Of a DNA stretch of 64,000 bases, positions 1 through 64,000 are shown one piece after another. The position numbers and the translations under genes are program-made. How positions within the stretch are numbered: position 1 is the stretch's first letter; every line of letters starts with the position of its first letter. A model generated the notes under the pieces. The model was not told the origin of the DNA. It saw nothing but the letters and a program-made list of their open reading frames with translations, and searched no databases. Source of the DNA: Streptomyces taklimakanensis (GTDB lineage: Bacteria; Actinomycetota; Actinomycetes; Streptomycetales; Streptomycetaceae); assembly GCF_009709575.1 (NCBI RefSeq), contig NZ_WIXO01000001.1, positions 3,970,001 through 4,034,000 on the forward strand, written 5' to 3'.

Positions 1-180
1 GACGTGGAGTACGCCAAGTCCCTCTGCCGAACCTGCCCGCTGCGCGAGGCCTGCCTCGCCGGCGCCAAGGACCGCCGTGAGCCCTGGGGGGTCTGGGGCG
101 GTGAGCTGTTCGTCCAGGGGGTCGTCGTTCCCCGCAAGCGGCCGCGTGGCCGTCCGCGCAAGAACCCGGTCACGGCATGA
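1..180 (+). CDS. wblC: WhiB-family regulator WblC (WhiB7), 3' part only
   Basis: The window opens inside this gene; 59 C-terminal residues are visible. They contain the CxxC part of the Fe-S ligand set (CRTCPLREAC), the WhiB turn GVWGGELF and, near the end, the AT-hook-like RGRPRKNP. The combination of GVWGGE with a C-terminal AT-hook is the signature of WblC/WhiB7, the Fe-S transcription factor that switches on intrinsic antibiotic-resistance genes with the principal sigma factor. The promoter and N-terminus lie outside the window. The TGA stop overlaps the ATG of the next small gene (ATGA), which suggests coupled translation. Confidence 0.93.
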   Translation, partial: DVEYAKSLCRTCPLREACLAGAKDRREPWGVWGGELFVQGVVVPRKRPRGRPRKNPVTA

Positions 181-500
181 ACACCACCGGCACGATCGAT
201 CGTCCCGCGGCACACGGACCCGTGCCGCGCCCCCTCCGGAAGGCGGAACCCGCCATGGCCCTTCGCTCCGAGAACCACGCGAGCACACAGCCCGACATGG
301 CCGCCTCATGCCAGAACAGGACCCGAGACATGCAACTCATCCCAGAAGCCATGGCCCGCGCTCATATGCACGAACGCATGAGGGAGGCCGAGGCAGAGCG
401 ACCCGGCCGACGGGTGGTCGTCGCCCGCCGCATGCAGCGCCGCGCCGAACGGGCCTCGATGCGGGCCCGTCGGGCGCTGGCCCTGGCCGTCATGCAGTGA
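177..500 (+). CDS. Small basic protein translationally coupled to wblC
   Basis: A 107-residue arginine-rich protein of unknown function. The ATG overlaps the wblC stop. The best-looking part is the C-terminal half, a helical stretch rich in Met, Ala and Arg (from MQLIPEAMARAH onward, ending ALALAVMQ). I recall short proteins of this kind downstream of wblC in other streptomycetes, so the inner ATG at 330 (MQLIPEA) or 255 could also be the true start. No known domain is recognisable. Coupling suggests a role near the antibiotic-stress response, but this is inference. Confidence 0.55.
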   Translation: MNTTGTIDRPAAHGPVPRPLRKAEPAMALRSENHASTQPDMAASCQNRTRDMQLIPEAMARAHMHERMREAEAERPGRRVVVARRMQRRAERASMRARRALALAVMQ

Positions 501-630
501 CGGACGGCGACGGCCGACCGACGACACACGACCGGACCGGGGCCGGGGCGGTACCGCCCCGGCCCCGCGGCCGTTCCGCTCCGGGCTCGGGAGCGGGGCG
601 AAGCGACGGGTGCCCGGCCGGCCGGGAGCG

Positions 631-2031
631 TCAGGCCGAGGTCTCGGCCGGCTCGGCGCCACCGTCGAAGTCCGCGTCCGCCCCGGCCTCCTCCTCCGGA
701 ACGAAGCCCGGCACCCAGGCCTCCATTTCATCGCGCATCCGGACCCGCGCGTTGAGCTGGCACAGCACCCCGATCGTGGAGAGCGTCACCCGGTGGATCA
801 GCAGGTAGGACGGTGGCAGGTTGAGCCGCTTGCCCAACTGGTACGCGGGAGAACGAGGATCCCCCACTCGGGTCGCCTGTCCCCGCATCCAGTCACGGGA
901 GAAGACGAACTCCTCCACCTGTGCCGGCTCGATGATGGGCACGAGGTACTCCAGCACCCCCTCCGGGTCCAGTTCGACCGTCGGCCTGACGAAGCCCTCC
1001 TCGCACAGCAGCTCGTACACGGACTCCGCGTCGCCGTCGAGGGCCATTCGCAGCGCCGTGCCGATCGTCGGAGGCAATCCGCCCGGCAGCCGGTCGACCG
1101 TGCCGAAGTCCATCACGCCCAGCCGCCACCGCTCCGGCGGGCCGTCGGGGTCACCATCGGTCAGCAGCCGGAAGTTCCCCGGGTGCGGATCGGCGTGCAG
1201 CAGGCCCGTGCGGGCCGTGCCGGAGAAGAGGAAACGCGCCAGCAACTGTCCGGCCCGATCGCGCTCCTCGTCCGTGCCGTCCTTGATCACCTCCGCGAGC
1301 GGCACTCCCTCCAGCCACTCGGTGATCAGCACCTGGTCGCACTGGTACACCACGTCCGGCACCCGTACGTCCGGGTCGTCGGCGAACTCCGCGGCGTACG
1401 TCCGCTGGGCGTCCGCCTCCAGTTCGTAGTCGAGTTCCTCACTGATCCGGTCACGCAGCTCCGACACCAGCGGCTTGAAGTCCATGCCCGGGACGAGCGG
1501 CCCCAGAAGTCGGACGAAGCGTCCCAACTGGTTCAAGTCCGACAGCAGTGCCTCGCCGGCGCCCGGGTACTGCACCTTCACCGCCACCGGACGGCCGTCG
1601 TGCCAGACGCCGCGGTGCACCTGGCCTATCGAGGCCGCCGCCGAGGGCTTGTCGTCGAACTCCTCGAACAGCTCCCGCCAGTCCTCGCCCATCCGCTCGG
1701 CCAGCGCGGCGTGCACGGAGGCCACGGGCATCGGCGGTGCCGCGTCCTGGAGTCTGGTCAGCGCCGCCCGGTAGGGGCCGGCCACCTCCTCGGGGAGCGC
1801 CGACTCGAAGACCGACAGCACCTGGCCGAACTTCATGGCACCCCCCTTCAGCTCTCCCAGGACCTTGAAGAGCTGCTCGGCGGTGCGCTGCTGCATCTCC
1901 TGGCCGACCAGCTCCGCGGAGTACCCCCCGATGCGCTTGCCCAGCCCCCAGGTCGCGCGTCCCGCCACACCCAGCGGCAGCGCGGCCAGCTTGGCGGTAC
2001 GTGTGACGGCCTTACGCGGAAGATCCGACAT
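631..2031 (-). CDS. ABC1/AarF/UbiB-family atypical kinase
   Basis: A 466-residue ABC1-family protein. Family marks in order are the KxGQ-type helix (KGGAMKFGQ, about residue 62), the alanine-rich loop replacing the glycine-rich loop (AAASIGQVH, about 130), the VAVKVQYPG lysine strand, the catalytic segment HADPHPGNF and the metal-binding DFGTVDR. These proteins bind ATP atypically and in other systems support quinone or lipid metabolism; in streptomycetes the substrate is unknown. The start MSDLPRK follows GGAGGGG closely; an ATG 12 bases upstream is possible. It lies directly downstream of, and in the same direction as, the ThiF-like gene. Confidence 0.9.
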   Translation of the reverse strand: MSDLPRKAVTRTAKLAALPLGVAGRATWGLGKRIGGYSAELVGQEMQQRTAEQLFKVLGELKGGAMKFGQVLSVFESALPEEVAGPYRAALTRLQDAAPPMPVASVHAALAERMGEDWRELFEEFDDKPSAAASIGQVHRGVWHDGRPVAVKVQYPGAGEALLSDLNQLGRFVRLLGPLVPGMDFKPLVSELRDRISEELDYELEADAQRTYAAEFADDPDVRVPDVVYQCDQVLITEWLEGVPLAEVIKDGTDEERDRAGQLLARFLFSGTARTGLLHADPHPGNFRLLTDGDPDGPPERWRLGVMDFGTVDRLPGGLPPTIGTALRMALDGDAESVYELLCEEGFVRPTVELDPEGVLEYLVPIIEPAQVEEFVFSRDWMRGQATRVGDPRSPAYQLGKRLNLPPSYLLIHRVTLSTIGVLCQLNARVRMRDEMEAWVPGFVPEEEAGADADFDGGAEPAETSA

Positions 2032-2085
2032 GTGCCCCTCCATCTTCCCGACAGCACGACCGGGTGGCAGCGCCGAGAACAGCGG

Positions 2086-3201
2086 TCATGTCGCCATTGT
2101 GGACCTCCGGACCCCGTCCGCCGAGAGCGGGCGGCCGCCGTGCACGGAAGCGGCACCGCACGGACACTCCACGTGCGGCGACACCGGCTCCGACTCGGCG
2201 CGCAACTCCGGCAGCACCCAGGACCGGCGCGCACCCGTGACGCAGCCCTCGTCACCGTCCAGGAAGGTCAACGCGCAGGAGGCGGTCGCACCCGCGACCA
2301 GGGTGGCCAGCGCCACGTCACAGGCCGGCACCGAGGTCCCCCGGGCCGATCGCCACTGGGCCACCACCAACGGCCAGCCGGGCTCCCGCTCCGCGCGCCC
2401 GAGCAACAGGCACTCCGCACACGCCGTCGCTCCCGGCAGCACCAGCGGCCCCACGAACCCGGTGCCCTCGACCACCCCGGCGTACAGATGCGGCACCCCG
2501 GTACCGACCAGCTCCGCGGACGCGACGGAATCCGGCGCGTAGGCGGCCAGTCCGTCCCGTGGCGCGACCACCACCAGACCGAGCCCCGGCTCGGGAGCCT
2601 CGGCGGACGGGCGCGACCGCCGGGGAGCGGGGGCCGCCCGCCGCACCGCCCGGCCGGCGGCCGCGGCCCGCCGCCGGCCGGTCTGTTCCGCCGGCACGCC
2701 TCCCGGAGCGGTGTCCCACGGGGCCACACAGCCGCCGTCCACCACGTCGACCTGCCCCACACCGGCCGCCGACAGCAGCGCGGCCACCGTCGCCCCGACC
2801 CGTCCCGCGCCGCGCACCTGCACCCGCGCCCCGGCCCGGGCGGCCAGCCTCCGCACTCCCCCGCCCGGTTCCGGATGGAGCACCGAGAGCGAGGCCAGAT
2901 CGGGACGGACCCGGTCCTCGACCCGGGCCGCGGCCCTCCGGTGCGCGGTGGCGTCGTCCAGGAGCCCCGCGGCCGTCAACCGCCCCACCAGTCTGTCGAC
3001 CACCTCCGCGCCGAGCCCCATCCCCTCCGCGGCCCGCCTGAGCTCGGGCAGGCCGCGAGTGCCGTCGAACAACTCCAGGAAGCTGCCGGTCGCGGTGTCC
3101 ACCGGCCCCAGCAACACCGCGTGCGCGGGCGTCACCCCGTACCGCAGGGTGTTCCGATCCCGCCAGGCGCGTCGCAGCGCCGGTTTGATCATCGGATGCA
3201 T
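2086..3201 (-). CDS. PqqD/ThiF-like (TOMM leader-binding type) protein
   Basis: A 371-residue protein with two parts. The N-terminal part (about 1-110) resembles a winged-helix PqqD-like or RiPP-recognition domain (FDGTRGLPEL, then VGRLTAAGLLDD). The C-terminal part resembles a ThiF/E1 fold with a degenerate nucleotide loop GAGRVG, the acidic strand VDVVDGG, and cysteine pairs CAEC and CPCG near the C-terminus that could bind zinc. Such proteins are often annotated as TOMM precursor leader peptide-binding protein. No precursor peptide, YcaO or dehydrogenase gene is nearby. The start MHPMIK was preferred to the longer open frame, whose extra N-terminus is low-complexity. It ends 55 bp before the ABC1 kinase. 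Confidence 0.75.
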   Translation of the reverse strand: MHPMIKPALRRAWRDRNTLRYGVTPAHAVLLGPVDTATGSFLELFDGTRGLPELRRAAEGMGLGAEVVDRLVGRLTAAGLLDDATAHRRAAARVEDRVRPDLASLSVLHPEPGGGVRRLAARAGARVQVRGAGRVGATVAALLSAAGVGQVDVVDGGCVAPWDTAPGGVPAEQTGRRRAAAAGRAVRRAAPAPRRSRPSAEAPEPGLGLVVVAPRDGLAAYAPDSVASAELVGTGVPHLYAGVVEGTGFVGPLVLPGATACAECLLLGRAEREPGWPLVVAQWRSARGTSVPACDVALATLVAGATASCALTFLDGDEGCVTGARRSWVLPELRAESEPVSPHVECPCGAASVHGGRPLSADGVRRSTMAT

Positions 3202-3443
3202 GTTCGTTCGACCCCCTGAGACCGCCGCCGGCATCGTCGCCGCCGGTTCCGGATCACCGACGGGCCCCAGCATGCGGCCCAGGGGGGCGCCGCCGCCGGG
3301 AGTTGTCCACAGGGCGCGCCGTTCGTCATACCGGGGTGTTCGGGAGCGTTCGAGGGCGTGCGGCCGCTCACCCGGACGGGCGTTTCCCCCGGAAGCACCC
3401 CTGGGACGGGACTTCCGGGGACGGCAGCGGGTAACGTCGTGGC

Positions 3444-4067
3444 GTGTCCGCCGACCCGCCGAGCAGCCCCGAGCCACCGCACCGCACCCCCGAGCCGAAC
3501 GGCGCGGGGGCGGACACGGCGGCACGCGGGCGGGAGGAGGCCGTCGAGGTCCGCCGGAGCGCACGTCGCCGGCGCACGGTCTCCGCCTACCGCGAGGGAG
3601 GCCGCACCATCGTCCTCATCCCGGCCCGGATGTCGAAGGACGAGGAGCGGCGCTGGGTGGACGTCATGCTGGACAAACTGGCCGCCCAGGAGAGCCGCAG
3701 GAAGCCCGACGACGGCGAACTGGCCGAGCGCGCGGCGCGGCTCTCCCGCCAGTACCTCCAGGGGCGCGCCCGCCCGATCACCGTGCGCTGGGTCACCAAC
3801 CAGAACACCCGCTGGGGCTCGTGCACCCCCGCCGAGGGCAGCATCCGTCTCTCGCACCGGTTGCAGGGCATGCCCGAGTACGTCGTGGACTACGTCCTCC
3901 TGCACGAGTTGGCGCACCTGTTGGTCCCCGGCCACGGGCCCCGTTTCTGGCGGCTGTTGGAGTCCTACCCGCGCACCGAGAGGGCCCGCGGCTTCCTGGA
4001 GGGCGTGGTCGCCGCCAACCGGCTTCCGAACGTTTCCGAGCCCGGAGCGAATGATCCGGACGGGTGA
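3444..4067 (+). CDS. YgjP-like (SprT/M48-type) metallopeptidase
   Basis: A 207-residue predicted zinc metallopeptidase. The first 45 residues are a low-complexity Pro/Arg-rich tail. The conserved core carries RWGSCTP (about residue 130), the zinc motif HELAH (about 153) and a third histidine in GHGPRFW, the layout of the YgjP/DUF45 family. No signal peptide is seen, so it should be cytosolic. The GTG start was chosen because no plausible downstream start leaves the domain intact. It is divergent from the ThiF-like gene and 56 bp upstream of the TerD fusion, in the same direction. Its substrate is unknown. Confidence 0.88.
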   Translation: MSADPPSSPEPPHRTPEPNGAGADTAARGREEAVEVRRSARRRRTVSAYREGGRTIVLIPARMSKDEERRWVDVMLDKLAAQESRRKPDDGELAERAARLSRQYLQGRARPITVRWVTNQNTRWGSCTPAEGSIRLSHRLQGMPEYVVDYVLLHELAHLLVPGHGPRFWRLLESYPRTERARGFLEGVVAANRLPNVSEPGANDPDG

Positions 4068-4123
4068 CCGGTTAGCCTGGCGCGACGACATCGACGCTAT
4101 GAACGGGGGACGGTCGGTTACGC

Positions 4124-5746
4124 ATGGCCAGAGAATTCCAACGCGGCCACAAGGCCAGGATCGGTGATCTCACCGCGGGGACGGATCTGTACGTGGGCGT
4201 GCGGATCTCGGCTCCGGGACTGAGCTTCGACATCAGCTGCTTCGGCCTCGACGCCGAGGAGCGGCTCTCCGACGATCGGTACTTCGTCTTCTTCAACCAG
4301 CCCCGGTCACCCGAGGAGGCCATCCAGCTCCTGGGCCCCCAGGCGGGCGACACCGAGTCCTTCAGGGTGACCCTGGAGCGCATTCCCCCGCACATCCGGA
4401 AGCTGTCGTTCACGGCGACGATCGACGGTGCCGGTCAGATGTCCCTGATCGACCCCGGCTACCTGCGGATCGTCGCCGGGGGCGAGGAGGTCGCGCGGTA
4501 CGCGTTCGACGGCTCGGAATTCACCTCCGAGCGGGCCGTGATGCTCGGCGACCTCTACCTGAAGGACGTCTGGCGCTTCGCCGCGGTCGGCCAGGGCTTC
4601 GACGGAGGTCTGGAGGCGCTGCTGAAGAACTTCGGCGGTGAGGTCGCCGAGGAGGAGGCCGCCCCCGAGCCGGCCCCGCAACCGGTGCCCGGTTTCGCGC
4701 CGCCCTCCGGACCGGCCCCCGGTTTCGCGCCTCCGGCGGCCCCCACCGCCCCGCAACCCGCACCGGCCCCGCAACCCGCCCCCCGACAACCGGTGCCGCC
4801 GCCCGCGCCGACGGCGCCCGTGCCGCCGCCCGCCCCGCCGCAGCCGGCCGCACCGCCTCCCCAGGGAGGCCACCCCCAAGCCCCCGCCCAGCCGGTTTCC
4901 CCCGACGCTCCCGCGCCCGCTCCGCCCCCGGTGCCCGCGGCACCCACCGCCCCCGGGCAGGTGATGCCCAACCCCTTCGGCGGGCCGCAGACGCAGCAGC
5001 CCTTCGGCGGGCAGCCCCCGCAGGCCCCCTTCGGCGGGCAGGTGCCCGGCCCTCCGGGTGCCCCCCGGGTGCCGCAGGGACCGGCCGCCGGGATCGGCGC
5101 GGCGTTGGAGAAGTACCGCGAGGCACCCACCGGGCAGCGTTGGACCCTGCAGAACCCGACGCTGGTGAGGGCCGACCTCTCCGGCGACGGCGGGCCCGTC
5201 CTCGCCCGCCAGGGCAGCATGGTGCTGTACCAGGGCAAGGTCGACTTCTCCTACAAGGGCGCGGGGCTCGCCGGCCGCATCGTCGGCAACGCCACCGGCC
5301 AGGAGATGCAGCTGATGCGGTGCAGCGGGCGCGGCCAGGTGTTCTTCGCCGAGAACGCCGCGCACGTGCACCCCATCGAACTCCAGGGCGACGCCGTCTG
5401 CGTCTCCGCCGACAACGTGCTCGCCTTCGACGAGAGCCTCCAGTACGAGGTCCGCCGGATCGAGGGCCACGGCATTCCCGGAGGAGCCCTGTTCACCCTG
5501 CAGTTCCAGGGCACCGGCACCGTCGTGGTCAAGACGCAGGGCCTCCCGGTCGTCCTGCCCGTCACACCGACCACCTTCGCCGACTGCCAGGCCGTCGTCG
5601 CCTGGTCCGCCGGCGCACAGGTGATCATCTCCAGCCAGGTGCGGCTGCGCCGCAACGCCTACCCCGGCCACAGCGGTGAGACCGTGAACCTCCAGTTCCG
5701 CGGCGCGCCCGGGAACTTCGTCGTCGTCCAGCCCTACGAGGTCTGA
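4124..5746 (+). CDS. TerD domain - Pro-rich linker - AIM24 domain fusion
   Basis: A 540-residue two-domain protein. Residues 1 to about 175 are a TerD domain, the calcium-binding tellurium-resistance/stress fold (SAPGLSFDIS, DDRYFVFFNQ, then DLYLKDVWRFAAVGQGF). Residues about 178-318 are a linker dominated by Pro, Ala and Gln with repeated FGG units (PFGGPQ, PFGGQ). Residues about 325-540 are an AIM24-type beta domain (LQNPTLVRADLSG, then LMRCSGRGQVFFAENA). AIM24 proteins are related to a mitochondrial biogenesis protein and their bacterial role is unclear. It heads a run with two further AIM24 genes, 11 and 16 bp apart, so all three are probably one transcript. Confidence 0.92.
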   Translation: MAREFQRGHKARIGDLTAGTDLYVGVRISAPGLSFDISCFGLDAEERLSDDRYFVFFNQPRSPEEAIQLLGPQAGDTESFRVTLERIPPHIRKLSFTATIDGAGQMSLIDPGYLRIVAGGEEVARYAFDGSEFTSERAVMLGDLYLKDVWRFAAVGQGFDGGLEALLKNFGGEVAEEEAAPEPAPQPVPGFAPPSGPAPGFAPPAAPTAPQPAPAPQPAPRQPVPPPAPTAPVPPPAPPQPAAPPPQGGHPQAPAQPVSPDAPAPAPPPVPAAPTAPGQVMPNPFGGPQTQQPFGGQPPQAPFGGQVPGPPGAPRVPQGPAAGIGAALEKYREAPTGQRWTLQNPTLVRADLSGDGGPVLARQGSMVLYQGKVDFSYKGAGLAGRIVGNATGQEMQLMRCSGRGQVFFAENAAHVHPIELQGDAVCVSADNVLAFDESLQYEVRRIEGHGIPGGALFTLQFQGTGTVVVKTQGLPVVLPVTPTTFADCQAVVAWSAGAQVIISSQVRLRRNAYPGHSGETVNLQFRGAPGNFVVVQPYEV

Positions 5747-5757
5747 GGGAGCCCGTC

Positions 5758-6441
5758 GTGAACCAGCCAGTGATCTCGGGCTACGCCCCGACCCCGCCCG
5801 CCGCCCGCATGGAGAATCACGGGGCGCACATGGTGAAGATCGCCATGGCCGGCGGCCAGGACGTCTTCGCCCGCACCGGGTCGATGATCGCCTACGAGGG
5901 CTTCGTCCAGTACGAGCCCAACCCGCCGGCCGTCCGCCAGCTGGCCTCCCAGTGGCTCACCGGCGAGGGCGCCCCGCTGATGAAGTGCAGCGGCGACGGA
6001 GTCCTCTACCTCGCCGACTACGGAGCCGACGTCGTCTGCCTCAACCTGGCCGACGAGGCGCTCTCGGTCAACGGGACCAACCTCCTCGCCTTCGACGCGC
6101 ACCTCCAGTGGGGCGTCGAGCGCGTCAAGGGGCTGGCGAAGTTCGCCGGTCAGGGCCTGTTCAACGTCGGGATCTCCGGTACCGGCTGGGTCGCCCTCAC
6201 CTCCCGCGGCACACCCGTCGTGGTGGACTGCGGACGCGGCGAGGACGAGACCTACGTCGATCCCGACGCCCTGGTCGCCTGGTCGTCCGGCCTGAAGGTC
6301 AAGAACAAGCGCACCATGAAGGCGAGCGCGCTGATCGGCCGCGGCAGCGGCGAGGCGTACCAGATCGCCTTCTCCGGCCAGGGCTTCGTCGTCGTCCAGC
6401 CCAGCGAGGACAGCGCCGACCGCCTGCGCGTCCGGGGTTGA
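5758..6441 (+). CDS. AIM24-family protein, copy 2
   Basis: A 227-residue protein made almost entirely of one AIM24 domain. It shares with its neighbours the segments RTGSMIAYEGFV, LMKCSGDGVLYLAD and a C-terminal FVVVQPSE. No signal peptide or membrane segment is visible. It starts at a GTG eleven bases after the TerD-AIM24 gene, behind a GAGGGAG ribosome site. The three adjacent proteins probably arose by duplication, and the first then gained the TerD domain. A joint assembly is plausible but is inference. Confidence 0.9.
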   Translation: MNQPVISGYAPTPPAARMENHGAHMVKIAMAGGQDVFARTGSMIAYEGFVQYEPNPPAVRQLASQWLTGEGAPLMKCSGDGVLYLADYGADVVCLNLADEALSVNGTNLLAFDAHLQWGVERVKGLAKFAGQGLFNVGISGTGWVALTSRGTPVVVDCGRGEDETYVDPDALVAWSSGLKVKNKRTMKASALIGRGSGEAYQIAFSGQGFVVVQPSEDSADRLRVRG

Positions 6442-6457
6442 GGGGGGAGTAAGAACC

Positions 6458-7198
6458 ATGCAGAGTCCGCTCTTCGGCCACACCGAGGTCCCCAGCCAGG
6501 ACCGCTACGCCCTGCAGAACCCGCAACTGCTGCGGGTCCGGCTCTCCGGCCACGACGACGTGCTCGCCCGGAAGGGCGCGATGGTCGCCTACCAGGGGCT
6601 GTTGGAGTTCGACGGCGAGTACGCCTCGCGCGGGCGCCGCCGCGGGCAGGCACGGGCCGGCGAGAACCTGGAGCTGATGCGGTGCTCCGGGGAGGGCACG
6701 GTCTACCTGGCCAACCTCGCCCAGTACGTCCACGTCATGGACGTGGAGCCGGAAGGTCTGACGGTCGACAGCTCCTACGTCCTGGCCCTGGACTCCTCCC
6801 TGCACTGGGAGGTGATCGCGGTGGACAGCCAGTTCGGCATCTCCGGATCCGGCGCGTACAACCTCAACATCACCGGCCAGGGCAAGGTCGCTCTGATGAC
6901 CTCCGGACAGCCGCTGGCCCTCCAGGTCACCCCGGACGGATACGTCAACGCCGACTCCGACGCGGTGGTGGCCTGGTCCGGTTCGCTGCGGGTGCAGATG
7001 CAGGCCCAGACCAGCTCCCAGAGCGTGTTCCGGCGGCGCGGCAGCACCGGGGAGGGCTGGGAGCTGAGCTTCATGGGCCGGGGGTACGCCCTCGTCCAGC
7101 CCAGCGAGCTGCTGCCGCCGCAGAACGCGGTGATCCAGGGGCTGCGGGGCCAGTACGGCGCGGGCGGTCAGAACCAGGGCAACATCTGGAGCAACTGA
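6458..7198 (+). CDS. AIM24-family protein, copy 3
   Basis: A 246-residue AIM24-domain protein, the last of three consecutive AIM24 genes. The segments LQNPQLLRVRLSG, KGAMVAYQGLLEF, LMRCSGEGTVYLAN and YALVQPSE match the C-terminal domain of the TerD fusion more closely than copy 2 does. The ATG follows GAGGGGGGAGT with suitable spacing. The tail after the domain is Gln/Gly/Asn rich (GAGGQNQGNIWSN). A short GC-rich hairpin follows the stop, so the operon probably ends here. Confidence 0.9.
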   Translation: MQSPLFGHTEVPSQDRYALQNPQLLRVRLSGHDDVLARKGAMVAYQGLLEFDGEYASRGRRRGQARAGENLELMRCSGEGTVYLANLAQYVHVMDVEPEGLTVDSSYVLALDSSLHWEVIAVDSQFGISGSGAYNLNITGQGKVALMTSGQPLALQVTPDGYVNADSDAVVAWSGSLRVQMQAQTSSQSVFRRRGSTGEGWELSFMGRGYALVQPSELLPPQNAVIQGLRGQYGAGGQNQGNIWSN

Positions 7199-7202
7199 CC
7201 GA

Positions 7203-7227
7203 GGCGCGCGGACCGTGCCCGCGCGCC
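7203..7227. terminator. Hairpin between convergent AIM24 and Nudix genes
   Basis: Arms GGCGCGCGG and CCGCGCGCC, 9 bp with a 7-nt loop, just after the AIM24 stop and just beyond the end of the oppositely oriented Nudix gene. There is no U-tract, which is usual for this GC content. Confidence 0.5.
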
Positions 7228-7232
7228 CTGCC

Positions 7233-7760
7233 TCACAGCAGCGCGCGGGTACGGTCCACCAGCCGCACGACGGTGGCGTCGGCCACCGACGCCACCTCGT
7301 CGTAGGGGAACCAGCGCAGTTCCAGCGACTCCTCGCCGGCCGTCTCCACCGCGCCCTCCGGCGCCAGGGCGACGTACTGCACGTCCAGGTGCCAGGCGCA
7401 GGGCGTGTGGTGTCGGTCCAGCCGCACGGGACCGTCCGGCAGCAGGGTGAGCCCGGTGATGCCCGACTCCTCGACGGCCTCTCGCAGGGCGACCCCGGCG
7501 AGCGTGGCGTCGGCCGGTTCGCAGTGCCCGCCGGTCTGGAGCCACATCCGCAGTTTGCGGTGGTGGGTGAGCAGCACCCGTCCGCGGCGCGGCTCCACCA
7601 CGAGCGCGCTCGCCGTGATGTGGCCGTCCGCGCACGAGCGCCACACCCCGTCGGGGTGGGCGGCCAGGTGGTCGCCGTAGGCCAGGCGCAGCGCCTCCTG
7701 CTCCTCGTCCGGCGCGGACCACTCCTTGAGGACCCGCACCGTGTCCGCGTGCAGGCTCAC
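7233..7760 (-). CDS. Nudix hydrolase
   Basis: A 175-residue Nudix protein. The Nudix box runs from GGHCEP to REAVEESGI. It is one residue longer than the textbook spacing and the first acidic position appears as Asp, yet the REXXEE core that holds the metal is intact. The family cleaves nucleoside-diphosphate-linked substrates; the specific substrate cannot be read from the sequence. The GTG start overlaps the TGA of the upstream metalloprotease gene (GTGA), so the two are probably translationally coupled. A much longer upstream frame exists but overlaps the coding sequence of that neighbour and was rejected. Confidence 0.9.
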   Translation of the reverse strand: MSLHADTVRVLKEWSAPDEEQEALRLAYGDHLAAHPDGVWRSCADGHITASALVVEPRRGRVLLTHHRKLRMWLQTGGHCEPADATLAGVALREAVEESGITGLTLLPDGPVRLDRHHTPCAWHLDVQYVALAPEGAVETAGEESLELRWFPYDEVASVADATVVRLVDRTRALL

Positions 7761-9160
7761 CGGTCGTCTCCGCCGGCCCCGCCGTCCCCGCTCTCGCCAC
7801 GGTCGTCCTTGCCGTCCTCGCGCAACAGCCCCTCCAACTCGGAGAAGTCCAACTGCTCGCGGTGGACGAAACCGTCCGGGTCGTCGAGGTCGTCGGCGGT
7901 CGGAAGCATGTCCGGGTGGGCCCACAGCCCGTCGCGGCCGTCCAACCCGCGGGCGTCGGTGAGGGAGGCCCACAGTCGGGAGGCGTCGCGCAGGCGTCGG
8001 GGCCGCAACTCCAGGCCGATCAGCGTGGCGAAGGTCTGCTCGGCCGGTCCGCCACCGGCCCGCCGCCTGCGCAGCGTCTCGCGCAGCGCGGAAGCGGACG
8101 GCAGGTGTGGCTCGGCCGCGGCGTGCACCACCGCGTCCACCCAGCCCTCGACCAGCGCGAGCGCCGTCTCCAGCCGGGCCAGGGCCGCCTTCTGTTCGGG
8201 AGTGTCCTCCGGCTGGAACATGCCCTGCTGGAGCGCCTCCTGGAGTTCCTCGGGGCGGGACGGGTCGAGCTGTCCGACGACGTCCTCCAGCTTGGCGGTG
8301 TCCACCTTGATCCCGCGCGCGTACCCCTCGACCGCGCCGAACAGGTGCGAGCGCAGCCACGGCACGTGGGCGAACAGCCGCTGGTGCGCCGCCTCGCGCA
8401 GCGCGAGGTACAGCCGCACCTCGTCCTCGGGAACGCCCAGCCCCTCGCCGAAGGCCGCGATGTTGACCGGCAGCAGCGCCGCCCTGCCCTTCGGACCCAG
8501 CGGCAGACCGATGTCGGTGGAGCCCACGACCTCGCCGGCCAGTACGCCCAGTGCCCGGCCGATCTGGGTGCCGAACATCGCGCCGCCCATGGAGCGCATC
8601 ATCCCGATCAGCGGGCCCGCCATGGACTGCATCTCCTCGGGAAGCACGTCGCCCATGGCCGCCCCGACGCGTTCGGCGACCGGATCCACCAGGTCCTTCC
8701 ACACCGGAAGGGTGGACTCCACCCACTCCGCGCGGCTCCAGGCCACGGCCGAGCCGGACCCGGAGGGCAGGGAGGTCACGCCGTCCAGCCAGAGATCGGC
8801 CAGTCGCACGGCCTCCTCGACGGCCCGCCGCTCCCGGGGGCCGACGCTGGCGTCCTTGGTGCCGTCCGGGGTGCCCGCGGCGACGGTCTGTCGGGCGATG
8901 TCCTTGGCCATGTCCCAGTTGACCGGCCCGCCCTCGTAGCTGAGCATCTGGCCGAGCCGCTGGAACGCGGCGCCCAGGTCGTTCGGGTCGACGCCGCCGG
9001 GGCCGCCCAGCGACCCGAACATCGCCGCGAACGGGTTCTCGGCGCCGCCCTGGCCGCCGAACCCGAACGGGTTCGGGTCGGGTCCGCCCTTCTTCCGGCC
9101 GTCGTCGCCCTCCTCCGGCTCCTCGGGTGGAAGGCCGAATCCGAATGGGATGTCACTCAC
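7757..9160 (-). CDS. DUF2342-family zinc-dependent metalloprotease/hydrolase
   Basis: A 467-residue actinobacterial protein of the DUF2342 family, often named zinc-dependent metalloprotease or putative hydrolase. The N-terminus is Gly/Pro/Phe rich with repeated NPFGFG-like units. The long helical core contains the candidate metal segment LREAAHQRLFAH (about residue 245), followed by a tight Gly/Ala region. The C-terminal segment ends in acidic low complexity. No signal peptide. Function is unproven in streptomycetes. It is coupled to the Nudix gene downstream and divergent from the SDR gene, with about 150 bp between them. Confidence 0.87.
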   Translation of the reverse strand: MSDIPFGFGLPPEEPEEGDDGRKKGGPDPNPFGFGGQGGAENPFAAMFGSLGGPGGVDPNDLGAAFQRLGQMLSYEGGPVNWDMAKDIARQTVAAGTPDGTKDASVGPRERRAVEEAVRLADLWLDGVTSLPSGSGSAVAWSRAEWVESTLPVWKDLVDPVAERVGAAMGDVLPEEMQSMAGPLIGMMRSMGGAMFGTQIGRALGVLAGEVVGSTDIGLPLGPKGRAALLPVNIAAFGEGLGVPEDEVRLYLALREAAHQRLFAHVPWLRSHLFGAVEGYARGIKVDTAKLEDVVGQLDPSRPEELQEALQQGMFQPEDTPEQKAALARLETALALVEGWVDAVVHAAAEPHLPSASALRETLRRRRAGGGPAEQTFATLIGLELRPRRLRDASRLWASLTDARGLDGRDGLWAHPDMLPTADDLDDPDGFVHREQLDFSELEGLLREDGKDDRGESGDGGAGGDDR

Positions 9161-9311
9161 GGGGTTCCTCGGATCTGGTGGCTGGTGGGTGGGTCGCTGG
9201 GACGACGGTGGAGGATGTGCGAAGTGGAGGGCTTCACCTCCAGCCTAGACACCTCTCGGGCAGGATGGAGCCTGCGCACGTCGTACCCGAGACAACCGCG
9301 GGAGACACCGG

Positions 9312-10421
9312 GTGAGTTCCCAGGAGGCCAACGTTCGCGGTCCGCGTAACGGGACCGCACGGCCCGTCGTCGCGGTCACCGGAGCCGCATCGGGGGTGGG
9401 CGCGCTGCTGACCGAGCGGCTCGTGGCCTCCCCCGAGGTGGGACGGGTGATCGCGCTCGACGAGCGACGCGGCGACGCGGAGGGTGCCCAGTGGCACGTC
9501 CTGGACGTGCGGGACCCGGCCATCGCCGACCGGCTGCGCGACGCCGGCCGGCCGGCCGACACCGTGGTGCACCTCGCCCTCGACCTGGATCTGGAGACCG
9601 ATCCCGCCGCCCGCTCCGCCTACAACGTGCGCGGCACCCAGACGGTGCTGACGGCCGCCGCCGCCGCGGGCGTGCGGCGGGTGGTGCTGTGCACCTCGGC
9701 GATGGTCTACGGCGCGTTGCCCGACAACGACGTACCGCTGGCCGAGGACGCCGAGCTGCGGGCGACGGCCGAGGCCACGGGCGTGGGCGATCTGCTGGAG
9801 ATCGAGCGGCTCGCCAAGCGCGCCCCCCGCGCGCACCCGGGGCTCAACGTCACGGTCGTGCGCCCCACCGTCCTGGTCGGCGGCACGGACACGGCCCTGA
9901 CCCGTTACTTCGAGTCGCCGCGCCTGCTGGTCGTGGCCGGGTCCCGGCCGTGCTGGCAGTTCTGCCACGTCGAGGATCTGGCCGCCGCCCTGGAGTACGC
10001 GGCGCTGGAGAAGGTGGAGGGCGAGCTGGCGGTCGGTTGCGACGGCTGGCTGGAACAGGAGGAGGTGGAGGAGCTGTCCGGCATCCGCCGCATGGAGCTG
10101 CCCTCCGCGGTCGCCCTCGGCGCGGCCTCCCGACTGCACCGACTGGGGCTGACGCCCTCGCCCGCCGGTGACCTGGCGTACACGATGCACCCCTGGGTGG
10201 TCAGCGGCTCCCGGCTGCACGAGGCGGGCTGGCGGCCGACGTGGACCAACGAGGCGGTGCTGGGCGAGCTGCTGAAGGAGGTCGCCGGCCGGCACACGGT
10301 CGCCGGACGCCGCCTGGGGCGCAAGGACGCCACCACGCTCGGCGCCGCGGGCGCCACCGTCGCCCTGGTGGGCACCGCCGCCCTGGTCCGACGCGCCCGC
10401 AGGACCCGCCGTCGGATGTGA
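9312..10421 (+). CDS. SDR-family (NAD-dependent epimerase/dehydratase-like) protein
   Basis: A 369-residue Rossmann protein. The N-terminal dinucleotide motif is VTGAASGVGALL (about residues 22-33), with VLDVRD and VVHLALDLD following. After TSAMVYG, where an active extended SDR normally has YxxxK, the sequence reads VGDLLEIERLAKR. The catalytic Tyr-Lys pair therefore appears to be missing, which points to a binding or atypical role. The C-terminus (after about 340) has a short hydrophobic stretch, ATVALVGTAALV, and an Arg-rich end, possibly a membrane anchor. GTG start. Confidence 0.82.
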   Translation: MSSQEANVRGPRNGTARPVVAVTGAASGVGALLTERLVASPEVGRVIALDERRGDAEGAQWHVLDVRDPAIADRLRDAGRPADTVVHLALDLDLETDPAARSAYNVRGTQTVLTAAAAAGVRRVVLCTSAMVYGALPDNDVPLAEDAELRATAEATGVGDLLEIERLAKRAPRAHPGLNVTVVRPTVLVGGTDTALTRYFESPRLLVVAGSRPCWQFCHVEDLAAALEYAALEKVEGELAVGCDGWLEQEEVEELSGIRRMELPSAVALGAASRLHRLGLTPSPAGDLAYTMHPWVVSGSRLHEAGWRPTWTNEAVLGELLKEVAGRHTVAGRRLGRKDATTLGAAGATVALVGTAALVRRARRTRRRM

Positions 10422-10497
10422 CGTTCCACACACGGCGTCCCGTGCCGCGCCGCGCGGGTGGACGCGTCCGCCCGCGCCGGTACGGCACCATGTCCCC

Positions 10498-10956
10498 ATG
10501 GCACAGACGTACGACCATCCCGGTGAACGGGCCGCGCACGATCCGATCCGGCTGCTGGCGGTCCGTGAGGCCCCGCTCTCCGTGGACGAGGTCATGGCCG
10601 CCGTGCGTGACCCTTCGGCCGGTGGCACCGCGCTGTTCGTCGGCACCGTGCGCGACCACGACGGGGGCGTCGACGTGGCCCGACTGGGCTACTCCTCGCA
10701 CCCCACGGCGGAGGCCGAGCTGCGCCGCGTCGCCGAGAAGGTGGTCGCCGACTTCCCCGTGCGAGCGCTCGCCGCGGTCCACCGGGTGGGCGAGCTGGAA
10801 ATCGGCGATCCGGCCGTGGTCGTGGCCGTCTCCTGCGCGCACCGGGCCGAGGCCTTCGACGCCTGTCGCCGCCTGATCGACGACCTGAAGCACCAGGTGC
10901 CGATCTGGAAGCACCAGACCTTCGCGGACGGCACCGAGGAGTGGGTCGGGTCCTGA
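10498..10956 (+). CDS. moaE: Molybdopterin synthase large subunit MoaE
   Basis: A 152-residue MoaE, the catalytic subunit that with MoaD converts precursor Z (cPMP) to molybdopterin. It shows GTVRDHDGG, the AE-containing helix after the first strand pair, HRVGELEIGD, and the lysine-rich active-site end KHQVPIWKHQTFADG. Length and order are typical. No other molybdenum cofactor gene is present in the window, so it stands apart from the rest of its pathway. The gap to the upstream SDR gene is 76 bp, in the same direction. Confidence 0.94.
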   Translation: MAQTYDHPGERAAHDPIRLLAVREAPLSVDEVMAAVRDPSAGGTALFVGTVRDHDGGVDVARLGYSSHPTAEAELRRVAEKVVADFPVRALAAVHRVGELEIGDPAVVVAVSCAHRAEAFDACRRLIDDLKHQVPIWKHQTFADGTEEWVGS

Positions 10957-11234
10957 GGCGGCCCCGGCGGCCGGGGAGCGAGGGCGAGCACCCCATCGGG
11001 CGGTGGCGGGCGGCGCCGGGCGGTGCCGGGCGCCACCGGGAAGGCCCGTCCGGGCACATGTGCCATGACCGGACGGGGCATGGCCCGGCCGCTGCCGGGA
11101 ACAGTCCTCGCATGGCCGGCGCCGAGGACGGACTCCCGGGCCGCGGGAACGGCACCCCGCCGGAGCCGTCGGCCCCACGGGAACTAGTCTGCTCGTGAGC
11201 CGGTTCGGCGCATTCGAGGGATCGGGAGGTCACT

Positions 11235-11420
11235 GTGGCGGCACTCGCCTGGTTGCTGATTCCGTTCGTCGCCACGATCGGGGCGGTCGTCTGGGCCGTG
11301 TGGGCCTCGCGGAAGCCCAGCGGGTTCGGGGACGCCGAGGGAGTCGCGGGCTACGAGGCCTTCCGCGCCGCCATGGAACGCCCCCACCGCGAGCGGCACC
11401 GGGAGGAGTCGGCCGCCTGA
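11235..11420 (+). CDS. Small single-span membrane protein
   Basis: A 61-residue protein with one N-terminal transmembrane segment (about residues 3-24, LAWLLIPFVATIGAVVWAVWA) followed by a short charged tail rich in Arg, Glu and His. GTG start preceded by GGGAGG at good spacing. I do not recognise a named family, but similar short membrane proteins are common in actinomycetes. It lies between moaE and the PDZ/Lon protease in the same direction. Its function is unknown. Confidence 0.72.
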   Translation: MAALAWLLIPFVATIGAVVWAVWASRKPSGFGDAEGVAGYEAFRAAMERPHRERHREESAA

Positions 11421-11548
11421 GGGTCCGAGCCCCGCGCTCCGGCCCGGTGTCGCGAGGCCGCGCCGCGTGGGAAGCCCGGCGGGTACGGGGCGGCCCGGAG
11501 CGACGGCCCGCACGGCCCGATGTCGGCCCCGTCCCGTACTGTCGTGAC

Positions 11549-12634
11549 ATGCCACGCCGGACAGCGACGATGCTCACCTCCACCCTGTTGCTGATAGCCG
11601 TGCTCTGCGCGGCGGTCCTGATCAGGGTGCCGTACGCCGAGATGTCTCCGGGGCCCACCGTCAACACGCTCGGTGAGTACGGTGGCGAGCCGGTGCTGAG
11701 CATCGAGGGCAGGAAGACCCACGAGCCCTCCGGCCACCTCAACATGACCACCGTCCGGGTCACCGGGGCCGAGTACCGGATGAACCTGGTGGAGGCCGTC
11801 TACGGCTGGCTGGCGGACGACAGCGCGGTCGTCCCGCACGACACCCTGTACCCGGACGACAAGTCCGCCGAGGAGGTGCGGGAGGAGAACGCCGAGGAGT
11901 TCACCCAGTCGCTGGAGAGCGCCAAGGTCGCCGCCCTGCGGGAGCTGGGGATACCCGTCGGGGAGCGGGTGGTGGTCGCCTCCGTGGTCAAGGACGGTCC
12001 GGCCGAGGGCCGGCTGCACGCCGGGGACGTCATCCGGGCCGTGGACGGCGAGCCGGTCGAGCAGCCCGACGACGTCGCCCGCCTGGTGACCGAGCACGAC
12101 CCCGGAGAGGACGTGGTCTTCACCGTCGTGCCGGCGAAGCGGGCCGAGGAGGCCGAGAAGGAGGGCGGGGAGCCCACCGGTGGCCGGGAGGTCACCGTCG
12201 CGACCACCGAGGCCGACGACGGGCGCGCCATCGTCGGCATCCGGGCGGGGCTGGACCACACCTTCCCGTTCGAGATCGACATCGAGCTCGCCGATGTCGG
12301 CGGTCCCAGCGCCGGGCTGATGTTCGCCCTGGGCATCGTGGACAAGCTCTCGGAGGAGGACCTCACCGGCGGCGAGTTCGTGGCCGGCACGGGGACCATC
12401 GACGGCGAGGGCGAGGTCGGGCCGATCGGCGGCATAGGGATGAAGACCATCGCCGCCCGCGACAAGGGCGCGAAGTACTTCCTCACCCCCGAGGCCAACT
12501 GCGAGGCCGCCGCCCGCGATGTCCCCGAGGGGCTGACCCTGGTGAGGGTCGGCTCGCTCGACGACGCGCTGGAGGCCCTGGAGCACGTCCGGAGCGGGAA
12601 CACCGACGCACTGCCGAGCTGCGCGGCGGGCTGA
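11549..12634 (+). CDS. YlbL-type PDZ/Lon-like serine protease
   Basis: A 361-residue membrane-anchored protease. An N-terminal hydrophobic segment (about 7-23) acts as anchor or signal. A PDZ domain follows (about 135-205, with GRLHAGDVIRAVDG). The C-terminal Lon (S16) catalytic domain carries the nucleophile in GGPSAGLMFALG (Ser about 254) and the general-base lysine in GIGMKTIAA (about 298), with TGTIDGEGEVGPIGG between them. The family acts outside the membrane in protein quality control. The ATG at 11549 was chosen because the longer frame adds only low-complexity sequence. Confidence 0.92.
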   Translation: MPRRTATMLTSTLLLIAVLCAAVLIRVPYAEMSPGPTVNTLGEYGGEPVLSIEGRKTHEPSGHLNMTTVRVTGAEYRMNLVEAVYGWLADDSAVVPHDTLYPDDKSAEEVREENAEEFTQSLESAKVAALRELGIPVGERVVVASVVKDGPAEGRLHAGDVIRAVDGEPVEQPDDVARLVTEHDPGEDVVFTVVPAKRAEEAEKEGGEPTGGREVTVATTEADDGRAIVGIRAGLDHTFPFEIDIELADVGGPSAGLMFALGIVDKLSEEDLTGGEFVAGTGTIDGEGEVGPIGGIGMKTIAARDKGAKYFLTPEANCEAAARDVPEGLTLVRVGSLDDALEALEHVRSGNTDALPSCAAG

Positions 12635-12642
12635 CCGCCCGT

Positions 12643-12679
12643 ACCGCCCGCCCGCCCGCCGGACGGGCGGGCGGGCGGT
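12643..12679. terminator. Bidirectional hairpin terminator
   Basis: Perfect 16-bp arms built of CCCG repeats with a 5-nt loop (CCGGA), between the convergent protease gene and the PPA1309-family gene. Confidence 0.7.
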
Positions 12680-12705
12680 GGGGAACCGGAGCGGGCCGGG
12701 GGCCG

Positions 12706-13290
12706 TCAGGCGAAGGTGGCGGCGAGCGCCTCGGTGAGCCCCGGCACCAGGTCCGGCCCGGTCAGCACCTCGGTCGGCGAGTCCTTCTCGCGCAGCCGCA
12801 GTGCCGACTCGCGGGCCCCGTCCCGCAGCACCGCCACCGTCATCCGCACCTCCTGACGCTCGGGGTGCTCGGCCACCCACCGCGCCAGCCGTTCCTCGGC
12901 GCCCTCCGCCTGGAGGTCCTCGGGGACGGACGCCTCCGCCGCCGGAGGCAGCATCAGCCGCTCCACCGTCATCGCGCATCCGGCGACCGCGTCGGGCCAG
13001 GCGATGGTGCCGAGGAACTCGTCCAGGGGGACGCCGGCGGGCAGCTCGTCCTGCTCGACGGGGGTGAGGGAGGCGGGAACGGGGGAGGGGGCTTCGTCGC
13101 CGCCGAGGCCGAGCTGTTCGGCCAGGGCGGGCTCCTCGGCGCGCAGCCGGTCGGTGTCGACCAGGGCGAAGAGGCGGGCGGGCTGGTCCCAGCCCAGGCC
13201 GGCGACGTACTCGTCGATTTCGAGCACGGCACGGGTCAGTGGGCTGGCGGCGAGGGGTGCGCCGTCGTTGGGGAGGTTGTTCATCCCCAT
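12706..13290 (-). CDS. PPA1309-family conserved protein
   Basis: A 194-residue soluble protein recognised as the actinobacterial PPA1309 family (LTRAVLEIDEYVAGLGWDQP near the start; the middle has LPAGVPLDEFLGTIAWPDAVAGCAMTVERL across two segments). No catalytic motif or membrane segment is visible and the function is unknown. The start MGMNNLPN was chosen; an ATG six bases later is equally possible, and neither has a clear ribosome site, so a leaderless transcript is likely. It is divergent from the UPF0182 gene with a short shared upstream region. Confidence 0.85.
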   Translation of the reverse strand: MGMNNLPNDGAPLAASPLTRAVLEIDEYVAGLGWDQPARLFALVDTDRLRAEEPALAEQLGLGGDEAPSPVPASLTPVEQDELPAGVPLDEFLGTIAWPDAVAGCAMTVERLMLPPAAEASVPEDLQAEGAEERLARWVAEHPERQEVRMTVAVLRDGARESALRLREKDSPTEVLTGPDLVPGLTEALAATFA

Positions 13291-13407
13291 ATCGTGCCGT
13301 CGAACACCCCGAGAACGGGAACCGGGTAAAGGTTCAGTAAGTTGCATGGGTGGGGCCCTAGCATACGGGGCCAGTTTCATCCGCTGCGAATCTTCGAGGT
13401 GCGCACC

Positions 13408-16377
13408 TTGGCTTTCCAGATGCCGGACCGGGGCTCAGGCGGGCCCGGCGGTCCACGGATCAGTGTCGGCAGGCCCTCCAGGCGCGCCAAGACCCTGCTC
13501 ATGACAGCGGGAGTGCTCGCCGTTCTGGCCATGCTCTTCGTCATGTTCGCCGGGTTCTGGACCGACTGGCTGTGGTATCGATCGGTCCGCTACACCACCG
13601 TCTTCACCACCACCCTGTGGACCAAGATCGGCATGTTCGCCGTCTTCGGCCTGCTGATGGCCGTGGCCGTCGGCCTCAACATCTGGCTGGCCCACCGGTT
13701 GCGGCCCCCGCTCAGTGCGATGTCGCTGGAACAGCAGAGTCTGGACCGGTACCGCATGGGCATCGCGCCGTACAAGAAGTGGGTGCTGCTGGGGGTCACC
13801 GCGCTGGTCGGGTTGATCGCCGGTGCCTCCGCCGCCGGGCAGTGGCGCACCTGGCTGATGTGGGTGAACGCCGAGCCCTTCGGCACGGAGGACCCGCAGT
13901 TCGGCAAGGACGTGGCGTTCTTCGCGTTCGACCTGCCCTGGTACCGCTTCCTGCTGAGCTTCGGCTTCGCGGCCGTCGTCCTGTCCCTGCTGGCCGCGGC
14001 GCTGGTGCACTACCTCTACGGCGGGCTGCGGGTCAGCACTCCGGGCGCCCGCGCCACCTCCCAGGCCACCGGGCACCTGTCGGTGCTGCTCGGAGTGTTC
14101 GTGGCGCTCAAGGCGGTGGCGTACTGGCTCGACCGCTACGGCCTCGCGGTGAAGTCCGGTGACTTCAAGGCCACGAACAACTGGACGGGGCTGCGGTACG
14201 TCGACGCCAACGCCTACCTCCCGGCGAAGACGATCCTGTTCTTCATCGCCGTGATCTGCGCCGTGCTCTTCTTCGCCACCCTGTGGCGGCGCACCTGGCA
14301 GTTGCCGGTGATCGGCTTCGGACTGATGGTCCTCTCGGCGATCCTGATCGGCGGGCTCTACCCGGCGATCGTGCAGAAGTTCCAGGTCCAGCCGAACGAG
14401 CAGGCCAAGGAGGCGCCGTACATCCAGAAGAACATCGACGCCACCCGTGACGCGTACGACGTCGCCGACTCCAAGGTGTCGAACTACTCGGGCCAGAGCG
14501 AGGCGAGCAACGAGGAGCTGCGCGAGGCGGTGGACGACACCGCCAGCATCCGTCTGCTCGACCCGAACGTGGTCTCGCCCAGCTACCAGCAGCTCCAGCA
14601 GGTCCGCAGCTACTACCAGTTCCCCGCCACCCTCGACGTGGACCGGTACACCACCGAGGACGGCAGGGAGCAGGACACCGTCGTCGGCCTGCGCGAGATC
14701 AACATCAACGGCATCACCGAGCGCAACTGGATCAACGACCACTTCAAGTACACCCACGGCTTCGGCATGGTGGCCGGCAAGGGCACCGAGGTGGCCTCCA
14801 CCGGCGCGCCCTCCTTCGTGGAGAAGGACCTTCCGCCCGAGGGCGAGCTCGGCGACTACGAGCCACGCGTCTACTACGGCGAGAAGACCACGCAGTACTC
14901 CATCGTCGGTGGCCCCCAGAAGGAACTGGACTACATCTCCGGCAACGAGGAGAAGACCTACAGCTACCAGGGCGACAGCGGGGTCAGCCTGGGGAACCCG
15001 GTCAACCGCGCGGCCTACGCCGTGGCCTTCAACGAGCCGCAGATCCTGTACTCGGGCGCGATCGGCGAGAACTCGCGGATCCTGTACAACCGCACGCCCA
15101 AGGAGCGCGTCGAGGCGGTGGCCCCGTGGCTGACGATCGACGGCGACCCGTACCCGGCGGTGGTGGACGGTCGGATCCAGTGGATCATCGACGCCTACAC
15201 CACGACGAACCAGTACCCGTACTCGTCCCGCACGACCCTGGGCGACACCACGGCCGACTCGCTCACCGACGGGCAGCGTTCGGTCATCGCCCAGCAGAAC
15301 CGGGTCAACTACATCCGCAACTCGGTCAAGGCCACCGTCGACGCCTACACGGGCGATGTGAAGCTCTACCAGTGGGACACCCAGGACCCGATACTGAAGA
15401 CCTGGATGAAGGCCTTCCCCGGCACCGTCGAGCCGCGTGAGGAGATCAGCGACTCGCTGATGGCGCACCTGCGCTACCCGCAGGACCTGTTCAAGGTGCA
15501 GCGCGAGCTGCTGACGCGCTACCACGTCACCAACGCCAACCAGTTCTACAGCGGCAGTGAGCGTTGGCAGGTGCCGGACGACCCGACCCACAAGGGCAAC
15601 GCGGTCCCGCCGTACTACCTGAGCATGCAGATGCCGGACCAGGAGGAGCAGACCTTCTCCCTGACCACCACGTTCAACCCAAGCGGCCGTGAGACGCTGG
15701 GCGCCTTCATGGCGGTGAACGCGGACGCCCGCAGCAGTGACTACGGGACGATCAGGATCCTCAAGCTGCCGTCCAACACCACGGTGTCCGGTCCGCAGCA
15801 GGTGCAGAGCCGGTTCAACTCCGACACCGACATCGCGAACGAGATCAACATCCTCCAGCGCGGTGACTCGGAGATCGAGTACGGCAACCTGCTCACCGTG
15901 CCGCTGGAGGGTGGACTCCTCTACGTCGAGCCGGTCTACGTCCGCGGCGCGGGCACCAACTACCCGCTGCTGCGGAAGGTCCTGGTGACCTACGGCGAGG
16001 AGACCGCCTTCGAGGACACCCTCGGCGAGGCTCTGAACGTCGTGTTCGGGGTGGAGGGCTCCGAGGAGGACACCGGCGAGGAGCCGCCGCCGGGCGAGGA
16101 GGAGAGCACTCCCCCGCCGTCCGAGGACGGACCCGACGACGGGACGGTGCAGGACGCCCTCAACGACGCTCAGGACGCCTTCGAGGCGGGCCAGAAGGCG
16201 TTGGGGGAGCAGGACTGGGAGGCCTACGGGCAGGCCCAGCGGGATCTGGAGGACGCCCTCGAGCGCGCGGCCGAGGCCGAGGGCGCGAGCGGCGACGGGA
16301 AGAACCCCGACGACGGGAGCGCCGGCGGAGGAAACGACGGCGGCACTCCGGAGGACGAGGGACGCAAGGACGAGTGA
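13408..16377 (+). CDS. UPF0182-family large membrane protein
   Basis: A 989-residue membrane protein of the UPF0182 (COG1615) family. About seven transmembrane helices occupy the first 330 residues (for example [19 protein letters not shown]), followed by a large domain predicted to face outside, with many Tyr, Asn and Asp. The last 110 residues are a strongly acidic low-complexity tail with E/D/P and G runs and a Gln/Ala-rich helix. Function is unknown. The TTG start (LAFQMPDRG) was chosen because GAGGT lies seven bases before it; an ATG 12 bases later is the alternative. Divergent from the PPA1309 gene. Confidence 0.9.
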
Positions 16378-16430
16378 ACCGGTGGTGAGCGAGCACCCCT
16401 CGCGCCGTGGTAAGGTTGTGAACACAACGG

Positions 16431-16504
16431 CGCGGGGTGGAGCAGCTCGGTAGCTCGCTGGGCTCATAACCCAGAGGTCGCAGGTTCAAATCCTGTCCCC
16501 GCTA
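16431..16504 (+). tRNA. Initiator tRNA-fMet (CAT), copy 1
   Basis: A 74-nt tRNA without encoded CCA. Position 1 (C) faces T at 72, so the end pair is mismatched, and the anticodon stem has three consecutive G-C pairs (CTGGG/CCCAG) around CTCATAA. Both are initiator marks. The T-loop is TTCAAAT. A second identical copy lies about 2.1 kb downstream. A very long hairpin follows immediately. Confidence 0.97.
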
Positions 16505-16507
16505 CTG

Positions 16508-16552
16508 ATGGAAGAAGGGCCCGGAGTCATGGACTCCGGGCCCTTCTTCCAT
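16508..16552 (+). terminator. Terminator of tRNA-fMet copy 1
   Basis: A perfect 21-bp inverted repeat (arms begin ATGGAAGAAGGGCCC) with a 3-nt loop ATG, starting four bases after the tRNA. An exceptionally stable hairpin without a T-run. Confidence 0.8.
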
Positions 16553-16691
16553 GTCCGGAAGGGGGTGGGACCGGCCCCCGCGGTCGGGCCCGGAGTTTGG
16601 GGCACTGACGCATCGGGAAGTCGACAAAACGCTGAAGTGACTTCATCGGCGGCGGTATACCAGGTGTACGCGGGTTGCGGGTGGTGCGACG

Positions 16692-18401
16692 ATGGGCCTC
16701 ATGGGGGACAAGGCAAGGCTTGAGGGCGCCGGAGGTGGTGTGAGCCGCACGGGACTTCCCGAAGCCCGCGACATCGAGGCCATCAGCGCGCTGGGCGCCC
16801 GGCTGCTGCGCCGGGGCGACCTGGAGGGCGCCGAGCCACACCTGCGCGCCGCCACCGCCGCCGGCGACCGCGCCGCCGTCAACAACCTGGGAGTCCTGCT
16901 CCACCAGCGAGGGCAGAAGGAGGAGGCCGCGGGATGGTGGCGCGTCGCCGCCGTCGCCGGATCGGCCGCCGCCGCCCACTCCCTGGGGCGCCACCACCGC
17001 GAGTGCGGCGACGAGGCGGCCGCCGAGCACTGGCTGCGGCAGTCCGCGGAGTCCGGACACGCGCTGGGGGCCTACGCCCTCGCCGATCTGCTGGAGCACC
17101 GCGGTGAGAACGAGGCCGGAAAGTGGTTCCGGGCCGCCGCCGAGCGCGGCCACCGCGAGGCCGCCTACCGCTACGCGCGCCTCCTGGCGCGCCGTCCCGG
17201 GAGCGGCACGGCCGAAGCCGAGCAGTGGTACCGCCAGGCCGCCGCGCGCGGCCATCGACGTGCCGCGCTGCGGCTGGGCGCGCTCCTGGAGGAGCGGGGC
17301 GAGACGAAGGAGGCGGCCCGCTGGTACCTGACGTCCGCCAAGGGCGGCGAGCCGCGTGCGGCCCGCGCGCTGGGGTTCCTGCTGCGCGACGCGGGCGACG
17401 CGGCGAGCGCTGCCGAGTGGTGGCGCCGCGCCGCGCAGGACGGCGACGGCAGCGCGGCCAACGCGCTGGGTGCCCTGCACGCGGAGCGGGGCGAGCGGCA
17501 GACGGCGGAGCGCTGGTACCGCGTCGCGCTGGAGGCGGGCGACATCAACGGCGCCTTCAACCTGGCGCTGTTGTGCGCGGCCCAGGGCCGTACCGCCCAG
17601 GCCGAGCAGTGGTACCGCCGTGCCGCCTACGCCGGGCACCGGGAGGCCGCCAACGCGCTGGCCGTGCTGCTGCTGCAGCGCGGTGACGAGGCCGGTGCCG
17701 AGCCGTGGTTCTCCAAGGCCGCCGAGGCCGGCAGTGTGGACGCCGCGTTCAACCTCGGCATCCTGCACGCCGGTCGTGGCGAGGAGGGGACGGCCCGGCA
17801 GTGGTACGAGCAGGCCGCCGCCGCCGGCCACACCGAGGCCGCCCTCCAGGTCGGCATCGCGCTGCTGCGCGAGGGCGACACCCACACGGCCGAGCGGCAC
17901 CTGCGCCGGGCGGCGGGCGGCGGCAGCGTCGAGGGGGCCTTCCGGCTCGCGGCGCTGCTGGAGCGTCAGGCGCCGGCCGCCGGTGTCCTGGGCACCCACG
18001 GTCCGCCCGAGTACGAGGAGTGGTACGAGCGGGCGGCGGAGCAGGGGCACCGGCGCGCGCAGGTCCGGCTGGGCATGTGCGCGGCGGCGCGCGGCGACAC
18101 CGTGCGGGCGGCGCGCTGGTACCGGGCCGCCGCCGAGGCGGGCAGCCGCAGCGGCGCCTTCAACCTCGGGCTGCTGTTGGCCCGTGAGGGCAGCGAGCCC
18201 GAGGCCGCCCTGTGGTGGACGCGTGCGGCCGAGGCCGGCCACGGACGTGCCGCGCTGCGGCTGGCGCTGCTGAACGCCCGGCGCGGCGACCTGGCGGCGG
18301 GCCGCCACTGGTGCGCCCGCGCGGTCGAGTTGGGGCCGCCCGAGGTCGCCGAGCGGGCGGCGCGGCTGAGTGAGGCCCTCCACGAGGAGCTGTCGGCCTG
18401 A
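16692..18401 (+). CDS. Sel1/TPR-repeat protein
   Basis: A 569-residue protein consisting almost wholly of Sel1-like repeats of about 35 residues. They recur as variants of AEQWYRRAAYAGHREAANAL and EGAFRLAALLERQ across residues 30-555, about fifteen units. Such solenoids are protein-protein scaffolds. There is no enzyme domain, signal peptide or membrane segment. One repeat near residue 435 has an insertion with GVLGTHGPPEYEEWYE. The gene lies between two identical initiator tRNA genes, all in one orientation. The start at 16692 was chosen; an ATG nine bases later is possible. Confidence 0.9.
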   Translation: MGLMGDKARLEGAGGGVSRTGLPEARDIEAISALGARLLRRGDLEGAEPHLRAATAAGDRAAVNNLGVLLHQRGQKEEAAGWWRVAAVAGSAAAAHSLGRHHRECGDEAAAEHWLRQSAESGHALGAYALADLLEHRGENEAGKWFRAAAERGHREAAYRYARLLARRPGSGTAEAEQWYRQAAARGHRRAALRLGALLEERGETKEAARWYLTSAKGGEPRAARALGFLLRDAGDAASAAEWWRRAAQDGDGSAANALGALHAERGERQTAERWYRVALEAGDINGAFNLALLCAAQGRTAQAEQWYRRAAYAGHREAANALAVLLLQRGDEAGAEPWFSKAAEAGSVDAAFNLGILHAGRGEEGTARQWYEQAAAAGHTEAALQVGIALLREGDTHTAERHLRRAAGGGSVEGAFRLAALLERQAPAAGVLGTHGPPEYEEWYERAAEQGHRRAQVRLGMCAAARGDTVRAARWYRAAAEAGSRSGAFNLGLLLAREGSEPEAALWWTRAAEAGHGRAALRLALLNARRGDLAAGRHWCARAVELGPPEVAERAARLSEALHEELSA

Positions 18402-18518
18402 GGGTGCTCCGGCCCCGCGGTCCCCGCGGGGCCGGAGCACCCGGGGGCACCCTCCCGCCCCCGGTGCGTCGCCGATTTGCACGGCTCGGAGCGAGGGGTT
18501 ACTGTTGAGGCACAACGA

Positions 18519-18592
18519 CGCGGGGTGGAGCAGCTCGGTAGCTCGCTGGGCTCATAACCCAGAGGTCGCAGGTTCAAATCCTGTCCCCGCTA
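18519..18592 (+). tRNA. Initiator tRNA-fMet (CAT), copy 2
   Basis: 74 nt, identical over its full length to the copy at 16431, with the same initiator marks (unpaired 1-72 end, three G-C pairs in the anticodon stem). The flanking DNA differs apart from a few bases before the tRNA, so only the mature gene is conserved. A 17-bp hairpin follows after seven bases. Confidence 0.97.
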
Positions 18593-18599
18593 CTGGTGA

Positions 18600-18636
18600 G
18601 GCCGAGGCCCGGATCCCAAGGATCCGGGCCTCGGCC
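18600..18636 (+). terminator. Terminator of tRNA-fMet copy 2
   Basis: 17-bp arms (GGCCGAGG-type sequence, inner part CCCGGATCC) with the 3-nt loop CAA, followed by a short GTTT. It begins eight bases after the tRNA end. Confidence 0.8.
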
Positions 18637-18727
18637 GTTTCTCGTGGATCGTCTCGCCCTCCGCCTCCCGCGACGCCGCGCGGGGGTGACGCGGGAGGCG
18701 GAAGGCGGAGGGCGAGTGTGAGGAAGA

Positions 18728-18773
18728 CGACTGTGGGGGACCGATCCCGTCCGGGATCGGTCCCCCACAGTCG
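18728..18773. terminator. Very long bidirectional hairpin before catR
   Basis: A perfect 22-bp inverted repeat (left arm begins CGACTGTGGGGG) with a 2-nt centre TC. It lies 20 bp beyond the catR stop and after the tRNA terminator, so it can end transcription from both directions. A third GC-rich inverted repeat (12-bp arms, 18661-18701) lies between the two hairpins. Confidence 0.75.
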
Positions 18774-18793
18774 TGGCAGGAGGAGGGCGCGTC

Positions 18794-19213
18794 TCAGGCG
18801 GACGCGGCGCAGGAGGGGCACAGCCCCCGGTAGGTGACCGTCGCCTCCGAGAGCGCGAATCCGAAGCGCTCCGATTCCGGGAGCAGCGCGAGCGGGTCGC
18901 CGGAGGGGCTGACGTCACGGATCACGCCGCACCGCGAACAGACCAGGTGCTGGTGGCTGTGGTGCGCGTTCGGGTCGTACCGCTTGGCGCGGCCGTCCGT
19001 GCTGACCTCGATCACCTCGCCGATCGAGACGAGTTCCCCGAGGGTGTTGTAGACGGTCGCGCGGGAGATCTCCGGCAGCCGCTCGGCGGCTCGCGCGTGG
19101 ACCTCGTCGGCGGTGTAGTGGACGTGCTCACCATCGAGGACCTCGGCGACGACACGCCGCTGGGCGGTCAGCCGCCAGCCGCGGTCCCGGAGACGTTGAA
19201 GCAGGTCGCTCAT
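18794..19213 (-). CDS. catR: Fur-family peroxide-sensing repressor CatR
   Basis: A 139-residue Fur/PerR-family regulator. The winged helix covers about 1-80, with the recognition segment SRATVYNTLGELV. The metal region has HHSHQHLVC, the first CxxC (CSRC) and a C-terminal CxxC (CPSC), the structural zinc site. In streptomycetes CatR represses the adjacent catalase gene and is inactivated by peroxide oxidation. The divergent arrangement with a catalase gene 133 bp away, with a dyad between promoter elements, supports this assignment over a plain iron Fur. Confidence 0.92.
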   Translation of the reverse strand: MSDLLQRLRDRGWRLTAQRRVVAEVLDGEHVHYTADEVHARAAERLPEISRATVYNTLGELVSIGEVIEVSTDGRAKRYDPNAHHSHQHLVCSRCGVIRDVSPSGDPLALLPESERFGFALSEATVTYRGLCPSCAASA

Positions 19214-19271
19214 GTTTCCACCTTAGCAGCGCGTGTCCACGGCCGGATCGAGTACGGTTCTCAGCGTCTTC

Positions 19272-19299
19272 TTGACTTAGACATTGTCCAATGTAGGAT
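19272..19299 (+). promoter_or_regulatory. Catalase promoter with CatR-type operator
   Basis: TTGACT (19272-19277) and TAGGAT (19294-19299) are 16 bases apart, a good principal-sigma promoter. The spacer holds the dyad ACATTG-TC-CAATGT (19281-19294). A repressor on this dyad would block RNA polymerase. Assignment to CatR follows from gene context and Fur-family practice and has not been shown here. Confidence 0.75.
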
Positions 19300-19346
19300 C
19301 GCGTTCGGCTTCGGCCAAGGGGACAGGACAGATTCAGGAGGCGCAT

Positions 19347-20813
19347 GTGACTGCCCAGATCGAGAACGCCGGACCGTTGACCACGGAGGCCGGTGCTCCC
19401 GTCGCGGACAACCAGAACAGCGAGACCGCCGGTGTGGGTGGCCCGGTCCTGGTCCAGGACCAGCTCCTGCTGGAGAAGCTCGCCCACTTCAACCGCGAGC
19501 GCATCCCGGAGCGCGTCGTCCACGCGCGGGGTGCCGGCGCCTACGGCACCTTCACCGTCACCGCCGACGTGACGAAGTACACGCGGGCGAAGTTCCTCTC
19601 GGAGGTCGGCAAGCAGACCGAGGTCTTCCTGCGCTTCTCGACCGTCGCGGGCAACCTGGGCGCCGCCGACGCGGTGCGCGACCCGCGCGGCTTCGCGGTG
19701 AAGTTCTACACCGAGGAGGGCAACTACGACCTCGTCGGCAACAACACCCCGGTGTTCTTCATCAAGGACGCCATCAAGTTCCCCGACTTCATCCACACCC
19801 AGAAGCGCGACCCGTACACCGGCTCCCAGGAGGCGGACAACGTCTGGGACTTCTGGAGCCTGAGCCCGGAGTCCACCCACCAGGTGACCTGGCTCTTCGG
19901 TGACCGCGGCATCCCGGCCTCGTACCGCCACATGGACGGCTTCGGTTCGCACACCTTCCAGTGGAACAACGAGGCGGGCGAGGTCTTCTGGGTCAAGTAC
20001 CACTTCAAGACCGACCAGGGCATCAAGTGCCTCACCCAGGACGAGGCCGACATCCTGGCGGGCAAGGACCCGGACAGCCACCAGCGCGACCTGCGCGAGT
20101 CCATCGAGCGCGGCGAGTACCCGAGCTGGACGGTGTACGTCCAGATCATGCCGGCGGACGAGGCGCCCACCTACCGCTTCAACCCGTTCGACCTGACCAA
20201 GGTCTGGCCGCACGCGGACTACCCGCTGATCGAGATCGGCAAGATGGAACTCAACCGGAACCCGGAGAACATCTTCGCCGAGGTGGAGCAGTCGATCTTC
20301 TCCCCGCACCACTTCGTGCCGGGCATCGGCCCCTCCCCGGACAAGATGCTCCAGGGCCGGCTGTTCGCCTACGGCGACGCGCACCGCTACCGGGTGGGCA
20401 TCAACGCCGACCACCTGCCGGTGAACCGTCCGCACGCCGCCGAGGCCCGTTCCCACGGCCGTGACGGCTTCATGTACGACGGTCGCCACGGCCGTGCCAA
20501 GAACTACGAGCCCAACAGCTTCGGCGGCCCGACCGAGACCGGTCGCCCGCTGTGGCAGTCGGTCCCCGTCTCCGGGGCCACCGGCGAGGCGCCCGCCCCC
20601 TCGCACGCCGAGGACAACGACTTCGTCCAGGCGGGCAACCTCTACCGCCTGATGACGGAGGAGGAGAAGGGGCGCCTGATCGACAACCTGGCGGGCTTCA
20701 TCGCGAAGGTCTCGCGCGACGACATCGTCAAGCGGGCCATCGAGAACTTCCGCCAGGCCGACGAGGACTACGGCAGGAGGCTGGAGGCCGCGGTCAAGGC
20801 CCTGCGCGGCTGA
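19347..20813 (+). CDS. catA: Monofunctional haem catalase
   Basis: A 488-residue small-subunit catalase that splits hydrogen peroxide in the cytosol. Key residues are the distal histidine in [12 protein letters not shown] (His59), the asparagine in GNNTPVFF, and the proximal haem tyrosine in [12 protein letters not shown]. Length matches clade 3 enzymes. The GTG start (VTAQIEN) was chosen because AGGAGG lies six bases upstream; a longer in-frame start at 19284 would place the protein within its own promoter. Regulated by the divergent catR. From memory, the S. coelicolor catR-catA pair lies elsewhere on the chromosome, so its location here may be lineage-specific. Confidence 0.95.
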
Positions 20814-20839
20814 TCCGACGGGTCGGCCTGCCGTATCGG

Positions 20840-20878
20840 CCGGAGGGACCGGACGCCAGTGGGCTCCGGTCCCTCCGG
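20840..20878. terminator. Bidirectional hairpin after catalase
   Basis: 14-bp arms (CCGGAGGGACCGGA and its complement) with an 11-nt loop, between the convergent catalase and CBS-domain genes. Confidence 0.7.
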
Positions 20879-20904
20879 TGTCCTCCCGGGCGGGGGACCG
20901 CCCC

Positions 20905-21345
20905 TCAGGCCGCCACCGTGTCCGCGGCCACCGGCTCGTGGTCGCGCGCGGCACGTCCGGATCCGCTCCCGGACATCCAGCAGCGGACGATGTCGCGCAC
21001 CGACACCACTCCCACCGGACCCCGGTCGTCGAGCACGATCAGGTGCCGGAAGCCGCCGCGGGTCATCGCCCCGGCGGCGTCCTCCAGGGTCCAGGCGGGC
21101 GAGGCGAAGACCACGTCGGTGGTGGTGTGCAGGTGGGCGAGTTCCCGGTCGGGGTCCTGGCCGGCGCCCACGGAGTCGAGGACGTCGCGTTCGGTGAGGA
21201 TCCCGACGCCACCGGCGTCGGGATCGAGGACGACGGCCGCGCCGACCCGGCGGGCGGACATCAGCCGGGCGGCCTGGCGGAGGGTGTGGTGGGGGCCGAT
21301 GGTGAGGACCACGGCGCTCATGGCGTCACGGACGAGGGTGGGCAT
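20905..21345 (-). CDS. CBS-domain-pair protein
   Basis: A 146-residue protein with two CBS domains and little else. The first runs VRDAMSAVVLTIGPHHTLRQ to GILTERDVL (about 5-60); the second covers DVVFASPAWTLEDAAGAM to GVVSVRDIVR (about 75-130). CBS pairs bind adenine nucleotides and act as energy or stress sensors. The C-terminal tail is Gly/Ser/Ala rich. The ATG (MPTLVRDAM) was chosen; a GTG 15 bases upstream overlaps the strong AAGGAGGTGG ribosome site. The leader carries a compound inverted repeat. Confidence 0.88.
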   Translation of the reverse strand: MPTLVRDAMSAVVLTIGPHHTLRQAARLMSARRVGAAVVLDPDAGGVGILTERDVLDSVGAGQDPDRELAHLHTTTDVVFASPAWTLEDAAGAMTRGGFRHLIVLDDRGPVGVVSVRDIVRCWMSGSGSGRAARDHEPVAADTVAA

Positions 21346-21374
21346 GGCGGTCGGTGCCACCTCCTTGGCGGAAT

Positions 21375-21417
21375 CCCCCTGTGAGAGAAGGAATTCACAA
21401 GCTCACAAACGAGGGGG
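21375..21417 (-). promoter_or_regulatory. Compound inverted repeat upstream of the CBS gene
   Basis: Two nested pairs: an outer CCCCCT/AGGGGG (21375-21380, 21412-21417) and an inner GTGAG/CTCAC (21381-21385, 21402-21406). It starts 30 bp upstream of the CBS-protein start. It could be an operator or a leader hairpin; the sequence does not decide. Confidence 0.4.
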
Positions 21418-21542
21418 TTCTCATGTTCACACGCCACCGGTGGCCCAACAAGGGGTGTGAGGGGCGGAGTTGACCGGGTTTCGGTCGCCCGGACCGTTTC
21501 CGGCCGGTCCCGCGCCCCGGCCCCGCACCCCGCCCGCCTTCG

Positions 21543-22340
21543 CTAGCGGTCGCCGAGGTAGGAGAGCAGCTCCTCGTGGAGCAGGCCGTTGGAGGCCGCC
21601 GCGTTCCCGCTGTGCGGCCCCTCGCGCCCGTCCAGCCCGGTGAAGGTGCCGCCCGCCTCCTGCACGATGATCGCGTTCGCCGCCATGTCCCACAGCGACA
21701 GCTCCGGCTCCGCGCACAGGTCCACCGAGCCCTCGGCCACCATCATGTACGGCCAGAAGTCGCCGTAGGCGCGGGTGCGCCAGCAGTCCCGCGACAGGTC
21801 GAGGAAGCCGCCGAGCCTGCCGCGGTCCTCCCACCCCGTGAGCGAGGAGTACGCGAACGAGGCGTCGGCCACCCGGGCCACCCGGGAGACCGACAGCCGG
21901 GTGGCCGACGACAGGCTGCGACCGCTGTACGCGCCGGCGCCCAGCGCCGCCCACCAGCGGCGGTTCAGGGCCGGGGCCGACACCACTCCGACCACCGGGC
22001 GGTCACCGTCCTCGCCCCGCTCCATCAGCGCGATCAGCGTCGCCCAGACCGGCACGCCGCGCACGTAGTTCTTCGTCCCGTCGATCGGGTCGATCACCCA
22101 GCGGCGGGGGCCGTGCCCCTCGCCGCCGTACTCCTCGCCCAGCACCGCGTCGCGCGGCCGTGCCCGTTGGAGCGAGGTGCGGATCAGCTCCTCGGCCGCC
22201 TTGTCCGCCTCGCTCACCGGCGTCATGTCGGGTTTGGTCTCGACCTTGAGGTCGAGGGCCTTGAACCGCTCCATCGTCGTGGCGTCGGCGGTGTCGGCCA
22301 GCACATGGGCGAGACGCAGGTCATCGTGGTAATCGGGCAT
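21543..22340 (-). CDS. hisN: Histidinol-phosphatase HisN (inositol monophosphatase type)
   Basis: A 265-residue inositol-monophosphatase-fold enzyme. Metal-binding motifs are GEEYG (about residue 72), WVIDPIDGTKNY (about 85-96) and LSLWDMAANAII (about 210-221). In streptomycetes and corynebacteria this subtype dephosphorylates histidinol phosphate, the penultimate histidine-biosynthesis step. It is a stand-alone gene separate from the main his cluster. The start MPDYHDDL was chosen because upstream residues in the open frame are low-complexity. Upstream lies rsgA in the same direction, as I recall in S. coelicolor. Confidence 0.88.
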   Translation of the reverse strand: MPDYHDDLRLAHVLADTADATTMERFKALDLKVETKPDMTPVSEADKAAEELIRTSLQRARPRDAVLGEEYGGEGHGPRRWVIDPIDGTKNYVRGVPVWATLIALMERGEDGDRPVVGVVSAPALNRRWWAALGAGAYSGRSLSSATRLSVSRVARVADASFAYSSLTGWEDRGRLGGFLDLSRDCWRTRAYGDFWPYMMVAEGSVDLCAEPELSLWDMAANAIIVQEAGGTFTGLDGREGPHSGNAAASNGLLHEELLSYLGDR

Positions 22341-22475
22341 GGACGAACAGTATCCAGCGGCCCGGCGGACCGGCCACAGGGGAGTGGCCAACCGAGTGGC
22401 CGAACGCGACGCCGCGGCACCGAAGCGGGCGGCGCGGGGACGGCGGCGGGACGCCGTCGCCCGCCGCCCGGTCGG

Positions 22476-23507
22476 TCAGTCGCCCTCCCGACGCTCCCGG
22501 GTGGCCAACAGCCGGCGCAGGGAGTACAGCCGGGCCGGATCGGCGTGGCCCTCGGCCACCCACGCGTCCAGCGCGCAGTCCGGTTCGTCGTGGCTGCAGG
22601 CGCGCGGACAGCCGTCCGTGCCCGGCACCAGATCGGGGAAGGCGTGGATCACCCGGGACGGGTCGACGTGGTGGAGACCGAACGACCGCACGCCCGGGGT
22701 GTCGATCACCCAGCCCTCGTCCTCGGCGGGCGGGAAGCCCGTCTCCCCGGTCAGCGGCAGGGCCAGGGCCGAGGTGGTGGTGTGGCGGCCGCGTCCGGTC
22801 ACCGCGTTGACGTGGCCCGTGGCCCGCCGACGGTCCTGTGGGACGAGCGCGTTGACCAGGGTGGTCTTGCCGACCCCGGAGTGGCCCACGAAGGCGGTGA
22901 CCCGGCCCAGCAGCGATCCCCGCACCCGTTCGGCGCCGCCGTCGGCCAGTTCGTCGCGCCGGGTCACCACATGGCGCACGCCCAGCGGCCGGTACGTCTC
23001 CAGCAGGGGATCGGGCGGGGCCAGGTCGGCCTTGGTGAGCACCAGCAGCGGTTCCAGTCCGGCGTCGTAGGCGGCCACCAGGCAGCGGTCGATCAGCCGC
23101 GGACGCGGCTCGGGGTCGGCCAGGGCGGTGACGATGGCGAGCTGGTCGGCGTTGGCGACGACGACCCGCTCGTAGGGGTCGCTGTCGTCGGCGGTGCGCC
23201 GCAGCACCGAGGAACGCTCCTCCACCCGCACGATCCGGGCCAGCGTGTCCTTCGCTCCCGAGAGGTTGCCCACGACGGCCACCCGGTCGCCGACCACCAC
23301 GCCCTTGCGGCCCAGCTCGCGGGCCTTCATCGCCAGGACGGTGCGGCCGTCGACCAGGCAGGTGATCCGACCCCGGTCGACGGTGAGGACGAAACCCTCG
23401 GCGGCGTCCTCGTGCTTGGGCCGGATGCTGGTGCGCGGCCGACTGCCCCGGCGGTTGGGGCGGACCCTGATGTCGTCCTCGTCGGTGTGCTTGCCGTAGC
23501 GGCGCAT
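22476..23507 (-). CDS. rsgA: Ribosome small-subunit-dependent GTPase RsgA
   Basis: A 343-residue circularly permuted GTPase that checks late 30S assembly. An OB-fold region comes first (about 55-120, VVGDRVAVVG), then the G4 motif LTKAD, the P-loop GHSGVGKTTLVNAL, the G3 motif DTPGVRSFGL, and a C-terminal zinc knuckle (CPRACSHDEPDCAL). The N-terminus is extended and basic (about 50 residues with RRYGKHTDEDDIRVRPNR). It lies 13 bp downstream of aroA, probably co-transcribed. Confidence 0.94.
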   Translation of the reverse strand: MRRYGKHTDEDDIRVRPNRRGSRPRTSIRPKHEDAAEGFVLTVDRGRITCLVDGRTVLAMKARELGRKGVVVGDRVAVVGNLSGAKDTLARIVRVEERSSVLRRTADDSDPYERVVVANADQLAIVTALADPEPRPRLIDRCLVAAYDAGLEPLLVLTKADLAPPDPLLETYRPLGVRHVVTRRDELADGGAERVRGSLLGRVTAFVGHSGVGKTTLVNALVPQDRRRATGHVNAVTGRGRHTTTSALALPLTGETGFPPAEDEGWVIDTPGVRSFGLHHVDPSRVIHAFPDLVPGTDGCPRACSHDEPDCALDAWVAEGHADPARLYSLRRLLATRERREGD

Positions 23508-23520
23508 GGCGGACCCGCCC

Positions 23521-24870
23521 CTACCCTCTGCTCCCGCCCCCGCCGAGCATGGCGCTCCACAGGTCGGGGAAGTCGGGCAGGGTCTTGGCGGTGGTCGCCA
23601 CGTTCTCGACCTCCACGCCCTCGACGACCAGGCCGATCACCGCCGCCGCCGTGGCCAGCCGGTGGTCCTCGTAGGTGTGGAAGACCCCGCCGCGCAGCGG
23701 ACGCGGGCGGATGACCAGCCCGTCCTCGGTCTCGGTGACGTCACCGCCGAGCCCGTTGATCTCCTTGGTGAGCGCGGCCAGCCGGTCCGTCTCGTGCAGC
23801 CGCAGATGCGCCACGCCCCGCAGCCGCGACGCGGAGTCGGCCAGCGCCGCGACCGCGGCGATGCCCGGGGTCAGCTCGCCCACCTCGCTCAGGTCCACGT
23901 CGATGCCGTGGATCCGGCCGGTGCCGGTGAGGGTGAGGCCGCGCTCGTCCAGCTCGCAACGGCCCCCCATCGCGGTGAAGATCTCCCGCAGCGCGTCACC
24001 GGGCTGGGTGGTGCGCTCGGGCCAGTCCGGGACGGTCACCCGGCCGCCGGTGACCAGGGCGGCGGCCAGGAAGGGCTGGGCGTTGGACAGGTCGGGCTCG
24101 ACGACCAGGTCCCGGCCCAGCAGCGCCCCGGCCGTCACCCGCCAGACGTCGGGCTCGCCCCCGGACTCGGGGGTGTCCACCTGGGCGCCCGCGGCGCGCA
24201 GCATGTCCACCGTCATCCGGATGTGCGGCATGGAGGGCAGGGGTCCACCGGTGTGGCGGACCTCGACGCCCTGGTTGAAGCGGGCGCCGGAGAGCAGCAG
24301 CGCGCTGACGAACTGGGAGGACGAGGAGGCGTCGATCTCCACCGGCCCGCCGGTCAGGGAGCCGCCGCCGTGCACGGTCAGGGGGAGCGAGCCGCGCCCG
24401 CCGTCGTCGACGCGGGCGCCGAGGAGGCGCAGCGCGTCGATCACGCCGTGCAGCGGACGTTCGTGGGAGCGTTTGTCGCCGTCGAAGTGGACCGGCCCGT
24501 CGGCGAGGGCGGCGACGGGCGGCAGGAAGCGCATCACGGTGCCGGCGTTGCCGACGTCGACGGTGGCGGGGCCGCGCAGTCCGGCGGGGATGACGCGCCA
24601 CGCCTCACCGGTGCCGCCGGGGGCGTCGGGCACGGAGGCGGAGTTGGAGGAGACCGTCTCCTCGATGCCCACGCCCATGGCGCGCAGCCCCTCGGCCATC
24701 AGCAGGGTGTCGCGGGAGCGCAGCGGACGGCGCAGCCAGCCGGGCTCGGAGGCGAGGGCGGCGAGCACCAGACCGCGGTTGGTGACCGACTTCGAACCGG
24801 GCACGGTGACGGTCGCGTCGACGGCGCCGGACGCGAGCGGAGCAGGCCAGAGAGAGGTGTTGTCGGTCAT
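23521..24870 (-). CDS. aroA: 3-phosphoshikimate 1-carboxyvinyltransferase (EPSP synthase)
   Basis: A 449-residue AroA, joining shikimate-3-phosphate with phosphoenolpyruvate in aromatic amino acid synthesis. It shows PGSKSVTNR (about residue 25), the middle motif [23 protein letters not shown], and the PEP-site LHETDRL. The active-site glycine-rich loop reads GNAGT as expected for class I. The start MTDNTSLW was chosen over an upstream ATG that would extend into low-complexity sequence. It is upstream of rsgA, which follows after 13 bp. Confidence 0.95.
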
Positions 24871-24929
24871 GGGGCCAACTCTAGTAGCCCGGGGAGGGCC
24901 CGGAATCCTGAGCACACGCAGAGAAAACA

Positions 24930-24951
24930 CCCGGACGCGTCCGTGTCCGGG
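24930..24951 (-). terminator. Short hairpin downstream of the M50 gene
   Basis: 7-bp arms CCCGGAC/GTCCGGG with an 8-nt loop, between the M50 peptidase stop and the aroA start; it may separate the two transcripts. Weak by size. Confidence 0.4.
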
Positions 24952-25005
24952 CGGAACGGACGGGTCGGGGGGCGCTTCGCGGGCCGGCGGGGGACGGCGG
25001 TCGCC

Positions 25006-25734
25006 TCAGAGCCCCAGCAGCCACTGCCCGCCGCCGATCAGCGAGCACAGCGCGACGGCGTGGAAGAGGAGGATCCACAAGGCCGCGGGGGCGTTCGTCA
25101 GCCTCGCCAACTGGTCGGCGTCGGAGTCCGGGGCCTCGCCGCGGCGCCGCTTGGCCTGGAGTTCGAAGACGGGGCGCACCCCGCCCAGCAGCAGGAACCA
25201 CACCGCTCCGTAGGCGAAGGCCCCCCGGACCTCGGGTCCGGCGAACCACGACACCAGGAAGAACACGCCGCCCGTGACGACGACGCTCAGGACCCCGTAG
25301 GCGTTCCGCACCATCAGCAGCAGCGCCGACAGCAGCGCCGTGGCCCCCCACAGCAGGGCGGTGACGCGTCCGTCGGCGAGCAGCCACGCCCCGGCCAGCC
25401 CGAGCAGCGACGGAGCGGTGTACCCGGCGGCGGCCGTCAGCACCATCCCGATCCCGGTGGGTCTGCCGCGGGAGACCGTCAGCCCCGAGGTGTCCGAGTG
25501 CAGTCGTATGCCCTCCAGCCGTCGGCCGCTCAGCAGCGCCACCAACCCGTGTCCGGCCTCGTGGGCGATGGTCACCGCGTTGCGCGCCACGTGCCAGGGC
25601 CGCCGCGCCGCGACCACGGCCAGGGCCACCAGCGCGGCGACCACCACGACCGGCGGCGAGGGGGCCGGCTGCGTCCCGACGACGCGGTCCCACACCTCGG
25701 CGATGCCGTCGGCGGTGACGCTGTCCGTGCCCAT
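25006..25734 (-). CDS. M50-family membrane metallopeptidase
   Basis: A 242-residue integral membrane protein with about six hydrophobic segments. The zinc motif HEAGH (in TIAHEAGHGLVALL, about residue 58) lies in a membrane-associated helix as in site-2-type proteases. A second conserved stretch AAAGYTAPSLLGLAGA follows the SGLTV strand. The DG motif that usually supplies the third ligand is not clearly seen. It resembles the actinobacterial M50B set of unknown substrate. Divergent from the SRAP gene. Confidence 0.87.
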   Translation of the reverse strand: MGTDSVTADGIAEVWDRVVGTQPAPSPPVVVVAALVALAVVAARRPWHVARNAVTIAHEAGHGLVALLSGRRLEGIRLHSDTSGLTVSRGRPTGIGMVLTAAAGYTAPSLLGLAGAWLLADGRVTALLWGATALLSALLLMVRNAYGVLSVVVTGGVFFLVSWFAGPEVRGAFAYGAVWFLLLGGVRPVFELQAKRRRGEAPDSDADQLARLTNAPAALWILLFHAVALCSLIGGGQWLLGL

Positions 25735-25895
25735 GTCGGCCGTCCCCTTCCCCGGTCGTTCCGTGCCGCCCGCAGTCTGTCACGGCGTCCGGACGGAGCA
25801 CCGGGGCGCCGGAGGGCACCGGGGCGGGCCGGTCCGCTCCGGTCTTCCCTCGCTCACCGTGCCACCGGCCCGCGGAACGTGGCAGGGTGGCAGGC

Positions 25896-26723
25896 ATGTG
25901 CGGACGGTATGCGGCGAGCCGGAGGCCCGAGGAGTTGGTCGGGATCTTCGGAGTGGAGAAGTGGGACCCGGCCGAGACGCCGGCCCCCGACTGGAACGTG
26001 GCCCCGACCAAAGAGGTCTGCGCGGTGCTCGACCGACCGCTGAAGGACGGCGAGGACAAGCGGCCGGTCCGGCAGTTGAGGCCGCTGCGCTGGGGCCTGG
26101 TGCCGTCCTGGGCCAAGTCCCCGGACGTGGGCGTGAAGATGATCAACGCGCGGGCGGAGACCGTGCACGAGAAACCGTCCTACCGGCGCCCGTTCGCGGC
26201 GCGGCGCTGCCTGCTGCCCGCCGACGGCTACTACGAGTGGGTCACCGGGACGGCCGAGCGGCAGGAGGAGGAGAAGGGGAAACGGAAGCGCCCGCGCAAG
26301 CAGCCGTACTTCGTGACCCCGGCCGACGGTTCGGTGATGGCGCTGGCCGGACTCTACGAGTTCTGGCGGGACAGGACGCTGCCCGACGACCACCCGCGGG
26401 CCTGGTGGGCGACCTGTGCCGTGATCACCACCGAGGCGGAGACCGAGCCGTTCGCGGGCTTCGACGGTGACGGGGGCGGCGGGGGCCCGAGGACACTGGC
26501 CGACATCCACCCGCGCATGCCGCTGATGCTCACGCCCGACCGCTGGGACGCCTGGCTGGATCCGGCGCTCACCGACGTGGACCGGGTGCGCGAGCTGCTG
26601 GTTCCCCCGCCTCCGGGAGCCGTGCGGGCCTACCCGGTGAGCACCGAGGTCAGCAACGTGCGCAACAACGGTCCCGAGCTGGTGGAGGAGCTCGACGGGC
26701 CCGAGGCCGGCACGCTGTTCTGA
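25896..26723 (+). CDS. SRAP/HMCES-family abasic-site DNA crosslinking protein
   Basis: A 275-residue SRAP (YedK/HMCES) protein that caps abasic sites in single-stranded DNA by forming a covalent link through Cys2. The sequence begins MCGRY, so Cys2 is present once the initiator Met is removed. This fixes the start at 25896 rather than the ATG nine bases upstream. Other family residues are [20 protein letters not shown] and the catalytic histidine in [10 protein letters not shown]. Residues about 115-130 hold a Lys/Glu/Arg insertion. Divergent from the M50 gene and upstream of the hydrolase gene in the same direction. Confidence 0.93.
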
Positions 26724-26779
26724 GCCGTGGCCCGGGGCGCCGCCCACGGCGGACGGACGTGGAGAAGGACGGAGCGGAA

Positions 26780-27460
26780 GTGGACGGGACGGACACGGTG
26801 GGGACGGGAACGGCCGCCGGGGGCGGGGCGGCCCCCGACGCCGTCGAGCTGGTGGACACCCCGGCCGGGCCGGCGCGCGTGACCTGGCACCGCGCCCCCC
26901 GCGCCCGGCGGGTCCTGGCGCTCGGGCACGGCGCCGGAGGTGGTGTCGAGGCCCGGGACCTGCGGGCCCTGGCCGCCGCGCTGCCCGCTCACGGGGTGTC
27001 CGTCGCCCTGGTGGAGCAGCCCTGGCGGGTGGCCGGGAAGAAGGTGGCTCCCGCGCCCCGGACCCTCGACGCCGGGTGGCGGGCGGTGTGGCCGGTCCTG
27101 GAACGGGACGGGGCACCGGTCGTCTCCGGGGGGCGCAGCGCGGGGGCGCGCGTGGCCTGCCGGACGGCGCGCGAACTGGGTGCGCACGCCGTCCTCGCCC
27201 TGGCCTTCCCCCTCCATCCTCCCGGCAGGCCGGAGCGGTCCCGGGCGGAGGAACTGCTCGGTGCCGGCGTGGAGACCCTGGTGGTCCAGGGCGGGCGCGA
27301 CCCCTTCGGCCGGCCCGACGAGTTCCCCCGGGAGGCGGAGGTCGTCGAGGTGCCGGGCGGCGACCACGGCTTCGCCGTCCCCCGGCGGGGTACGGTCGGC
27401 CAGGAGGCGGCCCTGGAACTGCTCACCGGGGCGGTGCGGGAGTGGCTGACGCGGGGGTGA
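26780..27460 (+). CDS. Alpha/beta-hydrolase (KANL3/Tex30-like)
   Basis: A 226-residue alpha/beta-hydrolase-fold protein. The oxyanion region is GHGAGGGVE (about 50), the nucleophile elbow [10 protein letters not shown] carries the candidate serine, and late residues [14 protein letters not shown] and GGDHGF supply the likely acid and histidine. It resembles the dienelactone-hydrolase/Tex30 group. The substrate is unknown. The GTG at 26780 has GGAG five bases upstream; a GTG 21 bases earlier is possible. The sigR promoter starts eight bases after its stop. Confidence 0.82.
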
Positions 27461-27468
27461 CCCCGGAC

Positions 27469-27495
27469 GGGAATGCCCCCGCGGTCCGGCGTGTT
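27469..27495 (+). promoter_or_regulatory. sigRp1: SigR-dependent autoregulatory promoter
   Basis: GGGAAT at 27469-27474 and GTT at 27493-27495 are separated by exactly 18 bases, matching the SigR consensus GGAAT-N18-GTT. It lies 60 bp upstream of the ATG that begins the long form of SigR. In S. coelicolor this promoter drives autoinduction under disulfide stress. Confidence 0.85.
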
Positions 27496-27744
27496 GTGGC
27501 CCTGTGGAACACGTACGGACCACACGCACGCGCGAGGAGAGGGAGTCCACCCGACATGGGTTCGATCGCATGCCCGTCCCGCCCCGTGGGTACCCGAGCG
27601 ACAGCGGCCCAGGTCGACTGGGCGACGCTGAGGCTGGCCGGACTCGTCGGGAACGCGCCCTTCCGGGCGGCGGAGGGGACGGATCGTCGTCTATCCTCCG
27701 GTTCGAACGAGTCCGCAGTCGGACTCGCAACCGCATCGGAGGAG

Positions 27745-28416
27745 GTGGGTCCGGTCGCCGGGACCGACGACGCCGCGCGCCAGGAGCCGGCGGAGACCGA
27801 GGCCGAACGGAACGCGCGCTTCGAGCGGGACGCCCTCGTCTTCCTGGACCAGATGTACTCGGCGGCCCTGCGCATGACGCGCAATCCGGCCGACGCCGAG
27901 GACCTGGTGCAGGAGACCTACGCCAAGGCGTACGCGTCCTTCCACCAGTTCCGTCAGGGCACCAACCTCAAGGCGTGGCTGTACCGCATCCTCACCAACA
28001 CCTTCATCAACTCGTACCGCAAGAAGCAGCGTGAACCGCAGCGCAGCGCGGCCGAGGACATCGAGGACTGGCAGTTGGCCCGCGCCGAGTCGCACATGTC
28101 GACCGGACTGCGCTCGGCCGAGTCCCAGGCGCTGGACCGCCTGCCGGACTCGGACGTGAAGGAGGCCCTCCAGGCCATTCCGGAGGAGTTCCGGATCGCG
28201 GTCTACCTCGCGGACGTCGAGGGGTTTGCCTACAAGGAGATCGCGGACATCATGGGGACACCCATCGGTACGGTGATGTCCCGTCTCCACCGGGGCCGCC
28301 GCCAGCTGCGCGGAATGCTGGAGGACTACGCCCGTGAGCGCGGGCTGGTCCCGGCGGGCGCGAACGGCGCCACCACGCCGGACGAGTCGCACGACCGGAA
28401 GGGCTCGGGCTCATGA
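27745..28416 (+). CDS. sigR: ECF sigma factor SigR (thiol-oxidative stress)
   Basis: A 223-residue group-IV sigma factor. Region 2 includes [20 protein letters not shown] and region 4 includes [18 protein letters not shown]. It directs thioredoxin, mycothiol and other thiol-homeostasis genes. The short-form GTG at 27745 was chosen to match known SigR. The frame stays open to an ATG at 27556, giving a 63-residue N-terminal extension ([10 protein letters not shown]) with a GAGGAGAGGG ribosome site. In S. coelicolor a comparable unstable long form is made from p1. The stop overlaps the rsrA start (ATGA). Confidence 0.95.
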
Positions 28417-28787
28417 GTTGCGGAGAGCCGCACGAGACGGACTGCGCCGAGGTCCTGGACCACCTGTACGAGTACCTGGACCGCGAGATGCCCGAGGGGG
28501 ATCGCGCGAAGTTCGAGCAGCACTTCGACGAGTGCTCGCCCTGTCTGGAGAAGTACGGTCTGGAACAGGCCGTGAAGAAGCTGGTCAAGCGGTGTTGCGG
28601 ACACGACGCCGTCCCCACCGACCTGCGCTCCAAGGTGATGGGCCGCATCGAGTTGATCCGCTCGGGGCAGGCCGTCCCCGAGCAGCCGGTGGTGGACCCG
28701 GCCCGGACACCGCGGGAGAGCGGCCCCCGGCCCACCCGCCCCGGGGCCGCCCGGACACCGGGCGACGCCGGCGAGAACCGCGCCTGA
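28413..28787 (+). CDS. rsrA: Redox-sensing zinc anti-sigma factor RsrA
   Basis: A 124-residue ZAS-family anti-sigma factor. All key residues sit at the positions known for S. coelicolor RsrA: Cys3, Cys11, His37, Cys41 and Cys44, plus the Cys61-Cys62 pair. Reduced RsrA holds zinc and sequesters SigR; disulfide formation among Cys11, Cys41 and Cys44 releases it. The tail after residue 85 is Pro/Arg-rich and probably disordered. It overlaps sigR by four bases, so the pair should be made in balance. Confidence 0.96.
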
Positions 28788-29210
28788 GTCCCGGCCGGCT
28801 CCCCTTTCCGGATTCCACGCCGCGTGTCGGGCGGGTCTGCCCGCGGCCCTCTCCCGCGATGTGTCCGTACGCGTGCTCCGCGGCCTCCGTGGCGGTGCCG
28901 CGGCACCGCCACGGGCCGGCGCCAATTCACCCGAACGAGTCCGCCCGGTCGGGCTTCCGCCCCGGGGGAAGCGCGAGGCCGCCGATCCGGGGCGGTACGT
29001 CGCGCCGCCGTGCGCGGGCGGCGGCCCGCCTCCCAACCCCCCGGTGTCCCATGACCGATGGGTAATGAGCGCGCACCCCGGTGGGCATGGTTGGATGCGA
29101 ACCGGGAACCGCGGCAGGGAGGAGGCCGCGGCAGGACGCCGCGGCGGGGCCGCGACCAGAAGGCCGGTGAGGACGAAACCGGAAGCAGGCGGGAGTCAGG
29201 CGGGAACATC
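28788..29210. other. Non-coding gap between rsrA and TPR gene
   Basis: About 420 bp without a convincing gene. It holds the palindrome at 28887-28914, and near 29050-29065 a CCCAT/ATGGG dyad followed by GGGTAA. The latter resembles the -10 of SigB/SigH-type promoters, but the -35 spacing is poor. Nothing else is recognisable. Confidence 0.5.
28887..28914 (+). terminator. Perfect palindrome after rsrA
   Basis: A 28-bp perfect palindrome (CCGTGGCGGTGCCG and its complement, no spacer) about 100 bp beyond the rsrA stop. It can form a hairpin and probably ends the sigR-rsrA transcript. Confidence 0.55.
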
Positions 29211-30218
29211 GTGAGGATCTTCGGCAAGACGAGGCACCGGCCCTCCGCCGACTGGCGGTTGGTCACCGACCGCGCGTTCACGCTCATCGGTGACGGACGG
29301 TACGAGGACGCCGGCGCGCTGTTGACCCGCGCCGCCGATCTGGAACCGTGGTTGTCGGAGTCCTGGTTCAACCTGGCGCTGCTGCACAAGTTCCGGCACG
29401 ACTGGGAACAGGCGCGCGCGGCCGGACTGCGCGCCGTCGCCCTCTTGGACCGTTCCACCGGGACCCCGGACTGGTGGAACGTGGGCATCGCGGCCACCGC
29501 CCTGCAGGACTGGGCGCTGGCCCGACGGGCCTGGCAGGCGTACGGCCTGCGGGTGCCGGACGCACCGCCCGGCGACCGGCCCGGGCGGCACGTCCGCGCG
29601 GAGCCGCCGACGGGCATGGAGCTGGGCAGCGCCGCCGTGCGCCTGTCCCCCGAGGGCGAGGCCGAGGTGGTGTGGGGCCGTCGGCTGGATCCGGCCCGCA
29701 TCGAGGTGCAGAGCATCCCCCTGCCCTCCTCCGGACGCCGCTGGGGCGAGGTGGTGCTGCACGACGGCGTGCCCCACGGCGAGCGGACCACGGCCAGCGG
29801 CCACACCTATCCGGTCTTCGACGAGATAGAACTCTGGGCGCCCTCCCCGGTTCCGACCTGGGTGGTGCTGCTGGAGGCGGCGACCGAGGCGGACCGGGAC
29901 GCGCTGGAGCGGCTGGCGGCCGACGCGGGCTACGCGGCCGAGGACTGGTCGTCGTCGGTGCGGCTGCTGTGCCGCACCTGTTCCGAGAGTCGGATGCCCA
30001 GCGACGAGGGCGGGGACGGGCCGCGGCACGACCCGCACGACCACAGCGTGCCGGGCCACCCGGGCCCGCTGGGGCACATGACCGCGGGCGAGCTGTGGGT
30101 GCCCGAGCGGGAGTGCGGGCTGGCGGCCCCGGCCGCCCTGGTGCGCGGGCTGCTGGACGGCTGGGTCGCCGACAGTCCGGACACCCGCGAGTGGCGGGAC
30201 CTGGAGGAGGTCTGCTGA
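29211..30218 (+). CDS. Tetratricopeptide-repeat protein, actinomycete-specific
   Basis: A 335-residue soluble protein. TPR-like helices occupy about 15-120 (FTLIGDGRYEDAGALLTRAA, WFNLALLHKFRHDWEQA, WWNVGIAATALQDWALA). A second domain of mixed strands follows, with EVVWGRRLDPARIEVQSIPL and a cysteine pair CRTCSES near residue 258. A His/Asp-rich loop (HDPHDHSVPGH) could bind metal. No enzymatic assignment is possible. The GTG start (VRIFGKTRH) was chosen; the frame extends further upstream only as low complexity. Located between rsrA and def, all in one direction. Confidence 0.8.
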   Translation: MRIFGKTRHRPSADWRLVTDRAFTLIGDGRYEDAGALLTRAADLEPWLSESWFNLALLHKFRHDWEQARAAGLRAVALLDRSTGTPDWWNVGIAATALQDWALARRAWQAYGLRVPDAPPGDRPGRHVRAEPPTGMELGSAAVRLSPEGEAEVVWGRRLDPARIEVQSIPLPSSGRRWGEVVLHDGVPHGERTTASGHTYPVFDEIELWAPSPVPTWVVLLEAATEADRDALERLAADAGYAAEDWSSSVRLLCRTCSESRMPSDEGGDGPRHDPHDHSVPGHPGPLGHMTAGELWVPERECGLAAPAALVRGLLDGWVADSPDTREWRDLEEVC

Positions 30219-30322
30219 GGATCGGTCGGCGTGCCCTTCGGGAGGACCGAGCACACCGGGTCCGCGGCTGCCCGTAGTCTGTACGGGTTGTGGTGAGCAC
30301 CGTGAGGGAGGCAGACGCACAG

Positions 30323-30955
30323 ATGGCGGAGCACGAGACCGGTCAGCGGGTGGACGACGAGGGGTTCGTCGTCGACACGGAGGACTGCGAGGAGCGGGAG
30401 CGGGCCCACCGCGAGCGCGGCACCGCTCGTCCGATCACCGTCGTCGGCAATCCGGTGCTGCACAAGGAGTGCGAGGACGTCACCGAGTTCGACGGCGAGC
30501 TGGCCAAGCTGGTCGACGACATGTTCGCCAGCCAGCGCGCGGCCGAGGGCGTCGGTCTGGCCGCCAACCAGATCGGTGTCGACCTGAAGGTCTTCGTCTA
30601 CGACTGCCAGGACGACGAGGGCGTGCGGCACGTCGGCGTGGTCTGCAACCCGGTGCTGGAGGAGCTCCCCGCCGAGGGCCGGGTGCTGGACGACTCCAAC
30701 GAGGGCTGCCTGTCGGTGCCGGGCGCGTACCACTCGCTGGCCCGCCCCGACTACGCCGTCGTGCGCGGACAGGACACCGAGGGTCGGCCGATCAGGGTGC
30801 GGGGCACCGGCTACTTCGCCCGCTGCCTCCAGCACGAGACGGACCACCTCTACGGCCGGCTCTACATCGACCGGCTCTCCAAGCGCGAGCGGAAGGACGT
30901 GCTGCGGCAGATGGCCGAGGGGACGCCGCGTTACGAGACGGTGCCCAACGACTGA
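30323..30955 (+). CDS. def: Peptide deformylase
   Basis: A 210-residue polypeptide deformylase that removes the N-formyl group from new proteins. The three family motifs are intact: [18 protein letters not shown] and QHETDHLYG, which carry the Cys and two His metal ligands and the catalytic Glu. An N-terminal extension of about 35 acidic and basic residues precedes the core, common in actinobacterial enzymes. The ATG (MAEHETGQ) has GGGAGG ten bases upstream; an upstream GTG is possible. A hairpin about 115 bp after the stop ends the transcript. Confidence 0.95.
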
Positions 30956-31070
30956 ACCGCCACGATCGGAACGGCCGGTTCCGGACGGCGGAACGGTGAA
31001 CGTCCGCCGGCGGCGCGCCGAGCGTTCGGCGAACCCTCGTGACGTGGGAATTCATGGTGGGGCGCTGACC

Positions 31071-31097
31071 TGGGCGGGCCTTTCAGAGGCCCGCCCA
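31071..31097 (+). terminator. Terminator between def and the M15 gene
   Basis: 11-bp perfect arms (TGGGCGGGCCT) with a 5-nt loop TTCAG, about 115 bp after the def stop and 80 bp before the M15 start. Confidence 0.7.
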
Positions 31098-31177
31098 TTG
31101 GCATCTCCGGGAGGTGTTGACGCGAGTAGAACACTCCGCCACCCTCGGAACTCCCACCGTTCCCTCACGGAGGCACC

Positions 31178-31915
31178 ATGCTCAAAGGCACCATGCGTCT
31201 CGTGCTCAGCATTGTCATGGTCGCGGCAGCCGCGCTGGTCGGCACCGTCGCCACCACGGGCACCGCGCAGGCGGACACCTGCTACACCTGGAACCGCACC
31301 CTCAAGCAGGGCATGTCCGGTTCGGACGTCACCCAGCTCCAGATCCGCGTCTCCGGCTACCCCGGCTACGGCAGCGAGCTCGCCCTCGACGGCGCCTACG
31401 GTCCCGCCACCGCCGCCGCCGTCAAGCGCTTCCAGGCCGCCTACGGCCTGTCCGCCGACGGCATCGCCGGGCCGCAGACCTTCAGCAAGATCTACGCCCT
31501 TCAGGACGCCGACTGCACCCCGGCCCACTTCTCCTACAGCGAGTTGAACCAGTGCAACTCCACCTGGAGCGGCGGGGCGGTGAGCGCGTCCACGGCCAAG
31601 CGCAACGCGCTGATCTCGATGTGGAAGCTGGAGGCCATGCGGCACGCCCTGGGTGACGCGCCGATCCGCGTGACCAGCGGCTTCCGCTCCTACTCCTGCA
31701 ACAGCGCGGTGGGCGGCTCCTCCAACAGTCGCCACCTCTACGGCGACGCCGTCGACCTCGGCGCCGGCTCGCACTCCCTGTGCACCCTGGCCAAGCGGGC
31801 CCGCTACCACGGCTTCAAGGGCATCCTCGGCCCGGGGTACTCCGGCCACAACGACCACGTCCACGTCTCCGACCGCTCCAGCCGCTTCTGGTCGGCCCCC
31901 AGCTGCGGCATCTGA
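31178..31915 (+). CDS. Secreted M15-family zinc D-Ala-D-Ala carboxypeptidase
   Basis: A 245-residue exported peptidoglycan enzyme. A signal peptide (about 1-32, with VMVAAAALVGTVATTG) ends at a likely AQA-DT cut. A peptidoglycan-binding domain follows (about 40-110, LKQGMSGSDVTQLQ and GPATAAAVKRFQAAYG). The M15 catalytic domain has SRHLYGDAVDLG and HNDHVHV, which supply His, Asp and His zinc ligands as in the Streptomyces albus G enzyme. Several cysteines suggest disulfides. ACGGAGG precedes the start by six bases. I looked upstream for a c-di-AMP riboswitch and found none. Confidence 0.93.
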   Translation: MLKGTMRLVLSIVMVAAAALVGTVATTGTAQADTCYTWNRTLKQGMSGSDVTQLQIRVSGYPGYGSELALDGAYGPATAAAVKRFQAAYGLSADGIAGPQTFSKIYALQDADCTPAHFSYSELNQCNSTWSGGAVSASTAKRNALISMWKLEAMRHALGDAPIRVTSGFRSYSCNSAVGGSSNSRHLYGDAVDLGAGSHSLCTLAKRARYHGFKGILGPGYSGHNDHVHVSDRSSRFWSAPSCGI

Positions 31916-31944
31916 TCCGCGGCGTCGCGCGTTCCGCGTGCTCC

Positions 31945-31978
31945 GTCCGGCCCGGCCGTTCCACCGGCCGGGCCGGAC
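31945..31978. terminator. Bidirectional hairpin, M15 gene and nrdB
   Basis: Perfect 14-bp arms (GTCCGGCCCGGCCG) with a 6-nt loop, between the convergent M15 gene and nrdAB operon end. Confidence 0.75.
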
Positions 31979-32013
31979 CCTTCCCCGGAGGGGGAGGGGC
32001 ATTCTTGTGGGGA

Positions 32014-33060
32014 TCAGAAGTCGTCGTCGAAGGAGACCGACCCCTCCACCGCCACCTGGTAGGCCGAGGCGCGGCGTTCGAAGAAGTTGGTCAGCTCCTG
32101 GACGTTCTGCAACTCCATGAACGCGAACGGGTTCGTCGCGCCGTAGCGGGCCGGGAAGCCCAGCCGGACCAGTCGCCGGTCGGCCACGCACCGCAGGTAC
32201 TCGCGCATGGAGTCGGTGTTCATCCCGGGCAGGCCCTCGCCGCACAGATCGCGGGCGAACTGCAACTCGGCCTCGACCGCCTCCTCCAGCATCTCGACCA
32301 CCTGCCGCTCCAACTCGTCGTCGAAGAGGTCCGGTTCCTCCTCGCGGACGGTGTCGACCACGTCGAAGGCGAACGACATGTGCATCGACTCGTCCCGGAA
32401 GACCCAGTTGGTGCCGGTGGCCAGCCCGTGCAGCAGACCGCGGGAGCGGAACCAGTAGACGTAGGCGAAGGCGCCGTAGAAGAACAGGCCCTCGATGCAC
32501 GCCGCGAAGCAGATCAGGTTCAGCAGGAAGCGACGGCGGTCGGCCCGGCTCTCCAGGCGGTCGATGTCCTCGACCGAGTCCATCCAGCGGAAGCAGAACC
32601 GGGCCTTCTCCCGGATGGAGTCGATGTTCTCCACCGCCGCGAAGGCGGCCGCGCGCTCGTCCGGATCGGGCAGATAGGTGTCCAGCAGGGTCAGGTAGAA
32701 CTGGACGTGCACGGCCTCCTCGAAGAGCTGCCGCGACAGGTACAGGCGGGCCTCGGGCGAGTTGATGTGCCGGTAGAGCGTCAGCACCAGGTTGTTGGCC
32801 ACGATCGAGTCGCCGGTGGCGAAGAACGCCACCAGCCGCCCGATCAGGTGCTGCTCGCCCGGGGAGAGCCTGGCGAGGTCGGCCACGTCGGAGTGGAGGT
32901 CCACCTCCTCCACGGTCCAGGTGTTCTTGATCGCGTCGCGGTAGCGCTCGTAGAAGGCCGGGTAGCGCATCGGACGCAGGGTGAGTTCGAAGCCCGGGTC
33001 CAGCAGGTTGCGGGAGCGGCCGACGGTTCGGGGGTCGGGGGTGGTGGCGGTCACTGGCAT
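32014..33060 (-). CDS. nrdB: Class Ia ribonucleotide reductase beta subunit NrdB
   Basis: A 348-residue radical-generating subunit. Iron ligands appear in TGDSIVANN (Asp), FEEAVH (Glu and His) and FRDESMH (Glu and His). Four residues after the first His comes a Tyr (EAVHVQFY), the spacing expected for the stable tyrosyl radical. It ends in an acidic FDDDF-type tail that docks to NrdA. The ATG (MPVTATTP) overlaps the nrdA stop by ten bases. The next gene downstream is convergent, so the AraC-like nrdS that I recall in S. coelicolor is not present. Confidence 0.95.
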   Translation of the reverse strand: MPVTATTPDPRTVGRSRNLLDPGFELTLRPMRYPAFYERYRDAIKNTWTVEEVDLHSDVADLARLSPGEQHLIGRLVAFFATGDSIVANNLVLTLYRHINSPEARLYLSRQLFEEAVHVQFYLTLLDTYLPDPDERAAAFAAVENIDSIREKARFCFRWMDSVEDIDRLESRADRRRFLLNLICFAACIEGLFFYGAFAYVYWFRSRGLLHGLATGTNWVFRDESMHMSFAFDVVDTVREEEPDLFDDELERQVVEMLEEAVEAELQFARDLCGEGLPGMNTDSMREYLRCVADRRLVRLGFPARYGATNPFAFMELQNVQELTNFFERRASAYQVAVEGSVSFDDDF

Positions 33061-35465
33061 GCCTCGCAGGACTCGGGGTTCTCCAGGGAGCAGGCGAGGG
33101 CCGCGTCGGCCCCGGCGTCCTGCCGCCCGGTGGGGACGGGGGCGGGCGCGGTGGCGGTCGCGCCGCCCGCGGCGCGCGCGATCCGGGTCGCGGGGCGCGA
33201 GCGCAGGTAGTAGGTGGTCTTCAGACCGCGCTTCCAGGCGTAGGCGTACATCGAGCTGAGCCGGTTGATGGTCGGCGCGGCCATGAACAGGTTCAGCGAC
33301 TGCCCCTGGTCCAGGAACGGGGTGCGGTCCGCGGCCATGTCGATCAGGGAGCGCTGCGGCAGCTCCCAGGCCGTGCGGTACAGCGAGCGGAGCTCCTCGG
33401 GGATCCATGACAGCTCCGCCACCGAGCCGTTCGACTCGCGCAGCGCCTCCCGGGTCCGCTCGTCCCACAGGCCCAGTCGCTTGAGATCGGCCACCAGGTA
33501 GGAGTTGACCTGGAGGAACTCGCCCGAGAGCGTCTCGCGCTTGAAGAGGTTGGAGACCTGCGGCTCGACGCACTCGTAGACGCCCGCGATGGAGGCGATC
33601 GTGGCGGTCGGGGCGACGGCCAGCAGCAGCGCGTTGCGCAGTCCCGTGCCGGCGATCCTCTCCCGCAGCGCCGCCCAACGCTTTGGCCAGGTGATCTCCG
33701 CGTCCGGGTAGTGGTCGACGTGGAGGACGCCGCGGGCGGCGCGGGTGCTCTCCCAGGCCGGGTGCGGGCCGTGCCGCTCGGCCAGTTCGGCCGACGCCTC
33801 GTAGGCGGCGAGCATGACCCGCTCGGAGATCCGGGTGGACAGCCGTCGCGCCTCGGGCGAGTCGAAGGGCAGCCGCAGCCGGAAGAAGACGTCCTGGAGG
33901 CCCATCAGGCCCAGGCCGACCGGACGCCACCGGGAGTTGGACGCGGCGGCCTGCTCGGTGGGGTAGAAGTTGACGTCCACCACGCGGTCCAGGAAGAGCA
34001 CGGCGGTGCGGACGGTGGCGTCCAGCCGCTCCCAGTCGACCGCCTCGTCGGGAGGGCCGCCCGCCTCGCCCAGGTGCGCGGCGAGGTTGATCGAGCCCAG
34101 GTTGCACACGGCCGTCTCGCCGTCGTCGGTGACCTCCAGGATCTCGGTGCAGAGGTTGGAGGAGTGGATGACGTTGCCCGGCTCGGCGGTCTGGTTGGCG
34201 GTGCGGTTGGCGGTGTCCTTGAAGGTCATCCAGCCGTTGCCGGTCTGGGCGAGGGTGCGCATCATCCGGGCGTACAGGGTGCGGGCCGGGACCGTCCGCA
34301 CCGCCAGTCCGGCGGCCTCCGCGCGCCGGTAGGCGGCGTCGAACTCCTCGCCCCACAGGTCCACCAGCTCGGGGACGTCCGAGGGGGAGAACAGCGACCA
34401 GTCGGCGTCCGCCTCGACCCGGCGCATGAACTCGTCCGGGATCCAGTGGGCGATGTTCAGGTTGTGGGTGCGGCGGGCGTCCTCGCCGGTGTTGTCGCGC
34501 AGTTCGAGGAACTCCTCGACGTCCGCGTGCCAGGTCTCCAGATAGACACAGGCCGCTCCCTTGCGCCGGCCGCCCTGGTTGACGGCCGCGACCGAGGCGT
34601 CCAGCGTCCGCAGGAACGGCACGATGCCGCCGGAGTGCCCGTTGGTGCCGCGGATCAGCGAACCGCGCGAGCGGATGCGGGAGAAGGACAGTCCGATGCC
34701 GCCGGCGTGCTTCGACAGCCGCGCGACCTGGTGGTAGCGCTCGTAGAGGGAGTCCAGCTCGTCCCTGGGGGAGTCCAGCAGGTAGCAGGAGGACATCTGC
34801 GGATGCCGGGTGCCGGAGTTGAACAGGGTGGGGGAGGAGGGCAGGTAGGACAGTGTGCTGGTGAGCCGGTAGAGCTCGGCGACCTCCTCCACCGCGCGCC
34901 CGGAGGAGTCGAGGGCCAGGCCGCAGGCCACCCGCAGCAGGAAGTGCTGTGGGGTCTCGATCACCTGCCGGGTCACCGGATGGCGCAGCAGGTAGCGGGA
35001 GTGGAGGGTGCGCAGCCCGAAGTAGCCGAAGCGGTCGTCGGCACCGTCCGCCACGGCCCGTTCCACCAGTGTGTCGAGCCGCGCGGCGTGTTCGGCGACG
35101 AACTCGGCCGTACGGTCGGCGATCAGTCCCTCGCGCCGGCCGACCGCGACCGAGGCCGAGAAGGACACCGCCCCCTGTCCGGCGGCCTCCGCGCGGATCG
35201 CCCGGACGAGCAGCCGGGCCGCGAGCCGTGAGTACTGGGGTTCCTCGGCGATGAGGCCGGCGGCGGCCTCGGTGGCCAGGGACCGCAACTCCGCCTCGTC
35301 GGAGCCGGGATGACGGCCGCGCAGCGCGGCGGCGGCGACCCGGCCGGGGTCGGTGGCGGGCAGGTCGGCGCTGAGCTCGGTCAGGGTGCGCAGCAGCGCG
35401 GTACCGGGGCGGTCGTCGTCCTCCGGAGCGGAGGCCGGGACGGGCTCCGCCGCTGAGATGGTCAA
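33051..35465 (-). CDS. nrdA: Class Ia ribonucleotide reductase alpha subunit NrdA
   Basis: An 804-residue catalytic subunit reducing ribonucleoside diphosphates. Motifs include SSCYLLD (active-site Cys), SKHAGGIGLS, the NLCTEI segment with its Cys, MGLQDVFFRL, and the C-terminal redox pair SCEACQ. I see no ATP-cone at the N-terminus. The TTG start (LTISAAEP) was chosen because GGGAG lies nine bases upstream; the longer open frame would run through the riboswitch. Its ribosome site can pair with an upstream segment, giving a plausible control point for B12. Overlaps nrdB by ten bases. Confidence 0.94.
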   Translation of the reverse strand: MTISAAEPVPASAPEDDDRPGTALLRTLTELSADLPATDPGRVAAAALRGRHPGSDEAELRSLATEAAAGLIAEEPQYSRLAARLLVRAIRAEAAGQGAVSFSASVAVGRREGLIADRTAEFVAEHAARLDTLVERAVADGADDRFGYFGLRTLHSRYLLRHPVTRQVIETPQHFLLRVACGLALDSSGRAVEEVAELYRLTSTLSYLPSSPTLFNSGTRHPQMSSCYLLDSPRDELDSLYERYHQVARLSKHAGGIGLSFSRIRSRGSLIRGTNGHSGGIVPFLRTLDASVAAVNQGGRRKGAACVYLETWHADVEEFLELRDNTGEDARRTHNLNIAHWIPDEFMRRVEADADWSLFSPSDVPELVDLWGEEFDAAYRRAEAAGLAVRTVPARTLYARMMRTLAQTGNGWMTFKDTANRTANQTAEPGNVIHSSNLCTEILEVTDDGETAVCNLGSINLAAHLGEAGGPPDEAVDWERLDATVRTAVLFLDRVVDVNFYPTEQAAASNSRWRPVGLGLMGLQDVFFRLRLPFDSPEARRLSTRISERVMLAAYEASAELAERHGPHPAWESTRAARGVLHVDHYPDAEITWPKRWAALRERIAGTGLRNALLLAVAPTATIASIAGVYECVEPQVSNLFKRETLSGEFLQVNSYLVADLKRLGLWDERTREALRESNGSVAELSWIPEELRSLYRTAWELPQRSLIDMAADRTPFLDQGQSLNLFMAAPTINRLSSMYAYAWKRGLKTTYYLRSRPATRIARAAGGATATAPAPVPTGRQDAGADAALACSLENPESCEACQ

Positions 35466-35477
35466 CTCGGTGATCTC

Positions 35478-35582
35478 CCTCGTGGGGCCTGCGGCCCGTG
35501 GGGAGGAGAGCGCGACGGACGTGCGGGCACGCCCGACCGGTGCGGGCACGACCGCGCGCGTCCGTCGGCCCACCCCACGAGG
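35478..35582 (-). promoter_or_regulatory. Ribosome-site-sequestering stem of the nrdA leader
   Basis: Ten bases at 35573-35582 are exactly complementary to 35478-35487 (on the transcript CCTCGTGGGG and CCCCACGAGG). The downstream arm overlaps the GAGGGAG ribosome site of nrdA. Pairing would block initiation, a likely output of the cobalamin aptamer just upstream. Pairing is seen in sequence; the mechanism is inference. Confidence 0.6.
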
Positions 35583-35599
35583 CCCGGACGTGACTGAGA

Positions 35600-35725
35600 C
35601 ACCGTCGGCAGGTCCTCGGACTCGTGGCGGGCGGCTCGGCTCGTGCGGACGACACGGGGGCAGCCCGTCGCACACCGTTGCGGGACAGTTCCGGATTCCC
35701 ACCGGATTCCCCTGCGGCGACAGCG
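35600..35725 (-). promoter_or_regulatory. Adenosylcobalamin riboswitch upstream of nrdA
   Basis: On the transcript strand the conserved core elements occur in order: GGGAATCCGGTG and GGGAATCCGGAACTGTCCCGC in two close blocks, then a variable arm, then the B12-box end GAGTCCGAGGACCTGCC. Ends are approximate. In S. coelicolor a riboswitch at this position shuts down the class Ia operon when B12 is available for the class II enzyme. Confidence 0.9.
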
Positions 35726-35730
35726 AGATG

Positions 35731-35777
35731 AGCATACATCTAGTGCCGACTGTGTCCATCACCCCTACATGTTGTGT
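35731..35777 (-). promoter_or_regulatory. Tandem NrdR boxes at the nrdAB promoter
   Basis: Two 16-bp NrdR-like boxes read on the transcript strand as ACACAACATGTAGGGG (35777-35762) and GCACTAGATGTATGCT (35746-35731). Their centres are 31 bp apart with a 15-bp linker, the standard arrangement that places two NrdR sites on one helix face. They lie upstream of the riboswitch, overlapping the expected promoter. Confidence 0.75.
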
Positions 35778-35912
35778 TGCGGCGCCTCGTGGGTCCGGGA
35801 GGGGAGAGGGGGCGGCGGCCGCCGGAGGGAGGTGGCGGGAGGCGGGAGGGGCCCGGAACGCCGCGGCGCCGCGTCCGGTGGGGGACGCGGCGCCGCGGGG
35901 AGCGGCACGCCG

Positions 35913-36845
35913 TCAGCCGGTCGCGGTCTCCGTCCGCTCGGTGGTGTAGCCCCACGCCTCGCACAGGGGGCGCAGCGGCTCGGGCACCTCGGAGAGGGCC
36001 GGGAGGGGACGGGCTGCCTGGACGCGGCCGGTGCGGATCTTCTCCCGCCAGTCCCCCAGGCCCCTGCGCAACCGCCCCGAGGCGCGGTCGCCGTACTCCA
36101 CCATCTCCGGCTCCCACTCCACGCCCAGGAACTCGCAGACACGGCGCAGTTCGCGGGCCGGGTCCTCGGTGAGGTCCTCGTAGCGGACGGTGATTCCGGA
36201 GAGGTTCTCGCGCGCCTCCTGGACCGCCTCCGCGTAGCGCAGGGCCTCGGCGACGGCCTCCTCCATCGTCCGCTTCGACGGGTCGGAGTCGTGCCAGGAG
36301 GCGGCGATGGAGGCGGGGTGGCGCAGCAGGAAGACGAAGCGCGCGTCGGGCCAGCACGCCTTGACGCGCCGCCACGCGAAGGCGTTGGCCGGGGTCTTCT
36401 CCACGATCACCGACTTGCCGCTGCGGACCAGTTCGCGGTGGAGGACCCGGTCCCACAGCAGGTGCTCCAGATCGGCCCGGTCCAGGTCCAGCTCCCGCAT
36501 CGCCTCCGAGGCGAGCCGGGTGGTGGGGTGTACTTCCAGACGGCGCAGATGCAGCTCGTGGGGCGCGCGCAGTCGGGAGTGCGCGTCCAGGAGCATCCTC
36601 AGCAGCGTGGACCCGGAGCGGATGGAGGAGATGATGAAGACGGGTTCCCTCACCAGGCGGTCCGTCTCGGGGGAGGCGGGGGGACGGTAGCCGGTGACGG
36701 GCGCGGCGCAGGACGCGCCGGCCCCTCCGCCGGACGTGGCCGGGGAGGGGCCGTGGGGGGCCTTCTTCCGTGCGGTCCGGGCGCGGCGCACTTCGTACCC
36801 GGTGGCGGACGCAAGGATTCCGTTCACGGCTCGCAGGAGTTTCAT
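35913..36845 (-). CDS. Sulfotransferase-family protein
   Basis: A 310-residue cytosolic sulfotransferase-like protein. The PAPS 5'-phosphosulfate loop is SSIRSGSTLLRMLLDAH (about residue 72). The 3'-phosphate region has FVFLLRHPASIAASW, and the C-terminal YEDLTEDPARELRRVCEFLG is typical of the fold. The first 60 residues are a basic then Gly/Ala-rich lead. The acceptor substrate is unknown. It is a single gene between the nrdAB leader and a GNAT gene, with no biosynthetic cluster around it. Confidence 0.87.
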   Translation of the reverse strand: MKLLRAVNGILASATGYEVRRARTARKKAPHGPSPATSGGGAGASCAAPVTGYRPPASPETDRLVREPVFIISSIRSGSTLLRMLLDAHSRLRAPHELHLRRLEVHPTTRLASEAMRELDLDRADLEHLLWDRVLHRELVRSGKSVIVEKTPANAFAWRRVKACWPDARFVFLLRHPASIAASWHDSDPSKRTMEEAVAEALRYAEAVQEARENLSGITVRYEDLTEDPARELRRVCEFLGVEWEPEMVEYGDRASGRLRRGLGDWREKIRTGRVQAARPLPALSEVPEPLRPLCEAWGYTTERTETATG

Positions 36846-36941
36846 ACCAGGCGACGCTAGACAGCGAAGCCGTGCGATACCACCTTTCCGGGTGAGAATC
36901 TCCTTGGGATTCCGTGAGCGATCATGGGGGGAAGCGGAAGT

Positions 36942-37460
36942 TCAGCCCATTGCCAGAGCGAAGGTCAGCAGAGGGGTGAGCTCGGGCACCGGCCGCCAGT
37001 CCCGCTCCGGGGTGCGGACGAAGCCCAGCCGCTCGTAGAGCCGGTGCGCGGCGTGCATCCGCTCCTGACTGGAGAGCACCAGACGCCGGAGGCCGAGCGC
37101 CCCGGCCCGTTCCACGCACGCGCGCACCAGCGCCTCGCCCACCCCGTGCCCCCGTGCCCCGGGCCGCACCGCGAGCGTCCGGAACTCGCCCTCGCCGGGC
37201 CGGGCGATGTCGGCGTACTCCCCGCCGTCTCCCACGAAGGTGACGGTGCCCAGCACCTCGTCCGCACCGCCGTCCCCGTCGGGCCGTACGGCCACCAGCA
37301 GTTCGGCGTGTTCGGCACGGCGTCGCGCGTCGCGCAGCACGGCGAGGTAGGGGTCGTCCTCGCCGTGGGTCAGCAGTCCGTCGGCCAGGTACACCTCGGC
37401 CGTCAACTCCCCGACGACCCCCAGTTCCTCCGGGCGGGCCGCTCTGATGGTGATGTCCAT
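36942..37460 (-). CDS. GNAT-family N-acetyltransferase
   Basis: A 172-residue acetyltransferase. The acetyl-CoA loop is RPGARGHGVGEALVRACVERA (in two parts, about residues 97-117), preceded by the strand EFRTLAV and followed by LRRLVLSS and HRLYERLGFVR. The substrate is not predictable. The start MDITIRAARPEE was chosen; the frame upstream belongs to the low-complexity extension. It lies about 90 bp downstream of the mctP end in the same direction, and a separate transcript is possible. Confidence 0.9.
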   Translation of the reverse strand: MDITIRAARPEELGVVGELTAEVYLADGLLTHGEDDPYLAVLRDARRRAEHAELLVAVRPDGDGGADEVLGTVTFVGDGGEYADIARPGEGEFRTLAVRPGARGHGVGEALVRACVERAGALGLRRLVLSSQERMHAAHRLYERLGFVRTPERDWRPVPELTPLLTFALAMG

Positions 37461-37552
37461 GGGGCCATCATGCGGCACCCCGCCGACGGCGGTACGGCGG
37501 CCGGTCGTCGACGGGGTGCGCGGGGGCGTGGGGGACGCGGTGGGCGCGGGCC

Positions 37553-39166
37553 TCAGCGCCGGGCGTCCACCGTGGGCGGGGGCAACTCCTCCTGGACGCC
37601 CGGGTCGCCGACGTCCGCGGTGTAGTCGCCCTCGGTGGTGCCGTCGACACCGTAGGGGGCCTTCACCGCCCGCATGACGAGGGTCATCACCACCGTGACC
37701 GCCAGGTTGAGGACGAACGCCGTCAGGCCGATGTAGCCGGTCTCGCCGATCAGCGGGATGGTGTCCGAACTGCCGGCGAAGTGCGCCTGGGTGGGGCTGG
37801 AGGTGTTGTAGGCCACCACCGTGCCGTAGAGCATGCCGACCGCCCAGCCGGCGAGCAGCGCCCAGCGGTGGAACCAGCGGGTGAACAGGCCGCCCACGAT
37901 CGCCGGGAAGGTCTGGAGGATCCAGATGCCGCCCAGCAACTGGAAGTTGATCGCCACCGTCTTGTCCATGGTCAGGACGAAGGCGAGGGCACCGACCTTG
38001 ACCAGCAGCGAGGTGACCTTGGAGACCTGGGTCTCCTGCGCGGGCGTCGCGTCCGGTTTGAGGAAGTCCTTGTAGATGTTGCGGGTGAACAGGTTGGCCG
38101 CCGCGATCGACATGATCGCCGCCGGGACCAGCGCGCCGATGCCGATGGCGGCGAAGGCCACCCCGGCGAACCAGCCCGGGAACATGTTCTCGAAGAGCTG
38201 GGGGATGGCGAGCTGTCCGTTGTCCACCTCCACCCCGGCCGCGATCGCCATGAAGCCCAACAGGGCCAGCAGGCCGAGCATCAGCGAGTACAGGGGGAGG
38301 ATGGTGGTGTTGCGGCGGATGACCTCGCGGCTGCCGCTGGAGAGCGTCGCCGTGATCGAGTGCGGGTACATGAACAGGGCCAGCGCCGAACCCAGCGCCA
38401 GGGTGGCGTAGCCCCAGTGCGCGTCCTCGCCCGGGACCACCGAGCCGTTGCCCGTCTCGGCGAACTTCTCCCCGGCACTGGCGAAGATCTCGTCGAAGCC
38501 GCCGAGCCTGATCGGGATGTAGACGATCGCGACGGCGATGACGAGGTAGATCAGCGTGTCCTTGACGAACGCGATCAGGGCCGGGGCGCGCAGGCCGGAC
38601 GAGTAGGTGTAGGCGGCCAGCACACCGAAGGCGATCAGGATCGGCAGGTCCTTGACGAACCAGTGCGTCGACTCGCCGCCGCCGACGCCCATCACGTCCA
38701 GCACCGCCTGAATGCCCACGAGTTGGAGCGCGATGTAGGGCATCGTGGCCAGGATGCCGGTCACGGCGACGGCCAGGGACAGGCCCTTCGAGCCGAATCG
38801 GCCGCCGACGAAGTCCGAGGTGGTCACGTAGCCGTGGCGGTGCGAGACCGACCACAGGCGGGGCAGGAAGAGGAAGATCAGCGGGTAGACCAGGATGGTG
38901 TACGGCACCGCGAAGAAGCCCGCCGCGCCCGCCGCGTAGACGGCCGCGGGGACGGCCACGAAGGTGTAGGCGGTGTAGAGGTCGCCGCCGAGCAGGAACC
39001 AGGTGACCCAGGTGCCGAAGCTCCGTCCGCCCAGGCCCCACTCGTCGAGGTTCTCGGTGTCGGCGGCCCGGCGCCAGCGGGCGGCCAGGAAGCCCATCAC
39101 CGTCACCACGGCGAAGAAGAAGACGAAGACGACCAGGGCGACGACGTTGACCCCGTCCCCCATCAC
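37553..39166 (-). CDS. mctP: MctP-type monocarboxylate:Na+/H+ symporter (SSS family)
   Basis: A 537-residue transporter of the solute:sodium symporter family with about 13 transmembrane segments. The N-terminal part has WGLGGRSFGTWVTWFLLGGD and YTAYTFVAVPAAVYA, typical of MctP, which imports pyruvate, lactate and other monocarboxylates in rhizobia. The C-terminal tail is acidic. The GTG start overlaps the TGA of the small upstream DUF3311 gene (GTGA); an ATG three bases later is the alternative. The partner organisation is usual for this transporter type. Confidence 0.9.
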   Translation of the reverse strand: MMGDGVNVVALVVFVFFFAVVTVMGFLAARWRRAADTENLDEWGLGGRSFGTWVTWFLLGGDLYTAYTFVAVPAAVYAAGAAGFFAVPYTILVYPLIFLFLPRLWSVSHRHGYVTTSDFVGGRFGSKGLSLAVAVTGILATMPYIALQLVGIQAVLDVMGVGGGESTHWFVKDLPILIAFGVLAAYTYSSGLRAPALIAFVKDTLIYLVIAVAIVYIPIRLGGFDEIFASAGEKFAETGNGSVVPGEDAHWGYATLALGSALALFMYPHSITATLSSGSREVIRRNTTILPLYSLMLGLLALLGFMAIAAGVEVDNGQLAIPQLFENMFPGWFAGVAFAAIGIGALVPAAIMSIAAANLFTRNIYKDFLKPDATPAQETQVSKVTSLLVKVGALAFVLTMDKTVAINFQLLGGIWILQTFPAIVGGLFTRWFHRWALLAGWAVGMLYGTVVAYNTSSPTQAHFAGSSDTIPLIGETGYIGLTAFVLNLAVTVVMTLVMRAVKAPYGVDGTTEGDYTADVGDPGVQEELPPPTVDARR

Positions 39167-39462
39167 GGCTCACCCCCCGAACGCTTCGCGCGTGCCGCGC
39201 CGGCCGGGCCCGTCGCGGCACGCCGGGCCCGCCGCTCGCGCCGCACCAACACGTACGCGACGGCCGTCAGACCCGCGGAGACGGGCACCCAGAGCATCTG
39301 GTACCAGTAGAAGAAGGGCACCCCGACGAACGTCGGCCCGCTCTTCGCGTACGAATCGACCCAGAGCATCGCGACGAAGGGTGCCGACAGGCAGAGGCCG
39401 ACGACCACGCGCGCCGGCGTCACGACTGGATGGGACCCGGGGCTCCCCGGCGGTGCGGCCAT
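39163..39462 (-). CDS. DUF3311 small membrane protein, MctP partner
   Basis: A 99-residue protein with two transmembrane segments (VVVGLCLSAPFVAMLWVDSY and FYWYQMLWVPVSAGLTAVAY) and a basic C-terminal tail. Recognised as DUF3311, a family that regularly precedes SSS-type symporters and probably forms part of the transporter or aids its assembly. It overlaps mctP by four bases. The start MAAPPGSPG was preferred over longer frames, which run into the dasR region. Its own upstream region separates it from dasR by about 220 bp. Confidence 0.88.
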   Translation of the reverse strand: MAAPPGSPGSHPVVTPARVVVGLCLSAPFVAMLWVDSYAKSGPTFVGVPFFYWYQMLWVPVSAGLTAVAYVLVRRERRARRAATGPAGAARAKRSGGEP

Positions 39463-39686
39463 GGCTGTGTCTCCGTCCTCGCGAACGACCACCGTTGGTG
39501 CGAGGAGGAAATCTAGACCCGCCGACCGGCCCGCGTCACCGGGTGGTCGGGCATCGATCGCCGACCGGGGACGGACGCGGCCCCCGGCCCCTTCGCCTCG
39601 CGCGTCCCGTCTCCCCCGGTCCCCTCTCCACCGCCGGAGCGGCGGGGCGGGCTTCCGAACGGGGGCTTCCGGTCGGGGTCGAGGGC

Positions 39687-40580
<894 letters not shown>

Positions 40581-40663
40581 TCACCGCCCCCGGTGGCGTC
40601 CCGGCTCAGATGTCGGTCCGGTAACGGATGCGGCCGCGAGCTTTATACACCGTTGACAGCCCT

Positions 40664-40679
40664 ATAGGTCTAGGCCAAG
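40664..40679. promoter_or_regulatory. DasR-responsive element (dre) 1
   Basis: ATAGGTCTAGGCCAAG, a close match to the dre palindrome around the GGTCTAGACC core (one core mismatch). It lies just downstream of a TTGACA (40653-40658) in the dasR-dasA intergenic region. Confidence 0.75.
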
Positions 40680-40687
40680 CTGCGGGC

Positions 40688-40703
40688 ACTGGTCTAAACC
40701 ATT
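40688..40703. promoter_or_regulatory. DasR-responsive element (dre) 2
   Basis: ACTGGTCTAAACCATT, with the core GGTCTARACC and outer ACT/ATT, matching the dre consensus well. Its centre is 24 bp from dre 1 and it lies about 135 bp before the dasA start. The paired sites fit cooperative DasR binding. Confidence 0.85.
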
Positions 40704-40836
40704 ATGACCGGCCCGGCCCCACGGACAGTACTTCGAAGGCCGGTGCCCACGGCGCTTCGCGTCGGTGCGGGCACCGGCGGGAGCGGAGATCTCGGGTAGT
40801 GGGCGGGGGGATTTCCGGCACCCGAAGGAGAACGAC

Positions 40837-42135
40837 GTGAAGCGCAAGCTCGTAGCGGCGATCGGCGCCGTGGCGATGACGACCGGTCTCGTGGCCTGTG
40901 GGTCGGACGGGGAGAGCAACGCCTCCAAGGATCCCAAGGAGCGCAACGAGACGCTCACCGTCTGGCTGATGAACGACGCCCAGAGCACCTGGCCCGAACT
41001 GGTCGACGACGTCAACGAGCAGTTCAAGGAGAAATACCCCAAGGTCAAGGTCAACGTCCAGTACCAGCAGTGGGGCGACAAGGCCAAGAAGCTCGACACC
41101 GCGCTGGGCGGGGACAAGTTCCCGGATGTGGTCGAACTCGGCAACACCGAGACCATGACCTACATCCTCAACGGGGCCCTCGCCGAGATCGACCCGGCGA
41201 AGTACGACAACTCCGACACCTGGATCCAGGGCCTGAAGGACACCTGCTCCTTCGAGGGCAAGCTCTACTGCGTCCCCTACTACGCCGGTGCGCGCGTCGC
41301 CATCTTCAACCAGGAGATGTTCGACAAGGGGGCGGGCGTCAAGGAACTCCCGCAGACCGAGGACGAGCTGAGGAAGGCGCTCGACGAGGTCGAGAAGGAG
41401 TACGGCGACGACAAGGCCTTCTCGGCCCTCTACCTGCCCGGCCGCTACTGGTACGCCGCCATGTCCTACGTCGCCGCCTACGGCGGGCAGATCGCCGAGT
41501 ACGACGAGGGCAAGGGGGAGTGGAAGGCCACCTTGAGCACCCCCGAGGCGCGCAAGGGCATCGAGCACTTCGTCGACCTGGTCAACGAGTACAACAACGG
41601 CGACCGGACCAAGGACGAGCAGGACCACGCCAACGTCATGGCCAACAAGAAGGCGGCCCTGATCTACGGCAACGGCTGGGAGGCCGGTTCCGTCTTCGGG
41701 GGCGAGAACGGCAACCCCGAGCTGGAGGGGAAGATCGCCACCGCCGGCATGCCCGGCCCGGACGGCAAGCCCCTGCCCTCCTTCATCGGCGGCTCCGACC
41801 TCGCGGTGATCCAGAAGTCCGAGGCGAAGGACCTCGCCGAGGAGTGGATCTCCCTGTTCACCAGCGAGAAGTCGATGGAGGTCCTGGCCTCCAAGAACAT
41901 CCTCCCGAACAACACCAAGCAGCTGGAACCGCTGAAGGAGAAGCCGGAGACCGCTCCGATCGCCAACGCGGTGCCGGACGCCTGGTTCACCCCGATCGCC
42001 CCCGGCTGGACCGCGATCGAGAACCAGAACGTCCTGGAGAACATGCTGCTGGACATCCTCAAGGGCACCTCGGTGGAGGACGCCACCAAGAAGGCCGACG
42101 AGGAGATCGACAAGCTGATCAACAACGAGGCCTGA
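40837..42135 (+). CDS. dasA: Chitobiose/GlcNAc ABC transporter lipoprotein DasA
   Basis: A 432-residue extracellular solute-binding lipoprotein of family 1. The signal peptide ends in the lipobox LVAC (Cys about 23). The mature part has LTVWLMNDAQSTWPELVDDV and FPDVVELGNTE as in sugar-binding proteins. In S. coelicolor DasA binds chitobiose and GlcNAc. The GTG start has GAAGGAG six bases upstream. The two dre sites upstream mark it as the main DasR target. A strong hairpin follows the stop, so it can be expressed well above dasBC. Confidence 0.95.
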   Translation: MKRKLVAAIGAVAMTTGLVACGSDGESNASKDPKERNETLTVWLMNDAQSTWPELVDDVNEQFKEKYPKVKVNVQYQQWGDKAKKLDTALGGDKFPDVVELGNTETMTYILNGALAEIDPAKYDNSDTWIQGLKDTCSFEGKLYCVPYYAGARVAIFNQEMFDKGAGVKELPQTEDELRKALDEVEKEYGDDKAFSALYLPGRYWYAAMSYVAAYGGQIAEYDEGKGEWKATLSTPEARKGIEHFVDLVNEYNNGDRTKDEQDHANVMANKKAALIYGNGWEAGSVFGGENGNPELEGKIATAGMPGPDGKPLPSFIGGSDLAVIQKSEAKDLAEEWISLFTSEKSMEVLASKNILPNNTKQLEPLKEKPETAPIANAVPDAWFTPIAPGWTAIENQNVLENMLLDILKGTSVEDATKKADEEIDKLINNEA

Positions 42136-42169
42136 GCCCGCGCCGGGGACCGCACACCCCGGCCGCCTC

Positions 42170-42204
42170 CGCGGGAGGCGGGGCCCGCAGCCCCGCCTCC
42201 CGCG
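42170..42204 (+). terminator. Intercistronic hairpin between dasA and dasB
   Basis: Perfect 14-bp arms CGCGGGAGGCGGGG with a 7-nt loop, within the 105-bp gap after dasA. It may end most dasA transcripts or protect them, giving excess binding protein over permease. Confidence 0.65.
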
Positions 42205-42240
42205 CCCCTTCGGTGAAGAGAACGAACGGAAGGCCAGCAC

Positions 42241-43236
42241 GTGACCGCCGCCGACACCAAAGCCGCCGACCCGCCGGCGGCCCCACCGCAGAAGCCGAGG
42301 ACGGCCGCCCCCGTGCCGCCCAGGGGCACGGCGCGTCCCGGTGGGACGCCACGGCCCAAGCTGCCGTACCTGTTGATCGCCCCGGCGATCGTGGCCATCG
42401 GCGCGGTCTTCGGCTACCCGCTGGTCAAGACCGTGATCATGTCCTTCCAGGACATGCGCCGAGCCCACCTGTGGGGCGGCACCACGCCCCCGTGGGTGGG
42501 TTTCGAACAGTTCACCAACATCCTCGGCGACTCCGAGTTCTGGTGGGTCACCTTCCGCACCGTGCTGTTCATGATCGCCTGCGTGACGGCGACCATGGGG
42601 CTGGGGCTCTCGGTCGCGCTGCTGATGCAGCGGCTGTCCACCTGGGTGCGACTGCTGCTCACCGGCGCGCTGGTGGCCGCGTGGGCGATGCCGCTGCTGG
42701 TGGCGACCTCGATCTTCCGCTGGCTCTCCGACTCCGACTACGGCGTGATCAACAGCACGCTGAGCAAGATCCCCGGCCTGGACTTCCAGGGGCACAACTG
42801 GTTCCTCGACCCCTGGCAGGGCTTCACCGTCATCGGCGCGGTGGTGGTCTGGGGCGCCATCCCGTTCGTGGTGGTCACCCTCTACGCCGCGCTCACCCAG
42901 GTGCCCAGGGAACTGGAGGAGGCCGCCCAGCTCGACGGGGCCGGAGCCTTCGGGGTCTTCCGCAACGTCGTCTTCCCGGTCATCAAGCCCGTCTTCCAGA
43001 TGGTGGCCACCCTCTCGGTGATCTGGGACTTCAACGTCTTCGGCCAGATCTTCCTGATGCGCGGCAACAAGCCGGAGCCCGAGTACGAGCTGCTGGGCCT
43101 GTACTCCTTCAGCAAGGCGTTCGACAGCGCCTCGTTCAGCCAGGGCACCGCGATCGCGCTCATCACCGTGCTGCTGCTCTCCGGTGTGGCCGTGTACTAC
43201 CTGCGTCAGCTCATGAAGACAGGAGAGGTCGAGTGA
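42241..43236 (+). CDS. dasB: Sugar ABC transporter permease DasB
   Basis: A 331-residue MalF-type permease with six transmembrane helices. The cytoplasmic EAA loop reads RELEEAAQLDGAGAFGVFRN (about residue 222), the contact with the shared ATPase. The N-terminal 40 residues are Pro/Ala-rich. GTG start with GAACGGAAGG nearby. The last bases overlap the dasC start (GTGA), indicating coupling. No ATP-binding subunit is encoded here; in streptomycetes the multitask ATPase MsiK from elsewhere serves such systems. Confidence 0.95.
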   Translation: MTAADTKAADPPAAPPQKPRTAAPVPPRGTARPGGTPRPKLPYLLIAPAIVAIGAVFGYPLVKTVIMSFQDMRRAHLWGGTTPPWVGFEQFTNILGDSEFWWVTFRTVLFMIACVTATMGLGLSVALLMQRLSTWVRLLLTGALVAAWAMPLLVATSIFRWLSDSDYGVINSTLSKIPGLDFQGHNWFLDPWQGFTVIGAVVVWGAIPFVVVTLYAALTQVPRELEEAAQLDGAGAFGVFRNVVFPVIKPVFQMVATLSVIWDFNVFGQIFLMRGNKPEPEYELLGLYSFSKAFDSASFSQGTAIALITVLLLSGVAVYYLRQLMKTGEVE

Positions 43237-44141
43237 GCACCTCCGTATCCTCCGCCGCCCCGGCCTCCGCGCCCGAGGCCGCCACCGACGCCACCGACGT
43301 CTACGAGCTGCGCCCCGACCGCAAGAAGCACCGCCTGGTCTACAACGTGCTGGGACTGGGGGTCTTCGTGGTGATGGCCTTCCCGGTCTACTGGCTCCTG
43401 GTCAGCGCCTTCCGGCCGAACCACGAGATCCGCAGCTACGACCAGACGCTGTGGCCCAGCTCGGTCACCCTGGACAACTTCGCGCGGGCCGTCGACGCGC
43501 CGAACTTCTGGACCGCCATCCAGAGCAGCCTGATCATCTGCGGGGCCTCGGTCGCCGGCGCCATGCTGATCGGCACCATCGCCGCCTTCGCCATCGGGCG
43601 CTTCGACTTCTACGGCCGCAAGCCGTTCATGACCGTCCTCATCCTCGTCCAACTGCTGCCGCCGACGGCGATGCTCATCCCCATCTACGTCCAGCTCAAC
43701 GGCATGGGCGCGCTCAACGAGTACTGGGGCGTGATCGTCGTCTACCTGGTCTCCGTGCTGCCCTTCACCACCTGGATGATCCGCGGCTTCGTGATCAACG
43801 TGCCCAGGGAGCTGGAGGAGGCCGCGATGGTGGACGGCTGTACCCGGATGGGCGCCTTCTGGCGGGTCATCTTCCCGCTGGTCGCCCCGGGGCTGGCGGC
43901 GGCGTCGATCTTCGCCCTCATCACCGCCTGGAACGAGTACCTGTTCGCCTACATCCTCCTGCAGGACAACGACAAGTACACGCTCAACGTGTGGCTGATG
44001 AACTTCACCACCGACCGCGGCACGGACTACGGCGCCCTGATGGCCGCCTCCGTCCTGATCGCCATTCCCGTGGTGGTCTTCTTCATGATCGTCCAGAAGA
44101 AGATGGCGGCGGGGCTGACCTCCGGCGCAGTGAAGGGATAG
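43233..44141 (+). CDS. dasC: Sugar ABC transporter permease DasC
   Basis: A 302-residue MalG-type permease. Six transmembrane helices, with the first at LVYNVLGLGVFVVMAFPVYW, and the EAA loop RELEEAAMVDGCTRMGAFWR (about residue 190). It pairs with DasB to form the membrane channel. The GTG overlaps dasB by four bases. It is followed after nine bases by the hexosaminidase gene, so uptake and intracellular hydrolysis are made together. Confidence 0.95.
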   Translation: MSTSVSSAAPASAPEAATDATDVYELRPDRKKHRLVYNVLGLGVFVVMAFPVYWLLVSAFRPNHEIRSYDQTLWPSSVTLDNFARAVDAPNFWTAIQSSLIICGASVAGAMLIGTIAAFAIGRFDFYGRKPFMTVLILVQLLPPTAMLIPIYVQLNGMGALNEYWGVIVVYLVSVLPFTTWMIRGFVINVPRELEEAAMVDGCTRMGAFWRVIFPLVAPGLAAASIFALITAWNEYLFAYILLQDNDKYTLNVWLMNFTTDRGTDYGALMAASVLIAIPVVVFFMIVQKKMAAGLTSGAVKG

Positions 44142-44150
44142 CCGAACCCC

Positions 44151-45698
44151 ATGACGACTCTCACCGGCACCACCGGAACCCTGGTCCGCAACGCCCTCGC
44201 CGTCCTCCAGCCGGGCTTCACCGGCACCACCGCGCCCGACTGGCTGCTGCGGCGGCTGGACGAGGGGCTCACCGCCGTGGGCCTGTTCGGGCGCAACATC
44301 ACCTCTCCCGCGCAGTTGGCCGCGCTCACCGCCCGGCTGCGCGGTGTCCGCCCCGAGGTGCTGGTCGCCATCGACGAGGAGGGCGGCGACGTCACCCGTC
44401 TGGAGGCGCGCACCGGCTCCTCCTTCCCCGGCAACCTCGCCCTGGGCGCGGTCGACGACCCCGATCTGACCCGTGCCGTCGCCCGTGAACTGGGGCGCCG
44501 GCTGGCCGAGTGCGGCGTCAACCTCGACTGGGCGCCGTCGGCCGACGTCAACTCCAACCCCGACAACCCGGTCATCGGCGTCCGTTCCTTCGGCGCCGAA
44601 CCGGACCTGGTGGCCCGGCACACCGCCGCCTGGGTCGAGGGACTGCAGTCGGCCGGGGTCGCCGCCTGCACCAAGCACTTCCCGGGGCACGGGGACACCA
44701 GCGTCGACTCCCACCACGCCCTGCCCCGCATCGACGCCGACCCGGACACCCTGCACGACCGCGAACTCGTCCCGTTCCGGGCGGCGGTCGCCGCGGGCAG
44801 CAAGTGCGTGATGAGCGCGCACATCCTGCTGCCCGCCCTCGACCCCGACCTCCCGGGGACCCTCAGCCCCACGGTCCTGAACGGGCTGCTGCGCGCGCCC
44901 CGGCAGGAGGGCGGACTCGGCTTCGACGGGCTGGTCGTCACCGACGGCATGGAGATGCGGGCCGTCGCGGCGACCTACGGCATCGAGCGGGGCAGTGTGA
45001 TGGCCGTCGCCGCGGGCGCCGACGCCATCTGCGTCGGCGGAGGGCTGGCCGACGAGGAGACCGTGCTGCGGCTGCGTGACGCCCTGGTGCGGGCCGTCGT
45101 CGAGGGGGAACTGCCGGAGGAGCGGCTCGCCGACGCCGCCGACCGCGTCCGCGCCCTGGCCCGCTGGGCCGCCGCCCGGGCCACCGCGCGGAGCGGCGGG
45201 GAGGCCGTACCGTCGGATCCGGGAATCGGGCTGGCCGCGGCCCGCCGGGCGCTGAAGGTCACCGCCACCGAGGACCACACCCCCCTGACCGGGCCGCCGT
45301 ACGTCGCCGCCTTCACCCCTGTCGCCAACATCGCCGTCGGCGACGAGACCCCCTGGGGCCTGGCCGCCGAGCTGGAGGAGCTCCTCCCGGGCACCACGAC
45401 CGGCTCGTGGGGCCGGGAACAGGCCGCGGCGGCGGGTACGGAAGCGCTGGTGGAGCGGGTGCTGGCGGAGGCGGCCGGTCGTAGGATCGTCGCAGTGGTA
45501 CGCGACGTCCACCGGCACCCCTGGATGGCGAACGCCCTGGACGCCCTGCTCACCGCCCGCCCGGACACGGTCGTGGTCGAGATGGGACTGCCCCAGGCGC
45601 CACCGTCCGGAACGCTCCACATCGCGACCCACGGCGCCGCCCGCGTCTGCGGACGGGCCGCCGCGGAGGTCGTCGCCGGCCGGGGGGCCGACGGCTGA
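44151..45698 (+). CDS. dasD: Family 3 beta-N-acetylhexosaminidase DasD
   Basis: A 515-residue GH3 enzyme. The NagZ-type signature KHFPGHGDT (about residue 178) carries the His-Asp acid/base pair, and VTDGMEMRAV (about 263) supplies the nucleophile Asp. No signal peptide, so it acts in the cytosol, cutting imported chitobiose to GlcNAc. The C-terminal third is an alpha/beta domain without catalytic residues. From memory, S. coelicolor has dasD at this position. Confidence 0.92.
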   Translation: MTTLTGTTGTLVRNALAVLQPGFTGTTAPDWLLRRLDEGLTAVGLFGRNITSPAQLAALTARLRGVRPEVLVAIDEEGGDVTRLEARTGSSFPGNLALGAVDDPDLTRAVARELGRRLAECGVNLDWAPSADVNSNPDNPVIGVRSFGAEPDLVARHTAAWVEGLQSAGVAACTKHFPGHGDTSVDSHHALPRIDADPDTLHDRELVPFRAAVAAGSKCVMSAHILLPALDPDLPGTLSPTVLNGLLRAPRQEGGLGFDGLVVTDGMEMRAVAATYGIERGSVMAVAAGADAICVGGGLADEETVLRLRDALVRAVVEGELPEERLADAADRVRALARWAAARATARSGGEAVPSDPGIGLAAARRALKVTATEDHTPLTGPPYVAAFTPVANIAVGDETPWGLAAELEELLPGTTTGSWGREQAAAAGTEALVERVLAEAAGRRIVAVVRDVHRHPWMANALDALLTARPDTVVVEMGLPQAPPSGTLHIATHGAARVCGRAAAEVVAGRGADG

Positions 45699-45742
45699 GC
45701 TCCGCGGACCGCACGCACCACAGACAAACGGGAGGCCCCAGC

Positions 45743-46828
45743 ATGACCGCCACGAACCCGGCCGCGACCCCCGAGCCGCGAGCCGGCCGGCCGGGCCGGA
45801 TCATGTCCGCCGAGATGGCCGAGCAGCCCGCCGTGCTGCGGCGGATCCTCGACGAGGGAGCGTCGGCGATCCGCGAGGTCGCCGAGGGCATCGCGGCGCG
45901 CAACCCCCGCTTCGTGCTGCTCACCGCGCGAGGCACCTCCGACAACGCGGCCCTGTACGCGAAGTACCTGCTGGAGATCCGACTGGGCAGGCCCTGTGGG
46001 CTGACCTCCATGTCCACCACCACCGCCTACCGGGCCGAGCAGGACCTCACCGACTGCCTGGTCGTCGCCGTCAGTCAGTCCGGCGGCTCCCCGGACCTGG
46101 TCGCCTCGACCCGGGCCGCGCGCGAGGCCGGGGCCGTCACCCTGGCGGTCACCAACAACCCCGACTCCCCGTTGGCCGAGGCCGCCGAGTTCCACATCGA
46201 CGTCCTGGCCGGCGAGGAGAAGGCCCTCCCGGCGACCAAGACCTACACCGCCGAGCTGCTGGCCCTGTACCTCCTGGTCGAGGGCCTCCGGGGGAGCGGC
46301 GGCGCGGAGGCGGCCAAGGCCCTGCCCGACCTGGCCGAGTCGGTCCTGGCCCGCCGGGACGAGGTGAGGCGGTTGGCCGCCCGCTACCGCTTCGCCGAAC
46401 GGATGGTCATCACCTCCCGCGGCTACGGCTACCCCACCGCCAAGGAGGCGGCGCTGAAGCTGATGGAGACCAGCTACATCCCGGCGCTGTCCTACTCGGG
46501 CGCCGATCTGCTGCACGGTCCCCTGGCGATGGTCGACAACGTCTCCCCGGTGATCGCCATCGTTCCCGACGGCAAGGGCGGCCGGGCCCTCCAGCCCGTC
46601 CTGGATCGGCTGCGGGACCGCGGTGCCGACCTGGTCGTCGTCGGTCCCGAGCAGCAGGTGGCCGACGCCTCCGCGGGTTTCGTCCTGCCCACCGGGGACG
46701 TGCCCGAGGAGCTCCAGCCGATCCTGGAGATCCTCCCGCTGCAGATGCTGGCGTACGAGGTGACCATCGCCCGGGGGCAGGACCCGGACGCGCCCCGCGC
46801 CCTGGCCAAGGTCACCGAGACCCGCTGA
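45743..46828 (+). CDS. SIS-domain sugar-phosphate isomerase/deaminase (GlmS-like)
   Basis: A 361-residue protein with two SIS domains and no N-terminal glutaminase domain. First domain: TARGTSDNAALYAKYLLE and VAVSQSGGSPDLV. Second domain: SRGYGYPTAKEAALKLMETS and SYSGADLLHGPLAMV, which match the GlmS isomerase half. Without the glutaminase, such proteins can act as NagB-II type glucosamine-6-phosphate deaminases. At the end of the das locus that role would feed amino sugar into glycolysis. I recall nagB at this position in S. coelicolor. The start follows GGGAGG; it is 44 bp after dasD. Confidence 0.85.
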   Translation: MTATNPAATPEPRAGRPGRIMSAEMAEQPAVLRRILDEGASAIREVAEGIAARNPRFVLLTARGTSDNAALYAKYLLEIRLGRPCGLTSMSTTTAYRAEQDLTDCLVVAVSQSGGSPDLVASTRAAREAGAVTLAVTNNPDSPLAEAAEFHIDVLAGEEKALPATKTYTAELLALYLLVEGLRGSGGAEAAKALPDLAESVLARRDEVRRLAARYRFAERMVITSRGYGYPTAKEAALKLMETSYIPALSYSGADLLHGPLAMVDNVSPVIAIVPDGKGGRALQPVLDRLRDRGADLVVVGPEQQVADASAGFVLPTGDVPEELQPILEILPLQMLAYEVTIARGQDPDAPRALAKVTETR

Positions 46829-47325
46829 CCCACCGCCGCCTCCGGCAGGCCCCGCCGGCCCGGTCCGTCGCGTCGACGCTCCGGGGCACGTCCCGGCAGG
46901 CGTGGGACGGGGCCGGTCGGGGGAGAGGAGCCGGAGGCGGTCGGGTCACGGCGTCGCGGCCCGACCGGCGGATCCCCGGAGGGGCCGATCCCGTACGTAC
47001 GGCGGAGGGGCGGCGGACGGAGGGCGCCGAAGACCTCGGGGGACACCCACGGGCCGCGGCGCCGGGACGGGACCCTCAACCCGTCCGGCACCGCAGCCCG
47101 GAGCGATCGAGGACCTGGCGCAGTCAGGGCAGAGAGCGCCGGGTCCCGCTCCGCCCTCCTGTGCGGGGAGGACAGAAGCCTGCCGTCATTGTTCCCTGCG
47201 CCACCCGCCCGTGTCCATGCCTTGAACACAATGTCGGCACGCGGCAACGGCTGTCGTCACTTCTTGCGCACAAGGGCGGAACGCACGGACGTACGCGCGG
47301 TGCGGCCGCCGGTTAGGCTCGCACC
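46829..47325. other. Non-coding gap after the das locus
   Basis: About 500 bp without a convincing gene on either strand. It contains a candidate terminator at 46938-46967. Near the kinase start is TAGGCT (47314-47319), only seven bases before the GTG, suggesting a leaderless transcript. Nothing else is recognised. Confidence 0.6.
46938..46967 (+). terminator. Candidate terminator of the das operon
   Basis: 8-bp arms CGGTCGGG/CCCGACCG with a 14-nt loop about 110 bp after the SIS gene. An alternative 10-bp pairing uses GCCGGTCGGG at 46912-46921. Modest support. Confidence 0.4.
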
Positions 47326-48819
47326 GTGCCCTCCATGAACGACCTCGTACGCCAGCACACCGCCCTCGACGATTCCGACCTGGAGTGGTTGCACCTGCTG
47401 GTCTCCGAGTGGCAGTTGCTCTCCGACCTGTCCTTCGCCGACCTGGTGCTGTGGGTCCCCACCCGGGACGGGACGCGCTACGTCTCCGTCGCGCAGATGC
47501 GCCCCAACACCGGCCCCACCTCCTACCAGGACGACATGGTCGGCCACATGGTGCCGCGCGGGCGCCGGCCGTTGTTGGACGCCGCGCTCGACGAGGGCCG
47601 GATCGTCCGCGAGGGCGACCCCGAGTGGCGCGAGGAGGTGCCGGTACGGGTCGAGTCCATCCCGGTGCGCCGGGAGGGGCGAGTCCTCGGCGTCATCGCC
47701 CGCAACACCAACCTGCTGACGGTGCGGACCCCCAGCCGTCTGGAGCTGACCTATCTGCAGAGCGCTTCCGACCTCGCGCAGATGATCGCCGCGGGAACGT
47801 TTCCCTTCCCCGACCAACAGGTCGACATGGACGCCTCGCCACGCGTCGGCGACGGCCTGATCCGGCTCGGTGCCGACGGCGTCGTCCAGTACGCCAGCCC
47901 CAACGCGCTCTCCGCCTACCACCGGCTCGGTCTCGCCGCCGACCTGGTCGGACTGCACCTGGGCCAGGCCACCGCCGAACTGGCGCCCTCCCGCGGCCCG
48001 GTGGACGAGTCGCTGGTCAAGCTGGCCAGCGGCTGGGCGCCGCGCGAGACCGAGATCGAGGGGAACGGCTGCGTGGTCCAGCTGCGGGCCATCCCGCTCA
48101 AGCCGAAGGGGGCCCGCATCGGTTCGCTCATCCTGCTCCGCGACGTCACCGAACTGCGCCGCAGGGAGCGGGAACTGATCACCAAGGACGCCACCATCCG
48201 GGAGATCCACCACCGGGTGAAGAACAACCTCCAGACCGTCGCCGCCCTGCTGCGCCTCCAGGCCCGGCGGATCGGCGCGGGCAGCGGGGACACCGCGCGG
48301 GAGGCACTGGAGGAGGCCGTCCGCCGGGTCGGGTCGATCGCCATCGTGCACGAGACCCTCTCCCAGACGCTGGACGAGCGCGTGGAGTTCGACGACATAG
48401 CGGACCGGGTGCTGGCGATGGTCGCCGAGATCGCCCCGGGGATGGTCGACGGGCGCCGTACGGGGCACTTCGGCGTGCTGGCGGCGGAGGTGGCCACGCC
48501 GCTGTCGATGGTGCTCACCGAGGTGCTCCAGAACGCGCTGGAGCACGGCTTCCGGCCGGGGGAGCGGGGCACGGTCGAGGTGACCGCCGTCCGCAGTCCG
48601 GGAGCCGGCCGGGAGGAGGGACGGCTGTTGGTCACCGTCCGGGACGACGGGTGCGGCCTGCCCGAGGGCTTCGACGTCCGTACCGCCGGGAACCTGGGCC
48701 TGCAGATCGTACGGACCCTGGTGGAGGGGGAGTTGGGCGGGAGCTTCGACATGGCCCCGGCTCCCCGAGGGGGCACCCGGGTCACCCTGGACATCCCCGT
48801 GGAGCCCGAGCGGCGCTGA
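47326..48819 (+). CDS. pdtaS: PdtaS-type sensor histidine kinase
   Basis: A 497-residue soluble histidine kinase. It has an N-terminal GAF-like PdtaS domain (about 1-150), a PAS domain (about 165-275, DGLIRLGADGVVQYASPNAL), a HisKA_2 phosphoacceptor with EIHHRVKNNLQTV (His about 296), and an HATPase domain with VLQNALEHGF (N box) and DDGCGLPEGF (G1). In mycobacteria PdtaS signals to the antiterminator PdtaR; the partner is not in this window. No transmembrane segments. The GTG start lies only seven bases after TAGGCT, so a leaderless message is likely. Confidence 0.92.
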   Translation: MPSMNDLVRQHTALDDSDLEWLHLLVSEWQLLSDLSFADLVLWVPTRDGTRYVSVAQMRPNTGPTSYQDDMVGHMVPRGRRPLLDAALDEGRIVREGDPEWREEVPVRVESIPVRREGRVLGVIARNTNLLTVRTPSRLELTYLQSASDLAQMIAAGTFPFPDQQVDMDASPRVGDGLIRLGADGVVQYASPNALSAYHRLGLAADLVGLHLGQATAELAPSRGPVDESLVKLASGWAPRETEIEGNGCVVQLRAIPLKPKGARIGSLILLRDVTELRRRERELITKDATIREIHHRVKNNLQTVAALLRLQARRIGAGSGDTAREALEEAVRRVGSIAIVHETLSQTLDERVEFDDIADRVLAMVAEIAPGMVDGRRTGHFGVLAAEVATPLSMVLTEVLQNALEHGFRPGERGTVEVTAVRSPGAGREEGRLLVTVRDDGCGLPEGFDVRTAGNLGLQIVRTLVEGELGGSFDMAPAPRGGTRVTLDIPVEPERR

Positions 48820-48892
48820 CCCGCGCACCCCGGCCGGTGCCGTCCCGTGCCGGTGGGACCCGGCCCGGTGCGCCGGCACCCCGGCAGAGCGA

Positions 48893-48934
48893 CGAGCCCC
48901 GGACCACGGCTGGTGCCGTACGGTCCGGGGCTCG
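48893..48934. terminator. Bidirectional hairpin, kinase and wblE
   Basis: 13-bp arms (CGAGCCCCGGACC) with a 16-nt loop in the 187-bp gap between the convergent kinase and wblE genes. Confidence 0.75.
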
Positions 48935-49006
48935 GCGACGTCGATGCGGTGCGCACTGTGGGCACTGCGCGCTGCGGCTCGGGGGCAGCAGGTGGCGGGG
49001 TGGGCG

Positions 49007-49264
49007 TCAGGCGGTGGCCTTACGCGCCCGGTTGCGGGCGGCGCGGCGCTTCATCGCGCGGCGCTCGTCCTCACTGAGGCCACCCCAGACACCGGAGTCC
49101 TGGCCGGACTCCAGGGCCCACTGCAGGCACTGCTCCATCACGGGGCAGCGGCGGCAGACGGCCTTGGCTTCCTCGATCTGCAGCAGCGCAGGACCGGTGT
49201 TGCCGATGGGGAAGAAGAGCTCGGGGTCTTCCTCGCGGCAAACGGCGTTGTGACGCCAGTCCAT
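49007..49264 (-). CDS. wblE: WhiB-family regulator WblE (WhiB1 orthologue)
   Basis: An 85-residue Wbl protein. The four cluster cysteines appear as Cys9, then CRRCPVMEQC, holding a [4Fe-4S] cluster. The Wbl turn is GVWGGLSEDE, and a basic C-terminal tail (RRAMKRRAARNRARK) binds DNA. The short length and MDWRHNAVCREEDPELFFP start match WhiB1/WblE, which is essential in mycobacteria, binds the principal sigma factor and reacts with nitric oxide. A CRP-like dyad lies about 42 bp upstream. Confidence 0.95.
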   Translation of the reverse strand: MDWRHNAVCREEDPELFFPIGNTGPALLQIEEAKAVCRRCPVMEQCLQWALESGQDSGVWGGLSEDERRAMKRRAARNRARKATA

Positions 49265-49580
49265 GGCTGCTCCATCTCCTACGCGTTGCGGTAATTGCTT
49301 GTGAATGTGAACGCTTTCACGAATCCCTCCGCAAGGGAAGGGGCATCGCCCGACTTCGCCGGGTGTGTCCCAAGGGATGAGGAAGTGGATTCGGGGCTCT
49401 CAAGGGGGTCGGCGTCGACCGTCCCGATCGCCACCAAGAGACTCGCAAACCTCGGCGGCGGATACAACCCCTTCCGGAAAGTTTTTTTTGATTCCTTGGT
49501 GTCGACTAGGTCACAGCCGTACTTCCAGGGGGTGGAAGCTGGCCTAAACGTTCGAGTGAAAGGACTTTCACCACATCCGC
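49265..49580 (-). other. Long wblE upstream region
   Basis: About 315 bp, less GC-rich than its surroundings, with a T8 run at 49482-49489. It holds the CRP-like site at 49306-49321 and a second dyad GTGAAAG-GA-CTTTCAC at 49556-49571 close to the lipid-kinase stop. The length and composition suggest a complex promoter. No gene is seen. Confidence 0.65.
49306..49321. promoter_or_regulatory. CRP-like binding site upstream of wblE
   Basis: TGTGAACGCTTTCACG, a GTGA-N6-TCAC dyad matching the CRP/cAMP-receptor consensus, centred about 49 bp before the wblE start codon. In M. tuberculosis whiB1 is regulated by a CRP homologue, which supports the reading. Not tested here. Confidence 0.6.
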
Positions 49581-50549
49581 TTACACAATCACACGCAGTG
49601 CACGGCGTACACCTGTGAACGTCACACTCGTACGCAGTCCCAGGTGGTCACCGTCCATCTGAAACGGCAGTGGCGCCTGTGATTCCAAGGTGAACTCGGT
49701 CAGATCGTGGAGCGGGACCGCGTGTCGGCCGCGAGGGCCGCGCTCGGGCGTGGAGGTCAGCAGCTGGGTCCCGTAGCGGGTCACCGCGGAGGGGGTGAGC
49801 CGGGTCAGTCCCAGCACGTCCAGGGCGGTGTCGAAGGAGGCGCGGGGAGCCGCGTACACCGGACGGTTCCCCAGGTACGTCCAGGGGGCCGTGTTGCAGA
49901 CTATGCACAGCGCCAGGTCCTCGACCGGATCCTCACCCGGCCGCCTCAGGGTGATCGTCCCGTGCCGGCGGTACGGGTCCCCCAGGAACTGCCGCACGAC
50001 CTGGCGCACGTACAGGGCGTGCGTCGAGCGTCTGCCGCGCTCCCGCTTCTGTTCGACCCGGCCCACCACTCCCGCGTCGAAGCCGAGCCCCGCGCAGAAG
50101 GTGAACCAGCGGGCGGGCACCTCCGCGTCGTCCGTTCCCGGAGTGCCGGCCGCCAGTCCCAGACCGACGGTGCGTTCGCTCCCGGAGTGCAGCGCGTCCA
50201 ACAGCGCCCCGGTGGCCTCCACCGCGTGGTTGGGCAGGCCCAGCGCGCGGGCGAAGACATTGGTCGAGCCGCCGGGCACGACGGCGAGGCGGGGCAGGAC
50301 GTCGGGGTCGGGGCCGTCGCACAGCAGCCCGTTGACGACCTCGTTGACCGTGCCGTCGCCGCCGAGCACGATGACCAGCTCCACCTCCCCGCGCTGGACC
50401 GCCTGTCGTCCCAGGTCGCGCGCGTGCCCCCGGTACTCGGTGGTGGCGACCTCCAGCTTGAGGTCGCTCGCCAGGGCGTGGATGAGGACATCGCGGGTGC
50501 GTGCACTGGTGGTGGTGGCTTTCGGGTTGACCACGAGGAGCGCGCGCAT
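49581..50549 (-). CDS. Diacylglycerol/lipid kinase family protein
   Basis: A 322-residue DAGK-catalytic-domain protein. The nucleotide loop is VLGGDGTVNEVVNGLL (about residue 59-74), followed by PGGSTNVFARALGLP where other members have SGTANDFAR. The C-terminal domain has VVCNTAPWTYLGNRPVYAAP and PFQMDGDHLG, both conserved. It phosphorylates a lipid, probably diacylglycerol or a sphingosine-like compound. The start MRALLVVNPKAT was chosen; MGTLHT six codons upstream is possible. It runs toward wblE in the same direction. Confidence 0.9.
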   Translation of the reverse strand: MRALLVVNPKATTTSARTRDVLIHALASDLKLEVATTEYRGHARDLGRQAVQRGEVELVIVLGGDGTVNEVVNGLLCDGPDPDVLPRLAVVPGGSTNVFARALGLPNHAVEATGALLDALHSGSERTVGLGLAAGTPGTDDAEVPARWFTFCAGLGFDAGVVGRVEQKRERGRRSTHALYVRQVVRQFLGDPYRRHGTITLRRPGEDPVEDLALCIVCNTAPWTYLGNRPVYAAPRASFDTALDVLGLTRLTPSAVTRYGTQLLTSTPERGPRGRHAVPLHDLTEFTLESQAPLPFQMDGDHLGLRTSVTFTGVRRALRVIV

Positions 50550-50713
50550 GGTGTGCAGCGTACCCATCCGCCGGGGGAGGAGGCCGATCGGCCTGGAGCG
50601 GGGCGACCGGTCGGGGCGAGCGGAGGGGAGCCGGAGGAAAGGCGGCGGAAGAGGGACGGAAGGCAGGTGGAAGGGGACGGTCGGTGCGGGAAGGTCCCGG
50701 CTACCCTGGCGGG

Positions 50714-51163
50714 GTGAGCACGGACGCATCCCCCACCGAGGCCCCCCGCACCTCCGAAGCCTCCCGCCCGGCCCGGATCACCACCGCCGCCGCGCTGGTG
50801 GCGGCACAGGGCGTGGTGGTCGCGGCCCTGGGAGTGACGATGCTGGTCATGCTGCCGGCCGGACGCCACGCCGACGACCCGGTGCAGGCCCTCGCCGGAG
50901 GCGTGACCGTGCTGGCGCTGTCCGTGCTGCCGCTGGCGGCCGCCCGTGGGCTGTGGCGGCTGCGTCGGTGGAGCCGCGGGCCGGCCGTGATCGTCCAGCT
51001 CATGGCCGCACCGGCGGGCTGGCAGATGGCGCAGAACGGCGGTGTGTGGTCCGCGCTCGGAGCCGCCATCGCGCTCACCGCGCTGGCCGTGCTGGTCTGC
51101 CTGGTGAACCCCACCGCCACCGAGGCGCTGGGCATCGGCCCCCGCCGGTCGGAGGAGGGCTGA
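50714..51163 (+). CDS. Small multi-pass membrane protein
   Basis: A 149-residue membrane protein with about four hydrophobic segments (for example ALVAAQGVVVAALGVTMLVM and ALGAAIALTALAVLVCLV) and a Thr/Pro/Ser N-terminus. I do not recognise a named family. The GTG lies seven bases after TACCCT (50702-50707), so translation is probably leaderless. It is divergent from the lipid kinase and convergent with sigH; no operon partner. Confidence 0.75.
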   Translation: MSTDASPTEAPRTSEASRPARITTAAALVAAQGVVVAALGVTMLVMLPAGRHADDPVQALAGGVTVLALSVLPLAAARGLWRLRRWSRGPAVIVQLMAAPAGWQMAQNGGVWSALGAAIALTALAVLVCLVNPTATEALGIGPRRSEEG

Positions 51164-51203
51164 TCCCGACCCGACCCGAGCCGTGGCCAGGACCGGGACG
51201 GAC

Positions 51204-52145
51204 CTACTCCTCCACCAGCAGCCGGTCGCGTAGCTGGGCGAGGGTGCGGGCCAGCAGACGGGAGACGTGCATCTGGGAGATGCCAACCTCCTGGGCGATC
51301 TGCGACTGGGTCATGTTGCCGAAGAACCGCAGCAACAGGATCTTCTTCTCGCGGGGCGGGAGCTGCTCCAGCAGGGGCTTGAGCGACTCCCGGTACTCCA
51401 CGCCCTCCAGCGCGTCGTCCTCGGCCCCGAGGGTGTCGGCGACCGCGGGCGACTCGTCGTCGGTGTCCGGGACGTCGAGGGAGAGCGTGCTGTAGGCGTT
51501 CGCCGACTCCAGGCCCTCCAGCACCTCCTCCTCGGAGATCGACAGACGCTCGGCCAGCTCGTGGACGGTCGGGGCGCGACCGTGCTGCTGGGACAGCTCG
51601 GCGGTGGCCGTCGTCAGGGACAGCCGCAGCTCCTGGAGTCTGCGCGGCACCCGCACCGCCCAGCCCTTGTCGCGGAAGTGTCGTTTGATCTCGCCGACGA
51701 CCGTCGGGGTGGCGTAGGTGGAGAACTCCACGCCGCGCTCCGGGTCGAAGCGGTCCACCGACTTGATCAGACCGATCGTGGCGACCTGGGTCAGGTCGTC
51801 CAACGGCTCGCCCCGGTTGCGGAAGCGCCGCGCCAAGTGCTCCACGAGCGGCAGGTGCATCCGCACCAGGGCGTTGCGCAGCTCGGCGCGCTCCGGGGAG
51901 TCCTCCGGCAGGGAACGCAGTCTGACGAAGAGGTCCTTCGCGCCGTTGCGATCCTGCGGTTCGGGCTGACGGTGGACGTACGCGCCGCCCACGTACCTGC
52001 CGTCCCGCTCGTCTTCCATGGTGCCCGCCCACTCTGACCGCTGGTGAGGATCGGCTGGATGAGGCCGGGCGTGCTGCTCGGGAATGACCGGGCTCGCCGC
52101 CTTCTCGTGGCGGCCCGTCCGCGTTTCGTGCTCCAGGTCGTTCAC
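51204..52145 (-). CDS. sigH: SigB-family stress sigma factor SigH
   Basis: A 313-residue sigma-70 of the SigB/SigF type. Region 2 has DDLTQVATIGLIKSVDRFDP, region 3 includes VPRRLQELRLSL, and region 4 has MTQSQIAQEVGISQMHVSRL. In S. coelicolor SigH is osmotic and developmental and is held by PrsH. The GTG at 52145 (VNDLEHET) follows AAGGGGG by five bases. A GTG at 52187 (VTDAHGPV) overlaps the prsH stop and would give 327 residues; an ATG at 52019 would give 271. Multiple forms are known for SigH and the three starts fit that. Confidence 0.9.
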   Translation of the reverse strand: MNDLEHETRTGRHEKAASPVIPEQHARPHPADPHQRSEWAGTMEDERDGRYVGGAYVHRQPEPQDRNGAKDLFVRLRSLPEDSPERAELRNALVRMHLPLVEHLARRFRNRGEPLDDLTQVATIGLIKSVDRFDPERGVEFSTYATPTVVGEIKRHFRDKGWAVRVPRRLQELRLSLTTATAELSQQHGRAPTVHELAERLSISEEEVLEGLESANAYSTLSLDVPDTDDESPAVADTLGAEDDALEGVEYRESLKPLLEQLPPREKKILLLRFFGNMTQSQIAQEVGISQMHVSRLLARTLAQLRDRLLVEE

Positions 52146-52183
52146 ACCGACCCCCTTGTCCCGTACCGGCCCGTGTGCGTCGG

Positions 52184-52597
52184 TCACGGCGCTCCTGGAC
52201 CGGCGCCGCGCTTCTTGTGCAGGCTGATGCTGACCGTGCGATCCTCGGCCACGGCCGAGTCGACCTCGCCGGCCAGTGCGGAGAGCACCGTCCAGGCGAA
52301 GGTGTCGCGCTCGGGCGCGCGGCCGTCGGTCGTGGGCGCCGACACCGTCACCCACAGTGAGTCCCCGACGAGCTTGAAGACGCAGCTCAACACGCTGCCG
52401 GGGACCGCTTGCTGGAGCAGGATGGCGCACGCCTCGTCGACGGCGATGCGCAGATCCTCGATCTCGTCGAGGGTGAAGTCCAAACGGGCCGCGAGACCGG
52501 CTGTGGCGGTACGCAGCACCGACAGGTAGGCGCCCGCAGCGGGGAGCCGGACCTCGACGAAGTCCTGCGTCCCGGGCTCGCCTGCGATCTGGGACAC
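52184..52597 (-). CDS. prsH: RsbW-like anti-sigma factor PrsH
   Basis: A 137-residue GHKL-ATPase anti-sigma factor. The N box region reads IEDLRIAVDEACAILLQQ (about residues 40-57), the G regions are weak as in this group, and the end SISLHKKRGAGPGAP is basic. It binds and inactivates the adjacent SigH. The GTG start (VSQIAGEP) follows TTGGAGGTGA. Its stop overlaps the upstream GTG of sigH (GTGA), so the long form would be translationally coupled. A BldD-like dyad lies about 165 bp upstream. Confidence 0.88.
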   Translation of the reverse strand: MSQIAGEPGTQDFVEVRLPAAGAYLSVLRTATAGLAARLDFTLDEIEDLRIAVDEACAILLQQAVPGSVLSCVFKLVGDSLWVTVSAPTTDGRAPERDTFAWTVLSALAGEVDSAVAEDRTVSISLHKKRGAGPGAP

Positions 52598-52910
52598 CCT
52601 CACCTCCAAGGTGGCACGAGCTGGTGGCTGCCGAGGACGCCGTCCGGCGGCCCGTACGCATTGGGTCAACGGATGGGCACGGCAGATCGTTCGCCCGTGA
52701 CGCTATCGCGATCCGGGGCGTGCTGTCGCCCACGTCCACGAGGGCGTTCCCCGCGCGACGTAACCCATAGTAAACACATGGGTACTGTCCGTGGCTAGAG
52801 GGTTGTGCCCCCCAATCCGCTCCGCGTCGAACGCCAACGCTCTCCGACGCGCCGGATGTTCCCGACGTCCGCCCTCGCCGCCGAGGGAGCGGCCCCGCGG
52901 TGTTCGCGGC
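52598..52910 (-). other. prsH-sigH upstream region
   Basis: About 310 bp with no gene. It contains the BldD-like dyad at 52761-52773 overlapping an ACCCAT-N9-ATGGGT inverted repeat (52763-52768, 52778-52783). The rest up to the GNAT stop is GC-rich without recognisable features. Confidence 0.6.
52761..52773 (-). promoter_or_regulatory. BldD-like operator upstream of prsH-sigH
   Basis: On the operon strand TTACTATGGGTTA matches the BldD box TNACNCWGNGTNA at all but one fixed position. BldD with cyclic di-GMP is known to repress a sigH promoter in S. coelicolor. The site is about 165 bp before prsH. Identification by consensus only. Confidence 0.5.
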
Positions 52911-53420
52911 CTACGCCCCCTCGGGGACGGCCTCCCCGGGCGTCCGCTCGGCGGCCAGGTCCCGCAGGGGCTCGCCGGAGAGCCGGAAGACCGTCCACTC
53001 GTCCATCGGTTCGGCGCCCAGCGACCGGTAGAAGCCGATGGCGGGCTCGTTCCAGTTCAATACCCACCACTGGAAGCGGTCGTAACCCCGCTCCACGCAG
53101 ACGCGGGCGAGTTCGGCCAGCAGCGCCCTGCCGTGTCCGGCGCCGCGCGCGGTGGGGCGGACGTAGAGGTCCTCCAGGTACACGCCGTGCGTGCCCGTCC
53201 AGGTCGAGAAGTTGAGGAACCACAGGGCGAAGCCGACGGGCTCGCCGCTGTCGTCGTCCTCGGCGATCAGGGCGAAGACGGCCGGGTGTGCGCGGAAGAG
53301 CGCCTCGTGCAACTGTTCCTCGGTGGCCCTGGCCTGATCCAGTGAGCGTTCGTACTCCGCCAGTTCACGGATCATGGAGTGGATCACCGGGACGTCGGCG
53401 GGAGTGGCTGCGCGGATCAC
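52911..53420 (-). CDS. GNAT acetyltransferase, diamine/SSAT-like
   Basis: A 169-residue GNAT enzyme. It starts MIRAATPADVPVIHSMIRELAEYE and has the CoA loop ARGAGHGRALLAELARVC (about 100), with the preceding VYLEDLYVRP and the later WNEPAIGFYRSLGA. The ELAEYE start and the LEDLYVRP strand are typical of spermidine/diamine acetyltransferase-like members, so a polyamine or thialysine substrate is possible. It follows the pyridoxal enzyme gene after nine bases, suggesting one transcript. Confidence 0.9.
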   Translation of the reverse strand: MIRAATPADVPVIHSMIRELAEYERSLDQARATEEQLHEALFRAHPAVFALIAEDDDSGEPVGFALWFLNFSTWTGTHGVYLEDLYVRPTARGAGHGRALLAELARVCVERGYDRFQWWVLNWNEPAIGFYRSLGAEPMDEWTVFRLSGEPLRDLAAERTPGEAVPEGA

Positions 53421-53429
53421 GACGCCAGG

Positions 53430-54389
53430 TTAACCGGTCACCACGGCGGCCACCGAGGTGCCCGGCGCGAAGGCGCCCTCGTCGGCCAGGACGGAGAGCC
53501 CGTACAGCATCTTGGCGACGTAGATCCGGTCCATCCCCGGCAGCCCGTGCCGGTCGGCGAAGTCCCGGGCGAAGCCCTCCAGGGCGTCGGTGGTGCGGGC
53601 GTAGCCGCCGCAGTGGAAGCGCTCCTCGACCGTCCACGTGCCGCGACGGTCGCCGAAGGCCGCCCGTTGGAGGCGCTCCACCTCCGCCGGGAGGAAGCCG
53701 CCCCGCAGGACGGCGAAGCCGACGGCCCGCTGTCCGTCCGCCAACCCGGCGGCGAGGCCGGCGAGGGTGCCGCCCGTGCCGCAGGCGACACCCACCACGT
53801 CGGCCGCGCCGCGCAGCTCCCGGCCCAGCCCGGCGGCTCCCCGGACGGCCTCGGCGTTGCTGCCGCCCTCCGGCACGAGGCGGAACGGGCCGAAGAGGGC
53901 GCGCAACTCGGAGATCCACTCCGGATCGTTCCTGCGTCGGTACGCGGCCCGCGTCACGAAGTGCAGCCGCATGCCGTCGGCGGCGCAGCGGGCCAGGGAG
54001 GCGTTGAGCGGGCGGTGGGCGAGTTCCTCGCCCCGCACCACCCCGACCGTGGACAGCCCCAGCAGCCGGCCGGCGGCGGCCGTGGCGCGCAGGTGGTTGG
54101 AGTACGCGCCGCCGAAGGTCAGCAGCGTGTGCTCCCCGTCCCGCAGGGCGGCGCGCAGGTTGGGCACGAGCTTGCGCCACTTGTTGCCGGTGACCTCGGG
54201 GTGTATCAGATCGTCGCGCTTGAGCAGCAGGCGCACGTCGCGGCGGGCGAAGCGCTCGTCGGCCACCTCCGTCAGCGGGGACGGCAGCCGGGCGGAGAGG
54301 GCGTCGAGGGCGTCGAGGCCGTTGAGGGGAGGACCCGAGGGGGCGGCGGAGGGCGGCGGGTCGGGGTCACCGTGGACGGGGCTGTTCAC
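53430..54389 (-). CDS. D-cysteine desulfhydrase/ACC deaminase-family PLP enzyme
   Basis: A 319-residue fold-type II PLP enzyme. The PLP lysine is in VTGNKWRKL (about residue 65). FGGAYSNHLRATAAAG is the substrate/phosphate segment, GTGGTLAGLAAGL the phosphate-cup loop, and PEGGSN a central motif. The family deaminates D-cysteine or 1-aminocyclopropane-1-carboxylate; the exact substrate is uncertain. The GTG start lies within GGCGGGGTG, so ribosome-site support is weak. A GNAT gene follows after nine bases. Confidence 0.87.
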   Translation of the reverse strand: MNSPVHGDPDPPPSAAPSGPPLNGLDALDALSARLPSPLTEVADERFARRDVRLLLKRDDLIHPEVTGNKWRKLVPNLRAALRDGEHTLLTFGGAYSNHLRATAAAGRLLGLSTVGVVRGEELAHRPLNASLARCAADGMRLHFVTRAAYRRRNDPEWISELRALFGPFRLVPEGGSNAEAVRGAAGLGRELRGAADVVGVACGTGGTLAGLAAGLADGQRAVGFAVLRGGFLPAEVERLQRAAFGDRRGTWTVEERFHCGGYARTTDALEGFARDFADRHGLPGMDRIYVAKMLYGLSVLADEGAFAPGTSVAAVVTG

Positions 54390-55077
54390 CCCGCCATTGT
54401 CGGACCCGGCGCCGGACGGGGAGGGCACCCGGTGCCGTCCCGGTCGGTTCCGGTGGCCCGGGGCGGTGGGGGCCCGGAGCGCGCGACCGCTTCGTCCCCC
54501 TTCGAGATTGCGGATGCGACCGGAAGGTGACGGAGCGCGCCGGACGGGCCGGAGTGGCGCGGCGCGGACGGCGGGGCCGCGTCCACACCGTGCCCCGGAT
54601 GTGAGATGCGTCATATGACACATCACGACTTTTCTGCAACCACACCACCGACACGCTTCCCCAGTGGCCGGGCGTGGCGGGAGGAAGCCATGGTCAAGGG
54701 GGTGGTGGCGTCCGGCGAGCGCGAGCGGGGGGCGGTCGCCGAACGGCGCGGTGGACGGACCCCCGAACGCGGTTCCCGTGCGCTATCGCGAATGCCCGGC
54801 CCCCGGTCGCATGAAAGCGCTCCTGGGGGACACACGGTGTACGTCCCGATCGGTGGATGTCGCCCGTCGCGCTCCCCGAGATCAGGACAGAGGTGAGGCG
54901 AACGCACAGCTCTGAGCCGACTGTTGTCAAGTTTTCTTGACCTGGGCTATATAGATGTGCGTAGGGCATTGCACTCAGTGCCGCACCGCCGACTGCCCCG
55001 CAGCGTGGCGGGACAGCGGGCGACGGCCCGTGCCGACCACCTCACCGGTACCAGTCCGTACGGAAGGGGAGATGGAC
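54390..55077. other. Long non-coding region before the DUF2267 gene
   Basis: About 690 bp with no convincing gene on either strand. A perfect palindrome GTCATATGAC lies at 54610-54619. A strong promoter with an internal dyad lies at 54924-54953. Short open frames here lack ribosome sites and family character. Confidence 0.6.
54924..54953 (+). promoter_or_regulatory. Promoter with internal dyad, DUF2267 gene
   Basis: TTGTCA (54924-54929) and TATATA (54948-54953) are 18 bases apart. The spacer contains the inverted repeat GTCAAG-TTTT-CTTGAC (54926-54931, 54936-54941), which overlaps the -35. The start of the gene is about 125 bp downstream. The bound protein is unknown. Confidence 0.6.
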
Positions 55078-55485
55078 ATGCGGTGGAGCGAGTTCGTGGC
55101 GAAGGTACGCGAGCGGGGGCAGTACCCGACGGCGAAGGAGGCCGAGCGGGTCTCTCGGATCGTGTTGTCGGCCCTCGGCGGCCATCTCGCCGGACCGGAG
55201 CGCACCGAGCTGGCCGTCCGCCTCCCCGAGGAAGGCATGCGCGTGCTGACCGACCAACTGCGGGCGAGCGAGCCGCTCAGCGGCTCCCGGTTCGTCGACA
55301 GCGTCGCGGCGCGCATCGAGGGCGCCACTCCGGCGACCGCGCGCTGGGACGTCAGCTCGGTGCTGAGCGTCGTGGCCGAGCTCGCGGGCGACGACCTGAT
55401 CGGCCGGATCATCGACCGCCTGCCGCCCGGCTACGCCCTGCTGTTCGGGCGCGCCCAGCTCGCCCAGGTCCCCCAGCTCGTCTGA
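55078..55485 (+). CDS. DUF2267-domain protein
   Basis: A 135-residue protein with a DUF2267 domain (MRWSEFVAKVRERGQYPTAKEAERV, in two parts, then VLSALGGHLAGPERTELAVRLP). These domains are frequent in stress-linked operons but have no known activity. The ATG at 55078 has GGGGAG six bases upstream; the ATG six bases earlier sits too close to it. It is preceded by a strong promoter with a dyad and followed by a terminator shared with sodN. Confidence 0.85.
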   Translation: MRWSEFVAKVRERGQYPTAKEAERVSRIVLSALGGHLAGPERTELAVRLPEEGMRVLTDQLRASEPLSGSRFVDSVAARIEGATPATARWDVSSVLSVVAELAGDDLIGRIIDRLPPGYALLFGRAQLAQVPQLV

Positions 55486-55534
55486 GCCACGTCACGCACG
55501 TCACGCCGGCCGCACCGACCGGCGACCGACCGGT

Positions 55535-55573
55535 CCGACGGCCCGCGGTGGTCTCCCCGCCGCGGGCCGTCGG
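55535..55573. terminator. Bidirectional hairpin, DUF2267 gene and sodN
   Basis: 14-bp arms (CCGACGGCCCGCGG) with an 11-nt loop, 50 bp past the DUF2267 stop and facing the sodN end. Confidence 0.75.
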
Positions 55574-55725
55574 CGTGGTACCGGGCCCCGGGGGCGGGAA
55601 CGACTCCGCCCCGGCCGCCGTGGGCTTTCCGGAACTCGGAGCCGGGCGGACCGGGGCGGACGGGTCGACGGATCCGGTCGGGCACGAGGCCGTACCCGAC
55701 CGGCCGGGCGACTCGGGCCTTCCTG

Positions 55726-56121
55726 TCAGGCCTTCTTGGTCTCCCAGAAGATCTTGTCGATCTCGGCGATGTAGTCCAGCAGCTTCTGGCCCGTCGCCGG
55801 GTCGGTGGAGGCCTTGGCGGCCGAGGCGGCCTTCAGGGCGTCGTTCACCAGCTGGTGGAGTTGCGGGTACTTCTCGAAGTGCGGAGCCTTGAAGTAGTCG
55901 CTCCACAGCACCGAGATGTGGTGCTTGGCGAGCTCGGCCCGCTGCTCCTTGATGTACGTCGCACGGGCCCGGTAGTGCGGGTCGTCGTTGGCCTGGTACT
56001 TCTCCTGGATGGCCTTGACCGACTCGGCCTCCACACGGGCCTGGGCGGGGTCGTAGACGCCGCAGGGAAGGTCACAGTGGGCGCTGACCTTCACCTTCGG
56101 GGCGAACAGGCGGGAGAGCAT
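55726..56121 (-). CDS. sodN: Nickel superoxide dismutase SodN
   Basis: A 131-residue NiSOD precursor. A 14-residue propeptide (MLSRLFAPKVKVSA) is followed by the nickel hook HCDLPCGVY. After cleavage His1, Cys2 and Cys6 bind nickel. The remaining helices match the family length. The enzyme dismutates superoxide in the cytosol as a hexamer. GGAAGGA lies eight bases before the start. The divergent gene encodes the peptidase that trims the propeptide. Expression in streptomycetes depends on nickel, but no specific operator was recognised. Confidence 0.98.
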   Translation of the reverse strand: MLSRLFAPKVKVSAHCDLPCGVYDPAQARVEAESVKAIQEKYQANDDPHYRARATYIKEQRAELAKHHISVLWSDYFKAPHFEKYPQLHQLVNDALKAASAAKASTDPATGQKLLDYIAEIDKIFWETKKA

Positions 56122-56293
56122 GAGAGCTGTCCTTCCTCGTGATCGTCTTCTCGCATGTGAGATTACTCCGTGCGGAACGCCTTTTCGCGTGTGCCCCCGT
56201 GCGCCTGGGACAAAAGTCCGATCGGTACGGGGAGGGAGGACGGAGGACGCCGGTGACGACCGGACGCGGAGACGAGGACCGGAGGTGCCGCTG

Positions 56294-56710
56294 ATGCCGG
56301 AGCGGGTGGACGACCAGGAGGACCGCGGGCTGCTGCGGATCGGGCTGGCCGAGGTCTACAACCCGTCGATGGAGCCGGCGCTGCGCCCCGGCGACCTGCT
56401 GGTGGTGCGCTACGGGGGAGTGGTGCGCCCCGGGCACGTGGTGGTGGTGCGGCACCCCTTCCAGCACGACCTGTTGATCGTCAAGCGTGTTGTGGAGCGA
56501 CGCGCGGGCGGTTGGTGGGTGCAGGGCGACAACCCGTCCGTGCGCAACGACAGCCGTGAGTTCGGGGTGGTGCCCGACGATCTCGTGGTGGCGCGCGCGT
56601 GGGTGCGGCTGCGACCCCTGCGGCGGGTTCAGCGCACCCCCGGCGCGCTGCTCGGCTGGGTCTTCTCGGCGGTGTGGCCGCTGCCCTCCAGGCGCTTGCG
56701 GGCCCGGTAG
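56294..56710 (+). CDS. sodX: NiSOD maturation peptidase SodX (S26-type)
   Basis: A 138-residue signal-peptidase-like protease that cuts the NiSOD propeptide. The catalytic serine is in NPSMEPALRPGDLL (about residue 29) and the lysine in DLLIVKRVV (about 65); GDNPSVRNDSREFG is the box E segment. Unlike most signal peptidases it has no N-terminal membrane segment. GGAGGT precedes the ATG by seven bases. It is divergent from sodN. Its last 82 bp overlap the 3' end of the opposite-strand CGNR gene. Confidence 0.93.
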   Translation: MPERVDDQEDRGLLRIGLAEVYNPSMEPALRPGDLLVVRYGGVVRPGHVVVVRHPFQHDLLIVKRVVERRAGGWWVQGDNPSVRNDSREFGVVPDDLVVARAWVRLRPLRRVQRTPGALLGWVFSAVWPLPSRRLRAR

Positions 56711-57243
56711 GCGGCGACGTTGGCGCGGGTGGCGCAGCGGTCCGAGCAGTAGCGCCGGGACCGGTTGGTCGAGGTGTCCAGGTAGGCGTTGCGGCAGGGG
56801 TCGGCCCGGCAGATGCCCAGCCGTTCCACGCCCAGGTCGGTGAGGTGGAAGGCCAGTCCCATGCAGGCGACGGCCGCGTAACCGGCCGTGGCGTTGGCGG
56901 GGTGGTCGGCGAGGTGCATGTGCCAGCGCGGCCGGCCGTCGTCGTCCAGGTGGTCGTGGCCGGAGATCTGCGGACTGGCCGGGTACTCCAGCAGCAGGGC
57001 GTTGAGCAGGTCCACGGCCCCGACCTCGTCGCCCTCGGAGGCCGCCGTGAAGACCGCGCGCAGTCGTGTGCGGACGTTCCGCAACCTGGTGACGTCGGCC
57101 TCGGTGGCGCGGCGCGCGGCGGCCTGTCCCGGGCCGAAGAGGGCGCGCACGGCGTCGACGGAGGTGAGCGTGTCCTCCCCGCGCTGGGGTTGCTCGGTGT
57201 TGACCAGGCGTACGGCGTAGTCCGAGTAATAGTTCAGTTCCAC
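56629..57243 (-). CDS. CGNR zinc-finger (ABATE-domain) putative regulator
   Basis: A 204-residue predicted transcription factor. The N-terminal ABATE domain (about 1-135) has LNYYSDYAVRLVNTE and an internal HMHLADHP. The C-terminal CGNR zinc finger shows CRADPCRNAYLD and RYCSDRCATRANVAAYRAR, giving the four cysteines. The residue set reads C-R-N rather than C-G-N-R. It is divergent from the methyltransferase gene with a dyad between the two, which is a likely target. Its last 82 bp overlap sodX tail to tail. Confidence 0.88.
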   Translation of the reverse strand: MELNYYSDYAVRLVNTEQPQRGEDTLTSVDAVRALFGPGQAAARRATEADVTRLRNVRTRLRAVFTAASEGDEVGAVDLLNALLLEYPASPQISGHDHLDDDGRPRWHMHLADHPANATAGYAAVACMGLAFHLTDLGVERLGICRADPCRNAYLDTSTNRSRRYCSDRCATRANVAAYRARKRLEGSGHTAEKTQPSSAPGVR

Positions 57244-57284
57244 TTGTGATCCTTACGGATGCGCTCTATGGTCGTGGCTGTGGC

Positions 57285-57302
57285 GGGTAAGGGTCCTTAT
57301 CC
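57285..57302. promoter_or_regulatory. Operator-like dyad between CGNR and methyltransferase genes
   Basis: GGGTAAGG-GT-CCTTATCC, an inverted repeat with one mismatch (7 of 8 pairs). A partial copy, CCTTACGGAT, lies at 57251-57260. Lying in the 98-bp divergent spacer, it is a plausible site for the CGNR protein itself. Confidence 0.45.
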
Positions 57303-57341
57303 GTACAAGGCTATTACTCATACGGGAGGCAGGGGGTCGCC

Positions 57342-58124
57342 ATGACCGGAACGGGCACGGCCGCGCACACCGACTGGCAGAGGTGGCAGGCCGACTGGGA
57401 CCGGCAGCAGGAGTGGTACCTGCCCGACCGCGAGGAGCGCTTCAGGGCGATGCTCGACGCGGTCGAGGCGCTGGTCGGACCCGAGCCGAAGGTACTGGAC
57501 CTGGCGTGCGGCACGGGCAGCATCTCCGACCGTCTGCTGAGGAGGTTCCCGAAGGCCACCGCCACCGGGATCGACCTCGACCCGGCCCTGCTGACCATCG
57601 CGCGCGGCCACTTCGCCGACGACCCCCGGGCGGAGTTCGTCCGCGCCGACCTGCGCGACGCGCGGTGGACGGACGCGCTGCCGCACCGCGCGTACGACGC
57701 CGTGCTCACCAGTACCGCGCTGCACTGGCTGCGCTCGGACGAGCTGCGGACGCTCTACGGGCGGATCGCGGGCGTGGTGCGTCAGGGCGGTGTCTTCGCC
57801 AACGCCGACCACATGCCCGACGACACCACCCCCCGGATCAACGAGGCCGTGAACGCCTTCCACCGGGCGCGGCGCGAGCGCGAGAAGGCCGAGGGCAGGC
57901 AGGACTGGGCGGACTGGTGGAAGGCGGCCGCCGCGGACCCGGCGCTGGCCGAGCCGACCGCCGAACGCTTCCGCATCTTCGGCAACCCGGCGGAGGGAGA
58001 CCACGCCGACGGCGAGACGCAGCCCGTCGCCTGGCACGTCGCCTCGCTGCGGGCGGCGGGCTTCGCCGAGGCCCGCACGGTGTGGGCCTCGGCGGCCGAC
58101 GCCATGGTGCTCGCCCTGCGGTGA
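57342..58124 (+). CDS. Class I SAM-dependent methyltransferase
   Basis: A 260-residue methyltransferase. Motif I is VLDLACGTGSISDRLLRR (about residue 50), motif II ATGIDLDPALLTIA, and motif IV region YDAVLTSTALHWL. The C-terminal part has SLRAAGFAEARTVWAS typical of the type 11/25 fold. The substrate is unknown. It is divergent from the CGNR gene, which probably controls it. GGGAGG precedes the ATG at good spacing. Confidence 0.92.
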   Translation: MTGTGTAAHTDWQRWQADWDRQQEWYLPDREERFRAMLDAVEALVGPEPKVLDLACGTGSISDRLLRRFPKATATGIDLDPALLTIARGHFADDPRAEFVRADLRDARWTDALPHRAYDAVLTSTALHWLRSDELRTLYGRIAGVVRQGGVFANADHMPDDTTPRINEAVNAFHRARREREKAEGRQDWADWWKAAAADPALAEPTAERFRIFGNPAEGDHADGETQPVAWHVASLRAAGFAEARTVWASAADAMVLALR

Positions 58125-58193
58125 GGGCCCGCCGGGAGCGCCCCGGAGCGGACCGCGGGACGGCCCGGGGCGCTCCCGGGCCGGGAACCCACT

Positions 58194-58251
58194 CGGCCGC
58201 GGGGGCGGCACGGAGCCGGCTGCCCACCGTTCCGCGCCGCCCCCGCGGCCG
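58194..58251. terminator. Bidirectional hairpin, methyltransferase and malic enzyme
   Basis: Perfect 16-bp arms CGGCCGCGGGGGCGGC with a 26-nt loop, between the two convergent genes. Confidence 0.65.
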
Positions 58252-58278
58252 TTCATGCCGTTCCTCGTGGGCCCGCGC

Positions 58279-59484
58279 TCAGCGCCGCGCCACGCCCTCC
58301 GCGCGCGCGGCGGCGGCCACGGCCGCGGTGACGGCCGGGGCGACGCGCTCGTCGAACGGCGAGGGGATCACGCACGCGGCGCTCAGCTCGTCGGCGACCA
58401 CCGAGGCCAGTGCCTCGGCGGCGGCCAGCTTCATGCCCTCGGTGATGCGCGAGGCCCGCACCTGCAGGGCGCCCGCGAAGATGCCGGGGAAGGCCAGCAC
58501 GTTGTTGATCTGGTTCGGGTAGTCGCTGCGGCCGGTGGCGACGACCGAGGCGTACTTGTGGGCGACGTCCGGGTGGATCTCGGGGTCGGGGTTGGCCATG
58601 GCGAAGACGAACGCGTCCTTCGCCATGCTCGCCACGGCCTCCTCGGGAACGGTGCCGCCGCTGACGCCGATGAAGACGTCGGCGCCCGCCAGCGCCGTCC
58701 CCAGCGATCCGGTCAGTCCCGTCTTGTTGGTGAAGCCCGCCAGTTCCCGCTTGACGTCGGTGAGGTCGGTGCGGTCGGGGGAGACGACACCCTTGCGGTC
58801 GCAGACCGCCACGTCACCGATGCCCGCCTCGATCAGGATCCGGGCGATGGCGACACCGGCCGCGCCCGCTCCGGAGATGACGACGCGCAGCTCGCCCAGT
58901 GCCACGCCCCGCAGTCGGGCGGCGTTGCGCAGGGCGGCGAGCGTGACCACGGCGGTGCCGTGCTGGTCGTCGTGGAAGACCGGGATGTCCAGGCGCTCCT
59001 GGAGCCTGCGCTCGATCTCGAAGCAGCGGGGCGCGGAGATGTCCTCCAGGTTGACGCCGCCGAAGGAGGGCGCCATGCGGACGACGGTCTCCACGATCTC
59101 GTCGACGTCCCGGCACTCCAGGGCGATCGGGACCGCGTCCACACCGCCGAACTGCTTGAAGAGGATCGCCTTGCCCTCCATCACCGGCAGGGACGCCCGC
59201 GGGCCGATGTCGCCCAGGCCCAGCACCGCGGTGCCGTCCGTGACGACCGCGACGACCTGGGACTTCCAGGTGTAGTCGTGGACCAGCTCCGGCTGCTCGG
59301 CGATGGCGCTGCACACCTTGGCCACACCCGGCGTGTAGGCCAGGGAAAGGTCGTCCGCGTCACGCACCGGCACGGTCGCCCGGACCGCCATCTTGCCGCC
59401 GCGGTGCAGAGCGAAGGCCGGATCGATGGCCGGCTCGACGCCGTCGCCCAGCTCGCTCTCGGAATTGACGATCTCTGCTGCCAC
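58279..59484 (-). CDS. NAD(P)-dependent malic enzyme
   Basis: A 401-residue short-form malic enzyme that converts malate to pyruvate, CO2 and NAD(P)H. It shows SLAYTPGVAKVC (about residue 45), FGGVNLEDISAP, FHDDQHGTAVV with metal-binding Asp residues, the nucleotide loop GAGAAGVAIARILI, and the C-terminal SDYPNQINNVLAFPGIFAGAL. No phosphotransacetylase-like extension. The GTG start (VAAEIVNS) has AAGGGG eight bases upstream. The upstream gap of about 550 bp separates it from the ABC transporter. Confidence 0.94.
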   Translation of the reverse strand: MAAEIVNSESELGDGVEPAIDPAFALHRGGKMAVRATVPVRDADDLSLAYTPGVAKVCSAIAEQPELVHDYTWKSQVVAVVTDGTAVLGLGDIGPRASLPVMEGKAILFKQFGGVDAVPIALECRDVDEIVETVVRMAPSFGGVNLEDISAPRCFEIERRLQERLDIPVFHDDQHGTAVVTLAALRNAARLRGVALGELRVVISGAGAAGVAIARILIEAGIGDVAVCDRKGVVSPDRTDLTDVKRELAGFTNKTGLTGSLGTALAGADVFIGVSGGTVPEEAVASMAKDAFVFAMANPDPEIHPDVAHKYASVVATGRSDYPNQINNVLAFPGIFAGALQVRASRITEGMKLAAAEALASVVADELSAACVIPSPFDERVAPAVTAAVAAAARAEGVARR

Positions 59485-60034
59485 TGTTTGACCCCTTCGG
59501 TGAAAAATCTGTAGAGGGCGACCGCGTCCTGGTCGAGGAGCGGGCGGGCACCACGTCCGCTGCCCGTCCGGTGGTTGGGCCACCGTCCGGGGGAGGAACG
59601 GACGCCGGGCGCGCCGCACACGCGCCCAGGTCCCCGGGTGAGGGGTGTAACTGTTCTTTCTACCGGATGAGCGCTACCGCGCACGAATGTCTTTCGCTTC
59701 GCTCGCGGCCTCACCGGGCGTCCCGGGTGTGGTCGTGTCGGACAAAATGCCTGGGTGAAGAAGGGAAGTCCGTCCGACACACGGGAGGAACGTGATGAAA
59801 CTCTCCCCCGTCGACGCTTCTCGGTGTTCGAGCGGACGGAGCGGAGGGACCGGACGACGCACACAAACGACGTCCGATGATCGTTGCCGGATGCCCGTTA
59901 TCCGATTTTGACCTGGTTGCCATCCTGGGCCCCGGCGTCCGGATGGCAAGATTCCCCTCGTCACACGATGCCGCGACACGCCTGGGCGTGCCCGGCGCAC
60001 CGGACACTCCACTCACCCAGCAGGAGGACCCCTC
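59485..60034. other. Long gap between malic enzyme and the ABC operon
   Basis: About 550 bp. It contains the inverted repeat GTGTCGGAC (59735-59743) with GTCCGACAC (59772-59780), 28 bp apart, then a short open frame with a good ribosome site (59795-59911). No family gene is seen. Confidence 0.6.
59795..59911 (+). CDS. Possible 38-residue small ORF
   Basis: An ATG with GGGAGGAAC-GTG just upstream (GGGAGG about seven bases before the ATG) opens a 38-codon frame beginning MKLSPVDASRCSSGRSGG and ending MPVIRF. It has two cysteines and many Ser/Arg, with no family match I know. It could be a leader peptide for the downstream ABC operon, which starts 123 bp later, or chance. Low confidence. Confidence 0.3.
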   Translation: MKLSPVDASRCSSGRSGGTGRRTQTTSDDRCRMPVIRF

Positions 60035-61018
60035 ATGACCGCACGCACCACCCGCCCCCTGCCTCCGGTGGACGGCTCCCCGAGGCCCTCCGCCCGTCGG
60101 CGCCTGGCCGCGGTAGGAGCGCTCGCGGTGGCCGGCTCCCTCCTGCTGACCGCCTGCGGCGACCAGACCGACGGCGGCGGCGAGGAGGGCGGCGGCGACA
60201 CCAAGGCCAAGGAGTCCGCCGCCCCGCTGTTCGACAAGCTCCCCCAGAGGATCCAGGACGCGGGCGTCATCAAGGTCGGCTCGGACATCGCCTACGCGCC
60301 GGTCGAGTTCTACGACGAGAACGACGAGATCGCCGGCATCGACCCCGACCTGGCCGAGGCCCTGGAGAAGCAGCTCGGCGTCGAATTCGAGTTCGGCAAC
60401 GGCACCTTCGACGGACTGATCACGGGCCTGAACTCCGGCCGCCACGACATCATCATGTCGGCGATGACCGACACCAAGCAGCGCCAGGAGGGCCTGGACG
60501 ACAAGGGCGAGAAGGTCGGCGAGGGCGTCGACTTCGTCGACTACTTCCGGGCCGGCTCCTCGATCCTGGTCAAGAAGGGGAACCCGGAGGGCATCAAGTC
60601 CCTGGAGGACCTCTGCGGCGAGACCGTCGCGCTCCAGCGGGGCACGGCGAACGAGGAGCTCGCCGAGGCGCAGAGCGAGAAGTGCGACAAGCCGATCGAG
60701 ATCCTCGCCTTCGACAAGGACACCGAGGCGCTGCTCCAGGTCAAGCAGGGCCGTGCGGTCGCCGACATCAACGACTACCCGGTCGCCGCCTACAACGCCA
60801 AGACCTCCGGCGGCGGCAACGACTTCGAGGTCGTCGGCGACCAGATCGACGCCGCCCCCTACGGCATCGCCGTCGGCAAGGAGGACACCCAGCTGCGCGA
60901 CGCCATCAAGGCAGCCGTCGACGCCATCATCGACAACGGCGAGTACCAGAAGGTGCTGGAGAAGTGGGAGGTCACCAACGCGGCGGTCGAGGAGGCCACC
61001 ATCAACGGCGGCAAGTGA
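60035..61018 (+). CDS. Polar amino-acid ABC transporter substrate-binding lipoprotein
   Basis: A 327-residue family-3 solute-binding protein. The signal peptide ends in the lipobox LLTAC (Cys about 42), followed by a Gly/Glu-rich linker. The binding domain has [53 protein letters not shown] and YGIAVGKED, typical of glutamate/glutamine or similar receptors. The ligand is not fixed by sequence reading. AGGAGGAC precedes the ATG. First gene of a three-gene operon. Confidence 0.93.
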
Positions 61019-61059
61019 GCCGTACCGGACCCACAGCTCCACAGCAAAGGTAACTCTCC

Positions 61060-62051
61060 GTGTCCGAACCCGAAGACAAGACCCCGACCCCGGCGGTCCC
61101 CCTCACCAAGGACGATGCCGGGGCGGACGGAGCGGGACCGGTGGCCAAGAGCTCCCCGCTCCCGCCCGAGGCCGTCAAGGCCATCCCGGTACGCCACTAC
61201 GGCCGCTGGATAAGCGCCGCGATCGTGCTCGTCCTGTTCGGCATGGTGGTGGCGGCCTTCGTCAACGCCGACATCACCTGGCCGACGGTGGGCCGCTACC
61301 TCAACCACGAGACGATCCTCACCGGTGCGATCAACACCTTGTGGATCACCCTGCTCGCCATGCTCCTGGGCGTGGTGCTCGGCACGGTCCTCGCGGTGAT
61401 GCGGCTCTCGAAGAACCCGGTGATGTCGTCCGTCGCCTGGGGCTACATCTGGGTCTTCCGCGGCACTCCCGTCCTGGTGCAGCTGCTGATCTGGTACAAC
61501 CTGGCGGTGGTCTTCCCGATCCTGGACCTCGGCTTCTACCGCGACGAGATGAACGACGTGATGACGCCGTTCCTCGCCGCGCTGCTGGGCCTGGGCCTGA
61601 ACGAGGCCGCCTACATGGCCGAGATCAGCCGAGCGGGCATCCAGTCGGTGGACGAGGGACAGACCGAGGCGGCCCACGCGCTCGGCATGACCGGTGCCCG
61701 CACCATGCGCCGCATCGTGCTGCCGCAGGCCATGCGGGTCATCATCCCGCCGACCGGCAACGAGTTCGTCAACATGCTCAAGACCTCGTCGCTGGCCTAC
61801 GCCATCCAGTACAGCGAACTGCTGTTCTCCGCCACCAGGATCTCCTCGCGCAACCTGGAGGCGATGGAGCTGCTGCTGGTGGCGACCATCTGGTACCTGC
61901 TGCTCACCACGGTCTTCAGCGTCTGCCAGTACTACCTGGAGCGCCACTTCCAGCGGGGGGCCGCCCGCGAACTGCCGCCCACCCCGTGGCAGCGGGTGAG
62001 GAAGAGCCTCACCTCGTTCCGCACGCCGAGCCAGGTGGGAGGGAAGACGGT

Positions 62052-62055
<4 letters not shown>
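61060..62055 (+). CDS. Polar amino-acid ABC transporter permease
   Basis: A 331-residue HisMQ/GlnP-type permease. After a 50-residue hydrophilic lead, about five transmembrane helices follow ([20 protein letters not shown] first). The EAA loop covers [20 protein letters not shown] (about residue 208), and [18 protein letters not shown] is the usual upstream helix. GTG start 41 bp after the binding protein. Its stop overlaps the ATPase start (ATGA). A single permease would work as a homodimer. Confidence 0.94.
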
Positions 62056-62840
<785 letters not shown>

Positions 62841-62857
62841 GAGGCCCGCGACCGTCC

Positions 62858-62903
62858 ACGGGGGCGGTGGGACGTCCCGAGGGGGAGGACCCACCGCCCC
62901 CGT
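62858..62903 (+). terminator. Terminator of the amino-acid ABC operon
   Basis: Perfect 14-bp arms ACGGGGGCGGTGGG with an 18-nt loop that can fold further, 18 bp after the ATPase stop. Confidence 0.75.
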
Positions 62904-63011
62904 CCCGCGGTGCCGTCGTCTGCCGTCACCTGCCGCCGGCGTGCCAGTCGGCGGCGCGTGTCACACCGTCGTACGGTTCCGCCGCGTCACCGCTCGTCCT
63001 AGGGTCGGATC

Positions 63012-63974
63012 ATGTTTGCTGCCTATGCCGCGCGTATCGACCGTGATCAGCCGCTGAACGGACTCGAGCTGGGCGAACGTCCGGAGCCGGACGTTCCAGT
63101 GGGGTGGACGACCGTCGACGTCAAGGCGGCCTCCCTCAACCACCACGACCTGTGGTCCCTGCGCGGGGTCGGCCTGGGCGAGGACTCCCTGCCGATGATC
63201 CTCGGCTGTGACGCGGCCGGGGTGGACGCCGACGGCAACGAGGTCGTGCTGCACTCGGTGATCGGCGCGACCGGACACGGCGTCGGACCGCGCGAGAGGC
63301 CCTCGATCCTCACCGAGAAGTACCAGGGCACGTTCGCCGAGCGGGTCGCCGTGCCGCAGTGGAACGTCCTGCCCAAACCGAGGGAACTCTCCTTCGAGGA
63401 GGCCGCCTGCCTGCCGACGGCATGGCTGACCGCCTACCGGATGCTGTTCACGGGCGCCGGGGTGCGCCCCGGCGACTCGGTGCTGGTGCAGGGCGCGGGC
63501 GGCGGCGTCGCCACCGCCGCCATCGTGCTCGGGGCCGCGGCGGGCCTGCGGATTTTCGCCACCAGCCGCGACGAGACCAAGCGCAGGCGGGCCGAGGAAC
63601 TGGGCGCCGAGGCCGCGTTCGAGAGCGGCGCGCGACTGCCGCACCGGGTGGACGCGGTGATCGAGACGGTGGGCGCCGCCACCTGGTCCCACTCGGTGAA
63701 GTCGCTCAAGCCCGGCGGCACCCTCGTCATCTCGGGCGCCACCAGCGGACCGAACCCGCCCGCCACCGAGCTGAACCGCATCTTCTTCCTGGAGCTGAAG
63801 GTGGTGGGTTCCACGATGGGCTCCAAGGAGGAGCTGACCTCGCTGCTGAGCTTCTGCGCGGCCAAGGGCGTCCGGCCGGTGATCGACTCCGTGTTGCCGC
63901 TGGACCGGGCCCGCGAGGGCTTCGAGAAGATGGCGAGCGGCGACCTCTTCGGAAAGGTCGTCCTGACCGTCTGA
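63012..63974 (+). CDS. Medium-chain dehydrogenase/quinone-oxidoreductase-like protein
   Basis: A 320-residue MDR-superfamily enzyme. The N-terminal GroES-like domain has SLNHHDLWSLRG and MILGCDAAGVDADGNEV; the Rossmann loop is VQGAGGGVATAAIVLG (about residue 155) where most members have GxGGVG. The zinc-ligand pattern GHExxG is not evident, so a zinc-free quinone oxidoreductase is more likely than an alcohol dehydrogenase. It ends ASGDLFGKVVLTV. TAGGGT lies about 10 bases before the ATG, suggesting a very short leader. Confidence 0.9.
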   Translation: MFAAYAARIDRDQPLNGLELGERPEPDVPVGWTTVDVKAASLNHHDLWSLRGVGLGEDSLPMILGCDAAGVDADGNEVVLHSVIGATGHGVGPRERPSILTEKYQGTFAERVAVPQWNVLPKPRELSFEEAACLPTAWLTAYRMLFTGAGVRPGDSVLVQGAGGGVATAAIVLGAAAGLRIFATSRDETKRRRAEELGAEAAFESGARLPHRVDAVIETVGAATWSHSVKSLKPGGTLVISGATSGPNPPATELNRIFFLELKVVGSTMGSKEELTSLLSFCAAKGVRPVIDSVLPLDRAREGFEKMASGDLFGKVVLTV

Positions 63975-64000
63975 CGGCTCGGCGGTCCGGTGCCCCCGGC

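What the first reader, a model, noticed from the sequence alone, without database searches (positions are those of the whole stretch)
4124..7198. TerD-AIM24 fusion followed by two more AIM24 genes
Three AIM24 domains are encoded in a row, 11 and 16 bp apart. The first is fused through a Pro/FGG-rich linker to a TerD domain. TerD proteins are calcium-binding stress proteins, and AIM24 in eukaryotes is linked to membrane organisation. A tandem of this kind suggests a multi-subunit assembly with a tethered calcium-responsive partner. The gene block itself is known in streptomycetes, but its function is, as far as I know, open.
Basis: partly seen in the sequence, partly recalled or inferred. Interest (0 to 1): 0.55.

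Follow-up and report, generated by a model that had tools for sequence, protein, structure and literature searches.

The report
Three-part AIM24 assembly tethered to TerD
A Streptomyces gene trio makes three different versions of one protein family, one of them leashed to a stress-system domain, and relatives keep or lose all three together, which suggests that they work as one machine rather than as three spare copies.

Summary
In detail: one TerD-AIM24 fusion and two AIM24 genes, 11 and 16 bp apart. The genome holds a second AIM24 trio. In 151 same-genus genomes, orthologues of genes 1, 2 and 3 each occur in 145, and the same six genomes lack all three. Genes group by position into six clades (A, B, C here; D, E, F in the second trio); two position-by-position pairings (A+D, B+E) are rejected, so the trios arose at least partly by separate duplications. 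Outside Streptomyces, the second trio lies within 17 kb of terD in 12 of 13 loci examined. Most likely the block encodes one hetero-oligomer, simplest a 1:1:1 ring in place of the homotrimer modelled for plant AIM24 proteins, with a TerD head on a long Pro-rich leash. The TerD-AIM24 link is in print; I did not find the all-or-none trio described in the papers searchable here. No direct evidence of interaction exists.

The parts
4124..5746 (+). Gene A: TerD-linker-AIM24 fusion, 540 aa
   Evidence: ORF; Pfam TerD + AIM24; clade A in the tree
4124..4633 (+). TerD domain, aa 1-170, of a subgroup without the canonical acidic motif
   Evidence: Pfam PF02342 E 6.3e-34; alignments to 3ibz and 2kxt and to other TerDs; motif counts
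4634..5158 (+). Pro-rich linker, aa 171-345, predicted without structure except one short helix (322-329)
   Evidence: low confidence and no other elements in the model; a 146-228 aa linker in 57 fusions
5159..5734 (+). AIM24 domain of subunit A, aa 346-537
   Evidence: Pfam PF01987 E 4.5e-25; model matches 1pg6 and 1yox
5758..6441 (+). Gene B: AIM24 subunit, 227 aa, GTG start
   Evidence: Pfam E 1.5e-37; model matches 1pg6 Z 18.1 and 1yox Z 17.8; clade B
6458..7198 (+). Gene C: AIM24 subunit, 246 aa, with a C-terminal tail ending GNIWSN
   Evidence: Pfam E 4.7e-30; clade C; tail comparison

Best explanation
The block is an operon for one hetero-oligomer made of three non-interchangeable AIM24 subunits (A, B, C), most simply a 1:1:1 ring that replaces the homotrimer modelled for plant AIM24 proteins. 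Subunit A carries, on a roughly 175-residue Pro-rich leash predicted to be unstructured, a TerD domain of a subgroup without the canonical acidic motif, so it more likely acts as a docking or ligand-binding head than as a classical calcium sensor. The module is an offshoot of the Ter stress system: a second trio (D, E, F) sits near terD genes in most other actinobacterial loci examined and is led directly by a TerD gene in Tsukamurella. Shown: gene order and spacing, all-or-none occurrence in one genus, two trios that are not position-by-position copies, fold, absence of the canonical motif. Inferred: operon transcription, physical assembly, 1:1:1 stoichiometry, scaffold role and role in the cell.
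For: A, B and C orthologues each in 145 of 151 same-genus genomes, absent together from the same 6. AIM24 counts per genome there are 0, 3, 4, 6, 7, 8 or 9, never 1, 2 or 5; the 24 low-count genomes inspected hold only whole trios plus 0 or 1 single. Six starred position clades from 107 domains; AU tests reject A+D (p 0.0004) and B+E (p 6e-8); D and E are sisters at 100/97. The block stays together while neighbours change: none of 8 window flank queries matches in the 11 f59 stretches. TerD link: the fusion itself; Tsukamurella TerD-D-E-F on one strand; 12 of 13 non-Streptomyces second trios examined lie within 17 kb of terD (no chance expectation was computed). A TerD 59% identical to the window's (E 2e-67), not fused to AIM24, lies in a ter cluster near a D-E-F-F set in a genome of the same phylum only. 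Homotrimer model for plant AIM24 proteins: PMC6677890, passages. Fold matches.
Against: No complex was predicted or measured; the structure tool folds single chains only. Joint loss of adjacent genes can come from one deletion without any dependence between the products, and the number of independent losses was not counted. Lone TerD-AIM24 fusions without B and C exist (L050, L052, Nocardia farcinica L176). One set has a fourth gene, a second F. The Streptomyces second trios examined for this (G000, G317, G320, G367) and G251 are not near any terD found. A single AIM24 gene (L057) is sister to clade B. F is very divergent, a long-branch risk; C+F was not tested. The acidic motif is also missing from 5 of 9 other TerD domains of this genome, so its absence is not special to the fusion. 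The TerD part of the fusion model is poor, about pLDDT 60.
Confidence: 0.55

Rival explanations
1. Tandem duplicates that form three separate homo-oligomers with overlapping or condition-specific roles; TerD became fused to one of them.
For: AIM24 proteins are often encoded alone (33 of 68 AIM24-positive genomes in the class sample have exactly one) and plant ones are modelled as homotrimers; lone TerD-AIM24 fusions exist.
Against: No partial set in 151 genomes; position clades shared by Streptomyces and a second family; threes reached in two trios that are not position-by-position copies.
Confidence: 0.25
2. One reading: an AIM24 assembly with a calcium-responsive TerD partner.
For: TerD domain present. 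Calcium binding of other TerD proteins is recalled; a calcium homeostasis role of the terD gene SCO2368 was seen only as a reference title.
Against: 0 of 57 fused TerDs carry the acidic GDN..GDDE motif or DxDAS; the same patterns find both in 4 of 9 other TerD domains of this genome and in 25 of 39 further TerDs.
Confidence: 0.12
3. A TerD-led conflict or anti-phage module with AIM24 as effector scaffold.
For: TerD has been listed as a possible sensor of nucleotide derivatives in conflict systems (PMC7159879, one passage).
Against: No PADLOC match for any of the three proteins; 145 of 151 genomes of the genus carry the block, whereas defence systems are usually patchy (recalled).
Confidence: 0.05

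Closest known systems
AIM24 family (PF01987; SpyM3_0169 1pg6, PA3696 1yox; yeast Aim24, plant PAWH1/2)
   Same: Domain and fold: Pfam hits above cut-off, VIA Z about 18
   Different: Often a single gene, plant ones modelled as homotrimers (PMC6677890, passages); here three fixed paralogues, one fused to TerD
TerD family (PF02342; 3ibz, 2kxt)
   Same: Pfam E 6e-34; sequence matches to 3ibz and 2kxt
   Different: Loop shortened and its acidic motif absent, DxDAS absent, joined through a Pro-rich linker to AIM24
Ter gene clusters with AIM24 (Anantharaman, Iyer and Aravind 2012, known to me only through passages of PMC5822837)
   Same: AIM24 genes near TerD genes; the second trio sits among ter genes on plasmids of Mycolicibacterium alvei and Tsukamurella tyrosinosolvens
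   Different: The window trio stands apart: no second TerD match within 500 kb, no ter-type protein among 7 flank proteins scanned, and TerD is covalently attached
Fungal EOP-1/IDC4 (PMC13075794, passages)
   Same: Pro/Gln-rich N-terminal part without defined structure, followed by an AIM24 domain
   Different: No TerD is mentioned in the passages seen; eukaryotic

Membership tests
AIM24 family | Significant match to PF01987 over nearly the whole profile | tested here: met
   All three domains above cut-off; profile positions 9, 4 and 8 to 204 of 205
AIM24 family | Fold of 1pg6/1yox | tested here: met
   Model of B: Foldseek E 2e-10 to 1pg6, VIA Z 18.1 over 203 residues, rmsd 5.4; next unrelated row Z 2.8
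AIM24 family | Trimeric assembly | not testable with these tools
   Single chains only; the homotrimer is a published model for plant members
TerD family | Match to PF02342 over the whole profile | tested here: met
   Positions 1-187 of 187, E 6e-34
Calcium-binding TerD | Acidic motif GDN..G.G.GDDE and DxDAS of canonical TerD (their role in calcium binding is recalled, from no call) | tested here: not met
   0 of 57 fusions and 0 of 19 in the tree set, window included; the same patterns find both motifs in 4 of 9 other own-genome TerD domains and 25 of 39 further ones
Calcium-binding TerD | Calcium binding by the protein | not testable with these tools
   Needs the purified domain
Ter gene cluster | Neighbouring terD, TerC/DUF475 and phosphoribosyltransferase genes | tested here: not met
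   7 flank proteins scanned, 634-10953, none of these types; no second TerD match within 500 kb. TerC was not searched in the rest of the genome. The second trio elsewhere does have such neighbours
Known anti-phage system | Match to PADLOC models | tested here: not met
   0 families at E 0.01 for 3 proteins

The most novel reading that the evidence does not exclude
Actinobacteria turned the homotrimeric AIM24 ring into an obligate heterotrimer at least twice, through partly independent duplications, both times coupled to TerD; in the window's lineage TerD became a leashed head of one subunit, giving an asymmetric scaffold of the Ter stress system without the acidic calcium motif.
Probability: 0.4. 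Interest if true: 0.68.

Novelty: new variant of a known kind. Interest (0 to 1): 0.52.

Why it matters
A 2019 paper states that nothing is known about the physiological function of any bacterial AIM24 protein (PMC6677890, passage). The trio gives a testable handle: an operon found in 145 of 151 genomes of the genus, a defined stoichiometry prediction, a built-in partner domain, and natural genomes that lack the whole set. If the heteromer is real, it links AIM24 proteins of mitochondria and the plant ER to the Ter stress system by composition rather than by analogy, and it tells experimenters to delete or purify the three genes together.

Tried and rejected
Calcium-responsive tether: rejected as the default reading because the fused TerDs lack the canonical motifs in 57 of 57 cases; a leftover or different site is not excluded, and 5 of 9 other TerD domains of this genome lack the acidic motif too.

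One ancestral trio duplicated as a block: A+D and B+E rejected; A+E was started and not finished; C+F not tested. treekit warned of long branches joining A with C and F with D+E, so I make no claim on A+C.

Defence system: no PADLOC match; PHROGs gave one family of unknown function, for the TerD part only. Phage records: gene B matched 1 of 50,697.

A two-gene AIM24 tandem in G158 looked like a counterexample; only one of its two domains matches any of the six subunit models, at 27 bits, so it is another AIM24 type. G265 seemed to lack C; its contig ends at 14680, just after B.

Fusion structure: AIM24 part confident, TerD part about 60 pLDDT, pTM 0.44, so no domain arrangement is claimed. Its PDB search listed only AIM24 structures at E below 0.001; that no TerD structure is listed there I put down to the poor TerD model. 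The third fold search and the viral library were not used.

Literature: PMC7046647 and PMC2954204 were false hits; PMC5069765 and PMC6009599 held TerD only in the reference list; PMC6393860 had one table line; Anantharaman 2012, Daigle 2015 and a 2023 plant AIM24 paper are not held. One search returned 4,526 papers for two of three terms, 8 listed, and says nothing about AIM24.

Full report
What is there. The three genes are present exactly as described: 4124-5746, 5758-6441, 6458-7198, all on the + strand, 11 and 16 bp apart. Pfam finds TerD (aa 1-170) and AIM24 (346-537) in the first and AIM24 in the other two, all above cut-off. I call the genes A, B, C. NCBIfam's TIGR00266 model is matched only below its cut-off.

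A second trio. The window's genome holds six AIM24 matches, not three: A, B, C and a second trio about 180 kb away on the other strand (C1:4154685-4156581), which I call D, E, F. The genome has ten TerD matches, the fusion included.

Position clades. I fetched stretches from unnamed relatives and extracted 107 AIM24 domains from 42 loci, the window included. The tree has six starred clades by gene position: A, B, C with 18 rows each, from 7 same-genus loci (window included) and 11 loci of a second family (f59); D and E with 14 each, and F with 15, from 14 loci (one locus has two F genes). Ten rows are single AIM24 genes outside these clades. AU tests reject A+D as one clade (p 0.00044) and B+E (p 6e-8). 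D and E are sisters at 100/97. So the trios are not position-by-position copies of one ancestral trio; at least the D/E split happened within the second. F is very divergent and treekit warned of long branches; C+F was not tested. A single gene from family f58 (L057) is sister to clade B.

All or none. In 151 same-genus genomes (at least 95% completeness asked for), AIM24 counts are 0 (2 genomes), 3 (4), 4 (5), 6 (16), 7 (92), 8 (31) and 9 (1). In the 24 low-count genomes inspected (all nine with 3 or 4, and 15 of the 16 with 6, the 16th being the window's own), all matches fall into whole trios plus 0 or 1 single: 15 have both trios, 5 have one trio and a single, 4 have one trio. Searches with A, B and C at E 1e-45 each match 145 of 151 genomes, and the same six (G280, G317, G320, G367, G373, G393) lack all three. 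B also gave one weaker second match, in G379, which lies at that genome's C gene. I compared the three coordinate lists row by row for 33 genomes, and A, B, C were adjacent in all 33; the other 112 I did not compare. Caveat: adjacent genes can be lost by one deletion, so this shows absence of partial sets, not dependence by itself.

Wider sampling. In the phylum sample 57 of 149 genomes have AIM24; in the class sample 68 of 138: 33 have one, 1 has two, 34 have three or more. Of the 34, I examined 33: 32 have a trio of one or the other type, and in G265 the contig ends after B; G239 was not examined. Among 80 named loci found with a B profile (the best 80 of 532 kept), 79 have A, B and C in order on one strand; the contig of L079 begins 12 bp before its B match. 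TerD and A are in one frame in 57; 20 contigs begin too late to show TerD; in L067 and L072 TerD and A lie in different frames.

The block moves as a unit. In the same genus the flanks are ABC1, ThiF, YgjP before and Nudix, Zincin_2, epimerase after in 6 of 7 loci; in L022 and in all 11 f59 loci none of the 8 flank queries matches within the stretch fetched, yet TerD-A, B, C stay together (L026 begins inside A, so its TerD is unseen).

TerD. The fused TerDs lack the acidic motif GDN..G.G.GDDE and DxDAS: 0 of 57, and 0 of 19 in the tree set, window included. The same patterns find both motifs in 4 of 9 other TerD domains of this genome and in 25 of 39 further TerDs, so the absence is a subgroup feature and not unique to the fusion. 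The match of the window's domain to 3ibz and 2kxt shows the loop shortened. That these residues bind calcium is recalled. In the TerD tree (quick method, SH-aLRT only) the 17 type I fused TerDs and one unfused TerD of G125 form a 99% clade, while the fused TerDs of L050, L052 and Nocardia farcinica (L176) fall in another. So TerD-AIM24 fusions probably arose twice.

Link of the second trio to Ter. Thirteen D-E-F loci outside the genus were examined for nearby terD: G049, G218, G197, N. farcinica, Tsukamurella tyrosinosolvens, M. alvei, G125, G245, G178, G207, G188 and G198 have terD within about 0.04 to 17 kb; G251 has none found on its contig. This is not a random sample and no chance expectation was computed. 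In Tsukamurella a 435-aa TerD gene ends 38 bp before D, on the same strand. In G125 the cluster holds three canonical-type TerDs, phosphoribosyltransferase- and HAD-like genes, a TerC-like gene and a TerD 59% identical to the window's, not fused to AIM24 (the enzyme and TerC labels are my reading of the sequences). Against this, the four same-genus second trios examined for it (G000, G317, G320, G367) are far from any terD found.

Structure. The model of B (pLDDT 72.6, alignment of A, B and C proteins) has 1pg6 and the six chains of 1yox as its only PDB matches at E below 0.001 (best E 2e-10 and 1e-9; VIA Z 18.1 and 17.8, next row 2.8). The fusion model has a confident AIM24 part, a poor TerD part and a linker with almost no structure. 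The six chains of 1yox would fit two trimers but prove nothing. A published model proposes a homotrimer with a flat surface for plant AIM24 proteins (PMC6677890, passages). Yeast Aim24 is described as a complex of about 400 kDa, predicted to be of the TRAP-like family (PMC3975624, passages).

Mechanism. The best reading is one assembly of three AIM24 subunits with a TerD head on a leash. It accounts for the number three in both trios, the position-specific divergence, the tight spacing, the joint occurrence and the repeated coupling to TerD. Steps shown and inferred are marked in the best explanation. The role in the cell is inferred: a scaffold of a stress response, from the Ter link and from eukaryotic AIM24 proteins.

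Known or new. That AIM24 is often encoded near TerD, and that the two proteins could interact, is in print (PMC5822837, passages, citing Anantharaman 2012, which is not held). I found no paper on the trio as an all-or-none set in searches (40 of 45 listed; 30 of 61 listed; 20 of 32 listed), 47, 84 and 88, of which I mostly saw listings; they cover open-licence PubMed Central papers only. PADLOC has no model for these proteins.

Noticed in passing
L063, L070, L073, L074, L078, L082 and 14 others of L058-L137: 20 of 80 named contigs begin 0.8 to 1.1 kb upstream of gene B, that is inside the Pro-rich linker of A, which seems to break draft assemblies; the fusion may therefore be under-annotated.
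   Followed up: partly
L067 and L072: TerD and AIM24 of gene A lie in different reading frames around the linker; sequencing error or real frameshift was not settled.
   Followed up: no
L024-L034, third gene; window 7103-7195: In family f59 subunit C has Gly-rich C-terminal tails (11 of 11), and Gly/Pro-rich N-terminal parts in the four loci printed; in the same-genus loci the tail of C has a Trp close to its end in 6 of 7. Possible docking motif or low-complexity tail.
   Followed up: no
L176 8176-9600: Nocardia farcinica has a lone TerD-Pro-rich-AIM24 fusion whose TerD belongs to another TerD group than the window's: a separate fusion with the same layout.
   Followed up: partly
L178 9001-18577, L179 213-11065: D-E-F trios with ter genes lie on plasmids of Mycolicibacterium alvei (304 kb) and Tsukamurella tyrosinosolvens (402 kb).
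   Followed up: partly
L130: A record titled Microtetraspora glauca carries a B gene 81% identical to the window's, among Streptomyces hits: mislabelled strain or transfer.
   Followed up: no
window 634-2043, - strand: ABC1-kinase gene whose best NCBIfam match is macrolide-binding ATPase MABP-1, below that model's cut-off.
   Followed up: no
L049 5733-6922: G125 has two F genes after D and E, so one set has four AIM24 genes.
   Followed up: partly
L181: G158 has two adjacent AIM24 genes that do not belong to the six subunit clades.
   Followed up: partly
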